Shown here: piece after piece, positions 1 to 64,000 of the stretch
Layout: each line of letters starts with the position of its first letter
Numbering within the stretch: the stretch's first letter is position 1
Source of the DNA: Ensifer sesbaniae
GTDB lineage: Bacteria > Pseudomonadota > Alphaproteobacteria > Rhizobiales > Rhizobiaceae
Direction of reading: 5' to 3'
Assembly: GCF_013283665.1 (NCBI RefSeq)
Contig: NZ_JABEKU010000001.1
Location: 3,479,137 to 3,543,136 of the forward strand
DNA: 64,000 nucleotides
Made by a program: the position numbers and the translations under genes
Notes under the pieces: model-generated
What the model was told of the DNA's origin: nothing
Database searches by the model: none
What the model saw: the letters and a program-made list of their open reading frames with translations, nothing else

Positions 1-272
1 GGCTCGGTCTGCAGCCGGATCCGCGCAAGTTCACACCGCATGTGACGCTCGCCCGGCTGCGCTCCAGCCGCGTCGAGGATGTCGTCGAATACCTCTCCGG
101 GCGCGGCAACTTCATGACCTCGCTCTTCACCGTCTCGCGCTTCGTGCTTCTGTCATCGCGCGATTCGGTCGGTGGCGGGCCTTACCTCACGGAGGAGGTC
201 TTCCCGCTTCACGAAGTGCGCTCGCCGAGCCTTACGAGCAACGACGAGCATCCGGCCTCCAGCATCTGGTAG
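1..272 (+). CDS. thpR: RNA 2',3'-cyclic phosphodiesterase (2H family), C-terminal part
   Basis: This is the 3' end of a gene that begins before the window, read in the frame starting at base 3. The visible protein has the second HxTxxR-type signature of the 2H phosphoesterase (LigT/ThpR) superfamily, HVTLAR, about 75 residues before the end, after the stretch GLQPDPRKFTP that usually precedes it. Known members hydrolyse 2',3'-cyclic phosphate ends of RNA in the cytoplasm. The first catalytic histidine lies outside the window and cannot be checked. The stop at 270-272 lies 64 bases inside the convergent phosphatase gene, so the two coding ends overlap tail to tail. Confidence 0.8.
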   Translation, partial: LGLQPDPRKFTPHVTLARLRSSRVEDVVEYLSGRGNFMTSLFTVSRFVLLSSRDSVGGGPYLTEEVFPLHEVRSPSLTSNDEHPASSIW

Positions 273-685
273 AGCGCCTCGAAGGCGTCCGCGCCTTCGT
301 AATAGGGGTCCGGCACGTCTTCGCTGCGGCCTGAGGCATAGTTCAGGAAAAGATGCACTTTCCCTGCCGCGCCTTCAGGCGCCAGCCCTTTCAGCGTGCG
401 GACATTGTTCTCGTCCATGCCGAGGATCAGGTCGAAATCCCGGAAATCCTCGGCCCGGAGCTGGCGCCCGCGCTGGGCCGAGATATCGATCCCATGCCGA
501 CGCGCCGCCTGGATCGAGCGGCCGTCGGGCGGTTCGCCGATGTGCCAGGCACCGGTTCCGGCCGAATCCACCTGCAGCGCCGATGCCAATCCCTTTTGCT
601 CCGCCAACGCACACAGCACGCCCTCGGCCAGCGGCGACCGGCAGATATTGCCGAGACAAACGAAAAGAACTCTGACCGGTTTCAT
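209..685 (-). CDS. Low-molecular-weight protein tyrosine phosphatase
   Basis: The 158-residue protein has the LMW-PTP P-loop near its N-terminus: Cys10 and Arg16 in VCLGNICRS (CX5R followed by Ser). The general acid Asp126 is in the usual DPYYE context near the C-terminus, so all catalytic residues are present and the length is normal for the family. It should remove phosphate from protein tyrosines in the cytoplasm by a cysteinyl-phosphate mechanism. Bacterial members often control exopolysaccharide tyrosine kinases, but no such kinase is nearby, so the substrate is unknown. The ATG at 683-685 is the only sensible start. The gene converges on and overlaps the thpR-type gene. Confidence 0.9.
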   Translation of the reverse strand: MKPVRVLFVCLGNICRSPLAEGVLCALAEQKGLASALQVDSAGTGAWHIGEPPDGRSIQAARRHGIDISAQRGRQLRAEDFRDFDLILGMDENNVRTLKGLAPEGAAGKVHLFLNYASGRSEDVPDPYYEGADAFEALYQMLEAGCSSLLVRLGERTS

Positions 686-772
686 GCTATTCAGTTTTGA
701 AAGGCTGGAGACAGCGGACGCTTATACGCGACAGCTCGGTCTGAGAACAGGCGGATGCGAGGGAGAGAGACG

Positions 773-1090
773 ATGACTGCGGAAAAGCTCGGCGAAGCGA
801 CGATTGCCGAAAACCTGCACAAGATGGAGGGCTGGGTCAGGGCCGAAGACGGTAACTCGATCTGGAAGGCCTTCCGCTTCAAGAATTTCGTCGAGGCCTT
901 CGGTTTCATGACCGAGTGCGCGATCGTTGCCGAAAAACTCAACCATCATCCGGAATGGTTCAACGTCTACAACCGTGTCGACGTGACCCTGACGACCCAT
1001 GACGCCGGCGGGTTGACGGAGCTGGACTTCAAGCTGGCGGCCCGGATGGACAAGGCGGCAGCGGGTCGCATGCCCGATCATTTGAAATAG
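773..1090 (+). CDS. phhB: Pterin-4a-carbinolamine dehydratase
   Basis: The 105-residue protein is a complete PCD/DCoH-fold enzyme. The signature centres on His58-His59-Pro60 followed by [11 protein letters not shown] and a conserved His76. The family dehydrates 4a-hydroxytetrahydrobiopterin formed by aromatic amino acid hydroxylases, and some members have other roles in pterin recycling. An ATG lies 18 bases further upstream in frame, but the one at 773 follows a GAGGGAGAGA ribosome binding site and gives the usual family length. No phenylalanine hydroxylase gene is beside it, so the partner hydroxylase cannot be inferred from context. The next gene, encoding a DUF1232 protein, follows after 48 bases on the same strand. 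Confidence 0.9.
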
Positions 1091-1138
1091 GGAACACAAG
1101 TCCCATATTGAAAGCGCTGCAACAGCGGAAGCGGGACG

Positions 1139-1516
1139 ATGGACGACATCAAGATCGGTGAAATTCTCTTGCCTGGCGAAGAATCCGAGCAGGAGCGCAG
1201 GGAAAAGCGTGTGAAGCGACGCTTCTGGCCGACGTTTCGCCGGGCAGCACGGCAGATCCCCTTCAGCCGCGACCTCGTCGCCGCCTATTACTGCGCCATC
1301 GATCCGCAAACGCCGACGCGGACCCGCGGCATCCTGCTTGCCGCACTCGCCTATTTCGTGCTGCCGATCGATATCATCCCCGACATGCTGGCTGTCGTCG
1401 GCTTCTCCGACGACGTCGCGGTGCTGACCGCGGCCTTCGCCGCCATCAGCGGCCAGATCAAGGAAACGCACTACACCAAGGCTGACGAGACCCTTGCCGA
1501 CACTCCGCAAGATTGA
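1139..1516 (+). CDS. DUF1232 (YkvA-like) small membrane protein
   Basis: A 125-residue protein with a charged N-terminal third (EQERREKRVKRRFW) followed by the DUF1232 core. The core includes a hydrophobic segment with the family hallmark LPIDIIPD at about residues 76-84 and a following SDDVAVL helix. YkvA-type proteins are small and probably membrane associated; no biochemical function is established that I can rely on. It starts 48 bases after phhB on the same strand and may be co-transcribed. The ATG at 1139 is preceded by GGAAGCGGGA, a usable ribosome binding site. The family call is firm; the role is unknown. Confidence 0.8.
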   Translation: MDDIKIGEILLPGEESEQERREKRVKRRFWPTFRRAARQIPFSRDLVAAYYCAIDPQTPTRTRGILLAALAYFVLPIDIIPDMLAVVGFSDDVAVLTAAFAAISGQIKETHYTKADETLADTPQD

Positions 1517-1912
1517 ACCGAGATTGGCCTCCTGGGTTGTGGCGCCCCATTCCCGCCAAAAAGTCAAACTCTTGCCCGATTCTTTGTGGCATAGACATGC
1601 GAATGGGGTCGGTCGCGCGCTTTGGCGCGTTCGGCGTCATTCAATGGCTTGGGCAGGAATCCTTCCGGAACAGCATTCCGAAGTACCGCGAATCCGACAT
1701 CGATCCTTGGTCCGGCGAAGGTACGAATCACCGGTCGAACGGCGCCGGACAATGGAGCAAATCGCTCCGTTTCGGGGCTAAACCGGCGGTTTTCGACCAT
1801 CGTTGACGGTTTGGTAACCTGAATTAAGTCAAAACAAACTCAAATGATGACGACGCGTCGCCCGTCTGACCTGTTTCGGGTGATCGAAGAGCAAGAAAAG
1901 CGGCAGGACCTC
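1517..1912. other. Intergenic region without a recognisable gene
   Basis: About 400 bases between the DUF1232 gene and the IalB-type gene. Short frames exist on both strands, but none has a family signature or a good ribosome binding site. The last 100 bases become AT-rich (around 1800-1845) and presumably hold the promoter of the downstream gene. Confidence 0.5.
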
Positions 1913-2416
1913 ATGTTTGTAAGAAAGATCGCAACCGCAATCGCATTCGTTCTGGCAACCGCCAGCATGGCTGCCGCCCAGTCTCCGACGCGCATCCAGC
2001 AGTTCAACGCCTGGGGCGCCTATTCCTACAATGCCGGCGGCGGCAAGGTCTGCTACGTCCTCTCGGTTCCGAAGGAAAAGAGCCCGGCCGGCGTCGACCA
2101 CGGCGACATCTTCTTCCTCGTATCCCAGCGCCCGGGCCAGAACATCAGCTACGAACCGCAGGCGATGATGGGCTACCCGCTTCAGGAGAACTCCAAGGTC
2201 AACGTCGTCATCGACGGCCGCACCTTCGTGATGTTCACCAAGGGCAACTCCGCCTGGGTCGAAAACGCGGCGGAAGAACCGGCGCTCGTTGCCGCGATGA
2301 AGAACGGCAAGGCCATGGCGGTCAACGCCAAGTCGCGCAAGGGCACGGCAACCTCCTATTCCTATTCGCTCTCGGGCATTTCCGCTGCGCTGAAGCAGAT
2401 CGAGGCCTGCAAGTAA
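1913..2416 (+). CDS. Invasion-associated locus B (IalB) family secreted protein
   Basis: A 167-residue protein with a clear Sec signal peptide: MFVRK, a hydrophobic core, then SMAAAQ with probable cleavage after Ala-Ala. The mature part has the IalB-family features: an N-terminal WGAYSYN strand, CYVLS with the first conserved cysteine, a central run of beta strands, and a terminal EACK with the second cysteine, suggesting a disulfide. IalB was named in Bartonella erythrocyte invasion, but homologues are common in rhizobia and their periplasmic role is not known. I chose the ATG at 1913 because it follows GGCAGGA and begins directly at the signal peptide; an upstream ATG at 1844 would add 23 residues of no signal-peptide character. 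Confidence 0.85.
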   Translation: MFVRKIATAIAFVLATASMAAAQSPTRIQQFNAWGAYSYNAGGGKVCYVLSVPKEKSPAGVDHGDIFFLVSQRPGQNISYEPQAMMGYPLQENSKVNVVIDGRTFVMFTKGNSAWVENAAEEPALVAAMKNGKAMAVNAKSRKGTATSYSYSLSGISAALKQIEACK

Positions 2417-2422
2417 TCCAGC

Positions 2423-2454
2423 CATGTCGCGCAAAACTGTGCAGCGGTCTTGCA
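2423..2454. repeat. Fragment of the GCATGTCGCGCAAAA-type rhizobial repeat
   Basis: CATGTCGCGCAAAACTGTGC followed by AGCGGTCTTGC, just after the IalB stop, matches the element at 22912-23021 (ATGTCGCGCAAAAGTGCGGA, then GCGGTTTTGC) with a few changes. Only the left palindromic half is present here. Confidence 0.65.
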
Positions 2455-2495
2455 ACACGATTGCGTGACGTCTGAAGGCGAAAAACCAGGCATGG

Positions 2496-2517
2496 GGCCG
2501 GCTGCGAAGCCGGCCTT
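2496..2517 (+). terminator. GC-rich hairpin downstream of the IalB gene
   Basis: GGCCGGCT pairs perfectly with AGCCGGCC around a GCGA tetraloop (2496-2515). An AAAAA run lies about ten bases before it and only a short TT follows, so it is a weak intrinsic terminator or a transcript-end hairpin for the IalB gene. Confidence 0.5.
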
Positions 2518-2702
2518 CTGCGTTCCCGGGGTCTGCCGCGTGACTCCCGGCCAAAACAATGCTAAAGCGCGGCCCAACTTGAGAGCCTCCGCGCCCCGAT
2601 TGGCCGCTTTCGATGGCTCGACCGATTTCAATTCGCGCATCAGGACGATTTCCGGACCCGCTCTCCGGACGGCCTCACGCCGTATGACAGGACATCACGA
2701 GC

Positions 2703-3938
2703 ATGGCAGCCACTGAAATTTTGAACCGGGTGGAGATTGTCAAGACGCCGCAGATGCGCGCAACGCCCCAGGCGGAAAAGCCGTCGCTGATCGGCCTCCT
2801 GCGCGAGGACATGGCAAAGGCGCTGGTCGAACGGGGCGTGCCGGAGCGCCAGGTCAAGATGCGCGTCAGCCAGCTCTGGCATTGGCTCTATGTGCGCGGC
2901 GTCTCCGACTTCGACCATATGACGAACGTGTCGAAGGACATGCGCGAGATGCTGAAACAGCATTTCACCATCGCCCGGCCGGAAATCGTCGAGGAGCAGA
3001 TCTCCGGCGACGGCACCCGCAAGTGGCTGTTGCGCTTCCCGGCGCGCGGCGCCGGCCGCCCGGTGGAGATCGAGACCGTCTACATTCCCGAGGAAGGCCG
3101 CGGCACGCTCTGCATTTCGAGCCAGGTCGGCTGCACGCTCACCTGCTCCTTCTGTCACACCGGCACGCAGAAGCTGGTGCGCAACCTGACGGCGGAGGAA
3201 ATTCTGGCGCAGTTGCTGCTCGCGCGCGACCGCCTCGGCGATTTCCCGGAGCGCGACACGCCGCAGGGCGCGATCGTGCCGGCCGAGGGCCGCAAGATCA
3301 CCAACATCGTCATGATGGGCATGGGCGAGCCGCTCTACAATTTCGCTGAGGTCAAGACCGCCCTTCTGATCGCGTCCGACGGCGAGGGCCTGTCGCTTTC
3401 CAAGCGCCGCATCACGCTTTCGACCTCCGGCATCGTGCCGGAGATCTACCGCACCGGCGAGGAAATCGGCGTCATGCTGGCGATCTCGCTGCATGCGGTG
3501 CGCGACGACCTGCGCGACCTGCTGGTGCCGATCAACAAGAAGTATCCGCTGAAGGAACTGATGGAGGCCTGCCGCGCCTATCCGGGACTTTCGAACGCCC
3601 GCCGCATCACCTTCGAATATGTGATGCTGAAGGACGTCAACGACAGCCTGGAAGACGCCAAGGAACTGGTGAAGCTCCTGAAGGGCGTTCCGGCGAAGAT
3701 CAACCTGATCCCGTTCAACCCCTGGCCGGGCACCAACTACCAGTGTTCCGACTGGGAGCAGATCGAGAAGTTCGCCGACTTCATCAACCAGGCGGGCTAC
3801 GCCTCGCCGATCCGCACGCCGCGCGGCCGTGACATCCTCGCCGCCTGCGGCCAGTTGAAGTCCGAATCCGAGCGCATGCGCAAGGTCGATCGCCTGGCCT
3901 TCGAGGCGATGATGATCGCCAATCACGGTGAAGACTGA
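2703..3938 (+). CDS. rlmN: Dual-specificity RNA methyltransferase RlmN (23S A2503 / tRNA A37)
   Basis: A 411-residue radical-SAM enzyme that adds a methyl group to C2 of A2503 in 23S rRNA and A37 of some tRNAs. The CX3CX2C cluster motif is Cys144, Cys148 and Cys151 (CTLTCSFC). The resolving/catalytic cysteine near the C-terminus is Cys382 in [14 protein letters not shown] and the SAM-binding strands are also present. The N-terminus has about 25 residues before the conserved region, which is normal for alphaproteobacterial members. The ATG at 2703 is the first after the intergenic hairpin. It stands alone, transcribed toward the ABC importer, with a 142-base gap. Confidence 0.96.
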
Positions 3939-4080
3939 GATCGAGGGAGACAATACAAGGCTCCGCGGTCTTCAGCCTTGGGAATCGATGAAGAACTTTG
4001 ATGAATGATCCAGTTCCTATCGATTGATTTCATGTCCTCGGTTTCCTAAGAAGGCGGAAATCATTTCAGGAGGACAACCC

Positions 4081-5034
4081 ATGCGCTCACTTCTCATCGC
4101 CCTTGCCGCTACGGTGGCATTCACCCTGCCCGCCCGTGCCGATGAGGTGACCGTCGCCGTGACCGCGATCGTCGAGCATCCGGCGCTCGATGCCGCCCGC
4201 GACGGTGTGAAGGATGCGCTGGCCGCCGCCGGCTACAAGGAAGGCGAAAACCTCAAGTTCATCTACGAGTCGGCCCAGGGCAACCCGGCGACCGCCGCGC
4301 AGATCGCCCGCCAGTTCGCCGGCGAGGGCCCGAATGTGATCGTGCCGATCTCGACGCCGTCCGCCCAGGCCGTCGTCTCCTCGACCCGCGACATCCCGGT
4401 CGTCTTCACCGCCGTTTCCGATCCGGTCGGCGCGCAGCTCGTCAAGGACATGGACAAGCCCGGCGGCAACGTCACCGGCCTCTCGGACATGTCGCCGGTC
4501 GGCGAGCACGTGGCGCTGATCAAGGAGATCCTGCCGAACGCCAAGTCGATCGGCTACCTCTACAATTCCGGTGAAGCCAACTCCGTTTCGCTGCTCGCCG
4601 TGCTCAAGGCCGAAGCCGAAAAGGCCGGCATGACTGTCGTAGAGTCGGCTGCCACGAAGTCGGCCGAAGTCCAGGGTGCGGCCCGCGCTCTCGTCGGCCG
4701 CGCCGATGCGATCTACGTGCCCACCGACAACACGATCATCTCCGCCCTCGAAGGCGCCGTCGCCGTTGCCGAGGAAGCCAAGCTGCCACTCTTCACCGCC
4801 GACACGGACTCCGTTGCCCGCGGCTCGCTGGCAGCCCTCGGCTTCAACTACTACGACGTCGGCAAGCAGACCGGCGACGTCGTCGTTCGCATCCTCAAGG
4901 GCGAAAACCCGGGTGACATCGCCGTGAAGGTCGCTGCTGGTTCCGACCTGGTGATCAACAAGAAGGCCGCCGAGAAGATGGGCGTCACCCTCCCGGAAAG
5001 TGTCGTAAAGCGCGCAACGCGCGTCGTTGAATAA
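4081..5034 (+). CDS. ABC importer substrate-binding protein, DUF534/TrpX family
   Basis: A 317-residue periplasmic binding protein: the signal peptide ends in PARA with cleavage predicted after residue 20, followed by the ABC_sub_bind (DUF534) fold, a relative of the LacI-type periplasmic proteins. Typical strings are NPATAAQIARQF, VVFTAVSDPVGAQLV and GNVTGLSD. Members linked to this transporter type have been tied to tryptophan or tyrosine uptake in Gram-positive bacteria, but the ligand in rhizobia is not established. The ATG follows a near-perfect AGGAGG (4070-4075). The permease and ATPase genes follow on the same strand, separated by a 208-base gap that begins with a hairpin overlapping the stop codon, which could lower expression of the membrane genes relative to the binding protein. 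Confidence 0.9.
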   Translation: MRSLLIALAATVAFTLPARADEVTVAVTAIVEHPALDAARDGVKDALAAAGYKEGENLKFIYESAQGNPATAAQIARQFAGEGPNVIVPISTPSAQAVVSSTRDIPVVFTAVSDPVGAQLVKDMDKPGGNVTGLSDMSPVGEHVALIKEILPNAKSIGYLYNSGEANSVSLLAVLKAEAEKAGMTVVESAATKSAEVQGAARALVGRADAIYVPTDNTIISALEGAVAVAEEAKLPLFTADTDSVARGSLAALGFNYYDVGKQTGDVVVRILKGENPGDIAVKVAAGSDLVINKKAAEKMGVTLPESVVKRATRVVE

Positions 5035-5049
5035 GGCTTTCGGCCTTTT
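5033..5049 (+). terminator. Hairpin with short T-run between binding-protein and permease genes
   Basis: AAGGC pairs with GCCTT around TTTCG, followed by TT; the left arm overlaps the TAA stop. It resembles an attenuating intrinsic terminator or 3'-end stabiliser inside an ABC operon. Confidence 0.5.
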
Positions 5050-5242
5050 CAGGTTCAAGTTTGTTGCGTTTTACCCGCCTCCGTTCCATACGGGGGCGGT
5101 TCGCTATGAGAGGCCCGGGATATCGAGGCCGCTCCAAAGTTCTAAGCAGCATAGGCGCCCCACCGTCGGGCGAATATGCCAGGCGGGAGCGTCGCGCACA
5201 TAAGGACAACCAAGCGCGACACGTGGAAAAGAGGGTCTGGGG

Positions 5243-6121
5243 TTGAGTCTAATCGCTTTCTGGGGAGCCGTGGAACTGGGGCTGGTCTACGCCTTCGTTG
5301 CCGTCGGCGTCTTTCTCGCTTTCCGGGTACTCGATTTCCCCGACCTGACCGTCGATGGATCGTTTCCTCTGGGGGCTGCCGTCACCGCCGTTCTGATCAT
5401 CGCCGGCGTCAATCCGTGGCTTGCCGCCTGCGTGGCGATGGTCGCCGGTGCCGTGGCCGGCATCGTCACGGCGATGCTCAACGTGCGCTTCAAGATCCTC
5501 AACCTGCTCGCCTCGATCCTGACGATGATCGCGCTCTTCTCGGTCAACCTGCGCGTCATGGGCAAGCCGAACGTCGCGCTGATCAATGCCGACACGATGC
5601 TGTCGCCCTTCTACGGCCTCGGTCTGCGTGATTTCTATGTCCGTCCGCTGTTCATCGGCGTGCTCGTCCTCATCGCCGTCGTCGTCGTCTGGCGCTTCCT
5701 CGAAAGCGATGCCGGTCTCGCGATGCGCGCCACCGGCGCCAATGCCCGTATGGCCCGCGCACAGGGGGTCGACACCAACCGCCAGATCTATCTCGGCATG
5801 GCGATCTCCAACGCGCTCGTCGCCTTCGGCGGCGCGCTCTTTGCTCAGACCAACGGCTTTGCCGACGTCACCTCGGGCGTCGGCACCATCGTCGTCGGTC
5901 TCGCGGCCGTCATCATCGGCGAGACGCTGCTCGGTGCCCGCGGTATCCTGATCGCGCTGATCGGCTGCGTGCTCGGCTCGATCCTCTACCGCATCGCCAT
6001 CCAGCTGGCGCTGTCGACCGACATGCTCGGGCTGCAGGCCTCCGACCTCAACTTCGTGACGGCCGCGCTCGTGACCTTCGCCCTTATCCTTCCCCGCCTG
6101 CGTCGTGGAGGTGCGGCATGA
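5243..6121 (+). CDS. ABC importer permease partnered with the DUF534 binding protein
   Basis: A 292-residue, very hydrophobic protein of the BPD_transp_2 (branched-chain-type) permease superfamily, with about eight membrane segments and the sequence GLRDFYVRP in the middle. It should form the transmembrane channel of the importer begun at 4081. The start used is TTG at 5243 after GAGGGTCTGGGG; no in-frame ATG precedes the first membrane helix, so a TTG start is likely real, but this is not certain. The stop overlaps the ATG of the ATPase gene by four bases (ATGA), so the two are translationally coupled. Confidence 0.88.
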   Translation: MSLIAFWGAVELGLVYAFVAVGVFLAFRVLDFPDLTVDGSFPLGAAVTAVLIIAGVNPWLAACVAMVAGAVAGIVTAMLNVRFKILNLLASILTMIALFSVNLRVMGKPNVALINADTMLSPFYGLGLRDFYVRPLFIGVLVLIAVVVVWRFLESDAGLAMRATGANARMARAQGVDTNRQIYLGMAISNALVAFGGALFAQTNGFADVTSGVGTIVVGLAAVIIGETLLGARGILIALIGCVLGSILYRIAIQLALSTDMLGLQASDLNFVTAALVTFALILPRLRRGGAA

Positions 6122-6912
6122 TCAGCGTCCAGAACATCCAGGTCGTCTTCGGCAAGGGCACGCCGCTGCAGAAGCAGGCACTGAACGGCGTCAGCCTGAC
6201 CATCGAGCAAGGCTCGTTCGTCACCGTCATCGGCTCCAACGGCGCCGGTAAGTCGACGCTCCTTGGCGTTCTCGCCGGCGACGTGCTGCCAAGTGCAGGC
6301 CAGGTGACAATCGGCAAGACCGACGTCACCCGCAAGGGCACCGCCGCCCGCGCCGGCCTTGTCGCCCGCGTTTTCCAGGATCCGCTGACCGGCAGCTGCG
6401 GCGCGCTCTCGATCGAGGAAAACCTGGCGCTCGCCGCCAAGCGCGGCGAAGCGCGCGGCCTCACCGCGGCGCTCGGGCCCAAGCGCCGCGAGCATTTCCG
6501 CGAACGCATCGCCGAGCTCAATCTCGGACTTGAAAACCGCATGGGCGACCGCATGGACCTGCTCTCCGGCGGCCAGCGCCAGGCGGTTTCGCTAGTCATG
6601 GCGACGCTTGCAGGTTCGGAAGTGCTGCTGCTCGACGAGCACACCGCAGCACTCGACCCGGGCATGGCGGAGTTCGTGATGAACCTCACGCAGAAGATCG
6701 TCTCGGAGCGCAAGCTGACGACGATGATGGTCACCCATTCGATGCGCCAGGCGCTCGACTATGGCCACCGCACCATCATGCTGCACGGCGGCGAGATCGT
6801 GCTCGACGTCGCCGGCGACAGCCGCAAGGAATTGCAGGTCGAGGACCTGATCGCCATGTTCCGCCGCATCCGCGGCCAGACGCTCGACGACGACGCGCTG
6901 CTGATCGGCTGA
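6118..6912 (+). CDS. ABC importer ATP-binding protein (TrpZ-like)
   Basis: A 264-residue ABC ATPase. Walker A is GSNGAGKST at residues 39-47, the signature is LSGGQ at about residue 149, and Walker B is LLLDEHTAALDP. Histidine replaces the usual proline after DE in Walker B, a variant I associate with this transporter group. It should energise uptake by the permease encoded just upstream, with which it overlaps by four bases. The length is normal for a stand-alone ATPase. The gene is followed within 30 bases by a large palindromic repeat. Confidence 0.93.
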   Translation: MISVQNIQVVFGKGTPLQKQALNGVSLTIEQGSFVTVIGSNGAGKSTLLGVLAGDVLPSAGQVTIGKTDVTRKGTAARAGLVARVFQDPLTGSCGALSIEENLALAAKRGEARGLTAALGPKRREHFRERIAELNLGLENRMGDRMDLLSGGQRQAVSLVMATLAGSEVLLLDEHTAALDPGMAEFVMNLTQKIVSERKLTTMMVTHSMRQALDYGHRTIMLHGGEIVLDVAGDSRKELQVEDLIAMFRRIRGQTLDDDALLIG

Positions 6913-6938
6913 GCCGGTCTACCTGGAACCGATCCGGG

Positions 6939-7155
6939 TTTGCCCCTCATCTGCCTGCCGGCATCTTCTCCCCGTGGACACGGGGAGAAGAGACAAGCGG
7001 CGATCGCTCGGTTCCCGCCAGCCAACGGCACAGGCTGCAATCGACACCCCTTCTAAGATGGCTCCGCCGACGTCGCGTATCGCGCCGATCGGCGCAGCAT
7101 GCGCTCTTCTCCCCGCGAGCGGGGAGAAGATGCCGGCAGGCAGATGAGGGGCAAA
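6939..7155. repeat. RIME-like palindromic mosaic element with 36-bp perfect inverted ends
   Basis: Bases 6939-6974 and 7120-7155 are perfect inverted copies of each other (36/36). Each arm also forms its own hairpin with adjacent bases: CTTCTCCCCGTG/CACGGGGAGAAG at 6965-6990 and CTTCTCCCCGC/GCGGGGAGAAG at 7105-7128. About 145 bases of unique sequence separate the arms and no coding frame fits the element. The two-palindrome layout is like the Rhizobium intergenic mosaic elements. It sits between convergent genes, where it may also stop transcription from both sides. Confidence 0.75.
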
Positions 7156-7170
7156 TCCGGCCGCCGCGCC

Positions 7171-7812
7171 TTACCGCGCCGTTGTCATGAGGATCTTCAC
7201 CGCAAACACCGAGAAGACGCCGGCGAAGCTGAAGTCGAGCGCCCGCATGATGCCCTTGTTGCGCTGCAGCCAGGACGCCAGCCAGTCGGCGGTGAAGACG
7301 ACCAGCATGTTGACCGGCATGCCGATCACGATGAAGAAGAGGCCGAGGAACAAAAGCTTGCCGGTGACCGAAGGATCGTCGGCGCTGACGAACTGCGGCA
7401 GGAAGGTCATGAAGAAGATGATGACCTTGGGGTTCAAGAGGTTCACCCAGAAGCCGGCGGAGATGTTGGCAAGCGCCGTGCCTTCCGTCACCTCGACCTT
7501 CTGAACGGAAATGCTCGAACCGAAGCGGACCGCCTGGACCGCGAGCCACAGCAGATAGGCGGCACCACCGGTCTTGAGGATGGTGAAGGCGGTCGGCGAG
7601 GCAGTGATCAACGCCGAGATGCCGAACGCGACCAAAAGCGTATGCACGACGATGCCGAAGCTGGTGCCGAGCACCACGAAGAGCGCGGCCCTTTTACCCT
7701 GAGCCAGCGCCCGGCTGATCGAAAGCGTCATGTCCGGGCCGGGTGTTGCCGCCAAGAGCAGCGTCGCGGCCGCAAAGGTGAAGAGGGTCGGCAGGCTGGG
7801 AATGAAGTCCAT
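7171..7812 (-). CDS. LysE/RhtB family amino-acid exporter
   Basis: A 213-residue integral membrane protein with the LysE/RhtB architecture: about six hydrophobic helices and the family motif near the N-terminus, ATPGPDMTLSISRALAQGKR, here at about residues 22-41. The family exports basic or neutral amino acids or homoserine lactones across the inner membrane. It is transcribed away from argG, with 170 bases between the two start codons; a role in exporting arginine or a precursor is only an inference from this position. The ATG at 7810-7812 fits the family start (MDFIPSLPTLF). Confidence 0.88.
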   Translation of the reverse strand: MDFIPSLPTLFTFAAATLLLAATPGPDMTLSISRALAQGKRAALFVVLGTSFGIVVHTLLVAFGISALITASPTAFTILKTGGAAYLLWLAVQAVRFGSSISVQKVEVTEGTALANISAGFWVNLLNPKVIIFFMTFLPQFVSADDPSVTGKLLFLGLFFIVIGMPVNMLVVFTADWLASWLQRNKGIMRALDFSFAGVFSVFAVKILMTTAR

Positions 7813-7982
7813 CGTCGGTCTCCTCGGCGCACAGTCGCCTTCTCTAGTCCCGCGCCGGTGCTTTTGCCAGCGGATTCGCTCCGTCAGGCGTTCTTCCGCT
7901 TGTATCGCCGCAGGTTCTGGCTAAAGTGCCGCAGATTTGCACGCGGCATCGCCGCTCTCCCACGACCAGACGGACAGAAACC

Positions 7983-9206
7983 ATGGCATCGCATAAAGAC
8001 GTGAAAAAGGTCGTTCTCGCCTATTCGGGCGGTCTCGACACCTCGATCATCCTGAAGTGGCTGCAGACCGAACTCGGCGCCGAAGTGGTGACCTTCACCG
8101 CCGACCTCGGCCAGGGCGAAGAGCTTGAGCCGGCCCGCAAGAAGGCCGAAATGCTCGGCATCAAGGAGATCTACATCGAGGACGTCCGCGAGGAATTCGT
8201 GAAGGATTTCGTCTTTCCGATGTTCCGCGCCAATGCCGTCTATGAGGGCGTCTACCTGCTCGGCACCTCGATCGCCCGGCCGCTGATCTCCAAGCACCTG
8301 ATCGACATCGCCAGGAAGACCGGCGCCGACGCGATCGCCCATGGCGCCACCGGCAAGGGCAACGACCAGGTTCGCTTCGAACTCTCGGCTTACGCGCTCA
8401 ACCCGGATATCAAGATCATCGCCCCCTGGCGCGACTGGTCGTTCAAGAGCCGCACCGAACTGCTCGAATTCGCCGAGAAGCACCAGATCCCGGTTGCCAA
8501 GGACAAGAAGGGCGAGGCGCCGTTCTCCGTCGACGCCAACCTCCTGCACTCCTCCTCCGAAGGCAAGGTTCTGGAAGATCCGGCCCAGGAAGCACCGGAA
8601 TACGTGCACATGCGCACGATCTCGCCCGAGGCCGCTCCCGACAAGGCAACAGTCATCAAGATCGGCTTCGAGCGCGGTGACGCCGTCTCGATCAACGGCG
8701 TGCGCCTGTCGCCGGCGCCCCTCCTTGCCAAGCTCAACGAATATGGCCGCGACAACGGCATCGGCCGCCTCGACCTCGTCGAAAACCGCTTCGTCGGCAT
8801 GAAGTCGCGCGGCGTCTACGAGACCCCCGGCGGCACGATCCTGCTCGCCGCCCACCGTGCGATGGAGAGCATTACGCTCGACCGCGGCGCCGCTCACCTC
8901 AAGGACGAGCTGATGCCGCGTTATGCCGAGCTGATCTATTACGGCTTCTGGTTCTCGCCGGAACGCGAGATGCTGCAGGCGGCAATCGACAAGAGCCAGG
9001 AGCATGTCGAAGGCGAAGTGACGCTGAAGCTCTACAAGGGCAATGTCATGGTGATCGGCCGCGAGAGCGCCAAGTCGCTCTATTCCGACAAGCTGGTCAC
9101 CTTCGAGGACGACCAGGGCGCCTATGACCAGAAGGACGCCGCCGGTTTCATCAAGCTCAACGCGCTGCGCCTGCGCACGCTGGCCGCACGCAACCGCAAC
9201 CAGTGA
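7983..9206 (+). CDS. argG: Argininosuccinate synthase
   Basis: A 407-residue enzyme of arginine synthesis that joins citrulline and aspartate using ATP. The N-terminal pyrophosphatase loop AYSGGLDTS lies at residues 13-21. Further conserved strings include [20 protein letters not shown] and [13 protein letters not shown]. Start and length match the family; the upstream in-frame ATG at 7926 would add an unrelated leader, and the start at 7983 follows GACGGACAGAAACC. A strong intrinsic terminator follows at 9231. It is a single-gene unit, divergent from the LysE exporter. Confidence 0.97.
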
Positions 9207-9230
9207 CGACTAACCGGATTGGATCGATCG

Positions 9231-9255
9231 AGGCCCGCAGCGATGCGGGCCTTTT
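9231..9255 (+). terminator. Intrinsic terminator of argG
   Basis: AGGCCCGCA pairs with TGCGGGCCT around GCGA, followed by TTT. It lies 25 bases after the argG stop, before the convergent MFS gene. Confidence 0.85.
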
Positions 9256-9262
9256 CGTTGCC

Positions 9263-10480
9263 CTATTCCCCGGGCGACGGTGCGGCGGCAAGCACTTCCC
9301 TCTGCGTCGCGCGGAGGAACCAGACGTAGCTTAAGATCGCTGTCAGCACCATCAACGGGATGACCGTCCCGAAGGCGAGGGTGGGCATGCCGATGAGCGC
9401 CGCAGCAAGCCCCCCGAGGAAGCCGCAGGTCATTTGGATGAAACCCATCATCGCCGAAGCGGAGCCGGCGATATGCGGGAAGGACGAAAGTGCCGCCGTC
9501 GACATGTGCGGCGTCAGGAAGGCGATGCCGAAGGTGAGGAAGGCGACCGGCACCATGATCGTGAGGTAGCTGGGCTCGATCGCCCGGACAGAGATCGCCA
9601 TCATCAGCCCGCCGAGGCCGAGCATCGAAAGCCCCGCGCGCACCGACCCCTCGCCGCCTAGCTTGGGCACGGCGAAGCGCAGCGAGATCGATCCGAAGAA
9701 ATAGGCGCCGCTCTGCATCATCATGCCGAGGCCAAAGGCCGTCGGCGTCATGCCGACCTTGCCAATCAGGATGAAGGGCAGCATCGTCGCCTGGGCATAG
9801 AGCGCGCCGACGGAGCCACCGAGCACGATGACCGCAGAGATGAAGCGGGCATTGAGGACAAGCTCGCCATAGGCCTTCGCGAGCCCCGCAGGACGCGCCC
9901 GCGACCGGTCTGGCACGCTGGTTTCCCGCATGAAGGCAAGCACGACGGTCGCGAGCATGAGGCCGAAGCCGACCAGCAGGAAGAAGATCGACTGCCAGCC
10001 GAAGGTGGCGAGCGCCAGCCCGCCGATCGTCGGCGCGATGGCCGGACCGATCGCCAGCATGATGCCGATGAGGTTCATGATGCGCGCCGATTCCGCGCCG
10101 ACGAACTGGTCGCGCACGATGGCCCGCGCCACCGTCATACCGACGGAGGCGCCGACGCCTTGCACGAGACGGCCGGCGAGCAGCCATTCGACCGAGGGCG
10201 TAAAGGCGGCAATGAGGCTGCCGAGCATGTAGACGCCGACGAAACCCACCGTCGCCGGCCGCCGGCCGAAGGCATCGGACATCGGCCCGGCCAGAAGCTG
10301 CGCCATGGCAAAGCCGGCGAAATAGACCGAAAGCGTGAGCTTGATCACCGCCTCGGTGCTGCCGAAGGCAGTCACCAGTTCCGGCATCGCCGGCGTGTAG
10401 ATCGACATCGAGATCGGGCCGATGGTCGCCAGCATGGCGCCGATGATGCTCGTGCGCCGTTCGCTCATGCGGCGCGTCAT
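9263..10480 (-). CDS. MFS drug exporter, Bcr/CflA family
   Basis: A 405-residue, 12-helix transporter of the Bcr/CflA multidrug subfamily. Typical N-terminal features are SIYTPAMPELVTAFG in the first helix region and the loop 2-3 signature GPMSDAFGRRP, followed by RLVQGVGASVGM in helix 4. It should expel hydrophobic drugs by proton antiport. I chose the ATG at 10478-10480, which overlaps the stop of the upstream marR gene as ATGA, over an upstream GTG-type start inside marR. The arrangement, regulator then exporter in one transcript, is the classic MarR drug-efflux operon. The 3' end converges on the argG terminator. Confidence 0.9.
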   Translation of the reverse strand: MTRRMSERRTSIIGAMLATIGPISMSIYTPAMPELVTAFGSTEAVIKLTLSVYFAGFAMAQLLAGPMSDAFGRRPATVGFVGVYMLGSLIAAFTPSVEWLLAGRLVQGVGASVGMTVARAIVRDQFVGAESARIMNLIGIMLAIGPAIAPTIGGLALATFGWQSIFFLLVGFGLMLATVVLAFMRETSVPDRSRARPAGLAKAYGELVLNARFISAVIVLGGSVGALYAQATMLPFILIGKVGMTPTAFGLGMMMQSGAYFFGSISLRFAVPKLGGEGSVRAGLSMLGLGGLMMAISVRAIEPSYLTIMVPVAFLTFGIAFLTPHMSTAALSSFPHIAGSASAMMGFIQMTCGFLGGLAAALIGMPTLAFGTVIPLMVLTAILSYVWFLRATQREVLAAAPSPGE

Positions 10481-10968
10481 CGAGCGTCTCCGGACTTCTC
10501 TCCCGTCTCCTTGCCGGCGAGGCACGGATCGAGGCGGCGCAGATTGTCGCGCAGAATGCGCAGGTTCGAACAGAGATGTTCACGCGCCGCCTCGTCGAGC
10601 CCGGCGGTATAGGCGTTCATCATCTCCCGCAGCCCGGCCATCAGCTCGGTGAGCAGCGGATCGGCCTTGTCGCTGATCACGACGTTCTTGGCGCGGCGGT
10701 CGGCCGGATCCGGAACGCGGGCGACGAGGCCCATCGCCTCCAGCCGATCGAGATAGGCCGAAAGCGTCATCGGCTCGATGCCCATGCGGGTGGCGATCTC
10801 GGCCTGCTTGATGCCTTCGGTGAGCGCCACCTGGATGAGCGTGCGCGCCTCGCCGGGGGTGATGCCCAGATCCATGGCGTTGACCTTGCGATCGAAAGCC
10901 CCACGCAACAGGCGCGAGACGTCGGTCAGCAGCATTCCAATGGTTTCGGATTCGAGTTTGAAGGGCAT
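10477..10968 (-). CDS. MarR family transcriptional regulator
   Basis: A 163-residue winged-helix protein with MarR features: a recognition helix region in KQAEIATRMGIEPMTLSAYLDRLEA (helix-turn-helix near the middle) followed by the wing sequence DPADRRAKNVVIS, where DxRA is the family hallmark. It probably represses the downstream exporter gene, with which it overlaps by four bases. The open frame extends to 11028, but I place the start at the ATG at 10966-10968 (MPFKLESET). That leaves a 27-base AT-rich palindrome at 10986-11012 just upstream, where an autoregulatory operator belongs. Confidence 0.88.
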   Translation of the reverse strand: MPFKLESETIGMLLTDVSRLLRGAFDRKVNAMDLGITPGEARTLIQVALTEGIKQAEIATRMGIEPMTLSAYLDRLEAMGLVARVPDPADRRAKNVVISDKADPLLTELMAGLREMMNAYTAGLDEAAREHLCSNLRILRDNLRRLDPCLAGKETGEKSGDAR

Positions 10969-10985
10969 CAGGATCGTGCATAAAA

Positions 10986-11012
10986 GATATAATAAGTTTT
11001 CCTTATCATATC
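10986..11012 (-). promoter_or_regulatory. Palindromic operator candidate for the MarR-exporter operon
   Basis: GATATAATAAG and CTTATCATATC are inverted copies with one mismatch in 11, separated by TTTTC. The site begins 18 bases upstream of the chosen marR start and overlaps AT-rich sequence that could be the -10 region. The surroundings are GC-rich, so this block stands out. Confidence 0.6.
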
Positions 11013-11046
11013 CCCTGACAGCGTTCAACGCGCCACCGGTTGTGGC

Positions 11047-12876
11047 TTAGCCTTCGAGCTCCTCACGCAACATTTCGAGCTCCAGCCATTCCTCCTCCAT
11101 GCGGGCCAGATCCGCACGAAGCTTCTCCAGTTCCTGCGCGAGCTTCGCAAAAGCGTTTGGGTCTTTTGTGAAAAGGTTGGGGTCGGCCATCTTCTCTTCG
11201 CGCTTGGCGGCCTCGGCCTGCGCCTTGGCGATCTCCTTCGGCAGGTTTTCGAGCGCGAATTTCTGCTTGTAGGAAAGCTTGCCTTTGGCGGCCCTTGGCG
11301 CTTCGGCGGCGGGTGCGGCCGTGTCGTTGGCCTTGGCCTTCTCCACCCTTTCGGCTCTGCGCTTCTCCTCGATCGCGCCCTTGCGCTGCGCCATCATGTC
11401 GGAATAGCCGCCGGCATATTCGATCCAGCGGCCGTCCGGCTCCTCGGGGTTTGACGGCGCGATCGTCGAGGTGACCGTGCGGTCGAGGAAATCACGGTCG
11501 TGGCTGACGAGGATCACCGTTCCGGCAAAGCCGGCGACGATCTCCTGCAAGAGGTCGAGGGTCTCGATGTCGAGGTCGTTGGTCGGCTCGTCGAGGATCA
11601 AGAGGTTCGTCGCCCGCGCCAGGATACGCGCCAGCATCAGCCTTGCCCGCTCGCCGCCGGAGAGTTCGCGGATCGGGGTGCGCGCCTGCTCCGGCTGGAA
11701 CAGGAAGTCCTTCATGTAACCGGTGACGTGGCGCTGCTCGCCATTGACCAGCAGGTTATCGCCGCGGCCGTCCGTCAGGTAGTGTGCCAGCGTGTCATCC
11801 AGATTGAGGTCTTCGCGCCTCTGGTCGAGCGTCGCCATTTCGAGATTGGTGCCGAGCTTGACCGTGCCGCTGTCCGGTTCGATCTGCCCGGTCAAAATCT
11901 TCAGAAGCGTCGTCTTGCCGGCACCATTCGGGCCAACGAGACCGATGCGGTCGCCGCGATGCACGCGGATCGAGAAGGGTGCAACGATGGTGCGCTCGCC
12001 ATAGGCCTTGCTGATCTTCTCGGCCTCGATCACCAGCTTGCCGGATTCCTTGGCATCGGCAACCGTCGCCTGCACTGTCCCCTGCGGTCCCTTGTGGCCA
12101 CGATAGGCCGCCCGCATGGTCTGCAGTTCGCCGAGACGGCGCATGTTGCGCTTGCGCCGCGCAGTCACGCCGTAACGCAGCCAATGCTCCTCGCGTTCGA
12201 TCGCCTTGCCGAGCTTGTGCTGCTCCAGCTCTTCCGCTTCCAGCACCTCGTCACGCCACGCTTCGAAATGCGCAAAGCCGCGGTCGAGCCGGCGCGACTG
12301 GCCACGATCGAGCCAGACGGTCGCCGTCGATACCTTCTCCAGGAAGCGCCGGTCGTGCGAGATCAGCACCAGTGCCGAGCGGCTGCGGGTAAGCTCGTCT
12401 TCCAGCCATTCGATCGTCGGCAGGTCGAGATGGTTGGTCGGCTCGTCAAGCAGCAGGATATCGGGCTCTGGCGCCATGACGCGGGCGAGCGCCGCCCGGC
12501 GCGCCTCGCCGCCGGAGAGCCGCTTCGGGTCTTCTTCGCCGGTCAGTCCCAGATGCTGCAACAGATAGGCGACGCGATAGGGGTCGTCGCTCGGCCCGAG
12601 CCCCGCCTCGGCATAGGCCTGCACCGTGTCGTAGCCGTCGAAATCCGGCGCCTGGTGCAGATAGCGAATGGTCGCCGAGGGATGGCGGAACACTTCGCCC
12701 GACTGTGCTTCCGCAAGACCCGCGGCAATCTTCATCAGCGTCGACTTGCCCGAGCCGTTGCGCCCGACCAGGCAGATCCGATCGCCCGGCTCCACTTGCA
12801 GGTTGGCGCCGGCCAGAAGCGGCGTGCCGCCGAAGGTGAGGAAGATGTCGTCGAGTTTCAGAATGGGGGGCGCCAA
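11047..12876 (-). CDS. uup: ABC-F family ATPase, Uup-like
   Basis: A 609-residue soluble protein with two ABC domains in tandem and no membrane segment. Walker A loops are GRNGSGKST (about residues 38-46) and GPNGAGKTT in the second half; signatures are LSGGEARRAALARVMA and LSGGERARLMLARILA. A basic linker lies between the domains and an Ala/Lys/Glu-rich coiled-coil tail covers the last ~90 residues, as in Uup. ABC-F proteins act at the ribosome; Uup is linked to precise transposon excision and ribosome function. The start is TTG at 12874-12876, four bases after the thiN stop and with GGAG upstream, so the two are probably co-translated. Confidence 0.9.
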   Translation of the reverse strand: MAPPILKLDDIFLTFGGTPLLAGANLQVEPGDRICLVGRNGSGKSTLMKIAAGLAEAQSGEVFRHPSATIRYLHQAPDFDGYDTVQAYAEAGLGPSDDPYRVAYLLQHLGLTGEEDPKRLSGGEARRAALARVMAPEPDILLLDEPTNHLDLPTIEWLEDELTRSRSALVLISHDRRFLEKVSTATVWLDRGQSRRLDRGFAHFEAWRDEVLEAEELEQHKLGKAIEREEHWLRYGVTARRKRNMRRLGELQTMRAAYRGHKGPQGTVQATVADAKESGKLVIEAEKISKAYGERTIVAPFSIRVHRGDRIGLVGPNGAGKTTLLKILTGQIEPDSGTVKLGTNLEMATLDQRREDLNLDDTLAHYLTDGRGDNLLVNGEQRHVTGYMKDFLFQPEQARTPIRELSGGERARLMLARILARATNLLILDEPTNDLDIETLDLLQEIVAGFAGTVILVSHDRDFLDRTVTSTIAPSNPEEPDGRWIEYAGGYSDMMAQRKGAIEEKRRAERVEKAKANDTAAPAAEAPRAAKGKLSYKQKFALENLPKEIAKAQAEAAKREEKMADPNLFTKDPNAFAKLAQELEKLRADLARMEEEWLELEMLREELEG

Positions 12877-12879
12877 GGC

Positions 12880-13530
12880 TCAGGCTCCGGTAAGATCATA
12901 GGGGCGGGCAAGCACGATGGCGCGGCCGCTCTTGAGGCTGAAGCGAAGGGGACCCTCCGCAACATTGGAAACGGTTCGGGACGAGCCGAACGGCAGGGTG
13001 AAATCGTCGAGCGGGTAACGCGCATTGACGATCGAAAGACCGGTAAGCTCGGTCAATCCCAGGACCGAAAAGAGGCAACCCTTCGGCAGGTCGAGTTCGA
13101 GCGTACCGGCAAGCAGCGGATAGGCCTCTTCCTCGCCGGAGGTCATCAGCACCGAAAGCCCGCGCTCGGCAAGGGCGACCGCCTGCAACAGGTGCAGGAA
13201 GGCATGGTCGCTGCGGGTGCCGCCAAGCGCACCGGCAAAGATCAAGCTATCGGCACCACGCGACAGGGCAGCCTCGACGGCGATCTCGCCATCCGTGGCC
13301 GCCTTTGCCGCCGGATAGGCCTCGCGCGGAACGGAGGCGAATTCGGAAAGCAGGGTGTCTTCAGTCGAATCGAAATCACCGACCCAGACATCCGGGACGA
13401 TGCCGAGCAGACGGGCGTGCCGCATGCCGCCGTCAGCCGCGACGAAGCGGCTTCCGCCGAGCTGGCGTGTCAGCCGGTCGGTGCTTGTGAGCGCACCGCC
13501 AAGCAGAATGGTGAAGGTCGATCGAGCCAT
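12880..13530 (-). CDS. thiN: Thiamine pyrophosphokinase
   Basis: A 216-residue enzyme that transfers pyrophosphate from ATP to thiamine to make TPP. Family motifs are present: AADGG near residue 30, VGDFDS (metal/ATP site) at about residue 50, GALGGTRSDHAFLHLL, and the C-terminal beta-domain strand FTLPFG. I used the ATG of MARSTFTILLGG; an ATG four codons upstream is also possible. The gene sits less than 1 kb from the riboswitch-controlled thiBPQ importer on the opposite strand, which fits salvage: thiamine is imported by ThiBPQ and activated by ThiN. uup follows four bases downstream. Confidence 0.92.
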   Translation of the reverse strand: MARSTFTILLGGALTSTDRLTRQLGGSRFVAADGGMRHARLLGIVPDVWVGDFDSTEDTLLSEFASVPREAYPAAKAATDGEIAVEAALSRGADSLIFAGALGGTRSDHAFLHLLQAVALAERGLSVLMTSGEEEAYPLLAGTLELDLPKGCLFSVLGLTELTGLSIVNARYPLDDFTLPFGSSRTVSNVAEGPLRFSLKSGRAIVLARPYDLTGA

Positions 13531-13614
13531 GGCAAAGCCCATAGCGCAAAGGACCGCGGAAGGAAAACGAAGAAAGCTGCAAGACGCTCGGATCTCAAGA
13601 TTTTGCGAGAGCCG

Positions 13615-14100
13615 TCAATGGCCATCCGGCACCAGATCGGGAGACAGCATGCCGGCATAGACGCCAGGCGTCGAATCCGGAATCTCGATGGCGCCGGTCA
13701 CCCGCTCATAGAACTTCGCCGGGCCGACCCCGCCGATGACCGCATAACCGTAGCCAGCCTCGCGCATCGCCGTCAGGCTTTCGATCAGCAGCGCCTCGCC
13801 GATGCCCTGCCCGCGCATGCCTTCGTCGACGCCGGTCGGGCCGAAGAAACCGAGCGCGGTCACGTCGTAGCAGGCGAAACCGACAATCTTCTCGTCATGC
13901 ACCGCGATATGAATGCGCGTCGGGGTCGAGGAAAAGGCCGCTTCCGCCTCGCCCCCCCAGCCGGCGCCGAAAGTCCTCTCGATCCAGGAGACGACCAGGC
14001 GGCGCTCGGGCGCCATGGCGCGGCGAATGCGGATGCCCGGGCCAAGCTTCGACTGGGGCTGCGCCGGCAAGGCATATAGTCGAACGAGCATATCTGGCAT
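13615..14100 (-). CDS. GNAT family N-acetyltransferase
   Basis: A 161-residue acetyltransferase with the GNAT acetyl-CoA motif R-G-Q-G-I-G in GMRGQGIGEALLIESL, then VIGGVGPAKFYERVTG, typical of the last strand and helix. The substrate cannot be told from sequence. The start at 14098-14100 is set by AGGAGGA six bases upstream; another ATG five bases upstream is out of frame. It lies on the same strand as thiN, 84 bases upstream of it, so it might be the first gene of a GNAT-thiN-uup transcript, although no functional link is known. Confidence 0.85.
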   Translation of the reverse strand: MPDMLVRLYALPAQPQSKLGPGIRIRRAMAPERRLVVSWIERTFGAGWGGEAEAAFSSTPTRIHIAVHDEKIVGFACYDVTALGFFGPTGVDEGMRGQGIGEALLIESLTAMREAGYGYAVIGGVGPAKFYERVTGAIEIPDSTPGVYAGMLSPDLVPDGH

Positions 14101-14213
14101 GGCATTTCCTCCTCGCGGCTCTCTGCAGTTTTTGTCTTAACGCGGCTGCCGGCTTACGCAAGCGCGGACGCCATGCCCGGAGCCGCACCAGTCTCGGCTT
14201 GCACCAAACACGC

Positions 14214-14242
14214 TTGCCATGGAACCAACGTGGCGGTAAATC
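14214..14242 (+). promoter_or_regulatory. Likely sigma-70-type promoter of the thi operon
   Basis: TTGCCA (14214-14219) and TAAATC (14237-14242) are separated by 17 bases; the -35 box is CTTGCC-like, as in many rhizobial promoters. Transcription would begin near 14249, right at the start of the TPP aptamer. Confidence 0.45.
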
Positions 14243-14251
14243 TCTTGGCGC

Positions 14252-14354
14252 TCTAACGGGGTGCCTTCCGACCGCATGACGGCCGAAGGCTGAGAGGCGT
14301 GAAACGCCAACCCGCGGAACCTGATCCGGCTCATACCGGCGGAGGGATTAGACG
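14252..14354 (+). ncRNA. TPP riboswitch (THI element)
   Basis: The aptamer core is plain: ACGGGGTGCC, then GGCTGAGAG, then ACCCGCGGAACCTGATCCGG, then a variable hairpin and GGCGGAGGGATTAGA. These are the conserved J3/2, P4/5 and P1-closing parts of the thiamine pyrophosphate riboswitch. It lies 60 bases before thiB, the first gene of the thiamine importer. Downstream, CTTTTCCC (14373-14380) can pair with the GGGAGAGG ribosome binding site (14398-14405) across a 17-base loop, and no T-run follows, so control is probably translational. Confidence 0.95.
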
Positions 14355-14413
14355 CGATCGCACCGATACGCCCTTTTCCCGTGCAACAACGAACATTGGG
14401 AGAGGTGCTTCGC

Positions 14414-15523
14414 ATGTCCAATTCATCACAGCTCAAAATGATTAGCCGGCTAAAGCAATTCCAGCAAAAGTGCGACGCGGTTTTGCGTCCGGAATTGCGC
14501 AAAAGTAAGAAGCTGGAGCGCTTCCGCGCTCTAGCTCTGGCTGCCGCGGCAAGCCTTGTTTTCGCTGGTTATGCAACGGCTGCCGACAAGACGCTGACGG
14601 TCTATACCTATGAGAGCTTCATCACCGAATGGGGCCCCGGCGCCAAGGTGGCGGAAGCCTTCGAAAAGACGTGCGAGTGCAAGGTCAACTATGTCGGCGT
14701 TGCCGATGGCGTCGAATTGCTTACCCGCCTGAAGCTCGAAGGCGAAGCTTCGAAGGCCGACATCGTGCTCGGTCTCGACACCAACCTCGTGGCGGAAGCC
14801 AAGGCAACCGGCTTCTTCGCGCCGCACGGGGTCGACGCCAAGGACCTCAAGGTCCCGGGCGACTTCTCCGACGATACCTTCCTGCCCTATGACTACGGCC
14901 ACTTCGCCGTCGTCTATGACACCGAAACGCTGAAGACGCCGCCGAAGAGCCTCAAGGAACTGGTGGAAGGCGACGCGTCGCAGAAGATCGTCATCGAGGA
15001 CCCGCGCACCTCGACGCCCGGCCTCGGTCTGCTGCTCTGGGTCAAGGCCGTCTATGGTGATGAGGCGGGTGCCGCCTGGGCAAAGCTCAAGGATCGCGTC
15101 CTGACGGTCACCCCCGGCTGGTCGGAAGCCTATGGCCTCTTCACCAAGGGCGAAGCGCCGATGGTGCTCTCCTATACCACCTCGCCCGCCTACCACATGG
15201 TTGCTGAGAACACCGACCGCTACCAGGCGGCCGCTTTCTCCGAAGGCCACTACATCCAGATCGAAGTCGCCGGCATGACCAAGAATGCCAAGGAGCCGGA
15301 ACTGGCTAAGCAGTTCTTGAGCTTCATGACCGGGCCGGAGTTCCAGTCGATCATCCCGACGACCAACTGGATGATGCCGGTTGGCGCCACCAGCGCGCCG
15401 CTGCCGGATGCTTTCAACAAGCTGGTCACTCCGGAAAAGACCTTGCTGCTGCCGTCGGAAGAGGTCGCGAAGAACCGCAAGGCCTGGATCGACGAGTGGC
15501 TTGCCGCGATGAGCAAGAACTGA
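14414..15523 (+). CDS. thiB: Thiamine/TPP ABC importer, periplasmic binding protein
   Basis: A 369-residue binding protein of the thiamine importer. The mature sequence begins near [17 protein letters not shown], typical of ThiB, and [17 protein letters not shown] and [13 protein letters not shown] follow. The start at 14414 has GGGAGAGG eight bases upstream. This start puts about 35 basic residues ahead of the hydrophobic core of the signal peptide ([19 protein letters not shown]), which is much longer than a normal n-region. Bases 14451-14526, coding for roughly residues 13-38, are a copy of a dispersed rhizobial palindromic repeat, so the N-terminus has been extended by a repeat read in frame. 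No start codon exists between the repeat and the hydrophobic core. Confidence 0.92.
14451..14526. repeat. Palindromic repeat translated as part of thiB
   Basis: GCAATTCC (14455-14462) is the inverse of GGAATTGC (14491-14498), with AAAA and TTTT nested inside. The stretch CTAAAGCA...GCAAAAGTGCG...GCGGTTTTGCG is shared with the intergenic element at 22912-22950. The trailing CTGGAGCGCTTCCGCG also fits the dispersed rhizobial repeat. Confidence 0.7.
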
Positions 15524-15530
15524 GGCCGGA

Positions 15531-17159
15531 TTGTTCGCGCTTCGCGAAAACCGCATGACGGTTGCCGCCGGGGCATTTTGCCTCGGCGCCTTCCTGCTCT
15601 TCGTCGGCCTGGCGATCGCCGCCTTGCTCGCTGAGACCGGCGGCGCGGGCGAGGGCCCCCTGTTCGACGCCTATATCTGGCGCGTCACCCGCTTCACGCT
15701 GCTGCAGGCAAGCCTTTCCACGCTGCTATCGGTGCTCTTCGCGATACCGGTGGCGCGGGCGCTGGCGCGGCGGCCGCAGTTTTTCGGCCGCATCTGGCTC
15801 TTGCGGCTGATGGCGCTGCCGCTCGGTCTGCCCGTTCTCGTCGGCGCGCTTGGACTCATCGAAATCTGGGGACGCCAAGGGTTCCTCAATGCGGGCCTGC
15901 GCTGGCTTGGTCTTGAGCGGCCGGTCAGCATCTACGGCCTGTTCGGCATCCTGCTCGCCCATGTCTTCTTCAACATGCCGCTTGCGGCGCGCCTGTTCCT
16001 GGCCGGTCTCGAGCGCATTCCCGCCGAATACTGGCGCAGCGCCGCCAATCTCGGCATGGCGTCCCACGCGCTTTTCCGCTTCATCGAATGGCCTGTTGTT
16101 CGCGGCCTGCTGCCGGGTGTGGCCGGCCTCGTCTTCATGCTCTGCGCCACCAGCTTCACGCTCGTGCTGACGCTTGGCGGCGGGCCGGCGGCCAGCACGA
16201 TCGAGGTCGCGATCTACCAGGCGCTGCGCTTCGATTTCGATCCGCCGCGCGCCATCGCGCTGTCCGGCTTGCAGATCGCCATGACCGGCGTCCTGCTTTT
16301 CATTCTCAGACGTCTGGCAACGGAGCCGGAGGAGGGCATGACCGGTGGCCGCACGGTTCGCCGCTTCGATGGCGCGGCACCCGTAGCGCGTCTCAACGAT
16401 GGCACCTGGATCGTCCTGGCATTGCTCTTCCTCATCGCCCCCCTGGTTGCGGTGGTCGTCTCCGGGCTGCAGGCCGATCTCCTCAAGCTCGCCCGGGACC
16501 CGAACGTGCACCGGGCGCTGATGACGAGTGCTGCGATCGCGCTTGCCTCGGCATTCGCCTCCGTTTCCATGGCGGCCGTCATGATCCGCGCCGCGGCAAC
16601 AATGACCGCGCCCCGGCATGCCGGAAAGCTGGCGCACGGCTTTGCCGGTATGATCGGCGCCAGCACCTCGCTCATCCTGCTGGTGCCGCCGGTCGTGCTC
16701 AGCGCCGGCTGGTTCCTGCTCCTCCGCCCCTTCGGTGATGTCGCGCGCTTTGCGCCTGTCATTGTCGTGGCGATCAATGCCCTGATGGCGCTCCCCTTCG
16801 TCCACCGTATCCTGGCGCCGGCTATGGCGACGCACACGGCGCGCTCTGAACGGCTGGTGGCAAGCCTCGGCATCCGCGGCTTTCATCGCCTGCGATGGAT
16901 CGACTTTCCCGCCCTTCGCAAACCGTTGCTGATGGCGCTCTCCTTCGCCATGGCGCTGTCGCTCGGCGATCTCGGTGCCGTCGCGCTCTTCGGTTCGCAG
17001 GACATGGTGACGCTTCCCTGGCTGCTCTATAGCCGTATGGGCAGCTACCGCACGGCCGATGCGGCCGGCCTCGCCCTCTTCCTCGGGCTTCTCTGCCTGA
17101 TCTTCACCATCCTCGGCACGGCGGACGACGTCCGCCGGCCGGAAAGACGCAAAGCATGA
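15531..17159 (+). CDS. thiP: Thiamine/TPP ABC importer, permease
   Basis: A 542-residue membrane protein made of two fused permease halves with about twelve helices, as usual for ThiP and the iron-type Fbp permeases. Each half carries an EAA-like loop: ERIPAEYWRSAANLGM in the first and LVASLGIRGFHRLRWIDFP in the second. It forms the complete channel of the thiamine importer. The start is either TTG at 15531, six bases after GAGG, or ATG at 15555 (MTVAAG); I prefer the TTG because of its ribosome binding site. The gene is seven bases after thiB and overlaps thiQ by four bases, so thiBPQ is one operon under the TPP riboswitch. Confidence 0.93.
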   Translation: MFALRENRMTVAAGAFCLGAFLLFVGLAIAALLAETGGAGEGPLFDAYIWRVTRFTLLQASLSTLLSVLFAIPVARALARRPQFFGRIWLLRLMALPLGLPVLVGALGLIEIWGRQGFLNAGLRWLGLERPVSIYGLFGILLAHVFFNMPLAARLFLAGLERIPAEYWRSAANLGMASHALFRFIEWPVVRGLLPGVAGLVFMLCATSFTLVLTLGGGPAASTIEVAIYQALRFDFDPPRAIALSGLQIAMTGVLLFILRRLATEPEEGMTGGRTVRRFDGAAPVARLNDGTWIVLALLFLIAPLVAVVVSGLQADLLKLARDPNVHRALMTSAAIALASAFASVSMAAVMIRAAATMTAPRHAGKLAHGFAGMIGASTSLILLVPPVVLSAGWFLLLRPFGDVARFAPVIVVAINALMALPFVHRILAPAMATHTARSERLVASLGIRGFHRLRWIDFPALRKPLLMALSFAMALSLGDLGAVALFGSQDMVTLPWLLYSRMGSYRTADAAGLALFLGLLCLIFTILGTADDVRRPERRKA

Positions 17160-17875
17160 CCGAGCCCACCGCTGCCATAGAACTGCGCAATGTCGAGGTT
17201 CGTTTCGAAGCGACCACGCTGCGCTTCGATTGCACGATCGCCGCCGGCGGAATCGTTGCCGTTGCCGGCGCCTCCGGGACCGGCAAGTCGACGCTCTTCC
17301 ACCTCATTGCAGGTTTTGAGGATGCCGACTACGGCGAGATCCGTATCCTCGGTGAGAACGCTGGCAACCGGACACCTTCCGAGCGCCCGGTCTCGATGAT
17401 CTTCCAAGACAACAATCTCTTCGCCCATCTCGATGTCGCGACCAATGTCGGCCTCGGCATCGATCCCGCACTTCGCCTGACGGACGAAGATCGGAAGAAG
17501 ATCGAGGACGCGCTTCGCCGCGTTGGGCTTGAAGGCTTCGGACGACGACTGCCGTCCACGCTTTCCGGCGGGGAACGCCAGCGGGTCGCGCTCGCCCGCG
17601 CACTCGTGCGGCACCGCCCCCTCCTCCTGCTGGATGAACCTTTCGCTGCCCTCGATCCCGGGATGCGCAGCGGCATGCGCACGCTGCTTCGCGAGCTGCA
17701 CGCGGAAGAAGGCAACACCATCTTGATGATCACACACCATCCCGAAGACGTGAAGGCTCTGGCCGATAGCGTGCTTTTTCTCGACCAGGGGCGTATCATT
17801 GCACACGATACGCTCGACCGCTTCCTGGAGCGGCGCGACGATGCGGCAATCGACCGTTTTCTTGGCAACGCGTGA
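17156..17875 (+). CDS. thiQ: Thiamine/TPP ABC importer, ATP-binding protein
   Basis: A 239-residue ABC ATPase: Walker A GASGTGKST at about residues 38-46, Q-loop MIFQDNNLF, signature LSGGERQRVALARALVRH, Walker B LLLLDEPFAALDP. The sequence, with FDCTIAAGGIVAVAGASG before the P-loop, matches ThiQ. The ATG overlaps the stop of thiP (ATGA). It powers import of thiamine and its phosphates bound by ThiB. No terminator is obvious after it; the next 280 bases carry no gene that I recognise before the protease gene on the same strand. Confidence 0.95.
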   Translation: MTEPTAAIELRNVEVRFEATTLRFDCTIAAGGIVAVAGASGTGKSTLFHLIAGFEDADYGEIRILGENAGNRTPSERPVSMIFQDNNLFAHLDVATNVGLGIDPALRLTDEDRKKIEDALRRVGLEGFGRRLPSTLSGGERQRVALARALVRHRPLLLLDEPFAALDPGMRSGMRTLLRELHAEEGNTILMITHHPEDVKALADSVLFLDQGRIIAHDTLDRFLERRDDAAIDRFLGNA

Positions 17876-18157
17876 AGGAGAGTGCAGTTTCGCCTCGCCC
17901 TCAGCCGATTGCCACAATTTGACCGCGACGCCATGCGACGCGCGAAATATCCGGCCGCGGGCGCGAATATTCGCGCATCCGTTGCCGTGATACCACGGGG
18001 CAACTATTTCTACCGAGACAAACTAGGCAGGTGGCGCTGAAATCAGATACAGCAAGACCAGGGCTGAACAGTCGCGGCGGAGCAATGCTGCCGGACTGAA
18101 AAAGTAGGACTTTCAACGCGGTCGTTCCGGAGCGACCGACGGGAAACGGGCTGAGGC

Positions 18158-19669
18158 ATGGAGAGGCAGACAGTCACACACGACCGGTTCCCGCCGAAGC
18201 GCGGACGGCTGCGTGCACGCGCCGTGGTTGCACTGCTCGCGACCATGCTTCTCTCCGCATGCCAGTCGGTGATCGAGCAATCCTACGAGCCGACCGTTTC
18301 GCCTTCGTCCAATCCGCAGATTGTCGACGAGGTCCAGAAAAACGACCCGCGCGCCAAAATGGGCGCGCGCGAACATCCGCGCATCGTTGCAAGCTATGGC
18401 GGCGAATACAAGGACGCGAAGACCGAACGGCTGGTCGCCCGCATCGCCGGAGCGCTGACCGCCGTCTCGGAAAACCCGCAGCAGTCCTACCGCATCACCA
18501 TTCTGAATTCGCCGGCAATCAACGCCTTTGCGTTGCCGGGCGGCTATCTCTACGTCACCCGCGGCCTGCTCGCCCTCGCCAACGATGCCTCCGAGGTGGC
18601 AGCCGTCCTGTCGCACGAGATGGCGCACGTCACCGCCAACCACGGTATCGAACGCCAACAGCGCGAGGAAGCGGAAGTCATCGCCAGTCGCGTGGTCTCC
18701 GAAGTGCTGTCGTCCGATCTTGCCGGCAAGCAGGCGCTCGCCCGCGGCAAGCTTCGGCTTGCGGCCTTTTCGCGCAACCAGGAACTCCAGGCGGACGTGA
18801 TCGGCGTGCGCATGCTCGGCGAAGCCGGCTACGACCCCTATGCCGCGGCACGCTTCCTCGATTCGATGGCGGCCTATAGCCGCTTCACCGCGGTCGACCC
18901 GGAATCCGACCAGAGCCTCGACTTCCTGTCGAGCCACCCGAACGCGCCGCAGCGTGTGGACCTTGCGCGCCGGCATGCCCGCGCCTTCGGCCCGGAAGGC
19001 ACCAGCGGCGATCGCGGCCGCGACTACTACCTCGCCGGCATCGATGGCCTGCTCTACGGCGACAGCCCGCAGGAAGGCTATGTCCGCGGCCAGACCTTCC
19101 TGCACGGCCAGCTCGGCATCCGCTTCGACGTGCCGACCGGCTTCCAGATCGACAACAAGGCGGAAGCGGTTCTTGCCACCGGCCCGGGCGACATCGCCGT
19201 GCGCTTCGACGGCGTGGCGGACACGGGCGGCCGCAGCCTGACCGACTATATCGCCAGCGGCTGGGTCACCGGCCTGCAGCCCGACACGATCAGGCCGATC
19301 AATGTCAACGGCCTCGATGCCGCGACCGCGCGCGCCTCCGCCGATCGCTGGGACTTCGACGTCACCGTCATCCGCATCGACAACCGCATCTACCGCTTCC
19401 TGACCGCCGTTCCGAAGGGGTCGAGCGCACTCGAGCCGACCGCGAACCAATTGCGCAGCTCGTTCCGCCGCATGACGCCGGTCGAGGCCCAGTCGCTGAA
19501 GCCGCTGCGCATCCGGGTCGTGACGGTAAGGCCCGGCGAGACGATCGCGACGCTCTCCGCCCGCATGATGGGGACGGATCGCAAACTCGACCTGTTCCGG
19601 GTGATCAACGCAATGCAGGTCACCTCGACGGTGAAGCCGGGCGACAAGGTGAAAATCGTTTCCGAGTAA
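18158..19669 (+). CDS. M48 family metalloprotease lipoprotein with C-terminal LysM-like domain
   Basis: A 503-residue secreted lipoprotein. The N-terminus is a basic leader, hydrophobic core and lipobox LLSAC with the lipidated Cys35. The M48 zinc protease motif HEMAH lies at about residues 152-156 (VLSHEMAHVTANHG), with the third ligand region in ELQADVIGVRML. The N-terminal half resembles BepA/YfgC, periplasmic proteases that check outer-membrane protein assembly. The last ~55 residues (VRPGETIATLSARM to KPGDKVKIV) look like a LysM-type peptidoglycan-binding module. I infer a periplasmic quality-control protease anchored in a membrane. It is a single gene, followed by repeats and the convergent rpoH2. 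Confidence 0.88.
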   Translation: MERQTVTHDRFPPKRGRLRARAVVALLATMLLSACQSVIEQSYEPTVSPSSNPQIVDEVQKNDPRAKMGAREHPRIVASYGGEYKDAKTERLVARIAGALTAVSENPQQSYRITILNSPAINAFALPGGYLYVTRGLLALANDASEVAAVLSHEMAHVTANHGIERQQREEAEVIASRVVSEVLSSDLAGKQALARGKLRLAAFSRNQELQADVIGVRMLGEAGYDPYAAARFLDSMAAYSRFTAVDPESDQSLDFLSSHPNAPQRVDLARRHARAFGPEGTSGDRGRDYYLAGIDGLLYGDSPQEGYVRGQTFLHGQLGIRFDVPTGFQIDNKAEAVLATGPGDIAVRFDGVADTGGRSLTDYIASGWVTGLQPDTIRPINVNGLDAATARASADRWDFDVTVIRIDNRIYRFLTAVPKGSSALEPTANQLRSSFRRMTPVEAQSLKPLRIRVVTVRPGETIATLSARMMGTDRKLDLFRVINAMQVTSTVKPGDKVKIVSE

Positions 19670-19921
19670 GCGACGGCGCCTCACCGCAGGCGGGTTCGCA
19701 CGCGCTTGTGCTGCGGAAGGCTCAGGCGTTCGCTGTTACAGCGCCGCGCGCCTTATCAGACGCGCAAAGGTCGCTGCAGGACTTTGACTGGCTGCATGTC
19801 TTCGTCCTTCAATCGAGGTCGAATTAAGGAGACAGGCAGTAGGTCGGACTTCGATATGCGAGCGAATGCGTAGTGCCTCGGACTGGGTCCAAGCCACTAC
19901 GCGGTGCCTGTGCTGGCTGCC
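19670..19921. repeat. Intergenic repeats between the M48 gene and rpoH2
   Basis: Bases 19737-19800 (AGCGCCGCGCG ... AAGGTCGCTGCAGGACTTTG) are related to 21065-21126 and, inverted, to about 52513-52567. The neighbouring 19801-19845 looks like the other half of the same element (GCATGT ... ACAGGCAGTAG). No coding frame is supported. Confidence 0.6.
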
Positions 19922-20006
19922 AAAGCATGTCGCGCAAATAACGACATGCGAAATCTCAGAGACTTAAAGCGCGGGGAGCGGAGCTGAAAGGTCGCGACGC
20001 GCTTCA
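19922..20006. repeat. GCATGTCG-type palindromic repeat at the 3' end of rpoH2
   Basis: GCATGTCG (19925-19932) and CGACATGC (19942-19949) are a perfect inverted pair. The right end has AAGCGC ... GCGCTT, and its last bases, read on the minus strand as TGAAGCGCGTC, begin with the rpoH2 stop codon. Compared with the element at 22912-23021 it lacks the GTGCGGAGCGGTTTTGCG segment. Confidence 0.7.
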
Positions 20007-20870
20007 GTGAATGCCCGCGGTCAGGGCCGGCGCTTTGGTCGCAAGCGCCACCCTCAGCTTTTCGAGCGCCCGGGTTTCGATCTGCCGCACCCGTTCCTTG
20101 GAAATGCCGAGATCGAGGCCAAGCTCTTCGAGCGTCGCACCATCCTCCGACAGCCGTCGTGCACGGATGATGCGCATTTCCCTCTCCGTCAAGGCACCGA
20201 GCGCATCGCGAAGCCACACACGGGCGCGTTCTCCGTCGATCATGTCGCTGACCTGTTCGTCGGGGAGCGGCGCATCGCTGGCCAGGAAATCCAGTCGCTC
20301 GCCGCCATCGGAATCGGCGCCGCCGACGGGGGCCTGCAAGGAGGTGTCGCTGCCGGATAGCCGCGCATCCATGGTCTGCACATCGGCGATGCTGACGCCA
20401 AGCGCCGCGGCGATTTCCTCATGCATAGCCTGCGATGTAAGCTGCCTGTCGCCCTGGGCAAGACGCGCGCGCAAGCGCCGCAGGTTGAAGAACAGCGCCT
20501 TCTGCGCCGAACTCGTGCCGCCGCGGACGATCGACCAATTGCGTAGGACGTAATCCTGCATCGATGCCCGGATCCACCAGGTCGCATAGGTCGAGAACCT
20601 GACCTCACGGCTGGGTTCGAAGCGGGCCGCCGCTTCCAGGAGGCCGATATGGCCCTCCTGGACCAGGTCGCCCATCGGCAGGCCGAAATTGCGGAATTTC
20701 GCTGCCATCGAGATCACCAGCCGCATGTGGGACATGGCGATCTTGTTGCGGGCTTCCTGATCATGGTCGTTCCGCCAGGCCTGGGCCAGCGCGTGCTCCT
20801 CGTCGCGCTCGAGATAGGGGGCCTCCATTGCGATCTTGATCATCCGCCGGTCTGCAGTGAGAGTCTTCAT
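20004..20870 (-). CDS. rpoH2: RNA polymerase sigma-32 type factor (RpoH2-like)
   Basis: A 288-residue group 3 sigma factor. Region 2 is complete (MRLVISMAAKFRNFGLPMGDLVQEGHIGLL, then FSTYATWWIRASMQDYVLRNWSIVRGG), followed by the RpoH box QKALFFNLRR that distinguishes sigma-32 from other sigmas, and region 4 ends with ATLEELGLDLGISKERVRQIETRALEKLR. Rhizobia have two RpoH proteins, and the early sequence and length fit RpoH2, which directs a set of stress genes distinct from the main heat-shock RpoH1 set. GGAG lies before the ATG at 20868-20870. The stop codon is formed by the edge of a dispersed repeat. The upstream 500 bases carry repeats, a large palindrome and one RpoE2-like promoter match. 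Confidence 0.92.
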   Translation of the reverse strand: MKTLTADRRMIKIAMEAPYLERDEEHALAQAWRNDHDQEARNKIAMSHMRLVISMAAKFRNFGLPMGDLVQEGHIGLLEAAARFEPSREVRFSTYATWWIRASMQDYVLRNWSIVRGGTSSAQKALFFNLRRLRARLAQGDRQLTSQAMHEEIAAALGVSIADVQTMDARLSGSDTSLQAPVGGADSDGGERLDFLASDAPLPDEQVSDMIDGERARVWLRDALGALTEREMRIIRARRLSEDGATLEELGLDLGISKERVRQIETRALEKLRVALATKAPALTAGIH

Positions 20871-20959
20871 CGATCACTCCGTGACTGGCGCCCGGGCGCC
20901 ATTGCGTGTGAAGTCCAAAAGGCCGGACGGATGAGGCGTCCGGCAGCAGGGGCGTCCAG

Positions 20960-21000
20960 ATCACGATTATGTGGATCGGATCGATCCACATCATCGTAAT
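20960..21000 (-). promoter_or_regulatory. Large palindrome upstream of rpoH2
   Basis: Two 18-base arms (20960-20977 and 20983-21000) are inverted copies with two mismatches, around GGATC; the inner ATGTGGATC/GATCCACAT is perfect. It lies 90 bases upstream of the rpoH2 start and is AT-richer than its surroundings. It does not resemble the neighbouring repeat families. Operator or transcript hairpin. Confidence 0.55.
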
Positions 21001-21016
21001 CGATTCCAATAAGCCA

Positions 21017-21166
21017 GAGCGGGATGCGGGCGAAAACCGCTCGCACTTTTCCTCATCCCGCTCCAGAGCGCCGTGCGTTCAGGTCAACGCATTAAGGTCG
21101 CTCCAGCACTTTGTTTCTAGAGCATCTTTTCCGCTTCCAGTGATGCCACTCGAAGCGGGATGCTCC
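21017..21166. repeat. Two palindromic repeat units upstream of rpoH2
   Basis: Unit one: GAGCGGGATG (21017-21026) inverse to CATCCCGCTC (21054-21063). Then 21065-21126, related to 19737-19800 (AGCGCCG, AAGGTCGCT, ACTTTG). Unit two: GAGCATC...CCGCTTC inverse to GAAGCGG...GATGCTC at 21120-21165. A related but scrambled set lies at 52427-52568. Confidence 0.7.
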
Positions 21167-21333
21167 GGAGCCGCGGCGTCGGAACTTGAAGAAACGACGC
21201 GGCGCCCTAACTTCGAAGTCACGAACCTGAACGGTGATGGATCACAGAACCAAGATCGCCCGGCGCGAAAGCGGCGCATTCCTGCCGGCTAATCTAAATG
21301 CGCGTCAGCGCGAAAGGTTCCATTCGGTCAAAG

Positions 21334-21363
21334 AAAAAGCCCGGCGCGACGACCGGGCTTTTT
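21334..21363 (-). terminator. Intrinsic terminator of cdnL
   Basis: AAAAAGCCCGG pairs with CCGGGCTTTTT around an eight-base loop; on the minus strand the T-run follows the stem. It lies 29 bases beyond the cdnL stop. Confidence 0.9.
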
Positions 21364-21391
21364 GCGAGGTACTGATGCGGGCGAAATGCGC

Positions 21392-21961
21392 TTACGCAGC
21401 TTCGTCCTGGGTATCGTCTTCTTCGATAGCCTTGCCGCGCTTCGGGCCCTTGCTGAGGTTGGCCTCGACGAGGCGCACGGCTTCGGTCTCCGACATCTTG
21501 TTCACGGCAGCGATTTCGCGCGCCATGCGGTCAAGGGCAGCCTCATAGAGCTGGCGTTCGGAATAGGACTGTTCCGGCTGGTTTTCGGCGCGATAAAGAT
21601 CGCGGACGACTTCCGCGATGGAAATCAGGTCGCCGGAGTTGATCTTGGCATCGTATTCCTGGGCGCGGCGCGACCACATGGTGCGCTTCACGCGAGCCTT
21701 GCCCTGCACAACCTTCAACGCACGATCGACGAAATCGGTTTCGGACAGCTTGCGCATGCCGATGCTGACAGCCTTGGCCACCGGCACCTTCAGACGCATC
21801 TTGTCCTTCTCGAAATCGATGACAAAAAGCTCAAGCTTCATGCCGGCGACTTCCTGCTCTTCGATCGCCACGATCTGGCCAACGCCGTGGGCCGGATAAA
21901 CGATCGATTCACCGGTCTTGAAGCCCTGGCGTGTCGAAGATTTTTTCTGCTGGGTCGTCAT
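21392..21961 (-). CDS. cdnL: CdnL/CarD family transcription regulator
   Basis: A 189-residue protein that binds the RNA polymerase beta subunit and stabilises open complexes at rRNA and other promoters. The N-terminal RNAP-interacting domain is seen in FKTGESIVYPAHGVGQIVAIEEQEVAG, followed by the helical C-terminal domain with the conserved WSRRAQEYDAKI (the tryptophan that stabilises the melted bubble) and SGDLISIAEVVRDLYR. I chose the ATG at 21959-21961, with GGGAG upstream; an upstream in-frame start would add 39 residues absent from the family. It lies downstream of ferredoxin, S4 protein and helicase genes on the same strand, an order I recall as common in alphaproteobacteria. Confidence 0.93.
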   Translation of the reverse strand: MTTQQKKSSTRQGFKTGESIVYPAHGVGQIVAIEEQEVAGMKLELFVIDFEKDKMRLKVPVAKAVSIGMRKLSETDFVDRALKVVQGKARVKRTMWSRRAQEYDAKINSGDLISIAEVVRDLYRAENQPEQSYSERQLYEAALDRMAREIAAVNKMSETEAVRLVEANLSKGPKRGKAIEEDDTQDEAA

Positions 21962-22345
21962 TCGTTTCAAAAACTCCCTGTTTCGCGCCGGCCATTCTGG
22001 CCGGGGCCGGGTCAGTGAGGCCCGGGAAGACGGGGATACCGCCGGGTGGGTACATCCTGGTCCGTCCAAGGAATGCAAACAGCCTCATGAAATGCGGTCA
22101 CAACAGAGCAAAGCCATGTTGCGTATAGGGAGAAACCGCGTTTTGGAGATCGTTTGCTTTCGTGATGGTTTTCGGGCGCGCAAAAACACCCTCTGTGGAT
22201 CAGTAGAAGGAACCTATCACAAAAAAGTGCCGAAATCAATAATTTGCTGCATGGCAGCCATCAAGCCACCATTCTCGCAACTGCGAGCGCAGTGCGTGTT
22301 TTCCCCAGCTTTGGCGCGCTGGGTCGCTCTCACTGCGTCAGCCTC
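21962..22345. other. Promoter region of cdnL, no gene seen
   Basis: About 385 bases, moderately AT-rich (22100-22260), between cdnL and the fdxA 3' hairpin. I see no coding frame that is not a shadow and no repeat of the families found nearby. It must hold the cdnL promoter. Confidence 0.5.
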
Positions 22346-22369
22346 GACGAACGATGGAGATCGTTCGTC
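22346..22369 (-). terminator. Perfect hairpin directly after the fdxA stop codon
   Basis: GACGAACGAT and ATCGTTCGTC form a ten-base perfect stem with a four-base loop, touching the stop codon at 22370. No T-run follows on the minus strand, so it may protect the transcript end or be a Rho-assisted stop. Confidence 0.55.
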
Positions 22370-22708
22370 TCAGTCGCCCTGGCCCGGCTCGGCAGAGAAG
22401 AACTTCTCGTACTTGCCTTCGACGCCGTCCATCTCCTTGGCTTCCGGCAACGGGTCGCGCTTGACGGTGATGTTCGGCCACTTCGTGGCAAAATCAGCGT
22501 TCAGTTTCAACCACATATCAAGGCCCGGCTCCGTATCCGGCTTGATCGCTTCGGCAGGACATTCCGGTTCGCAGACGCCACAGTCGATGCACTCGTCCGG
22601 ATGAATGACGAGGAAATTCTCACCCTCATAGAAGCAATCCACGGGGCAGACTTCGACACAGTCGGTATACTTGCAGCGAATGCAGTTGTCGGTCACGACG
22701 TACGTCAT
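22370..22708 (-). CDS. fdxA: Seven-iron ferredoxin (3Fe-4S/4Fe-4S)
   Basis: A 112-residue electron carrier with nine cysteines at 9, 12, 17, 21, 25, 40, 43, 46 and 50. The pattern matches Azotobacter FdI-type ferredoxins: Cys9, 17 and 50 with the 3Fe-4S cluster; Cys21, 40, 43 and 46 with the 4Fe-4S cluster; Cys12 and Cys25 free. The tail of about 50 residues after the clusters is typical of this class. The start ATG at 22706-22708 follows GGAG and begins MTYVVTDN; upstream codons in the same frame do not belong to the family. A strong hairpin touches the stop. The redox partner is unknown. Confidence 0.95.
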
Positions 22709-22911
22709 GAGGTACTCCAGCCAATGCTCACGTTTGATGGCAGACGGCAATCAATGGTGATGCTCGTCGTCCGCGCATGCTAGGAATGTCCGGCGCGCAT
22801 AGCTGCCGAAGCAAACCCGATGCACCCAACGTGGGTCTGTCAGGTAAAGGCTTTATGGGCCCTTTGCAAGAATATTCAATGCGCGAAACGCCGCGGCAAA
22901 GGCAGAGTTTT

Positions 22912-23021
22912 CTAAAGCATGTCGCGCAAAAGTGCGGAGCGGTTTTGCGGTACGGCCTGCTAAAAAAAATCAAAAACTCGAAGCGCACGGAGCGGATCGG
23001 AAAGTTCGCGACGCGCTTCAA
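22912..23021. repeat. Full-length GCATGTCG-type repeat at the 3' end of the S4 gene
   Basis: CTAAAGCATGTCGCGCAAAA, then GTGCGGAGCGGTTTTGCGG, an A/T-rich middle, and AAGCGC...GCGCTTCA. It shares its left half with 2423-2454 and 14451-14488 and its right end with 19996-20006 and 30317-30327. On the minus strand the AAGCGC/GCGCTT hairpin is followed by GAGTTTTTGATTTTTTTTAG, so it can work as a terminator for the S4 gene. Confidence 0.75.
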
Positions 23022-23431
23022 TCCTCGCGTGGATCGAAATCGGGTTTCAGCCGATCGGTTTCCCGCCGCTCTTTCTTGGTCGGGCGTCCCGCCCCACGAT
23101 CGCGCGTGGCGAGATCATAAGCCGAGAGCCTTTCCTTCGGCCGTTCGGGCGTGAGATCGTCATAGAGAAGCCGCGCCTCCTCGTAAGGGCCACGCCGCTC
23201 CCCGGGGGCGAGCACGCGCACGATCAGTTCGCGGCGGTCGAGGGCGAGCTGGAGCACGTCCCCCGCCTTGACCTGAAACGACGACTGCGTCACGCGCTGC
23301 TCGTTGACGGCCACCCGGCCGTCCTCGATCGCCTTTTGCGCAAGCGAACGCGATTTGATCAGCCGCGTGAAAAACAGCCACTTGTCGAGACGCTGGCGCG
23401 ATGCCGGGTTGGACGTGGGCTGTTTTTCCAT
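23018..23431 (-). CDS. S4-domain RNA-binding protein (Hsp15-like)
   Basis: A 137-residue protein with one N-terminal S4 domain: RLDKWLFFTRLIKSRSLAQKAI and the loop GRVAVNEQRV, then VKAGDVLQLAL. The C-terminal third is basic. It resembles Hsp15 (HslR), which binds 50S subunits that carry stalled peptidyl-tRNA, although alphaproteobacterial members have not been studied much. The gene starts eight bases after the helicase stop, so the two are co-transcribed. Its stop codon TGA is the first three bases of the repeat end TGAAGCGCGTC. Confidence 0.87.
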   Translation of the reverse strand: MEKQPTSNPASRQRLDKWLFFTRLIKSRSLAQKAIEDGRVAVNEQRVTQSSFQVKAGDVLQLALDRRELIVRVLAPGERRGPYEEARLLYDDLTPERPKERLSAYDLATRDRGAGRPTKKERRETDRLKPDFDPRED

Positions 23432-23439
23432 GACCTGCC

Positions 23440-26400
23440 TTACTTCTTCATCTGCTCCTTGAGCGCCGCAAGCTTGGCGAAGGGCGAATCCGGATCCACC
23501 GGCTTCTCGCGACGCGGCGGACGCGCCTCGAACTTGCCCTGCCCCGGCTTGCCGCCGCGGTCGTGACGATCGTGACGGTCACCACGGTCCTGTCGCGGCC
23601 CGCCTTCCGACTTGCCGCCCTCGTGGCGTTTGCCGCGCATCGGCTCGCCGCCCTTGCGTCCGCCCTCATGACCTTCGCCCTGGCCTTGACCACGCCCGTG
23701 GCGCTGGCCGCCGCGACGCTGGTCGCCCTGATGGCGGCCGCCGCCTTGGCGCTGGTTATCCTGGCGGGTGCCTGGACGCCAGAGCAGAACGGGCTTGGCC
23801 TCGACCGGTTCCCCGGCCTCGCTAACCTGGGCTTCCGCTGGCTGTGCATCGCTCGTCGCGACGACGGCGTCACCTTCGGCCTTCTCGGTCTCCGCTGCAG
23901 GTGCCGCGACGGCGGTCTCGGCATCCGCCGAGCCGTCACCAGCGTCGGCGTCATCGATGGCAGCAGCCGGATCGGAAGCGGCGGCAGCAACGGCCGGCGC
24001 ACCGTCCTGGCTGGCGAGGAAGGCTGCGGCCTCCTCGGCCTTGATGCTGTCGGCCCGGTAACCGAGGCCCTTCAGGATCTCTTCCATATCATCAGGCGTT
24101 GCGCCGAGGATCGAAAGCATCGACGTGGTCGCGGTGAAGCGACGGCCGTCATAGGCGCCTTCCGGGCGCGGCTGCGTGCCGGGCTTCCACTGCAACAACG
24201 GCCGGATGAGATCGGCCAGGCGCTCGAGGATGTCGATGCGCACGGCGCGTTTTCCGAGGAAACGGAAGCCGGCGAGCTTGTAGAAGGTCCGCTCGAAGGA
24301 CGGATCGGTGACGACCGACGTGCGGCCGGCAGCGAGCATCGGAATGAGGTCGCCATAGCCGGGCTTGTCGAGACCGTCATTCTTCAGCGCCCAGAGAAGC
24401 GTGATGAGCTCGGCCGGAGCCGGCTTCAGGAGCGCCGGCAGGAAGATGTGGTAGGCGCCGAAGCGAACGCCGTATTTGCGGATCGAAGCGCGGCCGTCCT
24501 GGTCGAGCGACTTCACTTCCTCGGCAACATCGCGGCGGAAGAGCACGCCGAGGTTCTCGACAAGCTGGAAGGCGAGGCCCTTGGCCAGGCCTTCGAGGTC
24601 TTCGGCGCGCGAAATGTCGTCGAGCGGCTTCAAGACCGTGCCGATGTGATGGTTCACGAAACGCTCGATGCGCGCCAGCACGTGCTCGCGGGCGTTCGCC
24701 TGCAACTGATCGTCGGCCAGCAGGATGACGCGCGGACGCATGACGTGGTCGCTCGCCGCCAGCCGAGCCACGGGATCGCCGAGCCAACGAACGAGACCAT
24801 CGGAGGACAGCGCCAGGTCATTGTTGCCGGAAGCGTGCAGACGTGCGGCCCGCGCCTCGAACTCCAGCGCCAGCGCTTTCTGGGCAGCGCCCTGCACGGC
24901 CTTGGCATCCTGGCCGTCGCCGCCGGTCGCCAGCGCGAACCGGAAACCGGTTAGTTGTCCTACGTGGTGTCCTTCGACGAAGACATCACCATTCACACTG
25001 ATTTCAGCTTCCAGCATAGCATTCTCTCTCAGGCGCTTCATGAGCACAGATGTCCTGCGATCAACAAAGCGTTTCGTCAACCGTTCATGTAGTGCGTCGG
25101 ATAATCGATCTTCAATTTCCCGCGTCTTTTCTTGCCAGTGTGTCGGATCGGCCAGCCATCCCGGCCGGTTCGACACATAGGTCCAGGTCCTGATCTGCGC
25201 GATTCGCGCCGAAAGTGTGTCGATCTCACCATCCGTGTGATCGGCACGCCGGACCTGTTCGGCCATGAAATCCTCGTTCACCGTGCCCCGGCGAACGAGA
25301 TCCGCGTAGATCGTCGAGATCAGATCGGCGTGTTGGACGGGCGTGATGCGCCGATAGTCCGGCAGCGCGCAGGCTTCCCATAGTTTTTCCACACGCTCGG
25401 CATTGGTCGTGATGTCGACGACCTCCGGGTAGCGGGCCAAATGCTCGAACGCCTGCTGATCTACCGCAGGTAGCGCCCGGGCAAGGCCGGGAACCGTCGG
25501 CGCGGCGTCGAGACTCTTCTTCAAGGCGGTGAGCGAGGAGTAGTCGAATGCCTTCGAGCGCCACTGCAGCACCTTCACCGGATCGAACTCATGCGACTCG
25601 ATGCGGTGAACGAGCTCGTTGTCGAAAGGATCGACGCGGCCCGTCACCCCGAACGTGCCGTCGCGCAGGTGACGGCCGGCACGCCCGGCGATCTGCGCGA
25701 GTTCGGCCGGGTTCAAGTTGCGGAACTGGTAGCCGTCGAACTTGCGGTCCTGTGCGAAGGCGACATGGTCGACGTCGAGGTTGAGACCCATGCCGATTGC
25801 GTCGGTCGCGACCAGATACTCGACGTCGCCTTCTTGATAGAGCGCCACCTGGGCATTGCGCGTGCGCGGCGAAAGCGCGCCGAGAACGACGGCGGCGCCG
25901 CCGCGCTGGCGGCGGATCAGCTCTGCGATCGCATAGACCTCGTCGGCCGAGAAGGCGACGATCGCCGAGCGGTGCGGCAGGCGCGTGATCTTCTTCGAGC
26001 CGGCATAGAGAAGCTGCGACATGCGCGGCCGCTCGACGACGGTGATGCCGGGCAGAAGCTGTTCGAGGATCGGCCGCATCGTTCCCGCGCCGAGCAGCAG
26101 CGTCTCGCCGCGCCCCCTAAGATGCAGGATCCTGTCGGTAAAGATGTGCCCGCGCTCGAGGTCGCCGGCGAGCTGCACCTCGTCGATCGCGACGAAGGAT
26201 GCAGTCGTCTCGCGCGGCATCGCTTCGACGGTGCAGACCGAATAGCGGGCGCGATGCGGCGTGATCTTCTCTTCGCCGGTGATCAGCGCGACATTGTGAT
26301 GGCCGACTTTTTCGACCAGGCGCGTATAGACCTCGCGCGCCAGGAGGCGCAGCGGCAGGCCTATGACGCCGCTGTCATGCGCGATCATGCGTTCGATCGC

Positions 26401-26499
26401 GTAGTGCGTCTTGCCGGTATTGGTTGGCCCGAGCACCGCGGTTACGCCGCGGCCGCTCAGGATCATGGGGTGAACGGACACGTCATCGATCCCGGGCAT
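23440..26499 (-). CDS. Suv3/MgpS-like ATP-dependent RNA helicase
   Basis: A 1019-residue superfamily 2 helicase. Motif I is GPTNTGKTH near residue 25, motif II is the unusual DEVQ box (VAIDEVQL), motif III/IV strings such as LLGAGTM follow, and motif VI is QIAGRAGRH, all as in Suv3-type enzymes and rhizobial MgpS. After the helicase core come a long alpha-helical region, an acidic Ala/Asp/Glu-rich linker (about residues 810-910), and a basic tail very rich in Gly, Arg, Gln, His and Lys (about 915-1000) that probably binds RNA. The likely start is ATG at 26497-26499; a TTG two codons earlier is possible. Co-transcribed with the S4 gene downstream. Confidence 0.88.
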   Translation of the reverse strand: MPGIDDVSVHPMILSGRGVTAVLGPTNTGKTHYAIERMIAHDSGVIGLPLRLLAREVYTRLVEKVGHHNVALITGEEKITPHRARYSVCTVEAMPRETTASFVAIDEVQLAGDLERGHIFTDRILHLRGRGETLLLGAGTMRPILEQLLPGITVVERPRMSQLLYAGSKKITRLPHRSAIVAFSADEVYAIAELIRRQRGGAAVVLGALSPRTRNAQVALYQEGDVEYLVATDAIGMGLNLDVDHVAFAQDRKFDGYQFRNLNPAELAQIAGRAGRHLRDGTFGVTGRVDPFDNELVHRIESHEFDPVKVLQWRSKAFDYSSLTALKKSLDAAPTVPGLARALPAVDQQAFEHLARYPEVVDITTNAERVEKLWEACALPDYRRITPVQHADLISTIYADLVRRGTVNEDFMAEQVRRADHTDGEIDTLSARIAQIRTWTYVSNRPGWLADPTHWQEKTREIEDRLSDALHERLTKRFVDRRTSVLMKRLRENAMLEAEISVNGDVFVEGHHVGQLTGFRFALATGGDGQDAKAVQGAAQKALALEFEARAARLHASGNNDLALSSDGLVRWLGDPVARLAASDHVMRPRVILLADDQLQANAREHVLARIERFVNHHIGTVLKPLDDISRAEDLEGLAKGLAFQLVENLGVLFRRDVAEEVKSLDQDGRASIRKYGVRFGAYHIFLPALLKPAPAELITLLWALKNDGLDKPGYGDLIPMLAAGRTSVVTDPSFERTFYKLAGFRFLGKRAVRIDILERLADLIRPLLQWKPGTQPRPEGAYDGRRFTATTSMLSILGATPDDMEEILKGLGYRADSIKAEEAAAFLASQDGAPAVAAAASDPAAAIDDADAGDGSADAETAVAAPAAETEKAEGDAVVATSDAQPAEAQVSEAGEPVEAKPVLLWRPGTRQDNQRQGGGRHQGDQRRGGQRHGRGQGQGEGHEGGRKGGEPMRGKRHEGGKSEGGPRQDRGDRHDRHDRGGKPGQGKFEARPPRREKPVDPDSPFAKLAALKEQMKK

Positions 26500-27070
26500 T
26501 CTCAAAATTACGGCAGCGTCTTTTCACGCTGGCGGCAAACACATGCCCACGCGCCGAGCCAAACGCAAGGGGCGCCGACAACTAAAACCATCGTCCGGCG
26601 TCTCCCAGCCCTTTGCACCACCTGTTGTGGTCGGCGGCATCGAGGACAGGAACAGCCATGGAACGAATCGGCGACGAATCGAAGACTCATTGCGATTCAC
26701 TGTATGTTCACGACTACATATAGATTTCAACACCGAACGTTGCACCACATGCTGAATCTGGCACGGATTCCGCGCATTAGAGCCGCCAACTCGCCGCGCG
26801 CCTGGCTGTCCCATTGCCAGACAGATCAAAGGATTCCGAATCCAAGACTCTGGAAAGCCTGGAAAATTTTTCACGAAATTCGTCGAAGATTCGCCGAACG
26901 GAGAGAATGAGAATCGCACCGCGCACCCTCGACCAACACGCGAGCCTCCGATGGCGACTCGTGCCTCGCGCATCATTCCGCTTTTGTTCTCCACAAGATA
27001 TAGTGTCTGCGCCGCCCGCCGCCAACAGGATCGCGGGCAGGAACAGGCACCCCTGCCCCAGCCTCACATG
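26500..27070. other. Long intergenic region between the helicase and phaB genes
   Basis: About 570 bases, locally AT-rich around 26690-26760. A 156-codon minus-strand frame and several plus-strand frames exist, but none has a recognisable family, a good ribosome binding site or a biased codon pattern, so I call none of them. The region should contain the helicase promoter. Confidence 0.5.
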
Positions 27071-27094
27071 AAAACGGCGCCCCGAAGGGCGCCG
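27071..27094 (-). terminator. Intrinsic terminator of the pha operon
   Basis: CGGCGCCC pairs with GGGCGCCG around CGAA, followed on the minus strand by TTTT. It lies 28 bases after the phaB stop. Confidence 0.85.
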
Positions 27095-27121
27095 CTCGAA
27101 AGCGCTGATGAGATCACAAGC

Positions 27122-27847
27122 TCAGACGAAAAACTGTCCGCCATTCGCCGAAATCGTCGAGCCGGTGATGAAGCCGGCATCGTCGGAAGCCAGGAACACG
27201 ACGCAGCGGGCGATTTCCTCCGGCTCGCCGAGGCGGCCGACCGGGATCTGCGGAATGATCCGCTCGTTGAGGACCTTCTCCGGCACCGCCCGCACCATTT
27301 CCGTGCCGATGTAGCCCGGGCAGATGGCGTTGACGGTGATCCCCTTGGCGGCCCCTTCCTGGGCGAGAGCCTTGGTGAAGCCGAGATCGCCGGCCTTGGC
27401 GGCCGAATAGTTGGCCTGACCCATCTGGCCCTTCTGGCCGTTGATCGACGAGATGTTGATGACGCGGCCGAAGCCGCGGTCGCGCATGGCGGACCACAGC
27501 GGATGCGTCATGTTGAAGAGACCGGTAAGGTTGGTGCCGATCACCTCGCCCCATTGCTCGGGCGTCATCTTGTGGAACATCGCGTCGCGGGTGATGCCCG
27601 CATTGTTGACGAGCACGTCGATCGGGCCAAGATCGGCCTCGACCTTGGCGATGCCTTCGGCGCAGGCCTGATAGCTGGAAACGTCCCACTTGTAGACCGG
27701 GATACCGGTTTCCTGCTTGAAGGCCCCGGCCTTCTCGTCATTGCCGGCATAGTTGGCAGCCACCTTGTAGCCGGCATTCTTGAGTGCGATGGAAATTGCC
27801 GCGCCGATGCCGCGCGACCCACCCGTGACCAATGCTACCCTGCTCAT
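27122..27847 (-). CDS. phaB: Acetoacetyl-CoA reductase
   Basis: A 241-residue short-chain dehydrogenase that reduces acetoacetyl-CoA to (R)-3-hydroxybutyryl-CoA with NADPH for polyhydroxybutyrate synthesis. The cofactor loop is TGGSRGIG at residues 8-15, NNAG lies at about residue 86, the catalytic serine lies in INISSINGQKGQ, and YxxxK is in NYSAAKAG. The C-terminus ends TISANGGQFFV, typical of PhaB. GGGAGG precedes the ATG. It is the last gene of the unit phaA - secreted protein - phaB and is followed by a terminator. In rhizobia it is often called phbB. Confidence 0.96.
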   Translation of the reverse strand: MSRVALVTGGSRGIGAAISIALKNAGYKVAANYAGNDEKAGAFKQETGIPVYKWDVSSYQACAEGIAKVEADLGPIDVLVNNAGITRDAMFHKMTPEQWGEVIGTNLTGLFNMTHPLWSAMRDRGFGRVINISSINGQKGQMGQANYSAAKAGDLGFTKALAQEGAAKGITVNAICPGYIGTEMVRAVPEKVLNERIIPQIPVGRLGEPEEIARCVVFLASDDAGFITGSTISANGGQFFV

Positions 27848-27864
27848 GCACGCCTCCCACTTGA

Positions 27865-28224
27865 TCAGTTCAGTTTCTCAAAGGCCTTGTTCATCAGCTT
27901 TGCGCCGATCTGTCGTCCGTAGAGCCCGGCGGCAGCCTGGAATTGAGGCGTCGCGGGCATAGACATCCCTGCCTCGCACCTGGTGAGCGCGAGGTTCATC
28001 ATCAGCTTGCTGCGCTGAACGGGCGACGCCTTCAAAGCGCCATCGCCTTCGTTCAGGGCCGCAACCATCATGTCCTTGAAAACGGCCTCGTCGTCCGAGG
28101 TCGCATGTTCCAGCACGCACTGAACCAGCCGCGCCCCGTCGAGAGGCCCGGGACTGGCATGTGCGGAAACGATCGGCGAACCGGCCAGCAAGAGGGAAAA
28201 TGGAACCCGCCTGGCGCTGTTCAT
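27865..28224 (-). CDS. Small secreted protein of unknown function inside the pha operon
   Basis: I do not recognise this 119-residue protein. It starts with a plausible signal peptide (MNSARRVPFSLLLAGSPIVSAHA, cleavage after the last Ala). The mature part has two cysteines (in LVQCVLEHA and LTRCEAG) about 50 residues apart, which might form a disulfide, and is predicted to be mainly helical. The ATG at 28222-28224 lies 13 bases after the phaA stop, and the stop lies 17 bases before phaB, so it fills the phaA-phaB gap without other spacing, which argues for a real gene. A periplasmic protein between two cytoplasmic PHB enzymes is unexpected. Codon use looks like that of the neighbours. Function is not inferable. 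Confidence 0.6.
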   Translation of the reverse strand: MNSARRVPFSLLLAGSPIVSAHASPGPLDGARLVQCVLEHATSDDEAVFKDMMVAALNEGDGALKASPVQRSKLMMNLALTRCEAGMSMPATPQFQAAAGLYGRQIGAKLMNKAFEKLN

Positions 28225-28237
28225 GCCGCCAAGCCGA

Positions 28238-29419
28238 CTAGAGCCGTTCGACGCACATGGCGACGCCCATGCCGCCGCCGATGCAGAGCGTTGCAAGCCC
28301 CTTGGAAACGCTGCGGCGCTTCATTTCGAAGAGCAGGGTGTTGAGCACGCGCGCGCCGGAAGCGCCGATCGGATGGCCGATGGCGATCGCGCCGCCATTG
28401 ACGTTGACGATCGACGGATCCCAGCCGAGGTCCTTGTTGACCGCGCAGGCCTGAGCGGCGAAAGCCTCGTTGGCCTCGACCAGGTCGACGTCGCCGATCG
28501 CCCAGCCGGCTTTCGCCAGCGCCTTGCGTGAAGCCGGGATCGGGCCGGTGCCCATGACCTGCGGATCGACGCCGGCCGTTGCCCAGGAAACGATACGGGC
28601 GAGCGGCTGGATGCCGCGCTTGGAAGCCTGCGCTTCGGTCATCAGCAGGGTGGCGGCGGCGCCGTCATTGAGGCCGGAGGCGTTACCGGCGGTGACCGTG
28701 CCTTCCTTGTCGAAGGCCGGACGCAGCTTCGTCATCTGGTCGAGCGTTGCGCCATGGCGGATATATTCGTCCTGGTCGACGGTGACGTCGCCCTTGCGGC
28801 CCTTGACGATGAAGGGAATGATCTCGTCGGCGAAACGTCCGGCCTTCTGTGCCGCTTCGGCCTTGTTCTGCGAGGCGAGTGCGAACGCATCCTGCTCCTC
28901 GCGGCTGAGCTGCCACTGGCGGGCGACGTTTTCGGCGGTGATGCCCATGTGATAGCCGTAGAAGGCGTCGGTTAGGCCGTCCTTGATCATCGTGTCGATC
29001 ATCTTGAAGTCGCCCATCTTCACGCCGCCGCGCAGATGCGAGCAGTGCGGCGCCATCGACATGGACTCCATGCCGCCGGCGACGATGATATCCGCATCAC
29101 CGGTTGCAATCTGCTGCATGCCGAGCGCCACGGCGCGAAGGCCCGAACCGCAGAGCTGGTTCATGCCCCAGGCGGTCTTTTCCTGAGGGATCCCCGCCTT
29201 CATCGCCGCCTGACGCGCCGGGTTCTGGCCCTCGCCGGCCTGCAGCACCTGGCCGAGGATCACCTCGTCGACCTCGCCTGCCTCGACGCCTGCGCGCTCG
29301 AGTACGCCCTTGATGACGGCGGCGCCGATCTCGTGCGCCGGCGTATTGCCGAATGCACCGTTGAAGGATCCGACCGCAGTGCGGGCGGCGCTGGCGATCA
29401 CGATGGAGGGATTGCTCAT
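28238..29419 (-). CDS. phaA: Acetyl-CoA acetyltransferase (beta-ketothiolase)
   Basis: A 393-residue thiolase that condenses two acetyl-CoA to acetoacetyl-CoA, the first step of PHB synthesis. Catalytic residues are present: the nucleophile Cys in [11 protein letters not shown] (about residue 90), His in [11 protein letters not shown] (about 350) and the second Cys in LCIGGGMG (about 380). NEAFAAQA is also conserved. I chose the ATG at 29417-29419 ([14 protein letters not shown]); the frame opens 22 codons earlier without a matching start. The gene is divergent from phaR, with 224 bases between them that contain three GACGCAA motifs. Confidence 0.97.
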
Positions 29420-29643
29420 GGGACGTTTCCTCAGATCTTTCTTGCCTAATGAAAGCAGACTGGCAAAGCGCGCGACGCAAGTCAAACGGCTTGATGCGGT
29501 GCCACAAAACCATCACGTAAGACGCAACCGCAAGATTTCGCACTTGCGTCGCCGCAACGCACAAAGACATTGTCAGCGGCGCTCTTTTGCGGATACTCTG
29601 AAAAACGCAATAAAGACGGGACGATGGGTGAGAGGAGACCCTG
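29420..29643. promoter_or_regulatory. Divergent phaA/phaR promoter region with GACGCAA motifs
   Basis: GACGCAA occurs at 29474-29480 and 29521-29527, and its inverse TTGCGTC at 29544-29550; the last two form an inverted pair 16 bases apart. Position between phaA and the regulator gene phaR makes them operator candidates, but I cannot tie them to a known PhaR consensus. Confidence 0.35.
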
Positions 29644-30222
29644 ATGGCGAAGCACGAAGGCCAGATCGTTATAAAAAAATACGCGAACCGGCGGCTCTAC
29701 AACACCGGGACCAGCACCTATGTCACGCTCGACGACTTGGCTGTGATGGTGAAGAAGGGCGAGGATTTCGTCGTCCAGGACGCAAAGTCCGGAGAGGACA
29801 TCACCCATTCCGTGCTGACGCAGATCATCTTCGAGCAGGAGTCCAAGACCGGCAACACGCTTCTGCCGATCTCCTTCCTGCGCCAGCTGATTTCGTTCTA
29901 TGGCGACCAGATGCAGATGGTGGTGCCGAGCTATCTCGAGCACTCGATGCAGGCTTTCACCGAGCAGCAGTCGCAGATGCGTGAGCAGATCAACAAGGCC
30001 TTCGGCGACACGCCGCTTGGCAAGAACCTGCAGGTGCCGCTGCAACTTGTCGAAGAGCAGGTCCGTCGCAACACCGAGATGTTCCATCAGGCGATGCAGA
30101 TGTTCTCGCCCTTCATCACCGCCCCGCCGGTGAAGGAAAGCAAGAAGGCCGAAGCCAAGGATATCGACGAGCTCAAGGAGCAGCTTCGCGCGCTCCAGAC
30201 CAAGCTCGACAATCTCGGCTGA
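29644..30222 (+). CDS. phaR: PHB synthesis repressor / regulator PhaR
   Basis: A 192-residue regulator of polyhydroxybutyrate and carbon flow (also called AniA in rhizobia). The N-terminal DNA-binding region is the PHB_acc_N domain: IVIKKYANRRLYNTGTSTYVTL, then DFVVQDAKSGEDITHSVLTQII, followed by the PHB_acc domain LLPISFLRQLISFYGDQMQ. The C-terminal 25 residues are a short Lys/Glu/Leu-rich coiled coil. PhaR proteins bind PHB granules and repress phasin genes until granules appear; in Sinorhizobium the homologue also affects exopolysaccharide. The gene is divergent from phaA and preceded by GAGAGGAGA. Confidence 0.95.
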   Translation: MAKHEGQIVIKKYANRRLYNTGTSTYVTLDDLAVMVKKGEDFVVQDAKSGEDITHSVLTQIIFEQESKTGNTLLPISFLRQLISFYGDQMQMVVPSYLEHSMQAFTEQQSQMREQINKAFGDTPLGKNLQVPLQLVEEQVRRNTEMFHQAMQMFSPFITAPPVKESKKAEAKDIDELKEQLRALQTKLDNLG

Positions 30223-30316
30223 GCGCGCTTTCCTCGTGAAGGCGGGTGAGTTCGATCCCGCCTCGTTTCCCGTCCAGCAAAAAATGCTTTTGAATTGAGC
30301 CCGCGCCCCGGATCGT

Positions 30317-30327
30317 GACGCGCTTCA
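30317..30327. repeat. Repeat edge GACGCGCTTCA overlapping a stop codon
   Basis: This 11-mer is identical to 19996-20006 and 23010-23020. In all three places its last three bases are the reverse complement of the stop codon of a minus-strand gene. Only the end of the repeat is clear here. Confidence 0.6.
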
Positions 30328-30726
30328 AAGGCCGATCGACACGTCCCTGCCAGCCGAACGCATCGAGACGGCAAAACCGGCGATGACATCGATGAAACTG
30401 ATCGTCATCAGGATGAAGAAGAGCTGGGTCGCCGCCGGCGCCAGTAGCAGGAATTCGATCAGGAAGGCGATGAACAGGATCATCGACAGCAGGTGATCCA
30501 TCAGCGCCCGCGTGCTCGTGCGGGTCGCCTTCAGCAATTCGACGAACAGCAGCAACAGCGCGACGACGATCAGAAGGTCGCCGAAGCGCATCGTCCAGGT
30601 CGCGCCCGACAGCATGGATAGCGACAGCATCTCGGCATTGAGCCCGGCCATACCGCCAAACATTCCGATCATCGCGAGATTGTAGATGGCGAAAGGCAGG
30701 ATCAGCAGCGGAACGGCAGCGAGCAT
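30325..30726 (-). CDS. Small integral membrane protein of unknown function
   Basis: A 133-residue hydrophobic protein with about four membrane helices (starting LAAVPLLILPFAIYNLAMIGM, then a GDLLIVVALLLLFVELLKATR helix, MILFIAFLIEFLLLAP, and FFILMTISFIDVIAGFAV). I do not recognise a named family with confidence. Charged residues between helices 2 and 3 (KATRTSTRALMDH) probably mark a cytoplasmic loop. It is alone between phaR and rpmF; the stop codon comes from the edge of a dispersed repeat. Frame quality and continuous hydrophobic pattern support a real gene. Confidence 0.75.
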   Translation of the reverse strand: MLAAVPLLILPFAIYNLAMIGMFGGMAGLNAEMLSLSMLSGATWTMRFGDLLIVVALLLLFVELLKATRTSTRALMDHLLSMILFIAFLIEFLLLAPAATQLFFILMTISFIDVIAGFAVSMRSAGRDVSIGL

Positions 30727-30814
30727 CAGGCACGAACTCCTTTGCCGCGTCTTGCGGCGTCTTCAGGTCAGGCTCCTGCTGATAGCACAGGGTCCAAGCG
30801 AGAAAATGTCAGAC

Positions 30815-30848
30815 GCAAAACAAAAGGGCCGGCAGAGCCAGCCCTTTG
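30815..30848 (-). terminator. Intrinsic terminator of rpmF
   Basis: AAAGGGC and GCCCTTT flank a GC-rich loop; on the minus strand the stem is followed by TTTTGTTTTG. It lies about 25 bases beyond the rpmF stop. Confidence 0.8.
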
Positions 30849-30872
30849 AACCTAATCCGCGAACGGAAACGC

Positions 30873-31058
30873 TTATGCGTTTTCCTTCGGGGTCAGAACC
30901 TGACGGCCACGGTACATGCCGGTCTTCAGGTCGATGTGGTGCGGACGGCGCAGTTCGCCCGAGTTCTTGTCTTCGACGTAGGTCGGAGCCTTGAGGGCGT
31001 CAGCGGAACGGCGCATGCCACGCTTGGACGGGCTCGTTTTTCTTTTCGGTACAGCCAT
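30873..31058 (-). CDS. rpmF: 50S ribosomal protein L32
   Basis: A 61-residue basic ribosomal protein: [17 protein letters not shown] at the N-terminus and [18 protein letters not shown] in the middle are the L32 signature. It lacks the zinc-binding cysteines of some L32 proteins, as usual in alphaproteobacteria. The ATG at 31056-31058 is used because the mature protein begins with Ala-Val-Pro; four extra codons upstream are not part of the family. It stands alone, with a terminator after it. In many bacteria rpmF precedes plsX, but not here. Confidence 0.97.
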
Positions 31059-31203
31059 TTCATTCTCCACTTATCGGGCAAACACTGTTCAGCAGCCGAA
31101 ATGGCCGTGTCAAACAGATGTCAATCACGGAAATTTGGCGCGCTTATACATGGCCAACTCCCGTTTGACCAGTCCCCAGCCGCAATTTTTCGACTCGACC
31201 GAG

Positions 31204-31851
31204 TCAGACCTCGTCTTCGGGAACGACCCACGGCTCAGCGCGGGCGGCCTCTTCCCACTTCCGGTAGGCGGGATGCGCCTTCACGCGTTGCATGTAGCCG
31301 AGCATTTCCGGATCCGCAACGAGATCGTAGACGTCGAAGCGGTTGACCACAGGAGCGTACATCGCATCCGCCGCACCGAAGGCACCGAAGAGGAACGGAC
31401 CGCCGGATTGGGCGAGCGCCTCTTTCCAGATCCGCTCGATGCGGGCGACGTCAGCGCGAACGTCTGCATCCACCTCGAGGGCCCGCTTTCCCCGGCGGAT
31501 GTTCATCGGGCAGGCGCCGCGCAGCGCCCGGAAGCCGGAGAGCATTTCCATGCAATAGCTGCGCGCCCGGGCGCGGGCCTGGCGATCGGCCGGCCAGAGC
31601 CCGGCATCGGGAAAGAGCTCGGCGACATATTCGATGATCGCCAGCGACTCCCAGACGAGCAGGTCGCCATGCCGCAACAACGGCACGCGTCCCGTCGGCG
31701 AGATGGCGCGGATATCAGGATTGCCGGCCGCAAAATCGAAGGGAATGACCACCTCCTCGAAATCGATGCCCGCGGCGGTCATCGCCATCCAGGGTCGCAT
31801 CGACCAGGATGAATAGTTCTTGTTGCCGACGTAAAGCGTAAGTCCGGTCAT
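31204..31851 (-). CDS. Glutathione S-transferase family protein
   Basis: A 215-residue protein with the N-terminal thioredoxin-like GST fold. The start of the fold is LYVGNKNYSSWSMRPWMAM, with a serine-rich active-site loop; SPTGRVPLLRHGDLLVWESLAI contains the conserved cis-proline and the glutathione-binding Glu-Ser pair. The helical C-terminal domain follows (ARARSYCMEMLSGF). The usual role is conjugating or reducing electrophiles with glutathione, but the substrate is unknown. The gene starts one base before the stop of the upstream DUF1868 gene, so the two are probably co-transcribed. Confidence 0.88.
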   Translation of the reverse strand: MTGLTLYVGNKNYSSWSMRPWMAMTAAGIDFEEVVIPFDFAAGNPDIRAISPTGRVPLLRHGDLLVWESLAIIEYVAELFPDAGLWPADRQARARARSYCMEMLSGFRALRGACPMNIRRGKRALEVDADVRADVARIERIWKEALAQSGGPFLFGAFGAADAMYAPVVNRFDVYDLVADPEMLGYMQRVKAHPAYRKWEEAARAEPWVVPEDEV

Positions 31852-32595
31852 TTAGGATCCTTGATTGCTGGCCTTGATTGCGGGTCTGTCCGAGAAAACG
31901 ATCAGTTCCTCGAAATGGTTCATATCCTCGAAGGAGCAGAAGGCCGGGGGATCGAGTTCGATCACCGGCGCCCTTTCCCTGAGGTAGGCGAGTTGTTCGC
32001 CCAACATCTCCTGCCAGCGCGGCAGTGCCGCGTCGTCGAGCCAGTCGATGACATAGGCGTAGGTGATGTGGAACGCGTAGTCGTCATGGTCCGGATGGCG
32101 ATAGCCGAAGGCTTCTGCGAAAGCATCGCGCCAGGCCTTGAGGCATGCGCGATCGGCTGCGCTGTCGCCTTCGAGCGCGAGTCCGGTCGGCGTGACGTCC
32201 GTCACGCGGGCCCGGAACGGCTCCAGCGGAACGAAGTGCTTGAGCCGCCCGCAATAGTGCTCGGTCATCACGTCGATCGGCGTATCGAGCGCTATGTCTG
32301 TCGGCCAGAAGGGCAGCCTGCGGCGGTATTCGATGATACCCTGAAAGATCGTCATATGCAGGCTGGACGGATGGGTGAAGGCGAACTGGCCCGCCTCGGG
32401 CATCGCCATCAGTCGATCGCGCACCGCAAGCACGGCGGCCTCGGACGGCGAACCGGCGGTGACGTGGGAAACGACCGTGTTGCCCGGTTCACGCAGGAAA
32501 CGGCCATCCGTTGCGTAGCGGGTTCCGAGATGCTTCGGCGGTGCATTGTTTGCGTTGCGGCCAACGGTGAGAAGCGAGGGGGAAATCGAGGTCAT
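31852..32595 (-). CDS. DUF1868 protein, 2H phosphoesterase-like
   Basis: A 247-residue protein of the DUF1868 family. Two HxT-type motifs, LHMTIFQG (about residue 80) and FHITYAY (about residue 178), are arranged as in the 2H phosphoesterase superfamily, so a cyclic phosphodiesterase or RNA-end activity is possible; the precise substrate is unknown. RYATDGRFLREPGNTVVSHV near the N-terminus is typical of the family. I chose the ATG of MTSISPS at 32593-32595; another ATG lies seven codons upstream. It is the first gene of a unit with the GST gene, which follows immediately. Confidence 0.75.
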   Translation of the reverse strand: MTSISPSLLTVGRNANNAPPKHLGTRYATDGRFLREPGNTVVSHVTAGSPSEAAVLAVRDRLMAMPEAGQFAFTHPSSLHMTIFQGIIEYRRRLPFWPTDIALDTPIDVMTEHYCGRLKHFVPLEPFRARVTDVTPTGLALEGDSAADRACLKAWRDAFAEAFGYRHPDHDDYAFHITYAYVIDWLDDAALPRWQEMLGEQLAYLRERAPVIELDPPAFCSFEDMNHFEELIVFSDRPAIKASNQGS

Positions 32596-32698
32596 GGGAG
32601 CGATCGGGCCTTTCAAATGGAGAGAGGTCCAGATGGCAGAACTCTACTACGCGAACATGACATCGCCCGACGACGGCTTCCAATGAAAAGGTCTGATC

Positions 32699-33472
32699 CT
32701 AATCATAAAGGCAGGTGATGTAGCCACCGGAGCGGCTGGCGCGACGCTCGATCAAATTTGCCAGGCGCTTGAGCCCGCGACCGGGCTTGCCGGCATTGCG
32801 CTCCTTCGGATTGGGCAGCGAAACCGCGAGCAGCGCGGCCTGCCGCCGCGACAGCTTGGCCGCAGAAACCCCGAAGTGGTGGCGGGCGGCCGCTTCGATA
32901 CCGTAGATTCCGTCGCCCCATTCGGCGACGTTCAGATAGATCTCCATCATCCGCCGCTTGCTCCAGACGAAATCGGCGGCGATCGCCAACGGCAGTTCCA
33001 TGCCCTTGCGCAGGAAGGAGCGGCCGTTCCAAAGGTAGAGGTTCTTGACCGTCTGCATCGGGATGGTGCTGGCCCCGCGGGTCGATTCCCCATCCAGGGC
33101 ATCCTCCACCACGCCGCGCATCTGCCCCCAGTCGACACCGTCATGGACACAGAACTGGCCGTCCTCCGACATCATCACCGATTGCACCAGCACCGGCGCG
33201 ATATTGTCGAATTCGACCCATTGACGGTCGTAGCCGCGAAGCAGGACGAGGTCGCGCAGCATCAGCGTCGAGACCGGATGTATGAACTCGATCAGGTAGA
33301 GAACGATCAGCGCATAGGGCAGTGCGACAAAACCAACGACGGCGAAAGCGATCTGGCGGCGCCTCGTACGCAGCGACCGGCGAAGCGAAGACCAGCGACT
33401 GGAAGGCACTTCGCCGTCCTCGCGCGCTTCCGGAACCATGTTCACGGCCTGACTGTTCACCTCGCTGTCCAT
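32699..33472 (-). CDS. mtgA: Monofunctional peptidoglycan glycosyltransferase
   Basis: A 257-residue GT51 enzyme that polymerises lipid II into glycan strands. After a basic cytoplasmic tail of about 40 residues (RRSLRTRRR) comes one membrane helix ([21 protein letters not shown]). The catalytic glutamate is in [14 protein letters not shown], followed by [16 protein letters not shown] and the second conserved glutamate region [15 protein letters not shown]. There is no transpeptidase domain, so it is MtgA and not a class A PBP. The ATG at 33470-33472 gives a slightly long N-terminus; an internal ATG (MVPEAR) is possible. It is divergent from ispA. Confidence 0.95.
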
Positions 33473-33617
33473 CCGCTTCTCTTAGTGCATGGGCCGGCAA
33501 AGTTGAACGGGCTTTCAGGCAAAAGGCAAGGTGCGCACGCGGCTGTCCCGGGGAAAGCGCGCCGCTGCGACACGAATCCCCGTTGAAAGCCCTCTTCGCC
33601 CATGCCAAAGAGCGCGC

Positions 33618-34532
33618 ATGAGCCAGGACACATCGCCTTTCACCCGCCGCCTCGCCAGCAATGCCCGCGCCGTCGAAGCTTTGCTCGAGCGCCTGCTCGG
33701 CACGACGACGGAGGTCGACGAGATCGCCCGGCCGGCAAACCTGCTCGCCGCCATGCGCCACGGGGTGCTGAACGGCGGCAAGCGGCTGCGCCCCTTCCTG
33801 GTGATCGAGTGTGCCGATCTTCTCGGTGGCGGCATCGATGCATCCTTGCGCGTCGGCGCGGCGCTCGAATGCGTGCATTGCTATTCTCTCGTCCATGACG
33901 ACCTGCCGGCGATGGACGACGACGATGTCAGGCGTGGTCAGCCGACGGTGCACAGGGCCTTCGACGAGGCGACGGCGATCCTCGCCGGCGACAGTCTGCT
34001 GACCTTCGCCTTCGACATCATCGCGGCGCCGGAAACACCACTGACGGATGCCCAGAAGGTGGAACTGATCCTGGCGCTCGGACGGGCCGCGGGCCACGGC
34101 GGCATGGCCGGTGGTCAGGCGCTCGATCTTGCCGCGGAAAAGTTGCCCCCCGACGAGGCCGGCATTGTCACGCTGCAGGCGATGAAGACGGGCGCCCTCA
34201 TTCGCTTCGGCTGCGAGGCCGGTGCGATTGTCGCCGGCGCGTCGAAGGACGACCGGGCGCGGCTTCGCAGCTTCGGCGAAAAGATCGGCCTTGCCTTCCA
34301 GCTTGCCGACGACCTGCTCGATCTCACCGCCGATGCGGCGACCATGGGCAAGGCAACCGGCAAGGACGCCGCCCGCGGCAAGGGCACGCTCGTCGCGCTG
34401 CACGGCCAGGCCTGGGCAGAAGAGCGGCTGGAGCAACTGGTCGCAGAAGCGGAAGCTCTGCTTACGCCCTATGGCGAGCGCTCCACCATTCTCGTCGAAA
34501 CTGCCCGCTTCGTCGCCAACCGCAGGAACTAG
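33618..34532 (+). CDS. ispA: Farnesyl diphosphate synthase (geranyltranstransferase)
   Basis: A 304-residue trans-prenyltransferase that builds C15 farnesyl diphosphate from IPP and DMAPP. The first aspartate-rich motif is [14 protein letters not shown] and the second is [15 protein letters not shown] and the KTG in [12 protein letters not shown] are also present. The acidic region before the first motif fits an FPP/GPP-length product. The ATG at 33618 (MSQDTSPF) is chosen over the frame opening at 33531, whose leader is unrelated. The product feeds ubiquinone, undecaprenyl phosphate and hopanoid synthesis; ispG of the same pathway lies 2 kb downstream on the other strand. Confidence 0.94.
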
Positions 34533-34536
34533 AGAC

Positions 34537-35592
34537 ATGAGCAAGTACTGGTCGCCGATCGTCTCCAAGCTGAAACCCTATATTCCGGGCGAGCAGCCGC
34601 GCGTCGCCAATCTGGCGAAGCTCAACACCAATGAATGCCCCTACGGGCCGTCGGAGAAGGTGCTCGACGCGGTCGCGGCGGCAGCAAGCGCCGACCTCCG
34701 GCTCTATCCGGATCCGCTGGCGCGGAAGCTCCGAGTGGCGATCGCCGCGCGCTTCGGCGTTTCGGCCGAGGAAGTTTTCGTCGGCAACGGCTCGGACGAG
34801 GTGCTGGCACATATCTTCGCCGGCCTGCTCAAGCACGACGCACCGCTGCTTTATCCGGACATCTCCTATAGCTTCTATTCGACCTATGCGCGGCTCTTCG
34901 AGATCGACGCGGTCGAGGTTCCGCTGAACGACCGCTTCGAGATCGATCTCGCCGATTATGATCGCCCCTGTGGCGCGATCATCCTGCCGAACCCGAACGC
35001 GCCGACCGGCATCGCACTCCCGCTCTCGGATATAGAGCGGCTCGTCGCGAGCCACCCGGATCAGCCCGTCGTCATCGACGAGGCCTATGTCGACTTCGGC
35101 GGCCAGTCGGTAGCGGAGCTGGTTTCGAAATACGAGAACCTGCTGGTCGTCCAGACCTTTTCCAAGTCGCGCGCGCTTGCGGGCCTGCGCGTCGGCTTCG
35201 CCATCGGCCAGCGGCCGCTGATCGAGGCGCTGGAAAGGGTGAAGGACAGCTTCAACTCCTATCCGCTCGGCCGCCCGGCACAGGCCGGTGCCATCGCCGC
35301 GATCGAGGACGAAGCCTGGTTCGAGGAGACGCGGGGAAAGATCATCGCCTCGCGCGAACGCCTCACCGCAGATCTCGCCCAGCGTGGTTTCGAGGTGCTG
35401 CCGTCATCGGCAAACTTCGTTTTCGCGCGCCACCCCGGCCACAACGGCGAAACGCTGATGAAGGCGCTGCGTGAACGCGCCGTTCTGGTGCGCCACTTCG
35501 CCAAGCCGCGCATCGGCGATTTCCTGCGCATCACCATCGGCACCGACGCGGAATGTGTGCGGCTCGTCGAGGCACTCGACGAGATCCTCTGA
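34537..35592 (+). CDS. hisC: Histidinol-phosphate aminotransferase
   Basis: A 351-residue PLP enzyme of the class II (HisC) type: [12 protein letters not shown] near the N-terminus, GNGSDEVL, a PNPNAPTG loop, the DEAYVDF aspartate pair, and the PLP lysine at about residue 210 in [15 protein letters not shown]. It converts imidazole-acetol phosphate to histidinol phosphate; bacterial paralogues can also act on tyrosine and phenylalanine. The ATG at 34537, five bases after the ispA stop, is the proper start; the open frame upstream is a shadow of ispA. Sinorhizobium-type genomes usually have more than one hisC, so the exact role is uncertain. Confidence 0.92.
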
Positions 35593-35675
35593 GATCTTGT
35601 CTCGGTGACATTTCCCCGTTTCAAACAGGCGATGGACTGATCTAGCCTCCGGCGACCGAGCCGGAGCTTTTTCGC

Positions 35676-36317
35676 ATGTTCGACCCGACGCCCTATCTGC
35701 CGCAGTTGCTCATCGCCTGGACCGCCTATTTGATCGGGACCGCCTCACCGGGACCGGCGATCCTGGCGATCATCACCACCTCGGTCAGCCAGGGGCGCAA
35801 GGCCGGCCTGGCGCTTGCCTTCGGCGTGCTCACCGGAAGCTACACCTGGGCGATGCTGACAGCGTCGGGCCTCTCGGCGCTGATCCGCGCCTATGGCCAG
35901 GCGATCATCGTCCTGAAGATTGCCGGCGCCTGTTATCTCTTCTGGCTCGCCTATAACGCTCTGCGCGGCGCCATGCGCAGCGACAGGGGCGCGATCATGC
36001 CGGCGGCGAAGGTACAGACATCGTTGAAGCGGCTCTATCTCAAGGGGCTCGGCATCCACCTGACCAATCCGAAGGCGATCTTCTCCTGGATCATGCTGGT
36101 CTCGCTCGGCATGCCCGCGGGGGCGCCCGTCGGCATCACCGCCACCTTCATAGGCGGCTGCATGGTCCTCGGCCTGATGACCTTCTGCGGCTTCGCGATC
36201 GTGTTCTCGCTTTCGCCGGTGCACCGCGCCTATCTGAGATCCAAGCGGCTGATCGAAAGCCTGATGGCCGGCTTCTTCGCCTTTGCGGGGCTGAAATTGC
36301 TGACGTCGCGGCTTTAA
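35676..36317 (+). CDS. LysE family amino-acid exporter
   Basis: A 213-residue membrane exporter with about six helices, the LysE signature SPGPAILAIITTSVSQGRKAG at residues 24-43, and the conserved helix KGLGIHLTNPKAIFSWIMLV. It should export an amino acid or related compound across the inner membrane. It follows hisC by 84 bases on the same strand and may share its transcript; a link to histidine or aromatic amino acids is an inference only. It is a paralogue of the exporter at 7171-7812, sharing length and motifs but not close in detail. Confidence 0.88.
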   Translation: MFDPTPYLPQLLIAWTAYLIGTASPGPAILAIITTSVSQGRKAGLALAFGVLTGSYTWAMLTASGLSALIRAYGQAIIVLKIAGACYLFWLAYNALRGAMRSDRGAIMPAAKVQTSLKRLYLKGLGIHLTNPKAIFSWIMLVSLGMPAGAPVGITATFIGGCMVLGLMTFCGFAIVFSLSPVHRAYLRSKRLIESLMAGFFAFAGLKLLTSRL

Positions 36318-36359
36318 CTCCGAGGCCGTCCGGCGTCGGATTACCCCGAGCGAGCCCGT

Positions 36360-37613
36360 TTATTCGGCGGCCGCCTGGCCGCGGCCATAACGCTTCTCGA
36401 TATAGTCGGAAACGAGCGTCTCGAAGTCGGCGGCAATGTTCGGACCGCGCAGCGTCATTGCCTTCTGGCCATCGATGAACACGGGCGCGGCCGGCATTTC
36501 GCCGGTGCCGGGGAGCGAGATGCCGATATCGGCATGTTTGCTTTCACCGGGACCGTTGACGATGCAGCCCATGACCGCGACCTTCAGGCCCTCGACGCCG
36601 GGATATTTCTCGCGCCAGACCGGCATGTTGCGGCGGATGTCGTCCTGGATCTTCTGGGCGAGTTCCTGGAACACGGTCGACGTCGTGCGTCCGCAGCCGG
36701 GACACGCGGCAACGACGGGAATGAATTGGCGGAAGCCCATGACCTGCAGTAGTTCCTGCGCCACCTGCACCTCGCGGGTGCGGTCGCCGCCGGGTTCCGG
36801 CGTCAGCGAAATGCGGATCGTGTCGCCGATGCCCTGCTGCATCAGGATGCCAAGCGAGGCAGAGGAGGCGACGATGCCCTTGGTGCCCATGCCGGCCTCG
36901 GTGAGGCCGAGATGCAGCGCGTGGTCGGAGCGGGCCGACAGCATGGCGTAGACGGCGATCAGATCCTGAACGCCGGAAACCTTGGCAGAGAGAATGATGC
37001 GGTTGCGCGGCAGGCCGATTTCCTCGGCAAGATCGGCCGACAGCAGCGCCGATTGCACGATCGTTTCGCGCGTCACCTGCTGGGCTGTCAGCGGAAAGCC
37101 GTTCGCCTGGTTCTCGTCCATCATCCGCGTCAGGAGTTCCTGGTCGAGCGAGCCCCAGTTGACGCCGATGCGCACTGGTTTGTCGTAGCGGATCGCCATC
37201 TCGACGATCTCGGCGAACTGCTTGTCCTTCTTGTCCTTGAAGCCGACATTGCCCGGATTGATGCGGTACTTCGCCAGCGCCTCGGCGCAGGCCGGATGAT
37301 CGGCAAGCAGCTTGTGGCCGATGTAGTGGAAGTCACCGACGAGCGGCACGTCGAGACCGAGGCGCTCGAGCCGCTCGCGGATCTTCGGCACCGCGGCAGC
37401 ACTTTCGTCGCGGTCGACGGTGATGCGCACCAGTTCCGAGCCGGCCTTGTGGAGAGCGGCCACCTGGGCCACGGTCGCATCGATATCGGCCGTGTCGGTG
37501 TTGGTCATCGACTGAACCACGACCGGTGCGCCGCCCCCGACGATGACACCGCCGACATCGACGGCAACGGAGGCACGGCGGGGCTGCGGTTCGAAATCGA
37601 AGGCGGAAGACAT
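36360..37613 (-). CDS. ispG: 4-hydroxy-3-methylbut-2-enyl-diphosphate synthase
   Basis: A 417-residue iron-sulfur enzyme of the MEP isoprenoid pathway, which reduces methylerythritol cyclodiphosphate to HMBPP. The 4Fe-4S ligands are the two cysteines in [10 protein letters not shown] and the cysteine in [11 protein letters not shown], with the conserved glutamate just after it. [14 protein letters not shown] and GVNWGSL are typical of the TIM-barrel half. I chose the ATG of [13 protein letters not shown] at 37611-37613; an ATG seven codons upstream is also in frame. The gene is single and convergent with the LysE exporter. Confidence 0.96.
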
Positions 37614-37807
37614 GAAGGCCTCTTCGTGGGTCATCTCAGGCGGAGCGGGTCGCGTACGGATACCGCAACGCTTTCCCTAATCAAGCTCCGGCTTTTCGCC
37701 CATCAGGTGGATGAGGAAAGCCTGCTTGTCAACGGCGACATCATGCCCTGACGGCGATTTGATGGCGGCCTTGCGCAGAACACGCTCGTCCGTGGCTCAA
37801 TGGATCA

Positions 37808-38992
37808 TTAGTGCCCTTTGGCGTGATCGGCGTGCGCGGCATTGTGCGATAGCAGCAGCACGACGATGAAGAGCAGCGGCACCGAGGTGAAGACGATGGC
37901 AAAGCCCGTGTGCTCGCCGACGAAACCAATCACCGACGGCGCGAACAGCATGCCCGAATAGCCCATGAAGGTCGCGACCGAGAGACCGATGCCCGGCTGC
38001 AGGCCCGGCATGTTGCCGGCGGCCGAAAAGGCGATCGGGACCATGTTTGAAATGCCGATACCGGCGATGGCGAAGCCGAGAATGGCGATGTAGGCGTTCG
38101 GCGCCATGCCCGCGAGGATCATGCCGATGAGCGCGGTCACCGTGCAGATGCGCAAGGTTCGCTTGGCGCCGAAACGATCGCGGACAAGGTCGCCGGCAAA
38201 ACGCATGGTTGCCATGGTGGCGGAGAAGGCGGCGAAGCCGAAGCCGGAGAGCTCCACCGAGGCGCCGAGCTCGTTGCGCAGATAGAGCGCGCCCCAATCG
38301 AGAACCGTGCCCTCCGGCACCATCGAGAACAGCGCCATGATACCGATCAGCCAGGGAAGCGGCGTCATCGGCAGGCGCAGTTTTTCCTTCGCAGCGGCCG
38401 GATGCGGCTTGTCGGCAAGGATCATCGGCCAGGCAATCGCGATCAGCGTCAGGCAGATCAGTGTGACGACGAAGACATGTGGCAGCACGCCGAAATGCGC
38501 CATCAGGAAACCGCCGATGCCGGCGCCGATCAGGCCGCCAAGGCTCCAATAGGCATGGCAGGAGGACATGATCGCCCGGCGCATCGACTTTTCGACCTCG
38601 ACGGCATTGGCGTTCATGGCGACGTCCATGGCTCCGACGAAACCGCCAAGCACGAACATGCCGATGGCCGCCATCCAGACGTTCGGAACGAGCGTAAGGA
38701 GCAAAAGCAAGGGTGACAGGATAATCGCCGTGACCTTCACCACCTTCTGCGAGCCGACGCGAGCGATGTAGCCACCGGCAATCGGCATCAGCACCAACGA
38801 GCCGATGCCGAACATCAGGATCAGGAGGCCGAGCACGCTTTCACTGATGCCGAGCCGGTCCTTGAACTCGGGGATCTTCGGCGCCCAGCTGCCGGTGACG
38901 AAGCCGTTCATCAGGAAGAGCAGCGAAACGGCCAGCCGGTTGCGGGTCATGTAGCCCTGACGGACGGTCGCGGTGGGAGAACGTTGGTCCAT
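37808..38992 (-). CDS. MFS transporter (YbjJ-like)
   Basis: A 394-residue transporter with about twelve helices. After a short polar leader come helix 1 with FLMNGFVTGSWAPKIPEFK and the loop 2-3 motif GYIARVGSQKVVK; the middle loop (AAAKEKLRLPMTPL) is short. The overall look, with GSWAP and a DVAMNANAVEVEKSM loop after helix 4, recalls E. coli YbjJ and fucose-type permeases, whose physiological substrate is unclear. The ATG at 38990-38992 is used. It lies just downstream of the VOC protein gene on the same strand, 29 bases apart, so DeoR regulator, VOC protein and this transporter may be one operon. Confidence 0.85.
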   Translation of the reverse strand: MDQRSPTATVRQGYMTRNRLAVSLLFLMNGFVTGSWAPKIPEFKDRLGISESVLGLLILMFGIGSLVLMPIAGGYIARVGSQKVVKVTAIILSPLLLLLTLVPNVWMAAIGMFVLGGFVGAMDVAMNANAVEVEKSMRRAIMSSCHAYWSLGGLIGAGIGGFLMAHFGVLPHVFVVTLICLTLIAIAWPMILADKPHPAAAKEKLRLPMTPLPWLIGIMALFSMVPEGTVLDWGALYLRNELGASVELSGFGFAAFSATMATMRFAGDLVRDRFGAKRTLRICTVTALIGMILAGMAPNAYIAILGFAIAGIGISNMVPIAFSAAGNMPGLQPGIGLSVATFMGYSGMLFAPSVIGFVGEHTGFAIVFTSVPLLFIVVLLLSHNAAHADHAKGH

Positions 38993-39021
38993 GGTCTTGC
39001 CTCAGTGCCGGACCGTCCGGC

Positions 39022-39408
39022 TCAAACTGTGATTTCGATCAGATTGCCATCGGGGTCACACAGAACCGCCTCGTAGAAGCCGTCGCCGGTCCAGCGCGGC
39101 TTTGCCACCAACAGGCCCTGGGCTTCAGCGCGCGCGGCCATGGCATCGACCGCCTGCTCGCTGCCGAGTGAAAGCGCCACATGGGCAAGGCCCGTGCGCT
39201 CTTCCTTGGGATCGCCCGGCGCAACCCAGGGGCCCTCCATGATCTCGATCGTCGGTCCGGCGCCGAGCGTCAGGAAGCGCGAACGAAAGCCCGGCCGCCG
39301 CCGACTTTCATAGACATCTCCGACCTCGGCCCCGAAGAACGTCGACCAGAAGCCGACGATCGCATCGAGGTCCCGGGTCCACAGCGCCACATGGGCGATC
39401 GTCATCAT
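39022..39408 (-). CDS. VOC family (glyoxalase-like) protein
   Basis: A 128-residue single-module VOC protein: IAHVALWTRDLDAIVGFWSTFFGAEVG at the start, and a metal-site pattern with His in GLAHVALSLGS and Glu in GNLIEI at the end. The fold is shared by glyoxalase I, dioxygenases and resistance proteins, so the activity is unknown. The ATG at 39406-39408 overlaps the stop of the deoR-type gene (ATGA) and is preceded by GGAGGAA, so translation is coupled. The long frame upstream is a shadow of that regulator. Probably the enzyme controlled by the DeoR protein. Confidence 0.8.
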   Translation of the reverse strand: MMTIAHVALWTRDLDAIVGFWSTFFGAEVGDVYESRRRPGFRSRFLTLGAGPTIEIMEGPWVAPGDPKEERTGLAHVALSLGSEQAVDAMAARAEAQGLLVAKPRWTGDGFYEAVLCDPDGNLIEITV

Positions 39409-40187
39409 CGGGTTCCTCCGGCCATCCTGACGTCCGCGCCCATCGCCTCGAATGCAGCACGGTGTTCCGCTGGAGCGTCTCCCTCCAGCACCAACGCCAC
39501 CCTGTCGTCGATGTCGACGATCCCGTGCGCGGCCGCCGTCCCGAGTTTGTCGCTGGTTATGGCGACCACGAGGCGCCGGCTGCGCGACGCGATCAGCCGC
39601 TTGAATTCCGCGTCTTCGAAATGGATCGCCGTCAGGCCCGCCGCGGCATCGGCGCCGCAGGTGCCGAGGAAGCAGAGATCGGGTCTGAGCAATTCCGCAT
39701 CGCGCTGTGCCCGCGCGCTGACCGCCGCACCGACCGCCCGGTTGAGCGGCCCACCCAGCAAGATGAGGTCGACGCCTGCTTTTTCCATCAGCGCCGCGGC
39801 AATCAGCGGCGTATTGGTGACGACGGTGACCGGCAGGTCCGGCTCGATCAGTTGCGCGATGGCGAGGTTGGTCGACCCCGCATCGAGAAACACGGTCATG
39901 CCCGGCTCGATCATACCGACGGCCGCGCGGGCGAGCGCTGCCTTGCGCTCCGGCGCCATGGCAATGCGCTCGCTCAGGGTGGAGTTCGCTGCGGGAACGA
40001 CCGGAAGCGCGCCGCCATAGACCCGCTCGCAAAGGCCCGCCGCCGCCATTTCCCTGAGGTCGCGGCGGATCGTGTCCTCGGAGACGTTGAACTCGGCAGC
40101 AAGATCGGCCGCCAGAACCCGGCCGTGGGCTTTCAGCCGTTCCTGGATCAGCGTCTTTCGCTCACGAAGTAGGAGTTCGCCTGACAT
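39405..40187 (-). CDS. DeoR/GlpR family transcriptional regulator
   Basis: A 260-residue regulator. The N-terminal helix-turn-helix is RERKTLIQERLKAHGRVLAADLAAEFNVSEDTIRRDLREM, with the DeoR-family hallmark SEDTIRRDL, followed by the RVYGGALP hinge. The sensor domain has the sugar-phosphate loop DAGSTN and GGxxN-like GGPLNRAVG. The effector is probably a phosphorylated sugar or polyol. It heads a unit with the VOC protein and perhaps the MFS transporter, and is divergent from the amino-acid importer at 40460. Three GTGCAT sites lie directly upstream of its start, probably its own operator. Confidence 0.9.
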   Translation of the reverse strand: MSGELLLRERKTLIQERLKAHGRVLAADLAAEFNVSEDTIRRDLREMAAAGLCERVYGGALPVVPAANSTLSERIAMAPERKAALARAAVGMIEPGMTVFLDAGSTNLAIAQLIEPDLPVTVVTNTPLIAAALMEKAGVDLILLGGPLNRAVGAAVSARAQRDAELLRPDLCFLGTCGADAAAGLTAIHFEDAEFKRLIASRSRRLVVAITSDKLGTAAAHGIVDIDDRVALVLEGDAPAEHRAAFEAMGADVRMAGGTR

Positions 40188-40197
40188 TTCATCAATC

Positions 40198-40233
40198 GTG
40201 CATAAACGTGCATGAATCGCTACAAATGTGCAT
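40198..40233. promoter_or_regulatory. Phased GTGCAT repeats upstream of the DeoR-type gene
   Basis: GTGCAT occurs at 40198, 40208 and 40228, that is at spacings of exactly 10 and 20 bases, all in the same orientation, 11-46 bases from the regulator start. This helical phasing suggests binding sites on one face of the DNA. Confidence 0.5.
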
Positions 40234-40459
40234 ACCGACTTTTGAAACCGATTTCAAGTGCGCAAGACAGTCAAATCAGAATGGGTTGGGATTTCCGGAA
40301 AACCGTGCCTTCTGCGCCCAGCCAGCGCCGTTTTGAGGAAAAATCTTCATCAAAACGCTCGGGAATTGGTGTTTTATATGCTCAGATCGCTGATCTTTTA
40401 TGCGATTGTCCGCTCAATCCGGACGACGGGCCGGACCAGAAAGAAGATGGAAAATCACG

Positions 40460-41233
40460 ATGAAACTCCTCCCCACGCTGTTTGCCGCTGCTCTGATGCA
40501 GGTTGCCGCCCTTGCTTCCGCCGAAGCCGGTGAGAACCTCAATGCGATCAAGTCTGCCGGTGTGCTGAAGATCGGCACTGAGGGCACCTACGCTCCCTTC
40601 ACCTATCACGACGCCTCCGGCGCGCTCGTCGGCTTCGACGTCGAGGTCGGCCAGGCGGTGGCCGAAAAGCTCGGCGTCAAGGCTGAATTCCTCGAAGGCA
40701 AGTGGGATGGCCTGATCGCCGGCCTCGATGCCAACCGCTACGACACGGTCATCAACCAGGTCGGCATCACCGAGGAGCGCAAGAAGAAATACGACTTCTC
40801 CGAGCCCTACATCGCCTCGAAGGCCGTGCTGATCGTCAAGAGCGACAACGAAGAGATCAAGGACTTCGCCGATCTCAAGGGCAAGAAGGCGGCCCAGTCG
40901 CTGACCAGCAACTTCGGCAAGCTTGCGACCGCGTCCGGCGCCGAACTCGTCGGCACCGATGGCTTCGACCAGTCGATCCAGCTCGTGCTGACCGGCCGCG
41001 CCGATGCGACAATCAACGACAGCCTCTCCTTCCTCGACTTCAAGAAGAAGAAGCCCGATGCACCGGTGAAGATTGCTGCCGAGCAGGCCGATGCCGACTT
41101 CTCCGGCATCATCATCCGCAAGGGCGAGCCGGAGCTTCTGGAAGCGATCAACAAGGCGCTCGTCGAGATCAAGGCAGACGGCACCTACGACAAGATCTCG
41201 CAGAAGTACTTCGGCGCCGACGTCTCGAAGTAA
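40460..41233 (+). CDS. Amino-acid ABC importer, substrate-binding protein (cystine/polar type)
   Basis: A 257-residue SBP_bac_3 protein. The signal peptide MKLLPTLFAAALMQVAALASAEA is cleaved near residue 23. The mature part begins with the family motif GVLKIGTEGTYAPFTYHDASG and GFDVEVGQAVAEKLGV, then VINQVGITEERKKKYDFSEPY, most like cystine-binding proteins, although the exact amino acid is unproven. The ATG at 40460 follows GAAGATGGAAAATC. It is the first gene of a three-gene importer operon and is divergent from the DeoR-type regulator, with a 272-base AT-rich gap. Confidence 0.9.
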   Translation: MKLLPTLFAAALMQVAALASAEAGENLNAIKSAGVLKIGTEGTYAPFTYHDASGALVGFDVEVGQAVAEKLGVKAEFLEGKWDGLIAGLDANRYDTVINQVGITEERKKKYDFSEPYIASKAVLIVKSDNEEIKDFADLKGKKAAQSLTSNFGKLATASGAELVGTDGFDQSIQLVLTGRADATINDSLSFLDFKKKKPDAPVKIAAEQADADFSGIIIRKGEPELLEAINKALVEIKADGTYDKISQKYFGADVSK

Positions 41234-41323
41234 CGTCTGACAGACCTTCCGGCCGGTTTCTCCGCCGGCCGAACTCGGCTATGAAAAGCGATCCGTTCCG
41301 GACCCCGGGGCGGATCGCGCTTT

Positions 41324-42019
41324 TTGAAAGGCCCGCCCTTGACCACCTGGCTCCCACTGATGCTGGAATCTCTGCCGTCCCTGCTCTGGGCCGGCCTGAC
41401 CTTTACCATCCCGCTGACCCTGCTTTCCTTCATTTTCGGTCTGATCCTCGGCCTCGTCACGGCCGTGGCCCGTCTCTTCGGGCCGGCACCGGTTTCCTTG
41501 ATCGCCCGCTTTTACGTCTGGGTGATCCGGGGCACGCCGTTGCTCGTCCAGCTCTTCGTGATCTTCTACGGGCTCCCCAGCGCCGGCATCCTGCTCGATG
41601 CCTTCACCGCCGCCCTCATCGGCTTCTCCTTGAACGTCGGCGCCTATTCGTCCGAAGTCATTCGCGCCGTCATCTCGTCGGTGCCGCGCGGGCAATGGGA
41701 AGCGGCCTACTCCATCGGCATGAGTTGGAGCCAGGCGATGCGCCGCACCATCCTGCCGCAGGCGACCCGCGTCGCCGTGCCGCCCTTGTCGAACACCTTC
41801 ATCTCGCTGGTGAAGGACACGTCGCTTGCCGCGGCGATTACCGTGCCGGAGATGTTCCAGACCGCGCAGCGCATCGTCGCCACCACTTACGAGCCGCTGA
41901 TCCTCTATATCGAGGCGGCGCTGATCTATCTTGCCATGAGCTCCGTGCTCTCCGCCCTGCAAGTGCGGCTGGAGCGCCGTTTCGCCCGCTATGGCGGCTT
42001 TCTGGAGGCACGCGCATGA
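41324..42019 (+). CDS. Amino-acid ABC importer, permease
   Basis: A 231-residue permease of the HisM/GlnP type with about five helices and the EAA loop EAAYSIGMSWSQAMRRTILPQATR. RGTPLLVQLFVIFYGLP is the usual motif of amino-acid permeases. One permease gene is present, so it would work as a homodimer, as in cystine importers. No in-frame ATG precedes the first helix; I use TTG at 41324, but TTG at 41339 or ATG at 41360 are alternatives. The stop overlaps the ATG of the ATPase gene by four bases. Confidence 0.9.
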   Translation: MKGPPLTTWLPLMLESLPSLLWAGLTFTIPLTLLSFIFGLILGLVTAVARLFGPAPVSLIARFYVWVIRGTPLLVQLFVIFYGLPSAGILLDAFTAALIGFSLNVGAYSSEVIRAVISSVPRGQWEAAYSIGMSWSQAMRRTILPQATRVAVPPLSNTFISLVKDTSLAAAITVPEMFQTAQRIVATTYEPLILYIEAALIYLAMSSVLSALQVRLERRFARYGGFLEARA

Positions 42020-42777
42020 TCGAGCTCTCCCATATCGAAAAGCGCTTCGGCGACAATCTCGTGCTGAAGGATATCTCCGTGACGCTCGCCGAAGGCACGG
42101 TGACGGCGCTGGTCGGCCCGTCCGGCGGCGGCAAGAGCACACTGCTGCGCTGCATCAATCTCTTGGAGACCCCGACCTCCGGTTCGATCCGCCTCGGCGA
42201 CGAGAGGATCGAGTTCTCTCCCGGCCACAAGATCGGCTGGGCGGCGACCCAGCGGCTGCGTCGGCAGACCGGCATGGTATTCCAGAATTTCCAGCTCTTT
42301 CCGCACCAGACTGCCCTCGGCAACGTCATGGAGGGCCTCGTCACCGTGCTGAAATGGCCGATCGAAAGGGCGAAGGCGCGCGCGATGGAACTCTTGGAAA
42401 AGGTCGGCATGGCGCACAAGGCCAATGCCTGGCCGGCGACGCTTTCGGGCGGCCAGCAGCAACGTGTCGCGATCGCCCGCGCGCTTGCACCTTCGCCGCG
42501 CGTGCTGCTTTGCGACGAGCCGACCTCCGCGCTCGACCCGGAACTGGCGGAGGAAGTCGTCGAGGTCCTGAACCGGCTTGCCCGCGAGGGCACGACCATG
42601 GTGATGGCCACCCACGACCTCAGGCTTGCCTCGCGCGTCGCCGACAAGGTGATCTTCCTCGACGGCGGCGTCATCGTCGAAAGCGGTGCGCCGAAGACAA
42701 TCTTCACGGCCCCCGAACGCGAACGCACCAAGAAGTTCATCGCCTCGCTCAGCGCCCCACACGATTACGAGATTTGA
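42016..42777 (+). CDS. Amino-acid ABC importer, ATP-binding protein
   Basis: A 253-residue ABC ATPase of the polar amino-acid class. Walker A GPSGGGKST lies at residues 35-43, the Q-loop is MVFQNFQLFPH, the signature is LSGGQQQRVAIARALA, and Walker B is VLLCDEPTSALDPEL. The insert GDERIEFSPGHKIGW after the Walker A helix is seen in cystine-type members (YecC/TcyN). It overlaps the permease gene as ATGA. It energises uptake of the amino acid bound by the protein encoded at 40460. Confidence 0.95.
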   Translation: MIELSHIEKRFGDNLVLKDISVTLAEGTVTALVGPSGGGKSTLLRCINLLETPTSGSIRLGDERIEFSPGHKIGWAATQRLRRQTGMVFQNFQLFPHQTALGNVMEGLVTVLKWPIERAKARAMELLEKVGMAHKANAWPATLSGGQQQRVAIARALAPSPRVLLCDEPTSALDPELAEEVVEVLNRLAREGTTMVMATHDLRLASRVADKVIFLDGGVIVESGAPKTIFTAPERERTKKFIASLSAPHDYEI

Positions 42778-42923
42778 CGGCAGGGTCAGGCGACTGGTTT
42801 GCCCGGTCACGTCCGGTCGCAGGAGAAAAGCGGCATCCCTCTCGATCGTCATCCTCGGGCTTGATGTTCAGTCCGGAGAGATGGCCGAGCCGACCACTTC
42901 GACAGCAACCTCGCAAAAACAAA

Positions 42924-42951
42924 AAACGGCCGGGCAAAAACCCGGCCGTTT
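42924..42951. terminator. Bidirectional terminator between the importer operon and pyc
   Basis: AAACGGCCGGG pairs perfectly with CCCGGCCGTTT around CAAAAA. A-rich and T-rich flanks allow it to stop transcription from both convergent units. Confidence 0.9.
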
Positions 42952-42973
42952 CTGTTTACAGGAGCAGAAGCCC

Positions 42974-45900
42974 TCAGGCGTCGAAGACGATCAGCAGGTC
43001 CTTGGCGTCGATCTGGTCGCCGGCGCGCACCAGCACTTCGGCGATCGTGCCGTCCTTCTCGGCGTGCAACGCCGTCTCCATCTTCATCGCCTCGATCGAG
43101 AGCAGCACGTCGCCGGCCTTGACCGCCTGGCCGGCGCTGACGGCAACGGTCGAGATGACGCCCGGCATCGGCGCGCCGAGATGGGCTGCATTGCCGCCCT
43201 CGGCCTTGCGGCGAACGGCGCTGGCGGCACTGCGGTTGCGGTCCGGTACCTTGATCAGGCGCGGCTGGCCGTTCAGTTCGAAGAACACCTTGACCATGCC
43301 CTTCTCGTCCGGCTCGCTCTTCGCCTGGTGCAGGATTACCAGCGACTTGCCCTTCTCGATCTCCGGCTGCAACTCCTCGCCCGGCGCGAGCCCGTAGAAA
43401 TAGGCGGGGGTCGGCAGGACGCTGACCGGACCGTAGGTGTCGGCGGCGACCGCATAGTCGGTGAAGACCTTCGGATACATCAGGTAGGAAGCGAACTCGA
43501 AGTCGTCGACCTTGCGCTCGAGCTTGTCCTCGATTGCCTTGCGCTCCGCATCGAGATCGGCCGGCGGCAGCAGCGAGCCCGGAACGGCGGTATAGGGCTT
43601 CTCACCCTTCAGCGCCTTCTTCTGCAGCGCTTCCGGCCAGCCGCCCGGGGGCTGGCCGAGATCGCCCTTCAGCATCGAGACGACCGAATCCGGGAAGGCG
43701 ATGTCCTTCGCCGGGTTCTCGACGTCGGCGACGGTCAGGTCCTGGGAGACCATCATCAGCGCCATGTCGCCGACGACCTTCGAGGACGGCGTCACCTTGA
43801 CGATGTCGCCGAACATCTGGTTGGCGTCGGCATAGGCCTGGGCGACACGGTGCCACTTGGTTTCGAGGCCGAGCGAACGCGCCTGCTCCTTGAGGTTGGT
43901 GAACTGGCCGCCCGGCATTTCGTGCAGGTACACTTCCGATGCCGGTCCCTTGAGGTCGCTTTCGAAGGCGGCGTACTGGTAACGCACCGCTTCCCAATAG
44001 AAGGAAATGCGACGGATCCATTCGGGGTCGAGCCCCGGATCACGCTCCGAGCCGCGAAGCGCCTCGACGATCGAGCCGAGGCAGGGCTGCGAGGTGTTGC
44101 CGGACAAGGCGTCCATCGCCGCATCGACCACGTCGACACCGGTTTCGACGGCAGCAAGGACGGTCGCGGCCGCGATGCCCGAGGTGTCGTGCGTATGGAA
44201 ATGAATCGGCAGATCCGTCGCCTCGCGCAGCGCCTTGAAGAGCACACGCGCGGCCGCCGGCTTCAACAGGCCCGCCATGTCCTTGACGGCGATCATGTGC
44301 GCGCCGGCCTTTTCGAGCTCGGCCGCCAGCGCCGTGTAATACTTGAGATCGTATTTCGGGCGCGCCGAGTTCAGGATATCGCCGGTGTAGCAGATCGCCG
44401 CTTCGCAGATGCGGTTCTCTTCGGCAACGGCCTCCATCGACACCCGCATGTTGTCGACCCAGTTGAGGCAGTCGAAGACGCGGAAGACGTCGATGCCGCC
44501 CTTCGCCGCCTGGCGCACGAAGTATTTGACGACATTGTCCGGGTAATTCTTGTAGCCGACGCCGTTGGCACCGCGCAGAAGCATTTGCAGCAGCAGGTTC
44601 GGCGCGTCCTCGCGAATGCGGGCGAGGCGATCCCAGGGATCTTCGGTGAGGAAGCGCATGGAAACGTCGAAGGTCGCACCGCCCCAGCATTCCAGCGAGA
44701 AGAGCTGCGGCAGCGCGCGGGCATAGGTACCGGCGACACGGGCGATGTCGTGGGTGCGCATGCGGGTCGCAAGCAGCGACTGGTGACCGTCGCGCATTGT
44801 CGTATCGGTCAGGAACACCCGGCTTTCACCGCGCACCCACTCGGCGAACTTCTTCGGGCCGAGTTCGTCGAGCTTCTGCTTGGTACCGGCGGGAATTTCG
44901 CCTTGGATGAACGGCACGACGGGCTTGGCCGCGTCCGCCGGCGGCTTCGGGCGGCCCTTTGCCTCCGGATGGCCGTTGACCGTGACGTCGGCCAGATAGG
45001 TCAAGAGCTTCGTCGCGCGGTCCTGGCGCTTCACCTGCTGGAACAGTTCCGGCGTCGTGTCGATGAAGCGGGTCGTGTAGGTGTTATTGCGGAACTGCTC
45101 GTGGCCGATGATCGCCTCGAGGAAGGTGAGGTTGGTCGCCACACCGCGGATGCGGAATTCGCGCAGCGCCCGGTCCATGCGGCTGATCGCTTCCGCCGGC
45201 GTGCTGCCGGATGCCGTGACCTTGACCAGCAGCGGATCGTAGTAGCGGGTGATGTAGGCGCCGGTATAGGCCGTGCCGCCGTCGAGACGGATGCCGAAGC
45301 CGGCCGCCGAACGATAGCCGGTGATGCGGCCATAGTCCGGGATGAAGTTCTGCTCCGGATCTTCGGTGGTGATGCGGCACTGCAGCGCGTGGCCGTTGAG
45401 GTGGATGTCCGCCTGGTCAGGTACGCCCGATGCCGGTGTACCGATCGCCTCGCCGTCGAGGATGTGGATCTGCGCCTTGACGATGTCGATGCCGGTCACC
45501 ACTTCGGTGACGGTGTGTTCGACCTGGATGCGCGGGTTCACCTCGATGAAGTAGAACTTGCCGGTGTCGGCATCCATCAGATACTCGACCGTGCCGGCGC
45601 CGACATAGTTGGTCGCACGCGCGATCTTCAGCGAATAATTGGCAAGCTCCTGACGCTGCGCGTCGGAGAGATAGGGCGCCGGCGCGCGCTCGACGACCTT
45701 CTGGTTGCGACGCTGGATCGAGCAGTCGCGCTCGAAGAGATGCACGACATTGCCGTGGGTATCACCGAGGATCTGGCTTTCGACGTGGCGGGCGCGCTCG
45801 ACCAGCTTTTCGAGATAGACCTCGTCCTTGCCGAAGGCGGCCTTCGCCTCGCGCTTGGCTTCGGTTACCTCGCGGATCAGGTCCTTCGGGTCGCGGATGG

Positions 45901-46432
45901 CGCGCATGCCGCGGCCGCCGCCGCCCCAGGAGGCCTTGAGCATGACCGGATAGCCGATCTCGGCGGCAAGACGGTGGATTTCCTTTTCGTCGTCCGGCAG
46001 CGGATCGGTGGCCGGCACGACGGGCACGCCGACGGAAATGGCGAGGTTGCGCGCGGCGACCTTGTTGCCGAGCTGGCGCATCGTCTCCGGCCGCGGGCCG
46101 ATGAAGGTGATGCCGGCGGCGTCACAGGCATCGACGAATTCCGGGCTTTCCGAAAGCAGGCCGTAGCCCGGATGGATGGCATCGGCGCCGGAAAGCTTGG
46201 CGACGCGGATCACCTCGTCGATCGACAGGTAGCTTTCGATCGGACCGAGGTCACGGGCAAGGTGCGGGCCGCGGCCGATCTGATAACTTTCGTCCGCCTT
46301 GAAGCGGTGCAGCGCCAGTTTGTCCTCTTCTGCCCATATCGCGACCGTTTTCAGACCGAGTTCGTTTGCAGCGCGGAAAACGCGGATGGCAATTTCAGAA
46401 CGGTTGGCAACAAGGATCTTCGAGATAGGCAA
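42974..46432 (-). CDS. pyc: Pyruvate carboxylase
   Basis: A 1152-residue biotin enzyme that makes oxaloacetate from pyruvate and bicarbonate. Domains in order: biotin carboxylase (about 1-455, with KILVANRSEIAIRVFRAA at the N-terminus and the ATP-grasp glycine loop SWGGGGRGM), carboxyltransferase (about 530-810, with TMRDGHQSLLATRMRT), the linking domain, and the biotin carrier domain with EAMKMET, biotinyl lysine near residue 1117. I chose TTG at 46430-46432, with GAGGAGA just upstream, because it gives the usual rhizobial length; the frame is open 14 codons further to an ATG without a site. Rhizobia rely on this enzyme for growth on sugars. Confidence 0.96.
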   Translation of the reverse strand: MPISKILVANRSEIAIRVFRAANELGLKTVAIWAEEDKLALHRFKADESYQIGRGPHLARDLGPIESYLSIDEVIRVAKLSGADAIHPGYGLLSESPEFVDACDAAGITFIGPRPETMRQLGNKVAARNLAISVGVPVVPATDPLPDDEKEIHRLAAEIGYPVMLKASWGGGGRGMRAIRDPKDLIREVTEAKREAKAAFGKDEVYLEKLVERARHVESQILGDTHGNVVHLFERDCSIQRRNQKVVERAPAPYLSDAQRQELANYSLKIARATNYVGAGTVEYLMDADTGKFYFIEVNPRIQVEHTVTEVVTGIDIVKAQIHILDGEAIGTPASGVPDQADIHLNGHALQCRITTEDPEQNFIPDYGRITGYRSAAGFGIRLDGGTAYTGAYITRYYDPLLVKVTASGSTPAEAISRMDRALREFRIRGVATNLTFLEAIIGHEQFRNNTYTTRFIDTTPELFQQVKRQDRATKLLTYLADVTVNGHPEAKGRPKPPADAAKPVVPFIQGEIPAGTKQKLDELGPKKFAEWVRGESRVFLTDTTMRDGHQSLLATRMRTHDIARVAGTYARALPQLFSLECWGGATFDVSMRFLTEDPWDRLARIREDAPNLLLQMLLRGANGVGYKNYPDNVVKYFVRQAAKGGIDVFRVFDCLNWVDNMRVSMEAVAEENRICEAAICYTGDILNSARPKYDLKYYTALAAELEKAGAHMIAVKDMAGLLKPAAARVLFKALREATDLPIHFHTHDTSGIAAATVLAAVETGVDVVDAAMDALSGNTSQPCLGSIVEALRGSERDPGLDPEWIRRISFYWEAVRYQYAAFESDLKGPASEVYLHEMPGGQFTNLKEQARSLGLETKWHRVAQAYADANQMFGDIVKVTPSSKVVGDMALMMVSQDLTVADVENPAKDIAFPDSVVSMLKGDLGQPPGGWPEALQKKALKGEKPYTAVPGSLLPPADLDAERKAIEDKLERKVDDFEFASYLMYPKVFTDYAVAADTYGPVSVLPTPAYFYGLAPGEELQPEIEKGKSLVILHQAKSEPDEKGMVKVFFELNGQPRLIKVPDRNRSAASAVRRKAEGGNAAHLGAPMPGVISTVAVSAGQAVKAGDVLLSIEAMKMETALHAEKDGTIAEVLVRAGDQIDAKDLLIVFDA

Positions 46433-46550
46433 GTCGGTCTCCTCAATGACTTGAAATTGCGGGAAATGCTGCACCCGCGAAATAAAGTATTAGCGAGTCA
46501 CCGAGCAGAGCGCAATTTCAGATGCGACAGGAAACCGAACGCCTTTGACT

Positions 46551-47291
46551 TTACGAGATCAGCCCGAGCCGGAAGGCGATCGCCACGACGTGATGACGGT
46601 TCTTGCCCTTCAGTTTCTCCTGGATACCGTTCATGTACCAGTCGACCGTGTGGCTCGATATGTCGAGCACCTTGCCGATGTCGTTCGAGGTCATGCCGTC
46701 GGCGAGATAGTTCAGCGCTTCCATTTCGCGCCGCGTCATCTGTACCTCGACGCGCGAGCCGAGCTCGGCCGAGACCTCGGGATCGGACAGCTCCAGCAGC
46801 TTCCAGAACAGCCGCTTGGCGATGGCATCGAACAGGCTGATCTCGACGGGGCTCAGTTCGACGACACGACCACCGACCGTCAGGTTGCCGAGCAGGCCGC
46901 GCCGGCCGTGCACCGGGAAGATATAGCCATCGTAGAGACCGTGGTTGCGGGCCTCGATCATCATGCTTTCCATGCGCTTGCGATGCGGATCGGAGCGGAA
47001 GGCAAACAGCGTGTCGCGCCAGCGAAAGCCTCGCTGCGCATGGCCGAGATAGCGGATGGTCGGATCGATCACCACGAATTTCTTGCGGATATAGATCTGC
47101 GGCCAGCCTTCCGGCCAGCGACCGGCGAGCAGCAGCCGCAGCGGATTGTCATGCGGCTTCGGTTGCCGGACGACGCCGTAGTAGTCGAAGCCGCAGCGAT
47201 CGAGCAGGCGCTCGAATTCCGGAATGATTTCCTCGCGAGTCTTCATCTCCTCCAGAAGCGCGAGAAACTGTACGAGCAGCGTAATGTTCAT
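46551..47291 (-). CDS. LuxR-type regulator with autoinducer-binding domain
   Basis: A 246-residue LuxR protein. The N-terminal autoinducer domain shows the usual conserved positions: Tyr in FDYYGVV, Trp and Tyr in GWPQIYI, the Asp-Pro pair in VVIDPTI, Trp in RGFRWRD, and Gly in GRRGLLGNL. The C-terminal DNA-binding domain is TRREMEALNYLADGMTSNDIGKVLDISSHTVDWYMNGIQEKL. No luxI synthase gene is nearby, so it is a LuxR solo that may sense its own or foreign acyl-homoserine lactones, or another ligand. It lies between pyc and the divergent ndvA. The ATG follows GGAAGGTG. Confidence 0.9.
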   Translation of the reverse strand: MNITLLVQFLALLEEMKTREEIIPEFERLLDRCGFDYYGVVRQPKPHDNPLRLLLAGRWPEGWPQIYIRKKFVVIDPTIRYLGHAQRGFRWRDTLFAFRSDPHRKRMESMMIEARNHGLYDGYIFPVHGRRGLLGNLTVGGRVVELSPVEISLFDAIAKRLFWKLLELSDPEVSAELGSRVEVQMTRREMEALNYLADGMTSNDIGKVLDISSHTVDWYMNGIQEKLKGKNRHHVVAIAFRLGLIS

Positions 47292-47671
47292 GGATCACCT
47301 TCCAGGTAGATGCATATGGTCGCATTTCCGAATCCGGACATAAAGGCACCGTTCAGCGACCATTCATGTTGCACCCGCGATAATCCGTCATACCACGCCC
47401 GGTCTTATGCGAAATATGCAAGAAATCGGAGTTGGCACGATAGATAGCAGACTATGAATATTCTCGCCAAGCTTCGGTTACGAGCGAAACGGGAAAACGA
47501 GTGGCTGTCCATATGTCCGGCTACGGCCTCCCTTGCCGCCTAAGACCGTCTCAGCGCGGCCCCGAATGTACTGCGGTGGACCAAGGCCCGCCAACCGTAC
47601 ATCGAGGACGCGGGTGCATCCGCCGCGGAAAGTCTGCGGCACCAAATCCGGTACCCGGAAGGGGTGAGACA
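47292..47671. other. Divergent regulatory region between the LuxR gene and ndvA
   Basis: About 380 bases with no supported gene. It must hold promoters for both genes. AT-rich patches occur at 47300-47345 and 47400-47470. I looked for a lux box and a sigma-54 site and found no convincing one (see rejected items). Confidence 0.5.
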
Positions 47672-49429
47672 GTGTCATTGTTCCAAGTGTATGCAAGAGC
47701 GCTCCAGTATCTTGCGGCTCACAAGTTTCGTGTCTCGGCGATCGTCCTCGCCAACGTCGTTCTGGCCATCATCACGATTGCCGAACCGGTCCTGTTCGGG
47801 CGCATCATCGACGCCATTTCGTCAAAGGGCGAAGTCACGCCCATGCTGCTCATGTGGGCAGGTCTCGGCGTGTTCAACACCGTCGCCTTCGTGCTTGTCG
47901 CCCGCGAGGCCGACCGGCTGGCCCATGGCCGCCGCGCCACGCTGCTGACGGAAGCCTTCGGCCGTATCGTTTCCATGCCGCTCGCATGGCATAGCCAGCG
48001 CGGCACGTCCAACGCGCTGCACACGCTGCTGCGCGCCTGCGAAACCCTCTTCGGCCTCTGGCTCGAATTCATGCGCCAGCACCTGGCGACTGCCGTGGCG
48101 CTCATGCTGCTCGTTCCGACCGCCTTTTCAATGGATGTGCGCCTCTCGCTCGTGCTCGTCGTGCTCGGCGCGCTCTACGTGCTGATCAGCAAGGTTGTCA
48201 TGGCCCGCACCAAGGAAGGCCAGGCCTCGGTCGAGAACCATTACCATACGGTCTTCTCCCACGTCTCCGACGCCATCAGCAACGTCTCGGTCGTGCACAG
48301 CTACAACCGCATCGAGGCTGAAACCCGCGAACTGAAGAAGTTCACCGAGCGGTTGATCTCCGCCCAGTTCCCGGTGCTCGACTGGTGGGCGCTGGCGAGC
48401 GCGCTGAACCGCGTCGCCTCCACCATTTCGATGATGGCGATCCTCGTCATCGGTACCGTGCTGGTACAGCGCGGCGAGCTCGGCGTCGGCGAAGTCATCG
48501 CCTTCATCGGCTTTGCCAACCTGCTGATCGGCCGTCTCGACCAGATGAAGGCCTTCGTGACGCAGATCTTCGAAGCCCGCGCCAAGCTCGAGGACTTCTT
48601 CAACCTCGAAGACGCCGTCCGCGAACGCGACGAGCCGGCGGGTGCGACCGAACTGCCGCCCGTCGTCGGTGAAGTCGAGTTCCGCAACGTCTCCTTCGAC
48701 TTTGCCAACACGAACCAGGGCGTGCACAACGTCTCCTTCACCGCCAAGGCTGGCCAGACGGTCGCCATCGTCGGCCCGACGGGGGCCGGCAAGACGACCC
48801 TCGTCAACCTGCTGCAGCGCGTCCACGACCCGCGTGACGGCCAGATCCTGATCGACGGCAACGATATCTCGAAGGTCACGCGCAAGTCGCTGCGCCGCTC
48901 GATCGCCACAGTCTTCCAGGATGCGGGCCTGATGAACCGCTCGATCCAGGACAACATTCGCCTCGGCCGTGACGACGCAACGATCGAGGAAGTCATGGCG
49001 GCGGCCGAAGCCGCAGCCGCATGCGACTTCATCGAAAGCCGGACCAATGGTTACGATACGGTCGTCGGCGAGCGCGGCAACCGCCTGTCGGGCGGCGAAC
49101 GCCAGCGTGTGGCGATTGCCCGCGCCATCCTCAAGAATGCGCCGATTCTGGTGCTCGACGAGGCGACCAGTGCGCTCGACGTCGAAACCGAAGCACGCGT
49201 CAAGGATGCGATCGATGCGCTGCGCAAGAACCGCACGACCTTCATCATCGCTCACCGCCTGTCGACGGTGCGCGAGGCCGACCTGGTGATCTTCATGGAT
49301 CAGGGCCGGATCGTCGAAATGGGCGGCTTCAACGAGCTCAGCCAGAGCAACGGCCGCTTTGCAGCCCTGCTGCGCGCCAGCGGCATCCTGACGGACGAAG
49401 ACGTCCGCATGAGCCATACGGCCGCGTAA
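47672..49429 (+). CDS. ndvA: Cyclic beta-1,2-glucan ABC exporter
   Basis: A 585-residue half-transporter with an N-terminal six-helix domain and a C-terminal ATPase, working as a homodimer to export cyclic beta-1,2-glucans to the periplasm. The N-terminus SLFQVYARALQYLAAHKFRV and the first domain match NdvA of Sinorhizobium and ChvA of Agrobacterium. Walker A GPTGAGKTT is near residues 367-375, signature LSGGERQRVAIARAI, Walker B ILVLDEATSALD. The start is GTG at 47672; no better start precedes the conserved N-terminus. In this group loss of the exporter impairs nodule invasion and growth at low osmolarity. A terminator follows. Confidence 0.96.
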   Translation: MSLFQVYARALQYLAAHKFRVSAIVLANVVLAIITIAEPVLFGRIIDAISSKGEVTPMLLMWAGLGVFNTVAFVLVAREADRLAHGRRATLLTEAFGRIVSMPLAWHSQRGTSNALHTLLRACETLFGLWLEFMRQHLATAVALMLLVPTAFSMDVRLSLVLVVLGALYVLISKVVMARTKEGQASVENHYHTVFSHVSDAISNVSVVHSYNRIEAETRELKKFTERLISAQFPVLDWWALASALNRVASTISMMAILVIGTVLVQRGELGVGEVIAFIGFANLLIGRLDQMKAFVTQIFEARAKLEDFFNLEDAVRERDEPAGATELPPVVGEVEFRNVSFDFANTNQGVHNVSFTAKAGQTVAIVGPTGAGKTTLVNLLQRVHDPRDGQILIDGNDISKVTRKSLRRSIATVFQDAGLMNRSIQDNIRLGRDDATIEEVMAAAEAAAACDFIESRTNGYDTVVGERGNRLSGGERQRVAIARAILKNAPILVLDEATSALDVETEARVKDAIDALRKNRTTFIIAHRLSTVREADLVIFMDQGRIVEMGGFNELSQSNGRFAALLRASGILTDEDVRMSHTAA

Positions 49430-49455
49430 GGCGCAAGGCGCTGCAGATGATACGA

Positions 49456-49484
49456 AAGCCCCGGGATAACCCCGGGGTTTTTTT
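49456..49484 (+). terminator. Intrinsic terminator of ndvA
   Basis: CCCCGGG (49459-49465) pairs with CCCGGGG (49471-49477), followed by TTTTTTT. It lies 27 bases after the ndvA stop, before the convergent tag gene. Confidence 0.9.
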
Positions 49485-49495
49485 GTGGAAGGCCG

Positions 49496-50101
49496 TCACG
49501 ACGGACGACGCAAATTCGCGCGCGCCCGATCGACTTCGGATCGCATGACGCAATCCTCCGCATGGTCGTTGACCAGGCCCATCGCCTGCATGAAAGCATA
49601 GACGGTGATGGGGCCGACGAATTTCCAGCCTCGCCTGCGCAGCTCCTTCGACAATGCCTCCGAGGCAGGTGAGGTCGAGCGGCTTTGCGGCCGCGCCTCG
49701 TCATCGACCGGCTCGAACCGCCAGACGAATGCTGCAAGCGAGCCCTCAGCCTCGACCAGCTCGCAGGCGCGTCGTGCATTATTGATGACAGCCTCGATCT
49801 TGCCGCGGTGCCGGACGATACCTGCATCCGCCATCAACCGCGTTACATCGGCCTCATCGAACAGTGCCACTTTGCGGAAATCGAAGCCGGCGAAAGCGGC
49901 CCGGAAACTCTCACGTTTGGCGAGGATGGTGCGCCAGCTCAGGCCCGATTGGAAGCTTTCGAGGCAAAGCTTCTCGAACAACCTGATGTCGTCCACGACC
50001 GGAACGCCCCATTCCTTGTCATGGTAGTCGAGAAACTCGGGCGCTGCGATACACCAGCGGCACCGAAGACGGCCGTCCAGCCCCATAACGCTGCCGCTCA
50101 T
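49496..50101 (-). CDS. tag: DNA-3-methyladenine glycosylase I
   Basis: A 201-residue repair enzyme that removes 3-methyladenine from alkylated DNA. The Tag-family N-terminus is RCRWCIAAPEFLDYHDKEWGVPV, containing the conserved zinc-site cysteines and the base-binding Glu/Trp; ESFQSGLSWRTILAKRESFRAAF follows. The distal HhH-like region ends WKFVGPITVYAFMQAMGLVNDHAEDC. Zinc ligands Cys, His and the C-terminal His/Cys are all visible. The gene is downstream of the YciI protein gene on the same strand (18 bases), so it may be part of that TetR-controlled unit. Confidence 0.94.
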   Translation of the reverse strand: MSGSVMGLDGRLRCRWCIAAPEFLDYHDKEWGVPVVDDIRLFEKLCLESFQSGLSWRTILAKRESFRAAFAGFDFRKVALFDEADVTRLMADAGIVRHRGKIEAVINNARRACELVEAEGSLAAFVWRFEPVDDEARPQSRSTSPASEALSKELRRRGWKFVGPITVYAFMQAMGLVNDHAEDCVMRSEVDRARANLRRPS

Positions 50102-50119
50102 GCCGGCGCCTTCAGGAAA

Positions 50120-50386
50120 TCAAGAGCAGCAACGGTCCGGGTCGATTTCGTAGGTTTCAACGGTTACGATCCCTTGGACGACGAACGGGTCGGCCGCTAT
50201 GCGCGCGTCATAGGCCGCCCGGCTTTCCTGATGAGCGAGAATCGCGCCCCCAGCAGCCTGCTGCAGAGATCCCACGCAAAGGAACACGCCATCGGCGAAA
50301 CCGCGTGCGATCCACTCATTGTGCGCCGCCATGAATTCGGGCGCAGCGGCGCGGTTTTCCGCGAATTTCAGGAAGGTAACGAACAT
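50120..50386 (-). CDS. YciI-like small protein
   Basis: An 88-residue protein of the YciI family (ferredoxin-like fold): FVTFLKFAENRAAAPEFMAAHNEWIARGFADGVFLCVGS, with the conserved His in the middle, then GGAILAHQESRAAYDARIAADPFV, with the family Ser/Asp and DPF. These proteins are thought to be enzymes or sensors with unknown substrates. The ATG at 50384-50386 follows AAGGAG; the long frame upstream is a shadow of the tetR gene. It lies 13 bases after the TetR gene and is probably controlled by it. Confidence 0.85.
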   Translation of the reverse strand: MFVTFLKFAENRAAAPEFMAAHNEWIARGFADGVFLCVGSLQQAAGGAILAHQESRAAYDARIAADPFVVQGIVTVETYEIDPDRCCS

Positions 50387-50399
50387 CGGTGCTCCTTGG

Positions 50400-50981
50400 T
50401 CAAACGGGGTGGGAAAGGCTCGTCGCGTTCGCCATCCAGCGCTCGATCCCGGCGACTTCGCTGCAAATGAATGCCTCGTCGCGGAAAGCGGTTGCCATGA
50501 CGGCCACGCCCTGCGACCACGCGAGCAGATGCAGCGCCAGCGCCTCCGCCTGGTCGCCGGCACCGAGGGCATGAAACTGTCCGGCGAGCCAGTCGCGGAA
50601 CAGGCCGAGGATTTCGGTCGCCCGCTTCTGCGCCGCGTGATCAAGTTTGGCGAGCTCGGAGCAAAGCGTCCCGACCGGGCAGCCAAAGGCCATGATCTTC
50701 GCCCGGTTGGCAATCAGCATGTGGATGAAGGAGAGGATACGCTCGCGCGGGCCTTCCCCCTCGGCTTGCCAGCCATCGAGCATCGCGCGTGTGCGCTCCA
50801 TGCGAAGGACGATCACCGCATCGAGTATGTCGTCCTTGGTCTTGAAGTGATGATAGAAATTCCCGCGCGAGATGCCTACCGCGGTCGCAATGTCGGCAAA
50901 GGATGTGGCCTCGAATCCACCTTCGTAAAAGAGGGCATCCGCCTTTTCGATGATCAGGTTGCGAGTGGATGCTATTGGCAT
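50400..50981 (-). CDS. TetR family transcriptional regulator
   Basis: A 193-residue regulator. The N-terminal helix-turn-helix is ALFYEGGFEATSFADIATAVGISRGNFYHHFKTKDDIL, typical of TetR/AcrR proteins, followed by an all-helical ligand domain with a CPVGTLCSELAKLD loop seen in members that sit beside YciI-type genes. A perfect 16-base palindrome lies 33 bases upstream of its start, so autoregulation is likely. The next genes on the strand encode the YciI-like protein and Tag. The effector is unknown. Confidence 0.9.
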   Translation of the reverse strand: MPIASTRNLIIEKADALFYEGGFEATSFADIATAVGISRGNFYHHFKTKDDILDAVIVLRMERTRAMLDGWQAEGEGPRERILSFIHMLIANRAKIMAFGCPVGTLCSELAKLDHAAQKRATEILGLFRDWLAGQFHALGAGDQAEALALHLLAWSQGVAVMATAFRDEAFICSEVAGIERWMANATSLSHPV

Positions 50982-51013
50982 GGATGTGCGACGTTCCGTT
51001 CGGCCGGAATTAT

Positions 51014-51029
51014 TAGGACATTTGTCCTA
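51014..51029 (-). promoter_or_regulatory. TetR operator candidate
   Basis: TAGGACATTTGTCCTA is a perfect palindrome (seven-base arms around TT), flanked by CC/GG-less AT bases, located 33-48 bases upstream of the TetR start. Its symmetry, size and place are those of a TetR-family operator. Confidence 0.7.
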
Positions 51030-51100
51030 GGGCGTCAATATGGGGCTCGAACAGGTCGCAGGCGCCGGGTCATTGGTCACTGCATGTCCTTCGCTTCGCG

Positions 51101-51122
51101 GCCGACGCCATGAGGCGTCGGC
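51101..51122. terminator. GC-rich hairpin downstream of opgC
   Basis: GCCGACGCC pairs perfectly with GGCGTCGGC around ATGA. No T-run follows on the minus strand, so termination is uncertain, but its place between the opgC stop and the TetR promoter fits a transcript end. Confidence 0.4.
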
Positions 51123-51157
51123 GCGGGAAGAGCGGCGCGGACAGCGGCGGTGAACGG

Positions 51158-52312
51158 TCACGTCGCCCGCAGCGGCCTCGCCGTGGCAATGCCGCGCAGC
51201 CATTCGAGATAATAGCCATAGGCGAAATGCAGCCCGATGCCAACGAGCACGAACAAGCTGCCGAAGATCGGATTTCGCCCGGTGACGAACAGCAGCACCT
51301 GGCCGGACATCGCCAGAATCGTACCGAAGATGAAGATCGGCAGCGAATGCCGCCCGACCACGGCGAGCGGATGATCGCTGTCGAGTTTGGCAAGGTTGCT
51401 GATCCGAGGCGTCACGGCGATGACATAGGCGAGCGCCAGCACATGCAGCAACCGCGGTCCCGACAGGAAGGTCTTGTCGAAGCCGGTGAGCACCGCTGGA
51501 AGACCGAAGGAGAGGTCTATGCTCCAGAAGGAGAACAGTACCCAGACAGCCGAGACCGCGAGATAGGCGCAGCAAAGGACGAACAGCCAGCGCCATCGCG
51601 GCAGCGTTCCACCGCCACGCACGAAGGTCATCAGGACGATGCCGATGACGAACAGGAACTGCCAGGACCAGGGATTGAGGAACCAATAGCCTTCGTCAAG
51701 GAAGTTCGACGGCACGAATTTGAAGATGCCTGCGGCCAGCCACAGGGCGGCCGACAGCAATAGCAGCAGTTTCTTGCTGACGCCGTTCAGCCAGAGGATT
51801 CCCGGCAGCATCAAGAACAGCGCCGCATACATAGACAGGATGTTGTTGTAGCCGAGCTGGTGTCCCAAGAGCACCATGGCGACGATGCCCTGCTCGGTCT
51901 GCTCCACCATCGGACGGATATTGATCTCGCCGATCAAGTCCTGCCGGCCGAAATAGATCGCACCGCCGGCGAAGATCGCCAGCGTCACGATGCTGGTCAT
52001 GATGTGGGCGATGTAAAGCGCCAGCGCCCGCCGCCAGATTTTCAGCGTCGTCGCCAGCCGTCCGCCGGCGGCGAATTTTCCGCCATAGGCGATCCCGACC
52101 GACAGGCCGGAGATCAGTACGAAGGCTTCGGCGGAATCGGAAAAGCCGAAGTTCTTGTGCGTCAGATATTCGAGATACTGTCCCGGAACGTGGTTGACGA
52201 AGATCGTCAGCAGACACAGCGCCCTGAACACGTCGAGGCGTGTGTCACGCTCCTTGGGAACCATTCGGACGGACGTCGGGGTGACGCCATCCTGAAATGT
52301 CTTTTGCAGCAT
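51158..52312 (-). CDS. opgC: OpgC-type glucan succinyltransferase (membrane acyltransferase)
   Basis: A 384-residue membrane protein with about ten helices belonging to the OpgC family. The N-terminal motif is KERDTRLDVFRALCLLTIFVNHVPG, with the catalytic-type His in the first helix, then FGFSDSAEAFVLISGLSVG. OpgC of Rhodobacter and the related Cgm of Brucella succinylate periplasmic osmoregulated glucans. The neighbouring ndvA and ndvB point to cyclic beta-1,2-glucans as the substrate, so it likely adds negatively charged succinyl groups. I chose the ATG at 52310-52312, with GGAG upstream; an ATG at 52265-52267 is a second possibility. The frame further upstream runs into repeats. Confidence 0.88.
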   Translation of the reverse strand: MLQKTFQDGVTPTSVRMVPKERDTRLDVFRALCLLTIFVNHVPGQYLEYLTHKNFGFSDSAEAFVLISGLSVGIAYGGKFAAGGRLATTLKIWRRALALYIAHIMTSIVTLAIFAGGAIYFGRQDLIGEINIRPMVEQTEQGIVAMVLLGHQLGYNNILSMYAALFLMLPGILWLNGVSKKLLLLLSAALWLAAGIFKFVPSNFLDEGYWFLNPWSWQFLFVIGIVLMTFVRGGGTLPRWRWLFVLCCAYLAVSAVWVLFSFWSIDLSFGLPAVLTGFDKTFLSGPRLLHVLALAYVIAVTPRISNLAKLDSDHPLAVVGRHSLPIFIFGTILAMSGQVLLFVTGRNPIFGSLFVLVGIGLHFAYGYYLEWLRGIATARPLRAT

Positions 52313-52426
52313 GCGCTCCGTTTTCCAGGATTTGGCGCCCCTGCCCCATCCCTGTTGAAACGGGCACCGACACCTCGCCTTGTCGCGTGATGCCCGGCAC
52401 CATGAACGAGAGCGAGATGACGATGT

Positions 52427-52568
52427 GCAGCGGCTTCCCGCCCGCATCCCGCTCTGGGGTGATCTAGAGCATCCCGCTCGCACGTGAAGTCACCGGACGC
52501 GGAAAAGACGCTCTAGCTTCAATGTATTAGAGCGTCCTTTGTGCGTTCGTCCGAACGCACGACGCTCC
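52427..52568. repeat. Rhizobial palindromic repeats upstream of opgC
   Basis: GTGCAGCGGCTTCCCGCCCG and CATCCCGCTC at the left are related, inverted, to 21017-21046. AGAGCATCCCGCTC...GCGGAAAAGACGCTCT forms a hairpin. About 52513-52567 read in reverse (AGCGTCGTGCGTTCGGACG, then AAAGGACGCTCTA) is related to 21065-21126 and 19737-19800. Confidence 0.65.
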
Positions 52569-52617
52569 AAGGCACGACGCCCGCCCGTCGAGATCGTGCC
52601 GCCGACACCTCCGCAAA

Positions 52618-52656
52618 GAAAAAACCGGCCTTGCCCTTGCGGGAACAAAGCCGGTC
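52618..52656 (-). terminator. Intrinsic terminator of ndvB
   Basis: On the minus strand ACCGGCTTTG and CAAGGCCGGT flank a smaller inner hairpin, followed by TTTTTT. It lies 25 bases beyond the ndvB stop. Confidence 0.8.
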
Positions 52657-52680
52657 TCGTCCTGTCTTCAGTGCCGGCAG

Positions 52681-55600
52681 TTACAGCAAAATGCCTTCAT
52701 GCGCGTTTTTTGTGACACTATTGTTTATGCTGACGATCGGCTCGCCACTTTTCTGGTCGCGCTGCACGGAAATCTTGTGCCGCGCGCCGTTGAGCGTCAC
52801 CTCGGCGGAGTAGCCATCCCAGGCCGCCGGCAGCACCGGCCTGATGACTAGCTTGTCGCCCTGCCTGCGGATTCCGAGAATACCCTCGATGCCGACGCGA
52901 TAGAGCCAACCGGCCGACCCGGTATACCAGGTCCAGCCGCCGCGTCCCGCGAGATCGCCTTCGCCATAGATGTCGGCGGCGACGACATAGGGCTCGACGC
53001 GGTAGTGCTCCGCCGCCTCCCGGCTTCCGGCATGCGAGACCGGGTTCAGCATCTGGAAGACGCGCCAGGCCTCTTCGGCCCTGCCCTGTTCGGCGAAGGC
53101 CAGCGCCACCCAGGTGGCCGCATGGGTATATTGCCCGCCATTCTCGCGCACGCCGGGCGGATAGGCCTTGATGTAGCCCGGATCCTGCGACGTCCGTTCG
53201 AGCGGCGGCGTGAACAGCCGGACGATGTGCTGATCTGGATCAACGAGTTCGGCCATGACCGCGTCCATCGCCTTGAGCGAGCGCTGCTCGTCGCCTTCGC
53301 CCGAAAGCACGCTCCAGGACTGACCGATCGAATCGATCCGGCACTCGAGCGCCTCGCTCGTGCCGAGCGGTGTTCCGTCGTCGTAATAACCGCGACGATA
53401 GTAGTCGCCGTCCCAGCCGGCGGTATCGAGCGCCTTCTTCAGGGTTTCGAGATGCGACTCCCAGCGGGTGACGCGGGTCTGGTCCTTGCGCTCGCGCGCG
53501 TAAGGGAGGAAGCCACGCAGGGTGCCCGCGAGGAACCAGCCGAGCCAGGTGCTGGTGCCCTTGCCGGCAGCGCCGACCCGGTTCATGCCGTCGTTCCAGT
53601 CGCCGCCGAGGATCAACGGCAGGCCGTTCTTGCCGGTCCGCTTGATCGCGAGATCGAGCGCGCGAGCACAATGCTCGTAGACGTCGCCGACCTCCTCGGA
53701 GATTTCCGGCTTGTAGAAGGCGTCGTGCTGGCCCTCTTCGAGCGCCGGCCCGCTGATGAAGGCGATCTGTTCCGACAGGATGTCGGATGTGCCCGTCACC
53801 GAGCAGTAATGCGTGACGGCATGGGCGAGCCAGACGACGTCGTCGGAGATCATCGTGCGCACGCCGGCGCCGGTTCCCGGCAGCCACCAGTGCTGCACGT
53901 CACCCTCGACGAACTGGCGGGCCGCGGCGTTCAGGATCTGCGCCCGGGCAAGCTCCGGCCGGTGGATCAGGAAGGCCAGCGTGTCCTGCAACTGATCGCG
54001 GAAGCCGAAGGCACCACTCGCCTGATAGAAGGCGGAGCGTGCCATGATGCGGCAACCGAGGCTCTGGTAGGGCAGCCAGTGGTTGATCATGGCGTCGAAA
54101 GCCGGATCCGGCGTTTCCACCTTCACGATATCGGTCAAATCGCGCCAGAACGTCTTTGCCGCGTCGAGCACCGTATCGAAGGCGGTCTCGCGCAGCTCAC
54201 CGATGATGGCGCGAAGCTGATCCTCATTGTCGGCATCGCCGAGAATGAAGGTGACCTGCCGCTCGGCGCCGGGTTCGATCGTCAGATCGGACGCAACGAC
54301 GGCGCAGGGATCGCCATCGACGTCGACGGAGCCGGAGAGGTCGGCGCCCGAAAGCACCGCCTGCGGCACGAGGATGCCGCCGAGCGAGCCGAGGAACTCC
54401 CGGCGGCTCGCGGTGTAGCCGGCGGCCTGGCCGCCATCGACAGTGAAGAAGGCGAACCGACCGGCATAGTCGATGCTATAGGGGTTGGTTGCGACCAATG
54501 CGGCTGCCTCCTCGTCCCACTTCGAGAGGATGAAGGGTGCCGAACGGGCGCGGTTGTTGCCGAGCACCCACTCGTTATAGCCGTAGAGCCTCAACCGCCG
54601 TGCCGTCGCGGCACGGTTCCGGATCGAGACCCGGATGAGCTTTGCCGGCAGGCTGCGGTGGACCGTATGGGTTGCCTCGATCTCGAGGCCGTCCTGGGTG
54701 CTGCGGAAGCTCGAATAGCCGAGCCCATGTGCGGTTTCGAAGACGACGGAGCGGCGACGCGAGAGCGACGCATAGGGCGTCGATACCGAACCACTCTCCA
54801 TGTCGCGGATGAAGATCGCTTCGCCCGGGCGGTTGATGACCGTGTCGTTCGTCCACGGCGTCAACTGGTAATCGCGCGAGTTGCGGCTCCAGGAAAAGGC
54901 CGCCCCTTCCGCCGAAACGTGGAAGCCGAACTGCTCGTTGGAGATCACGTTGATCCAGGGCTGCGGCGTCGCTTCGCCGCCACGCAGGCGCACGACGTAT
55001 TCGCGACCGCCTTCGGCAAAGCCGCCGAAACCGTTCCAGAAGGAAAGGCCGTCGCCCCTGACTTCCGCCGGGGCAACGTCCGTCTTCTCCTGCGGCGCGG
55101 CCAGCAGCGGTCCGACGAACCCGGTGGTCTTCTCGCTGCCCTTCACCGGCGCCGGCGAATAGAGCGAGTTGGCGCGGGCGATCTGATCGGAGATCGTGCC
55201 GTTGCGGGCATGGAACACGGCGCGCGAAGCCGACAGAAGCGTCGACCAGGTCTCCGCCTCCATCAAGTCGCGCCGCACCGAGAAGATGTGTTGGCGCGGG
55301 CCGTCCGAAAGACCGCGAAGCCTGAGGTTCTCGCACATGAAGTCCAGCGCGTGCTGCATGTCCTGCGCATAGGACGAAGCCCGCTCGTTGATGATGACGA
55401 GGTCGGCGGTGATGCCGCGGGCACGCAGGTATTCCTGGGCGCGTAGCGCTTCACGCGCGATGCCGAGGTCGCCGTCGTCGTTGATGCGGAGGCAGAAGAT
55501 CGGATAGTCGCCCGAGATCGCCAGCGGCCAGAGCTTCGACTGGGAGTCGAGGCCAGCCTGCACCGTTGCCGTATCGGCACGCAGGTGCATGTCCGGATAG

Positions 55601-58600
55601 ACGAGATAGCGGCCGAGCATCTGGAAGCTCGCCGCCTCCTGCGAAGTCACGCCGACATGGCGCATCTGCACCTGGCTGCGGGTCCAGGCGTGGATGAGCT
55701 CCTGGTTGAAGGTCTCCGGATGGCGGTAGCGGTCGATCGCCCGATCGACCTCCTCGCGGTTCGGCGCAGCGATCGTCCAGAAGACGACGCTGACCTTCTT
55801 GCCGGCGGGCACGCGGACGACGCGGCGCAGCGACATGATCGGATCGAGGGTAAAACCATCGGTTCCTGAAAGCACCGCATCCGTATCGAAGGCGGCCGCT
55901 TCGGCAAGCGTCCGGCCCGGGCCGATGAAGCGGCGACGGTCGGTCTCCGCTTCCGTATGGCGATCGCTGCCGGCATTGTCGGTGACGAGATGCGCCACTT
56001 CCATGTCCGGGTCGCTGGCGCTGCGCTTGTTGCGGCTGACACGGATGACGTCGCCACGGCGGCTGATCTCCGTGCGCACGAACATCTTCGAGAAGGCCGG
56101 ATGCGCGCTGTCGGCCTCGTCGGTCGAAAGCACCGGCTCGGCATAGGAAGTCACTTCGATGAAACGATCCTGGGCGCCGGTATTGAGCAGGATGACCCGG
56201 CGGCCTTCCGCGTCGTGTTCGGTGGCGACGATGCACTCCACTTCGCTGGTGAGATCGCCGACCGTCTTGACGAATTCGGCCTTGTCGTCGCCGAAGCGGG
56301 TCAGCACCTTCTCGCGGGCGGCGCGGCGCGGCTCCGATGTCGCCGACCACCAATCGCCGGTGGTCGTGTCGCGCAGGAAGATGAAGGTTCCGGTGCGGTC
56401 CTCGACCGGATCCGGCTTCCAGCGGGTGACGGACTGGCCGTTCCAGCGGGCGTAACCGGCACCATTGGCAGTCAGCATGATCGAGTAGTGACCGTTGGAG
56501 AGGAACACGGTCTCACGGTCCTGCGCCAGCGGGTTCTCGATGATGCGGACTTCCGGACGCAGGAGATCGTCCTGGCCCTTGCCGACCGATTCCGGCTCGC
56601 GCTTGGCATTCATGATCGGGATGTCGCGCGGCGCCTTTTCCTGCAGCAAGAGTTCGGCGGCCTCGATCACCGGGTCGGCGTGGAACCACTCGCGCAGGCG
56701 GCCATTGAAGACGACGTTGGCGACGGCCGCGATCGACATGCCATGGTGGTGCGCATAGTAGTTGCGCACGACCGCGCATTTCTGGCCTTCGGGCACGCGC
56801 GTCGGCGTGAAGTCGACGGCATCGTGGAAGCCGTAGGCGCCGAGCGCGCCGACCTCGCGCAGACGGCCGAGGTTGGCGAGCGCCGATTTCGGATCGTACA
56901 TGCAGGCAAGGATCGAGGCGTAGGGCGCGATGACCGCGTTCTGGCCGAGGCCGCGCTTCAGGCCGAGCGTCGGCACACCGAAGTTGGTGTACTGGTAGGT
57001 GAGTTCGTGGTCGCGCGCATTGAACGCGGCTTCCGAAATGCCCCAGGGCGTGCCGAGGCGGCGGCCGTGGTTGATCTGCTCCTTCACCACCAGATTGTTG
57101 GTCTGGTTGAGGATGCCGCCCTGCCGCTCCTGCATGACCAACGGCGGCATCAGATATTCGAACATCGAGCCCGACCAGGAGATCAGCGCGCCGCGCGCGC
57201 CGATCGGCACGATCGGACGGCCGAGCTTGTACCAGTGCTCGGTCGGCAGGTCGCCCTTGGCGATGGCAAACAGGCTGGTGAGACGGGCTTCCGAGGCGAG
57301 AAGGTCGTAGCAGGCCTCGTCGAGTTCGTTGGCGTTGACCCGGAAGCCGATCGACAGCAGGCGCCGCTCCGGCCGGAACAGGAAGCTGAAATCCATCGAG
57401 AAGGCGATGTCGCGGGCGCGGTCCTTCAGCACCAGCAGGCGCTGGCGCAGCGATTCGATCGCACTAAGGTCGAAGACACCGTCGGCAATATGGGCTTCAC
57501 AGGTACTGACCAGTGCGTTTGCCCATTTCGTCACTTCCGTGCTTTGCGGCGTGCGCACCTCATGGTCGAGGTTGACGGTGAGCTTGTGCATGTCGCGCGC
57601 CAGCACGGCGAGGTTGATCACCCGGATCGACGCGAACTCGCGCTCGCGCTTGACTGCAGCAAGAGCGTTCTGGAAGCCGACGATGCGTTCCTCGATCAGG
57701 CGGCGCAGCGGCCGGACCGTCTTGCGGTCGTCGGGCAGCTCGCGCAGCACCTCCTCGAGGATCGCGACGACGTCGCCGATGCCGTCCAGGCTGCCCTGGA
57801 CATGCGCCGAGGGGGCCTCGGCCCAGTCGCGGCACATCGACGATACGGCGATCAGGTGACCGGCAAGGTTGCCGCTGTCGACCGACGAGATGTAGCGCGG
57901 CTCCATCGTGTCGAGCGTGTTCGTCCGATACCAGTTGAACAGATGGCCGCGATACTTCGGCATCCGGTCGATGGTGGCGATCGTCTGCTCCAGCCGGTTG
58001 ATCGTCTCCTCGAAGCCGATCCAGCCGAAATCGCGCGCCGACATCACCGACAGCAGGTAGACGCCGATATTGGTCGGCGAGGTGCGCTCGGCCAGAACCG
58101 GCTGCGGCGTTTCCTGGAAGTTGTCCGGCGGCAGGAAGTGCTGCTCGGCGGTGACGAAGGTCTCGAAATAACGCCAGGTGCGACGCGCAATCAGGCGCAT
58201 CTCGTCGATTGCCTCGTCGGAGACGACGAGCTGGTCCTCGGTTTCGGCCGACTGGCTGACGAACCAGGCAACGGCAGGCGACAGCGCCCAGAGCAGCGCG
58301 AAGGGAATGCCGATGAACGGCAGGCCGGTGTCGGAGACCGCGGCAAGTGCCAGCGAAAGCGCCGAAAGCGCCGGCGCGATCCACATGGCGCGATAGTAAT
58401 CGCCGATCGTGCCGTGGCCGGCACTCTGCACCTGCGCCGCCGTACGCCATTCGAGCATCAGCTTGCCGCTGACGAAGGTGCGGTAAAGCGAGCGCACGAT
58501 CGCGTCACCCATCATCGCCGCATTGTGGGCAATGAAGACGATGCGCAGCGCCACTTGCGCATTGGCCGCACGGATTTCGGTGAGCACGGCGTGAAGGTGG

Positions 58601-61308
58601 GCGCGAGCGACAATGTCGTTGCGGCGCGGCAGGAGGCCGTTGATCAGCGACAGAGTCGGAGCCACGAACAAGCTGAAGATCAGCACGATCTGCCAGATCA
58701 ACGCTTCCGCCGGCTCCATATAGTACCAGCCCATGACCGAGGCGACGAGCCAGGCAAGCGGGATCAGCGAGCGGCGCAGGTTATCATACATCTTCCAGCG
58801 GCCGAGCATCGACAGCCCGTTCGAGAAGTTGAAGATGTAGGGCAGGAGCTGCCAGTCGCCGCGCGCCCAGCGATGCTGGCGCGACATCTCGACCTCATAG
58901 CGGGTCGGGAAATCCTCGACGAGCTCGACGTCGGTCACCAGCGCGCAGCGCACATAGGAGCCTTCGAGCAGGTCGTGGCTGAGAACGGCGTTTTCCTGGA
59001 TCCGGCCCTTCAGCGCCGCCTCGAAGGCGTCGACATGGTAGAGGCCCTTGCCGGTGAAGCTGCCTTCGCCGGCGATGTCCTGGTACACGTCGGAAACGGT
59101 GAAGACATAGGGGTCGATGCCGCGGTTGGCCGAGAAGATGCGTTGGAAGGCCGAGGCTTCGCTGCCCGTGGTCAGCGACGGCGTCACGCGCGGCTGCAGC
59201 AGGCTGTAGCCGGCGATTACCTTCTGCGTCTTAGGGTCGACCACCGGGCGGTTGATCGGATGGCAGATCTTGCCGACGAGCTTCGTCACCGCATCGCGCA
59301 TCAGGCGCGTGTCGGAATCGAGCGTCATGACGTACTGGACGTTGTCCGGCACCGTGTTGGCGCCCTGCAGGAATGAGGTGTCGCGGTCGCCGCGAAGCAG
59401 CATGTTCAGCTCGTGCAGCTTGCCGCGCTTGCGCTCCCATCCCATCCACACGCCTTCCTGTTCGTTGAACAGGCGGCGGCGATGCAGGAGGTAGAAGCGC
59501 GTCTTGCCGTCATAGGCGTAGCGCGCCGAAAGCTGGGCAATCTCGCGCTTGGCGTAGTCGAGCACGTCGGAATCGGTGCTCGACTCCTCCACCTTGCTGT
59601 CCGCCCAATCGCTCAAAAGCGCGAAGTAGATCTCGCCACGCGGATTGGCCAGATAATGTACCTCGAGATTACGCACGAGTTCGTCGACATGGTCGCGCTT
59701 GGCGATCAGGCAGGGCACGACGACGAGGGTGCGGGCATGCTCGGGAATCCCGTCGAGGAATTCGTAGCCGACAAGTCGCGATGGTTTGACGAACAGCGTC
59801 ACCAGCGTGTTGAACAGGCCCATCGCGCCTTCCGAAGCCGGAAGCGCGAAAAGAAGCAGCATGATCAGCTTCGCGCCGTTCGGAATGTCCATCGGGCTGA
59901 CGAAGGAAAAGACGGCGATCATCGCCAGGATGGTCAAGAGGATGTTCGGTCCGGCGATCGCGAACCAGTCGAGCTTTCGGCTGATACGGATGATCGTCTG
60001 CAGCAGCGAGGGTCGGTAGCCGATCCTCTTCTCGAGCATCTTCCGCTGCTTGCCGACGAGGAAGGAACCGACATTCGGCTCCTGCAGCGGCGCTTCGGTC
60101 GCGGCCGCGGCCTCCGCCTCGCGCACCATCTCGATGGCGATCTGCGTCACCTCGTATTCGCTGTGACCGGAGCGGCGAGCCAGCTTCTCGATCGTATCGC
60201 GATACTTGTTGCGCGAGCCGAAATCGAGCGCTGCATAGTCGGAGCCCTCGCGCAGCGCCGCATCGATCTTGCTGACGCTTTCGAACCAGACGGCCCAATC
60301 GGTGTCGTCGACTTCGCGCAGGCTGCGGATGATGTTGCTCATCGTCGCGTTACCGGACGACAGGCGGTTCTGCTCCGCGACCAGCGCGTTCTCAACGTCG
60401 CTGCCGCGGTTCTCGAGCTGCTCCTCGATCCAGCCGATGACGGCGCCCGAAGTCTGCGAGCCGTCGCGCATGCGGTAAAGCAGTTGCGCGACGAAGGTGT
60501 TGTCGGCGGCCAGAGCTTCCGACTCGGCCAGCAGTGCCCGACATTTTTCCGGATCGTTCAGGCGGATGATCTGGTCGGCGACATCGTTTGCCTTGCGGCG
60601 CATGCCGCGCGAGCGCTCGACGCGGATGGCGATCCGGCGAAGATTTTCGATCAGCACGAAGCGCAGTATCGACGGCAGCGCCCAAAGTTCGCCGATCTTG
60701 AAGGTCTCGTGCTTCTGGAAGCCCTCGACCATCGCCGTGATGCTTTCTCGCGTCACCGTGCTGTGCGTGTGGGCGACATAGAGCCAGGCGAGCGCCATGG
60801 TGCGCGGAATCACCGTGCCCGAAACCGGGAGCGTCGGAAGCTGGCGATAGAACCGGCGCGGGAAGTCGCGCCGGACTTCCTGGATCGCTTCTTCGACGAC
60901 ATGGTGGTTGTCGAGCAGCCACTCGGCGGCCGGCGTTATCGTCGCCCCGGCCTCCACGTCGGCGGCCGTCGCCCGGTAGACGCGCAGGATCTCGTTCTCG
61001 TTTTCACGATGCCGCGGGCGGAACTCGAACGGGAAGAAACCCGGCAGCGCGGAAGCGCCCTTCAATGCGAGATCCTCGCCGCATTGCCGGAGGTCCTCCA
61101 TCGAGAAGAAGGTGGCGCGGATCGAATCATTGTAGTCGATCTGCTTTGCTTCCGGTTCGCGCGGAGAGGTGGGCGGCGTAGTTTGAAGCTGCATGGGTAC
61201 GGGTTCTGAATCCAGCCGGGGTTGATCGGCCCGGTCCTCGTTGGGTTGCCGGGTTGGCTGCGGACCTGAGAATTCAGGCTGAGCCGGCGCGTTGCTAGAC
61301 ACGGTCAT
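52681..61308 (-). CDS. ndvB: Cyclic beta-1,2-glucan synthase
   Basis: A giant 2875-residue inner-membrane enzyme that primes, elongates, sizes and closes cyclic beta-1,2-glucans from UDP-glucose. In order: an N-terminal cytoplasmic region; two hydrophobic segments near residues 450-510; the GT84 glucosyltransferase with LDSDTRLM and the RQHRWARGDW motif (about 815-824); further membrane helices around 880-1050; a glycoamylase-like domain; and a C-terminal GH94-type phosphorylase that controls ring size, with GGDWNDGMNRVG near residue 2573. The length agrees with NdvB/ChvB/Cgs. The ATG at 61306-61308 has GGGAGG four bases upstream; a GTG-like start four codons earlier lacks that spacing. Confidence 0.97.
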   Translation of the reverse strand: MTVSSNAPAQPEFSGPQPTRQPNEDRADQPRLDSEPVPMQLQTTPPTSPREPEAKQIDYNDSIRATFFSMEDLRQCGEDLALKGASALPGFFPFEFRPRHRENENEILRVYRATAADVEAGATITPAAEWLLDNHHVVEEAIQEVRRDFPRRFYRQLPTLPVSGTVIPRTMALAWLYVAHTHSTVTRESITAMVEGFQKHETFKIGELWALPSILRFVLIENLRRIAIRVERSRGMRRKANDVADQIIRLNDPEKCRALLAESEALAADNTFVAQLLYRMRDGSQTSGAVIGWIEEQLENRGSDVENALVAEQNRLSSGNATMSNIIRSLREVDDTDWAVWFESVSKIDAALREGSDYAALDFGSRNKYRDTIEKLARRSGHSEYEVTQIAIEMVREAEAAAATEAPLQEPNVGSFLVGKQRKMLEKRIGYRPSLLQTIIRISRKLDWFAIAGPNILLTILAMIAVFSFVSPMDIPNGAKLIMLLLFALPASEGAMGLFNTLVTLFVKPSRLVGYEFLDGIPEHARTLVVVPCLIAKRDHVDELVRNLEVHYLANPRGEIYFALLSDWADSKVEESSTDSDVLDYAKREIAQLSARYAYDGKTRFYLLHRRRLFNEQEGVWMGWERKRGKLHELNMLLRGDRDTSFLQGANTVPDNVQYVMTLDSDTRLMRDAVTKLVGKICHPINRPVVDPKTQKVIAGYSLLQPRVTPSLTTGSEASAFQRIFSANRGIDPYVFTVSDVYQDIAGEGSFTGKGLYHVDAFEAALKGRIQENAVLSHDLLEGSYVRCALVTDVELVEDFPTRYEVEMSRQHRWARGDWQLLPYIFNFSNGLSMLGRWKMYDNLRRSLIPLAWLVASVMGWYYMEPAEALIWQIVLIFSLFVAPTLSLINGLLPRRNDIVARAHLHAVLTEIRAANAQVALRIVFIAHNAAMMGDAIVRSLYRTFVSGKLMLEWRTAAQVQSAGHGTIGDYYRAMWIAPALSALSLALAAVSDTGLPFIGIPFALLWALSPAVAWFVSQSAETEDQLVVSDEAIDEMRLIARRTWRYFETFVTAEQHFLPPDNFQETPQPVLAERTSPTNIGVYLLSVMSARDFGWIGFEETINRLEQTIATIDRMPKYRGHLFNWYRTNTLDTMEPRYISSVDSGNLAGHLIAVSSMCRDWAEAPSAHVQGSLDGIGDVVAILEEVLRELPDDRKTVRPLRRLIEERIVGFQNALAAVKREREFASIRVINLAVLARDMHKLTVNLDHEVRTPQSTEVTKWANALVSTCEAHIADGVFDLSAIESLRQRLLVLKDRARDIAFSMDFSFLFRPERRLLSIGFRVNANELDEACYDLLASEARLTSLFAIAKGDLPTEHWYKLGRPIVPIGARGALISWSGSMFEYLMPPLVMQERQGGILNQTNNLVVKEQINHGRRLGTPWGISEAAFNARDHELTYQYTNFGVPTLGLKRGLGQNAVIAPYASILACMYDPKSALANLGRLREVGALGAYGFHDAVDFTPTRVPEGQKCAVVRNYYAHHHGMSIAAVANVVFNGRLREWFHADPVIEAAELLLQEKAPRDIPIMNAKREPESVGKGQDDLLRPEVRIIENPLAQDRETVFLSNGHYSIMLTANGAGYARWNGQSVTRWKPDPVEDRTGTFIFLRDTTTGDWWSATSEPRRAAREKVLTRFGDDKAEFVKTVGDLTSEVECIVATEHDAEGRRVILLNTGAQDRFIEVTSYAEPVLSTDEADSAHPAFSKMFVRTEISRRGDVIRVSRNKRSASDPDMEVAHLVTDNAGSDRHTEAETDRRRFIGPGRTLAEAAAFDTDAVLSGTDGFTLDPIMSLRRVVRVPAGKKVSVVFWTIAAPNREEVDRAIDRYRHPETFNQELIHAWTRSQVQMRHVGVTSQEAASFQMLGRYLVYPDMHLRADTATVQAGLDSQSKLWPLAISGDYPIFCLRINDDGDLGIAREALRAQEYLRARGITADLVIINERASSYAQDMQHALDFMCENLRLRGLSDGPRQHIFSVRRDLMEAETWSTLLSASRAVFHARNGTISDQIARANSLYSPAPVKGSEKTTGFVGPLLAAPQEKTDVAPAEVRGDGLSFWNGFGGFAEGGREYVVRLRGGEATPQPWINVISNEQFGFHVSAEGAAFSWSRNSRDYQLTPWTNDTVINRPGEAIFIRDMESGSVSTPYASLSRRRSVVFETAHGLGYSSFRSTQDGLEIEATHTVHRSLPAKLIRVSIRNRAATARRLRLYGYNEWVLGNNRARSAPFILSKWDEEAAALVATNPYSIDYAGRFAFFTVDGGQAAGYTASRREFLGSLGGILVPQAVLSGADLSGSVDVDGDPCAVVASDLTIEPGAERQVTFILGDADNEDQLRAIIGELRETAFDTVLDAAKTFWRDLTDIVKVETPDPAFDAMINHWLPYQSLGCRIMARSAFYQASGAFGFRDQLQDTLAFLIHRPELARAQILNAAARQFVEGDVQHWWLPGTGAGVRTMISDDVVWLAHAVTHYCSVTGTSDILSEQIAFISGPALEEGQHDAFYKPEISEEVGDVYEHCARALDLAIKRTGKNGLPLILGGDWNDGMNRVGAAGKGTSTWLGWFLAGTLRGFLPYARERKDQTRVTRWESHLETLKKALDTAGWDGDYYRRGYYDDGTPLGTSEALECRIDSIGQSWSVLSGEGDEQRSLKAMDAVMAELVDPDQHIVRLFTPPLERTSQDPGYIKAYPPGVRENGGQYTHAATWVALAFAEQGRAEEAWRVFQMLNPVSHAGSREAAEHYRVEPYVVAADIYGEGDLAGRGGWTWYTGSAGWLYRVGIEGILGIRRQGDKLVIRPVLPAAWDGYSAEVTLNGARHKISVQRDQKSGEPIVSINNSVTKNAHEGILL

Positions 61309-61660
61309 GTGTCCTCCCATCCACCGTCAATTCCCGCATGTGGGGAACTGGCGGTAACAGGCACCGCCCTCGACTGGGCATCGGAGATCGCAAAGCCGGC
61401 GGCGCATTGGTTTTCAAGGCCGCGTGATGCATGAAAATGGCATTTTTTAGCCGTGGTGCCAACAGCTTGCAAGGATTGCTCATATAAGTTTGGACGATTT
61501 GCGCACAGACGAATCAAGCCGAAACCGGCCGCTAAACACGCCCCCAATGGCACTTCGATACAGCTCTCTCAATTGCCCTCTTCTCAAGCTTCATCGCGGA
61601 TGGCAGACGAGGCGAAACGTGAAGCGGCGAGGAAGGTTCCCTCGATTTGCAGAAAATCCG
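61309..61660. other. Intergenic region upstream of ndvB
   Basis: About 350 bases between the ndvB start and the end of the LysR gene on the same strand. The 61420-61500 part is AT-rich and probably holds the ndvB promoter. Short frames here have no support. Confidence 0.5.
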
Positions 61661-62554
61661 TCAGCCTACCTGCTCGGTAATCCACTCCCGGAAGGCCAGG
61701 CTGATGGGGTTTTCGAGTTTGCCCTCGGGCACGGCGAGATAGTAGCTGTTTTCCGTCTTCATCGGCCGGTCGAGCACGATGCTGAGCGTGCCGGCGGCAA
61801 TTTCCTGTTCGATCAGGTAACGTGGCAGCAGCGCAAAACCGAGGCCCGCCGTCGCCGCTTCGATCACCATGGAGAACTGGTCGAAGCGGTTGCCGCGATA
61901 GGCGCCGCGGCCGTCCATGTCGTTCGCCTCGAACCATTGCGCCCAGAGCTTGGGACGCGTGGCGAGGTGCAGCAACGGGCCGGCGACGAGATCCTCGGGA
62001 GTCTTGACCGGATGGTTCGCCAAGAGGGCGGGGCTTGCAGCGGGCACGATGATCTCGCTGCAGAGATAGCTGCAGGTGGCGCGCGCCCAGACCGGTTGGC
62101 CGTAGTGGATGGCGAGATCGAAGTTCTGTTCGTCGAAATCGAAAGGCGCGGAACGGGAGGCGATGTTCAGCACCGTATCCGGATGGCGCTTGAGGAAATC
62201 GGGAAGGCGCGGCACCAGCCAGCGGCTGCCGAAGGTCGGCAGCGAGGCGATCGACAGCGTCGAGTCCGCCCGGGCCGAGGCCATGGCGCGCACCATCAGT
62301 TCCTCGGTCTGGTTGAGGAGACGCCGAACCTCCGGCAGGAATTTTTGGCCGGCATCCGACAGGATCACCCGCTGGCGCACGCGCTCGAATAGAAGCACGC
62401 CGAGTTGGTTTTCGAGATCCTTGATCTGCCGACTGACGGCACTTTGGGTGAGGTTCAGCTCGGCTGCGGCCTGCGTGAAGCTGCCATGTCGCGCCGCGCA
62501 TTCGAACGCCTGCAGCGTCGTCACGTCGGGAACCAGCCTGCGGCTTAACTTCAT
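61661..62554 (-). CDS. LysR family transcriptional regulator
   Basis: A 297-residue LysR regulator. The N-terminal helix-turn-helix is TTLQAFECAARHGSFTQAAAELNLTQSAVSRQIKDLENQLGVLLFER, complete and typical, followed by the two-lobed ligand domain (IASLPTFGSRWLVPRLPDF). The overall look is GcvA-like. It is divergent from the DUF1338 gene, with about 110 bases between starts; LysR proteins normally control the divergent neighbour, so it probably regulates that gene in response to a catabolic intermediate. The ATG at 62552-62554 is used. Confidence 0.92.
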   Translation of the reverse strand: MKLSRRLVPDVTTLQAFECAARHGSFTQAAAELNLTQSAVSRQIKDLENQLGVLLFERVRQRVILSDAGQKFLPEVRRLLNQTEELMVRAMASARADSTLSIASLPTFGSRWLVPRLPDFLKRHPDTVLNIASRSAPFDFDEQNFDLAIHYGQPVWARATCSYLCSEIIVPAASPALLANHPVKTPEDLVAGPLLHLATRPKLWAQWFEANDMDGRGAYRGNRFDQFSMVIEAATAGLGFALLPRYLIEQEIAAGTLSIVLDRPMKTENSYYLAVPEGKLENPISLAFREWITEQVG

Positions 62555-62667
62555 TCCAGCCTCGCATCAACATAGTCGGAAGCAACGCGATCAATGGCCA
62601 GTTCGATCGGATATGATCCGAAATGAGAATGACCTTGTCCTTCACCCATAGCGCGAGGCGAGCCCCA

Positions 62668-64000
62668 GTGAAAGAGAATAGTTCCGTATCCGCCGACGAC
62701 ATCCGTTCGGCCTTTTCCGCAGCCATGTCGGTCATGTACCGCGAAGAGGTGCCGGCCTATGGCACGCTGATGGAACTGGTCGCCAAGGTGAACGACGATA
62801 CGCTCGCCGCCGACCCGCTCCTGAAGGAGCGTCTGAACGCCACGGATTCGCTCGATCGTATCTCCGAGGAGCGCCACGGCGCGATCCGCCTGGGCACGCC
62901 GGCCGAACTCGCAATGATGCGCCGCGTCTTCGCCGTCATGGGCATGTATCCGGTCGGCTACTACGATCTGTCGACCGCCGGCGTCCCCGTCCATTCGACC
63001 GCCTTCCGCCCGGTCGGCGAGGCCGCGCTGAAGCGCAACCCGTTCCGCGTCTTCACCTCGCTGCTGCGCCTCGACCTGATCGCCGACGAAGCGCTGCGCG
63101 CCGAAGCCGAGGTCATCCTCGCCGCGCGCCAGATCTTCACCGCCGGCGCCGTGGAGCTGACGGAAAAGGCCGAGCGCGACGGCGGCCTCGACAAGGCGGA
63201 CGCCGAGCGTTTCGTCTCGGAAGTGCTCGAAACCTTCCGCTGGCACGACAAGGCCAATGTCAGCGCCGACATGTATAAGCGCCTGCATGACGCCCATCGC
63301 CTGATCGCCGACGTCGTCTCCTTCAAGGGGCCGCACATCAACCACCTGACGCCGCGCACGCTCGATATCGACAAGGTGCAGGCGCTGATGCCGGAATACG
63401 CCATCGCCCCGAAAGCCGTCGTCGAGGGGCCGCCGACCCGCAAGTGCCCGATCCTCCTGCGCCAGACCTCGTTCAAGGCCCTGGAAGAGCCGGTCTCCTT
63501 CAGGGATGCCGACGGCACCTGGAAGGCCGGTTCGCACACCGCCCGCTTCGGCGAGATCGAACAGCGCGGCATTGCGCTGACGCCGAAGGGCCGTGCGCTC
63601 TACGACGAGCTGCTCGACGCCTCGCGCAAGATCGTCCGCCCGGCGGCCGACGGCTCGAATGCCCGCGAATACGAAGCGGCACTCGCCAAGGCGTTCCAGC
63701 CTTTCCCCGACACCTGGGCAGGTATCCGCGAAGCCGGCCTCGGCTATTTCAGCTATTCGCCGACGGAGAAGGGCCGCAAGGCCGGCATTTCCCCGGCCCG
63801 TGACATCGAGGCGCTGATCACCGACGGCCTCGTCCAGTTCGACGCGATCGTCTACGAAGACTTCCTGCCGGTCAGCGCCGCAGGCATCTTCCAGTCGAAC
63901 CTCGGCGACGGCGCCCAGCAGGAATTCATCGCCAGCCCCAACCAGAAGCGTTTTGAAGCCGATCTCGGCGCCACCGTGCTCAACGAATTCGACCACTATG
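62668..64000 (+). CDS. hglS: DUF1338 enzyme, 2-oxoadipate dioxygenase/decarboxylase (HglS/YdcJ type), partial
   Basis: The window holds 444 codons with no stop; the gene runs off the right edge. The sequence VSADDIRSAFSAAMSVMYREEVPAYGTLMELV, HGAIRLGTPAELAMMRRVFAVMGMYPVGYYDLS, and later FKGPHINHLTPRTLDI and LRQTSFKALEEP, is that of DUF1338 proteins. The family, studied as HglS in Pseudomonas, converts 2-oxoadipate to D-2-hydroxyglutarate in D-lysine breakdown, using a metal bound by His and Glu on a VOC-like fold; HINHLTPR is probably one ligand region. I use GTG at 62668 because the family N-terminus begins there; in-frame ATGs at 62623 and 62629 are alternatives. LysR is divergent. Confidence 0.88.
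   Translation, partial: MKENSSVSADDIRSAFSAAMSVMYREEVPAYGTLMELVAKVNDDTLAADPLLKERLNATDSLDRISEERHGAIRLGTPAELAMMRRVFAVMGMYPVGYYDLSTAGVPVHSTAFRPVGEAALKRNPFRVFTSLLRLDLIADEALRAEAEVILAARQIFTAGAVELTEKAERDGGLDKADAERFVSEVLETFRWHDKANVSADMYKRLHDAHRLIADVVSFKGPHINHLTPRTLDIDKVQALMPEYAIAPKAVVEGPPTRKCPILLRQTSFKALEEPVSFRDADGTWKAGSHTARFGEIEQRGIALTPKGRALYDELLDASRKIVRPAADGSNAREYEAALAKAFQPFPDTWAGIREAGLGYFSYSPTEKGRKAGISPARDIEALITDGLVQFDAIVYEDFLPVSAAGIFQSNLGDGAQQEFIASPNQKRFEADLGATVLNEFDHY

Follow-up and report, generated by a model that had tools for sequence, protein, structure and literature searches.

A MITE-like repeat of rhizobia whose ends often coincide with stop codons

In Ensifer/Sinorhizobium and Rhizobium, a repeat of about 106 bp frequently lies with one of its ends exactly on the stop codon of a gene. 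We consider it highly probable that this repeat is a MITE whose target site and terminal sequences make insertion into a stop codon harmless. An earlier note on the 64,000-nucleotide stretch of DNA analysed here (the window) had caught sight of a real phenomenon through a poor marker, the 11-mer TGAAGCGCGTC, at the ends of three minus-strand genes.

The repeat unit has two hairpins and inverted ends, and runs from TAAAGCrCGTCGCG to CGCGACATGCTTTA. Its consensus, TAAAGCGCGTCGCGATCTTTCAGATTCGCTCCTTGCGCTTTAAGTTTTTGATATTTCGCATGTCGTTATCGCAAAACCGCTGCGCACTTTTGCGCGACATGCTTTA, was obtained by a search with the copy at rpoH2 followed by alignment of 20 copies, in which the inverted ends form 12 pairs with 87.9% of cells paired. 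Genomes were searched with R1, a covariance model built on an RNAalifold consensus that missed the two hairpins. In the genome of the window R1 gave 43 matches at E < 1e-3 and 36 at E ≤ 1e-5; a few of the weakest of the 43 perhaps belong to other families. One such match, L102 (C1:287848-287951), is a different repeat with TA ends, TAGAGCGTTCCC...CTGGAAATGCTCTA. One end of it provides a TAG stop codon, and its ends are similar to those of a roughly 1.05-kb IS630-like element in the relatives G009 and G014 (L352, L353).

All 16 genomes searched in the genus carry the element, with at least 6 to 65 matches each (E ≤ 1e-5), the totals of the relatives being lower bounds from the 127 candidates scored per genome. 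From the 15 relatives we used the best 80 of 476 matches, which come from nine genomes and are the least decayed copies. Together with the 43 copies of the window's own genome they make 123 copies in 112 site groups (the neighbours L074 and L084, with overlapping flanks, were merged), and the element therefore does not represent one inherited site. Among genomes reached through named rpoH2 loci, six of eight contained it; R. leguminosarum Tri-43 gave 72 matches and S. meliloti 4H41 five divergent ones. In a plasmid collection, 442 records hold the element at 954 places, mostly in Rhizobium and Sinorhizobium. A genus-specific element, as the 15 genomes from outside the genus, of which two gave one weak match each, might have indicated, was rejected, 345 of the 442 plasmid records being from Rhizobium. 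On contig C1 (3.7 Mb) 27 of 32 matches lie on the minus strand and five on the plus strand, spread without an obvious switch, and strands are mixed among the matches listed for the relatives. Three copies in the same orientation occur within 1.5 kb at C1:2437453-2438928.

The features of the window that concern the element are the following.
2418..2518, minus strand: very decayed element fragment (R1 E 0.016 within the window)
14451..14525, minus strand: decayed element fragment (R1 E 2.8e-4 within the window)
19921..20006, minus strand: element copy A, 86 bp (R1 81.3 bits, E 1.6e-17; 20 right-arm alignment columns missing)
20004-20006, minus strand: first three bases of copy A, TGA, the rpoH2 stop, at offset 0 of a 288-aa ORF
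20004..20870, minus strand: rpoH2-type sigma factor gene, 288 aa (Pfam Sigma70_r2 1e-17, Sigma70_r4 4.4e-17)
22913..23020, minus strand: element copy B, full length, 108 bp (R1 101 bits, E 3e-22)
23018-23020, minus strand: first three bases of copy B, TGA, the stop of the S4-domain gene, at offset 0 of a 137-aa ORF
23018..23431, minus strand: S4-domain protein gene, 137 aa, with its stop from copy B (Pfam S4 1.2e-15)
30320..30327, minus strand: probable scar TGAAGCGC of a lost element, with a stop at 30325-30327, followed by host flank GTCACGATCC
30325..30726, minus strand: 133-aa gene, an ORF with no Pfam match, its stop supplied by the probable scar

The name rpoH2 is that of the earlier note; Pfam identifies sigma-70 regions 2 and 4. 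The 133-aa gene, previously called a membrane protein, has a match in all 16 genomes of the genus. Copies A and B both give the stop with their left end, as TGA where the consensus has TAA. Neither of the fragments at 14451-14525 and 2418-2518 has the stop of an ORF of 60 or more codons at either of its ends. Rfam returned no match for the repeat and only a TPP riboswitch in the window (14247-14364, 71.4 bits), with the fragment at 14451-14525 about 90 nt downstream of it.

The 11-mer TGAAGCGCGTC lies at 19996-20006, 23010-23020 and 30317-30327, always on the minus strand, and in each copy the TGA closes a minus-strand ORF in frame (288, 137 and 133 aa). These observations of the earlier note were borne out: three copies stand against 0.16 expected, and none of 100 shuffles gave three or more. 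The enrichment at stop codons that was expected genome-wide did not appear. The genome (6.9 Mb, five contigs) has 31 exact copies, compared with 20 for the pattern read backwards, and 30 of the 31 were read. Apart from the three in the window, none of these coincides at its start with the stop of a long ORF (0 of 27 for ORFs of at least 100 codons), which is the result that the earlier note had itself named as speaking against its proposal. Three of the 30 are members of the element family, namely the copies at rpoH2 and at the S4 gene and one at C1:1937531, which is not on the stop of a long ORF. With so few copies in the family and none at stops outside the window, the 11-mer was rejected as the repeat unit. 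Between the rpoH2 and S4 copies the similarity extends over 56 nt at 80%; the third has just 16 nt in common with the others, and its final bases (GTC, then ACGATCC) match host flank of relatives.

When the whole element is considered, one of its ends falls exactly on a stop codon in 21 of the 43 copies of the own genome (ORFs of 100 or more codons, codon score) and in 52 of the 80 copies of the relatives. Shifted controls, in which each element was moved by up to 300 bases 200 times, gave on average 0.07 (of 43) and 0.12 (of 80) such copies. The own count varies slightly (21 or 22 of 43) with retraining of the coding score as loci accumulated and with changed length limits, and the gene caller was crude, with 67% of training ORFs positive in its first version; among the 30 best own copies, 14 have an end exactly on a stop, and allowing ORFs of 60 or more codons places 72 of the 123 copies at stops. 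The coincidence is exact: at offset 0 the relatives show 53 ends (32 right and 21 left), compared with at most three, both sides together, at any other offset between -30 and +30. The suggestion that a repeat enters at gene ends thus survives with the 106-bp element in place of the 11-mer as its unit. Its ends do supply stop codons, as had been proposed; either of them can do so, the right one more often.

Public annotation gave the same picture. In 13 of 14 annotated plasmid regions, picked because a CDS lay under the match, the CDS ends exactly on the outer three bases of the element; in the exception it ends 17 nt inside. Twelve of the 14 regions derive from an even sample of 60 records, 18 rows of which name a feature, and two from the list of best matches. 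Six further plasmid regions listed without a feature have no overlapping CDS, one of them lying in a nearly unannotated record. In Rhizobium sp. WSM4643 both element ends are stops, of a cupin gene and of a pyrroline-5-carboxylate reductase gene.

At four sites, element-free relatives show the join. At the site of the third window copy, G009 has a full element at the stop of the orthologue (L500, R1 125.1 bits), reading CTT TAA AGCC...CGCTTTA GGTCACGA, and G001 is empty, reading CTA TAG GTCACGA (TAG GTCACGACCGATCC); by this comparison TA was therefore duplicated and the stop became TAA. The stops of the relatives are here TAG in six and TGA in eight, the latter mostly more distant. At C1:1630482 the filled site reads AAC TAA...TTTAAGCATCGC (TAA..TTTAAGCATCG) and the empty one, in G009 and G001, AAC TAA GCGTCGC (TAAGCGTCG), so that the duplication may be read as TA or TAAG. 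An M23-family metallopeptidase gene beside clpB ends AAC TAA AGC where filled and AAG TAG where empty, in S. meliloti Ak57 and strain K101. At C1:2403525 the filled form is GAC TAA and the empty one GAC TAG (G001, G002 and G011); of the other relatives four have a TGA stop, and in eight the frame runs on for one to three more codons. The proteins of the relatives given here as empty end at the matching codon, with a different last residue at the M23 gene. The joins reveal a target-site duplication of TA, which turns xTAG into xTA[AAGC...GCTT]TAG and remakes the stop as TAA.

The same comparison suggests how the third window copy arose. It is probably a deletion scar in which an element end was kept as the stop, rather than a small independent change, because G009 has a full element at the matching stop and G001 is empty; the flank GTCACGATCC that follows TGAAGCGC is common to both of these relatives.

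At the rpoH2 stop the element is found in G000, G001, G008 and G009, the matches in G001 and G008 being weak and the element of G009 lying in the opposite orientation to that of G000. The other 12 members of the genus end in TGA, not TAR, followed by different sequence, and in G013 an element copy lies 9 nt further on. Across the genus, rpoH2 orthologues have their stop at the equivalent codon. Comparison with orthologues lacking the repeat, which had been put forward as a check, found the protein ending at the corresponding place. One weak element (L094) has an empty site with TGA in PDNC004 and lends no support to a TAR rule. In three of nine shared-site groups (L070/L200, L088/L261 and L251/L266) the element occurs in opposite orientations at one site, which suggests repeated insertion at one target or inversion in place.

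Targets were readable in the 64 of 123 copies that keep TA at both ends: CTAG in 34, TTAG in 19, CTAA in 3, TTAA in 2 and other sequences in 6, so that 58 of the 64 fit YTAR. CTAG is the rarest of the 256 tetranucleotides in a 464-kb sample. Outside coding interiors, 32 of 117 CTAG sites are stop codons (864 kb), as are 14 of 21 of those in convergent gaps. The elements avoid divergent (promoter) gaps, which hold 4 of 123 elements compared with 108 of 356 YTAR sites (400 kb). Convergent gaps hold 60 of 123 compared with 63 of 356, and three of the 123 lie within called genes. Outside divergent gaps, stops account for 26 of 34 elements at CTAG but 32 of 90 CTAG sites, and for 17 of 22 elements at TTAG/CTAA but 57 of 295 such sites; the element figures are restricted to copies that have kept TA at both ends, and this biases them towards stops. 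Gap-class counts differ between the two tallies (gap classes of the 123 elements, and stop share per target). Target choice does not account for the whole excess at stops; the part beyond the motif may reflect selection, a wider target context, or protection of stop-forming ends from mutating.

We propose the following course of events. A non-autonomous MITE of about 106 bp would insert at the TA within YTAR, mostly CTAG, and duplicate the TA. Where this TA belongs to a TAG or TAA stop, the result would be TA+A, that is TAA, and because the element ends begin with AAGC the stop would be remade and the protein end left unchanged. CTAG is rare, and of its non-coding sites about one in four is a stop, with two thirds in convergent gaps; target choice alone would therefore send many insertions to stop codons. 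Selection would remove insertions from coding and promoter DNA. Later mutation of an end that serves as a stop would be restricted to other stops (TAA to TGA), which may have given the TGAAGC of the window, and an end could persist as a stop after the rest of the element is lost, as at the third window copy. Whether the family is in addition specialised for stop codons, CTAG target and A-initial ends together forming a safe landing site, is a claim that we would put at slightly below even chances.

One competing view replaces target choice by selection: a hairpin directly after the stop would help the host, by protecting the mRNA 3' end or by bidirectional termination between convergent genes, and insertions at stops would be those that were kept. 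The over-representation of stops relative to the available CTAG and TTAG/CTAA sites and the crowding into convergent gaps agree with such a benefit, as does the consensus RNA, which with one base added at each end folds into two hairpins at -37 kcal/mol and better than shuffles (z -3.1). However, for copies A and B of the window the folding advantage over shuffles is unconvincing (z -1.8 and -0.7), presence of the element varies between close relatives at the same gene, and compensatory changes were not clearly above shuffles, either for the two hairpins or for the inverted ends. The AAGCGC/GCGCTT stem, which had been proposed to end transcription, does exist, but no match to an intrinsic terminator (a G+C-rich hairpin followed by a T run) was found on either copy (19700-23100), and a terminator function is unsupported. 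A conserved RNA was likewise rejected: 90% of cells are paired in the two-hairpin structure, but with covariation not clearly above that of shuffles. We regard host benefit as the main cause as a possibility well short of even, and prefer insertion at a target that makes it harmless.

The element is short, has many dispersed copies and terminal inverted repeats, and shows a TA duplication with empty sites. A MITE-like repeat is the best reading of these features, the empty and filled sites providing indirect evidence of movement. It was probably moved in trans by an IS5/IS427-type transposase that shares its CTAG target; we take these names to apply to the DUF4096 elements. IS5-like elements of the same genomes lie in C/TA..TA/G (slashes marking the borders) in 12 of the 13 loci whose ends match at 12 or more of 16 bases, and in 13 of the 17 listed when 11 suffice. 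The ends were chosen as the best pair among those flanked by TA; several of the loci represent a single element located at various sites, and 17 of the 30, having weaker ends or none, were set aside. An autonomous element with the inverted ends of the repeat was not found among the 30 of 32 DUF4096 matches examined, nor among 30 of 39 DDE_3 matches. A transposase of the IS630/Tc1-mariner type (TA target), as for RUP, is a less probable mover. The TA duplication would fit it, and the ends of the IS630-like element of the genus (L352, L353), which are TA-flanked and read TAGAGCrTTTCC, are similar to those of L102 in the own genome. The ends of the 106-bp element itself, however, occurred at none of the 30 DDE_3 loci, and its CTAG context matches that of the IS5-like elements.

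That the element was published earlier, under an old name, as the Rhizobium-specific intergenic mosaic element (RIME) is a further possibility, which we think rather improbable. Size and palindromes of the RIME are, as we assume, similar to those of the element. A 1995 paper reportedly placed a RIME in the chvI-chvG gap of R. leguminosarum, and by gene order we take this to be the gap that separates two regulator-sized genes next to pckA. It holds a different repeat, 79% identical to a second rhizobial repeat family found in the window at 19738-19826, which contains TCAGACGCGCAAAGGTCGCTGCAGGACTTTG; R1 gave E 0.17 in this gap in R. leguminosarum and no match in the corresponding stretches of the other five genomes. 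We do not file the element as a RIME because the gap taken as chvI-chvG holds another repeat, and the 19738-19826 family is perhaps the RIME of the literature. The element and the RIMEs have their hosts in common: in the part of the source available, the known repeats of rhizobia comprise RIMEs, described as intergenic, Sm repeats, and AB and C motifs (PMC2573895).

Chance, by which a TGA or TAA in a repeat end now and then closes an ORF and three cases in one window are luck, could appeal to the lack of enrichment of the 11-mer outside a window picked for its three matches, but it is already contradicted, to the point of being negligible, by the exact-offset spike in 123 copies relative to shifted positions, by the element-free orthologues ending at the matching place and by the publicly annotated CDS ends.

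If the family is specialised for stop codons in the way named above, most well-preserved copies would have rewritten TAG or TAA to TAA with a hairpin directly behind the stop, and the element would spread through rhizobia at almost no cost while shifting their stop-codon usage. Stop codons of these genomes can be of mobile origin. Our explanation provides a concrete, testable mechanism for harmless transposon insertion within the last codon of a gene and may explain the overlap of small bacterial repeats with gene ends. The filled and empty sites are natural before/after pairs in which the effect on expression of a hairpin directly behind a stop codon can be followed.

Among the literature matches listed, mostly without subscription papers, there was no report of stop codons supplied by this rhizobial family. 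The IS5/IS427-type elements of the same genomes share with it the position in C/TA...TA/G (12 of 13 loci with good ends), and differ in being usually about 0.85 kb long, with their own transposase and different inverted ends. The GTAG REPs, in the part of the description available, are palindromes of 20-40 bp, unlike the two hairpins, 106 bp and TA duplication seen here. Closer in form is the pneumococcal RUP, which according to the available part of its description is 107 bp long, has inverted ends and a TA target, and was proposed to move in trans (PMC2229807). By description rather than sequence, the rhizobial element differs from RUP in its YTAR/CTAG context and its frequent position at stops, and an IS630 partner was not found for it among the 30 DDE_3 loci. 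Closer in effect is BOX, also of the pneumococcus, which is modular (boxA, boxB and boxC) and of variable length, the part of the paper available giving no target motif for it (PMC3049150). There, the repeat encodes the stop of an annotated gene in 36 cases, with strong evidence of truncation absent (PMC3049150). Because BOX encodes the stops of these 36 pneumococcal genes, a repeat end that acts as a stop codon is already in print.
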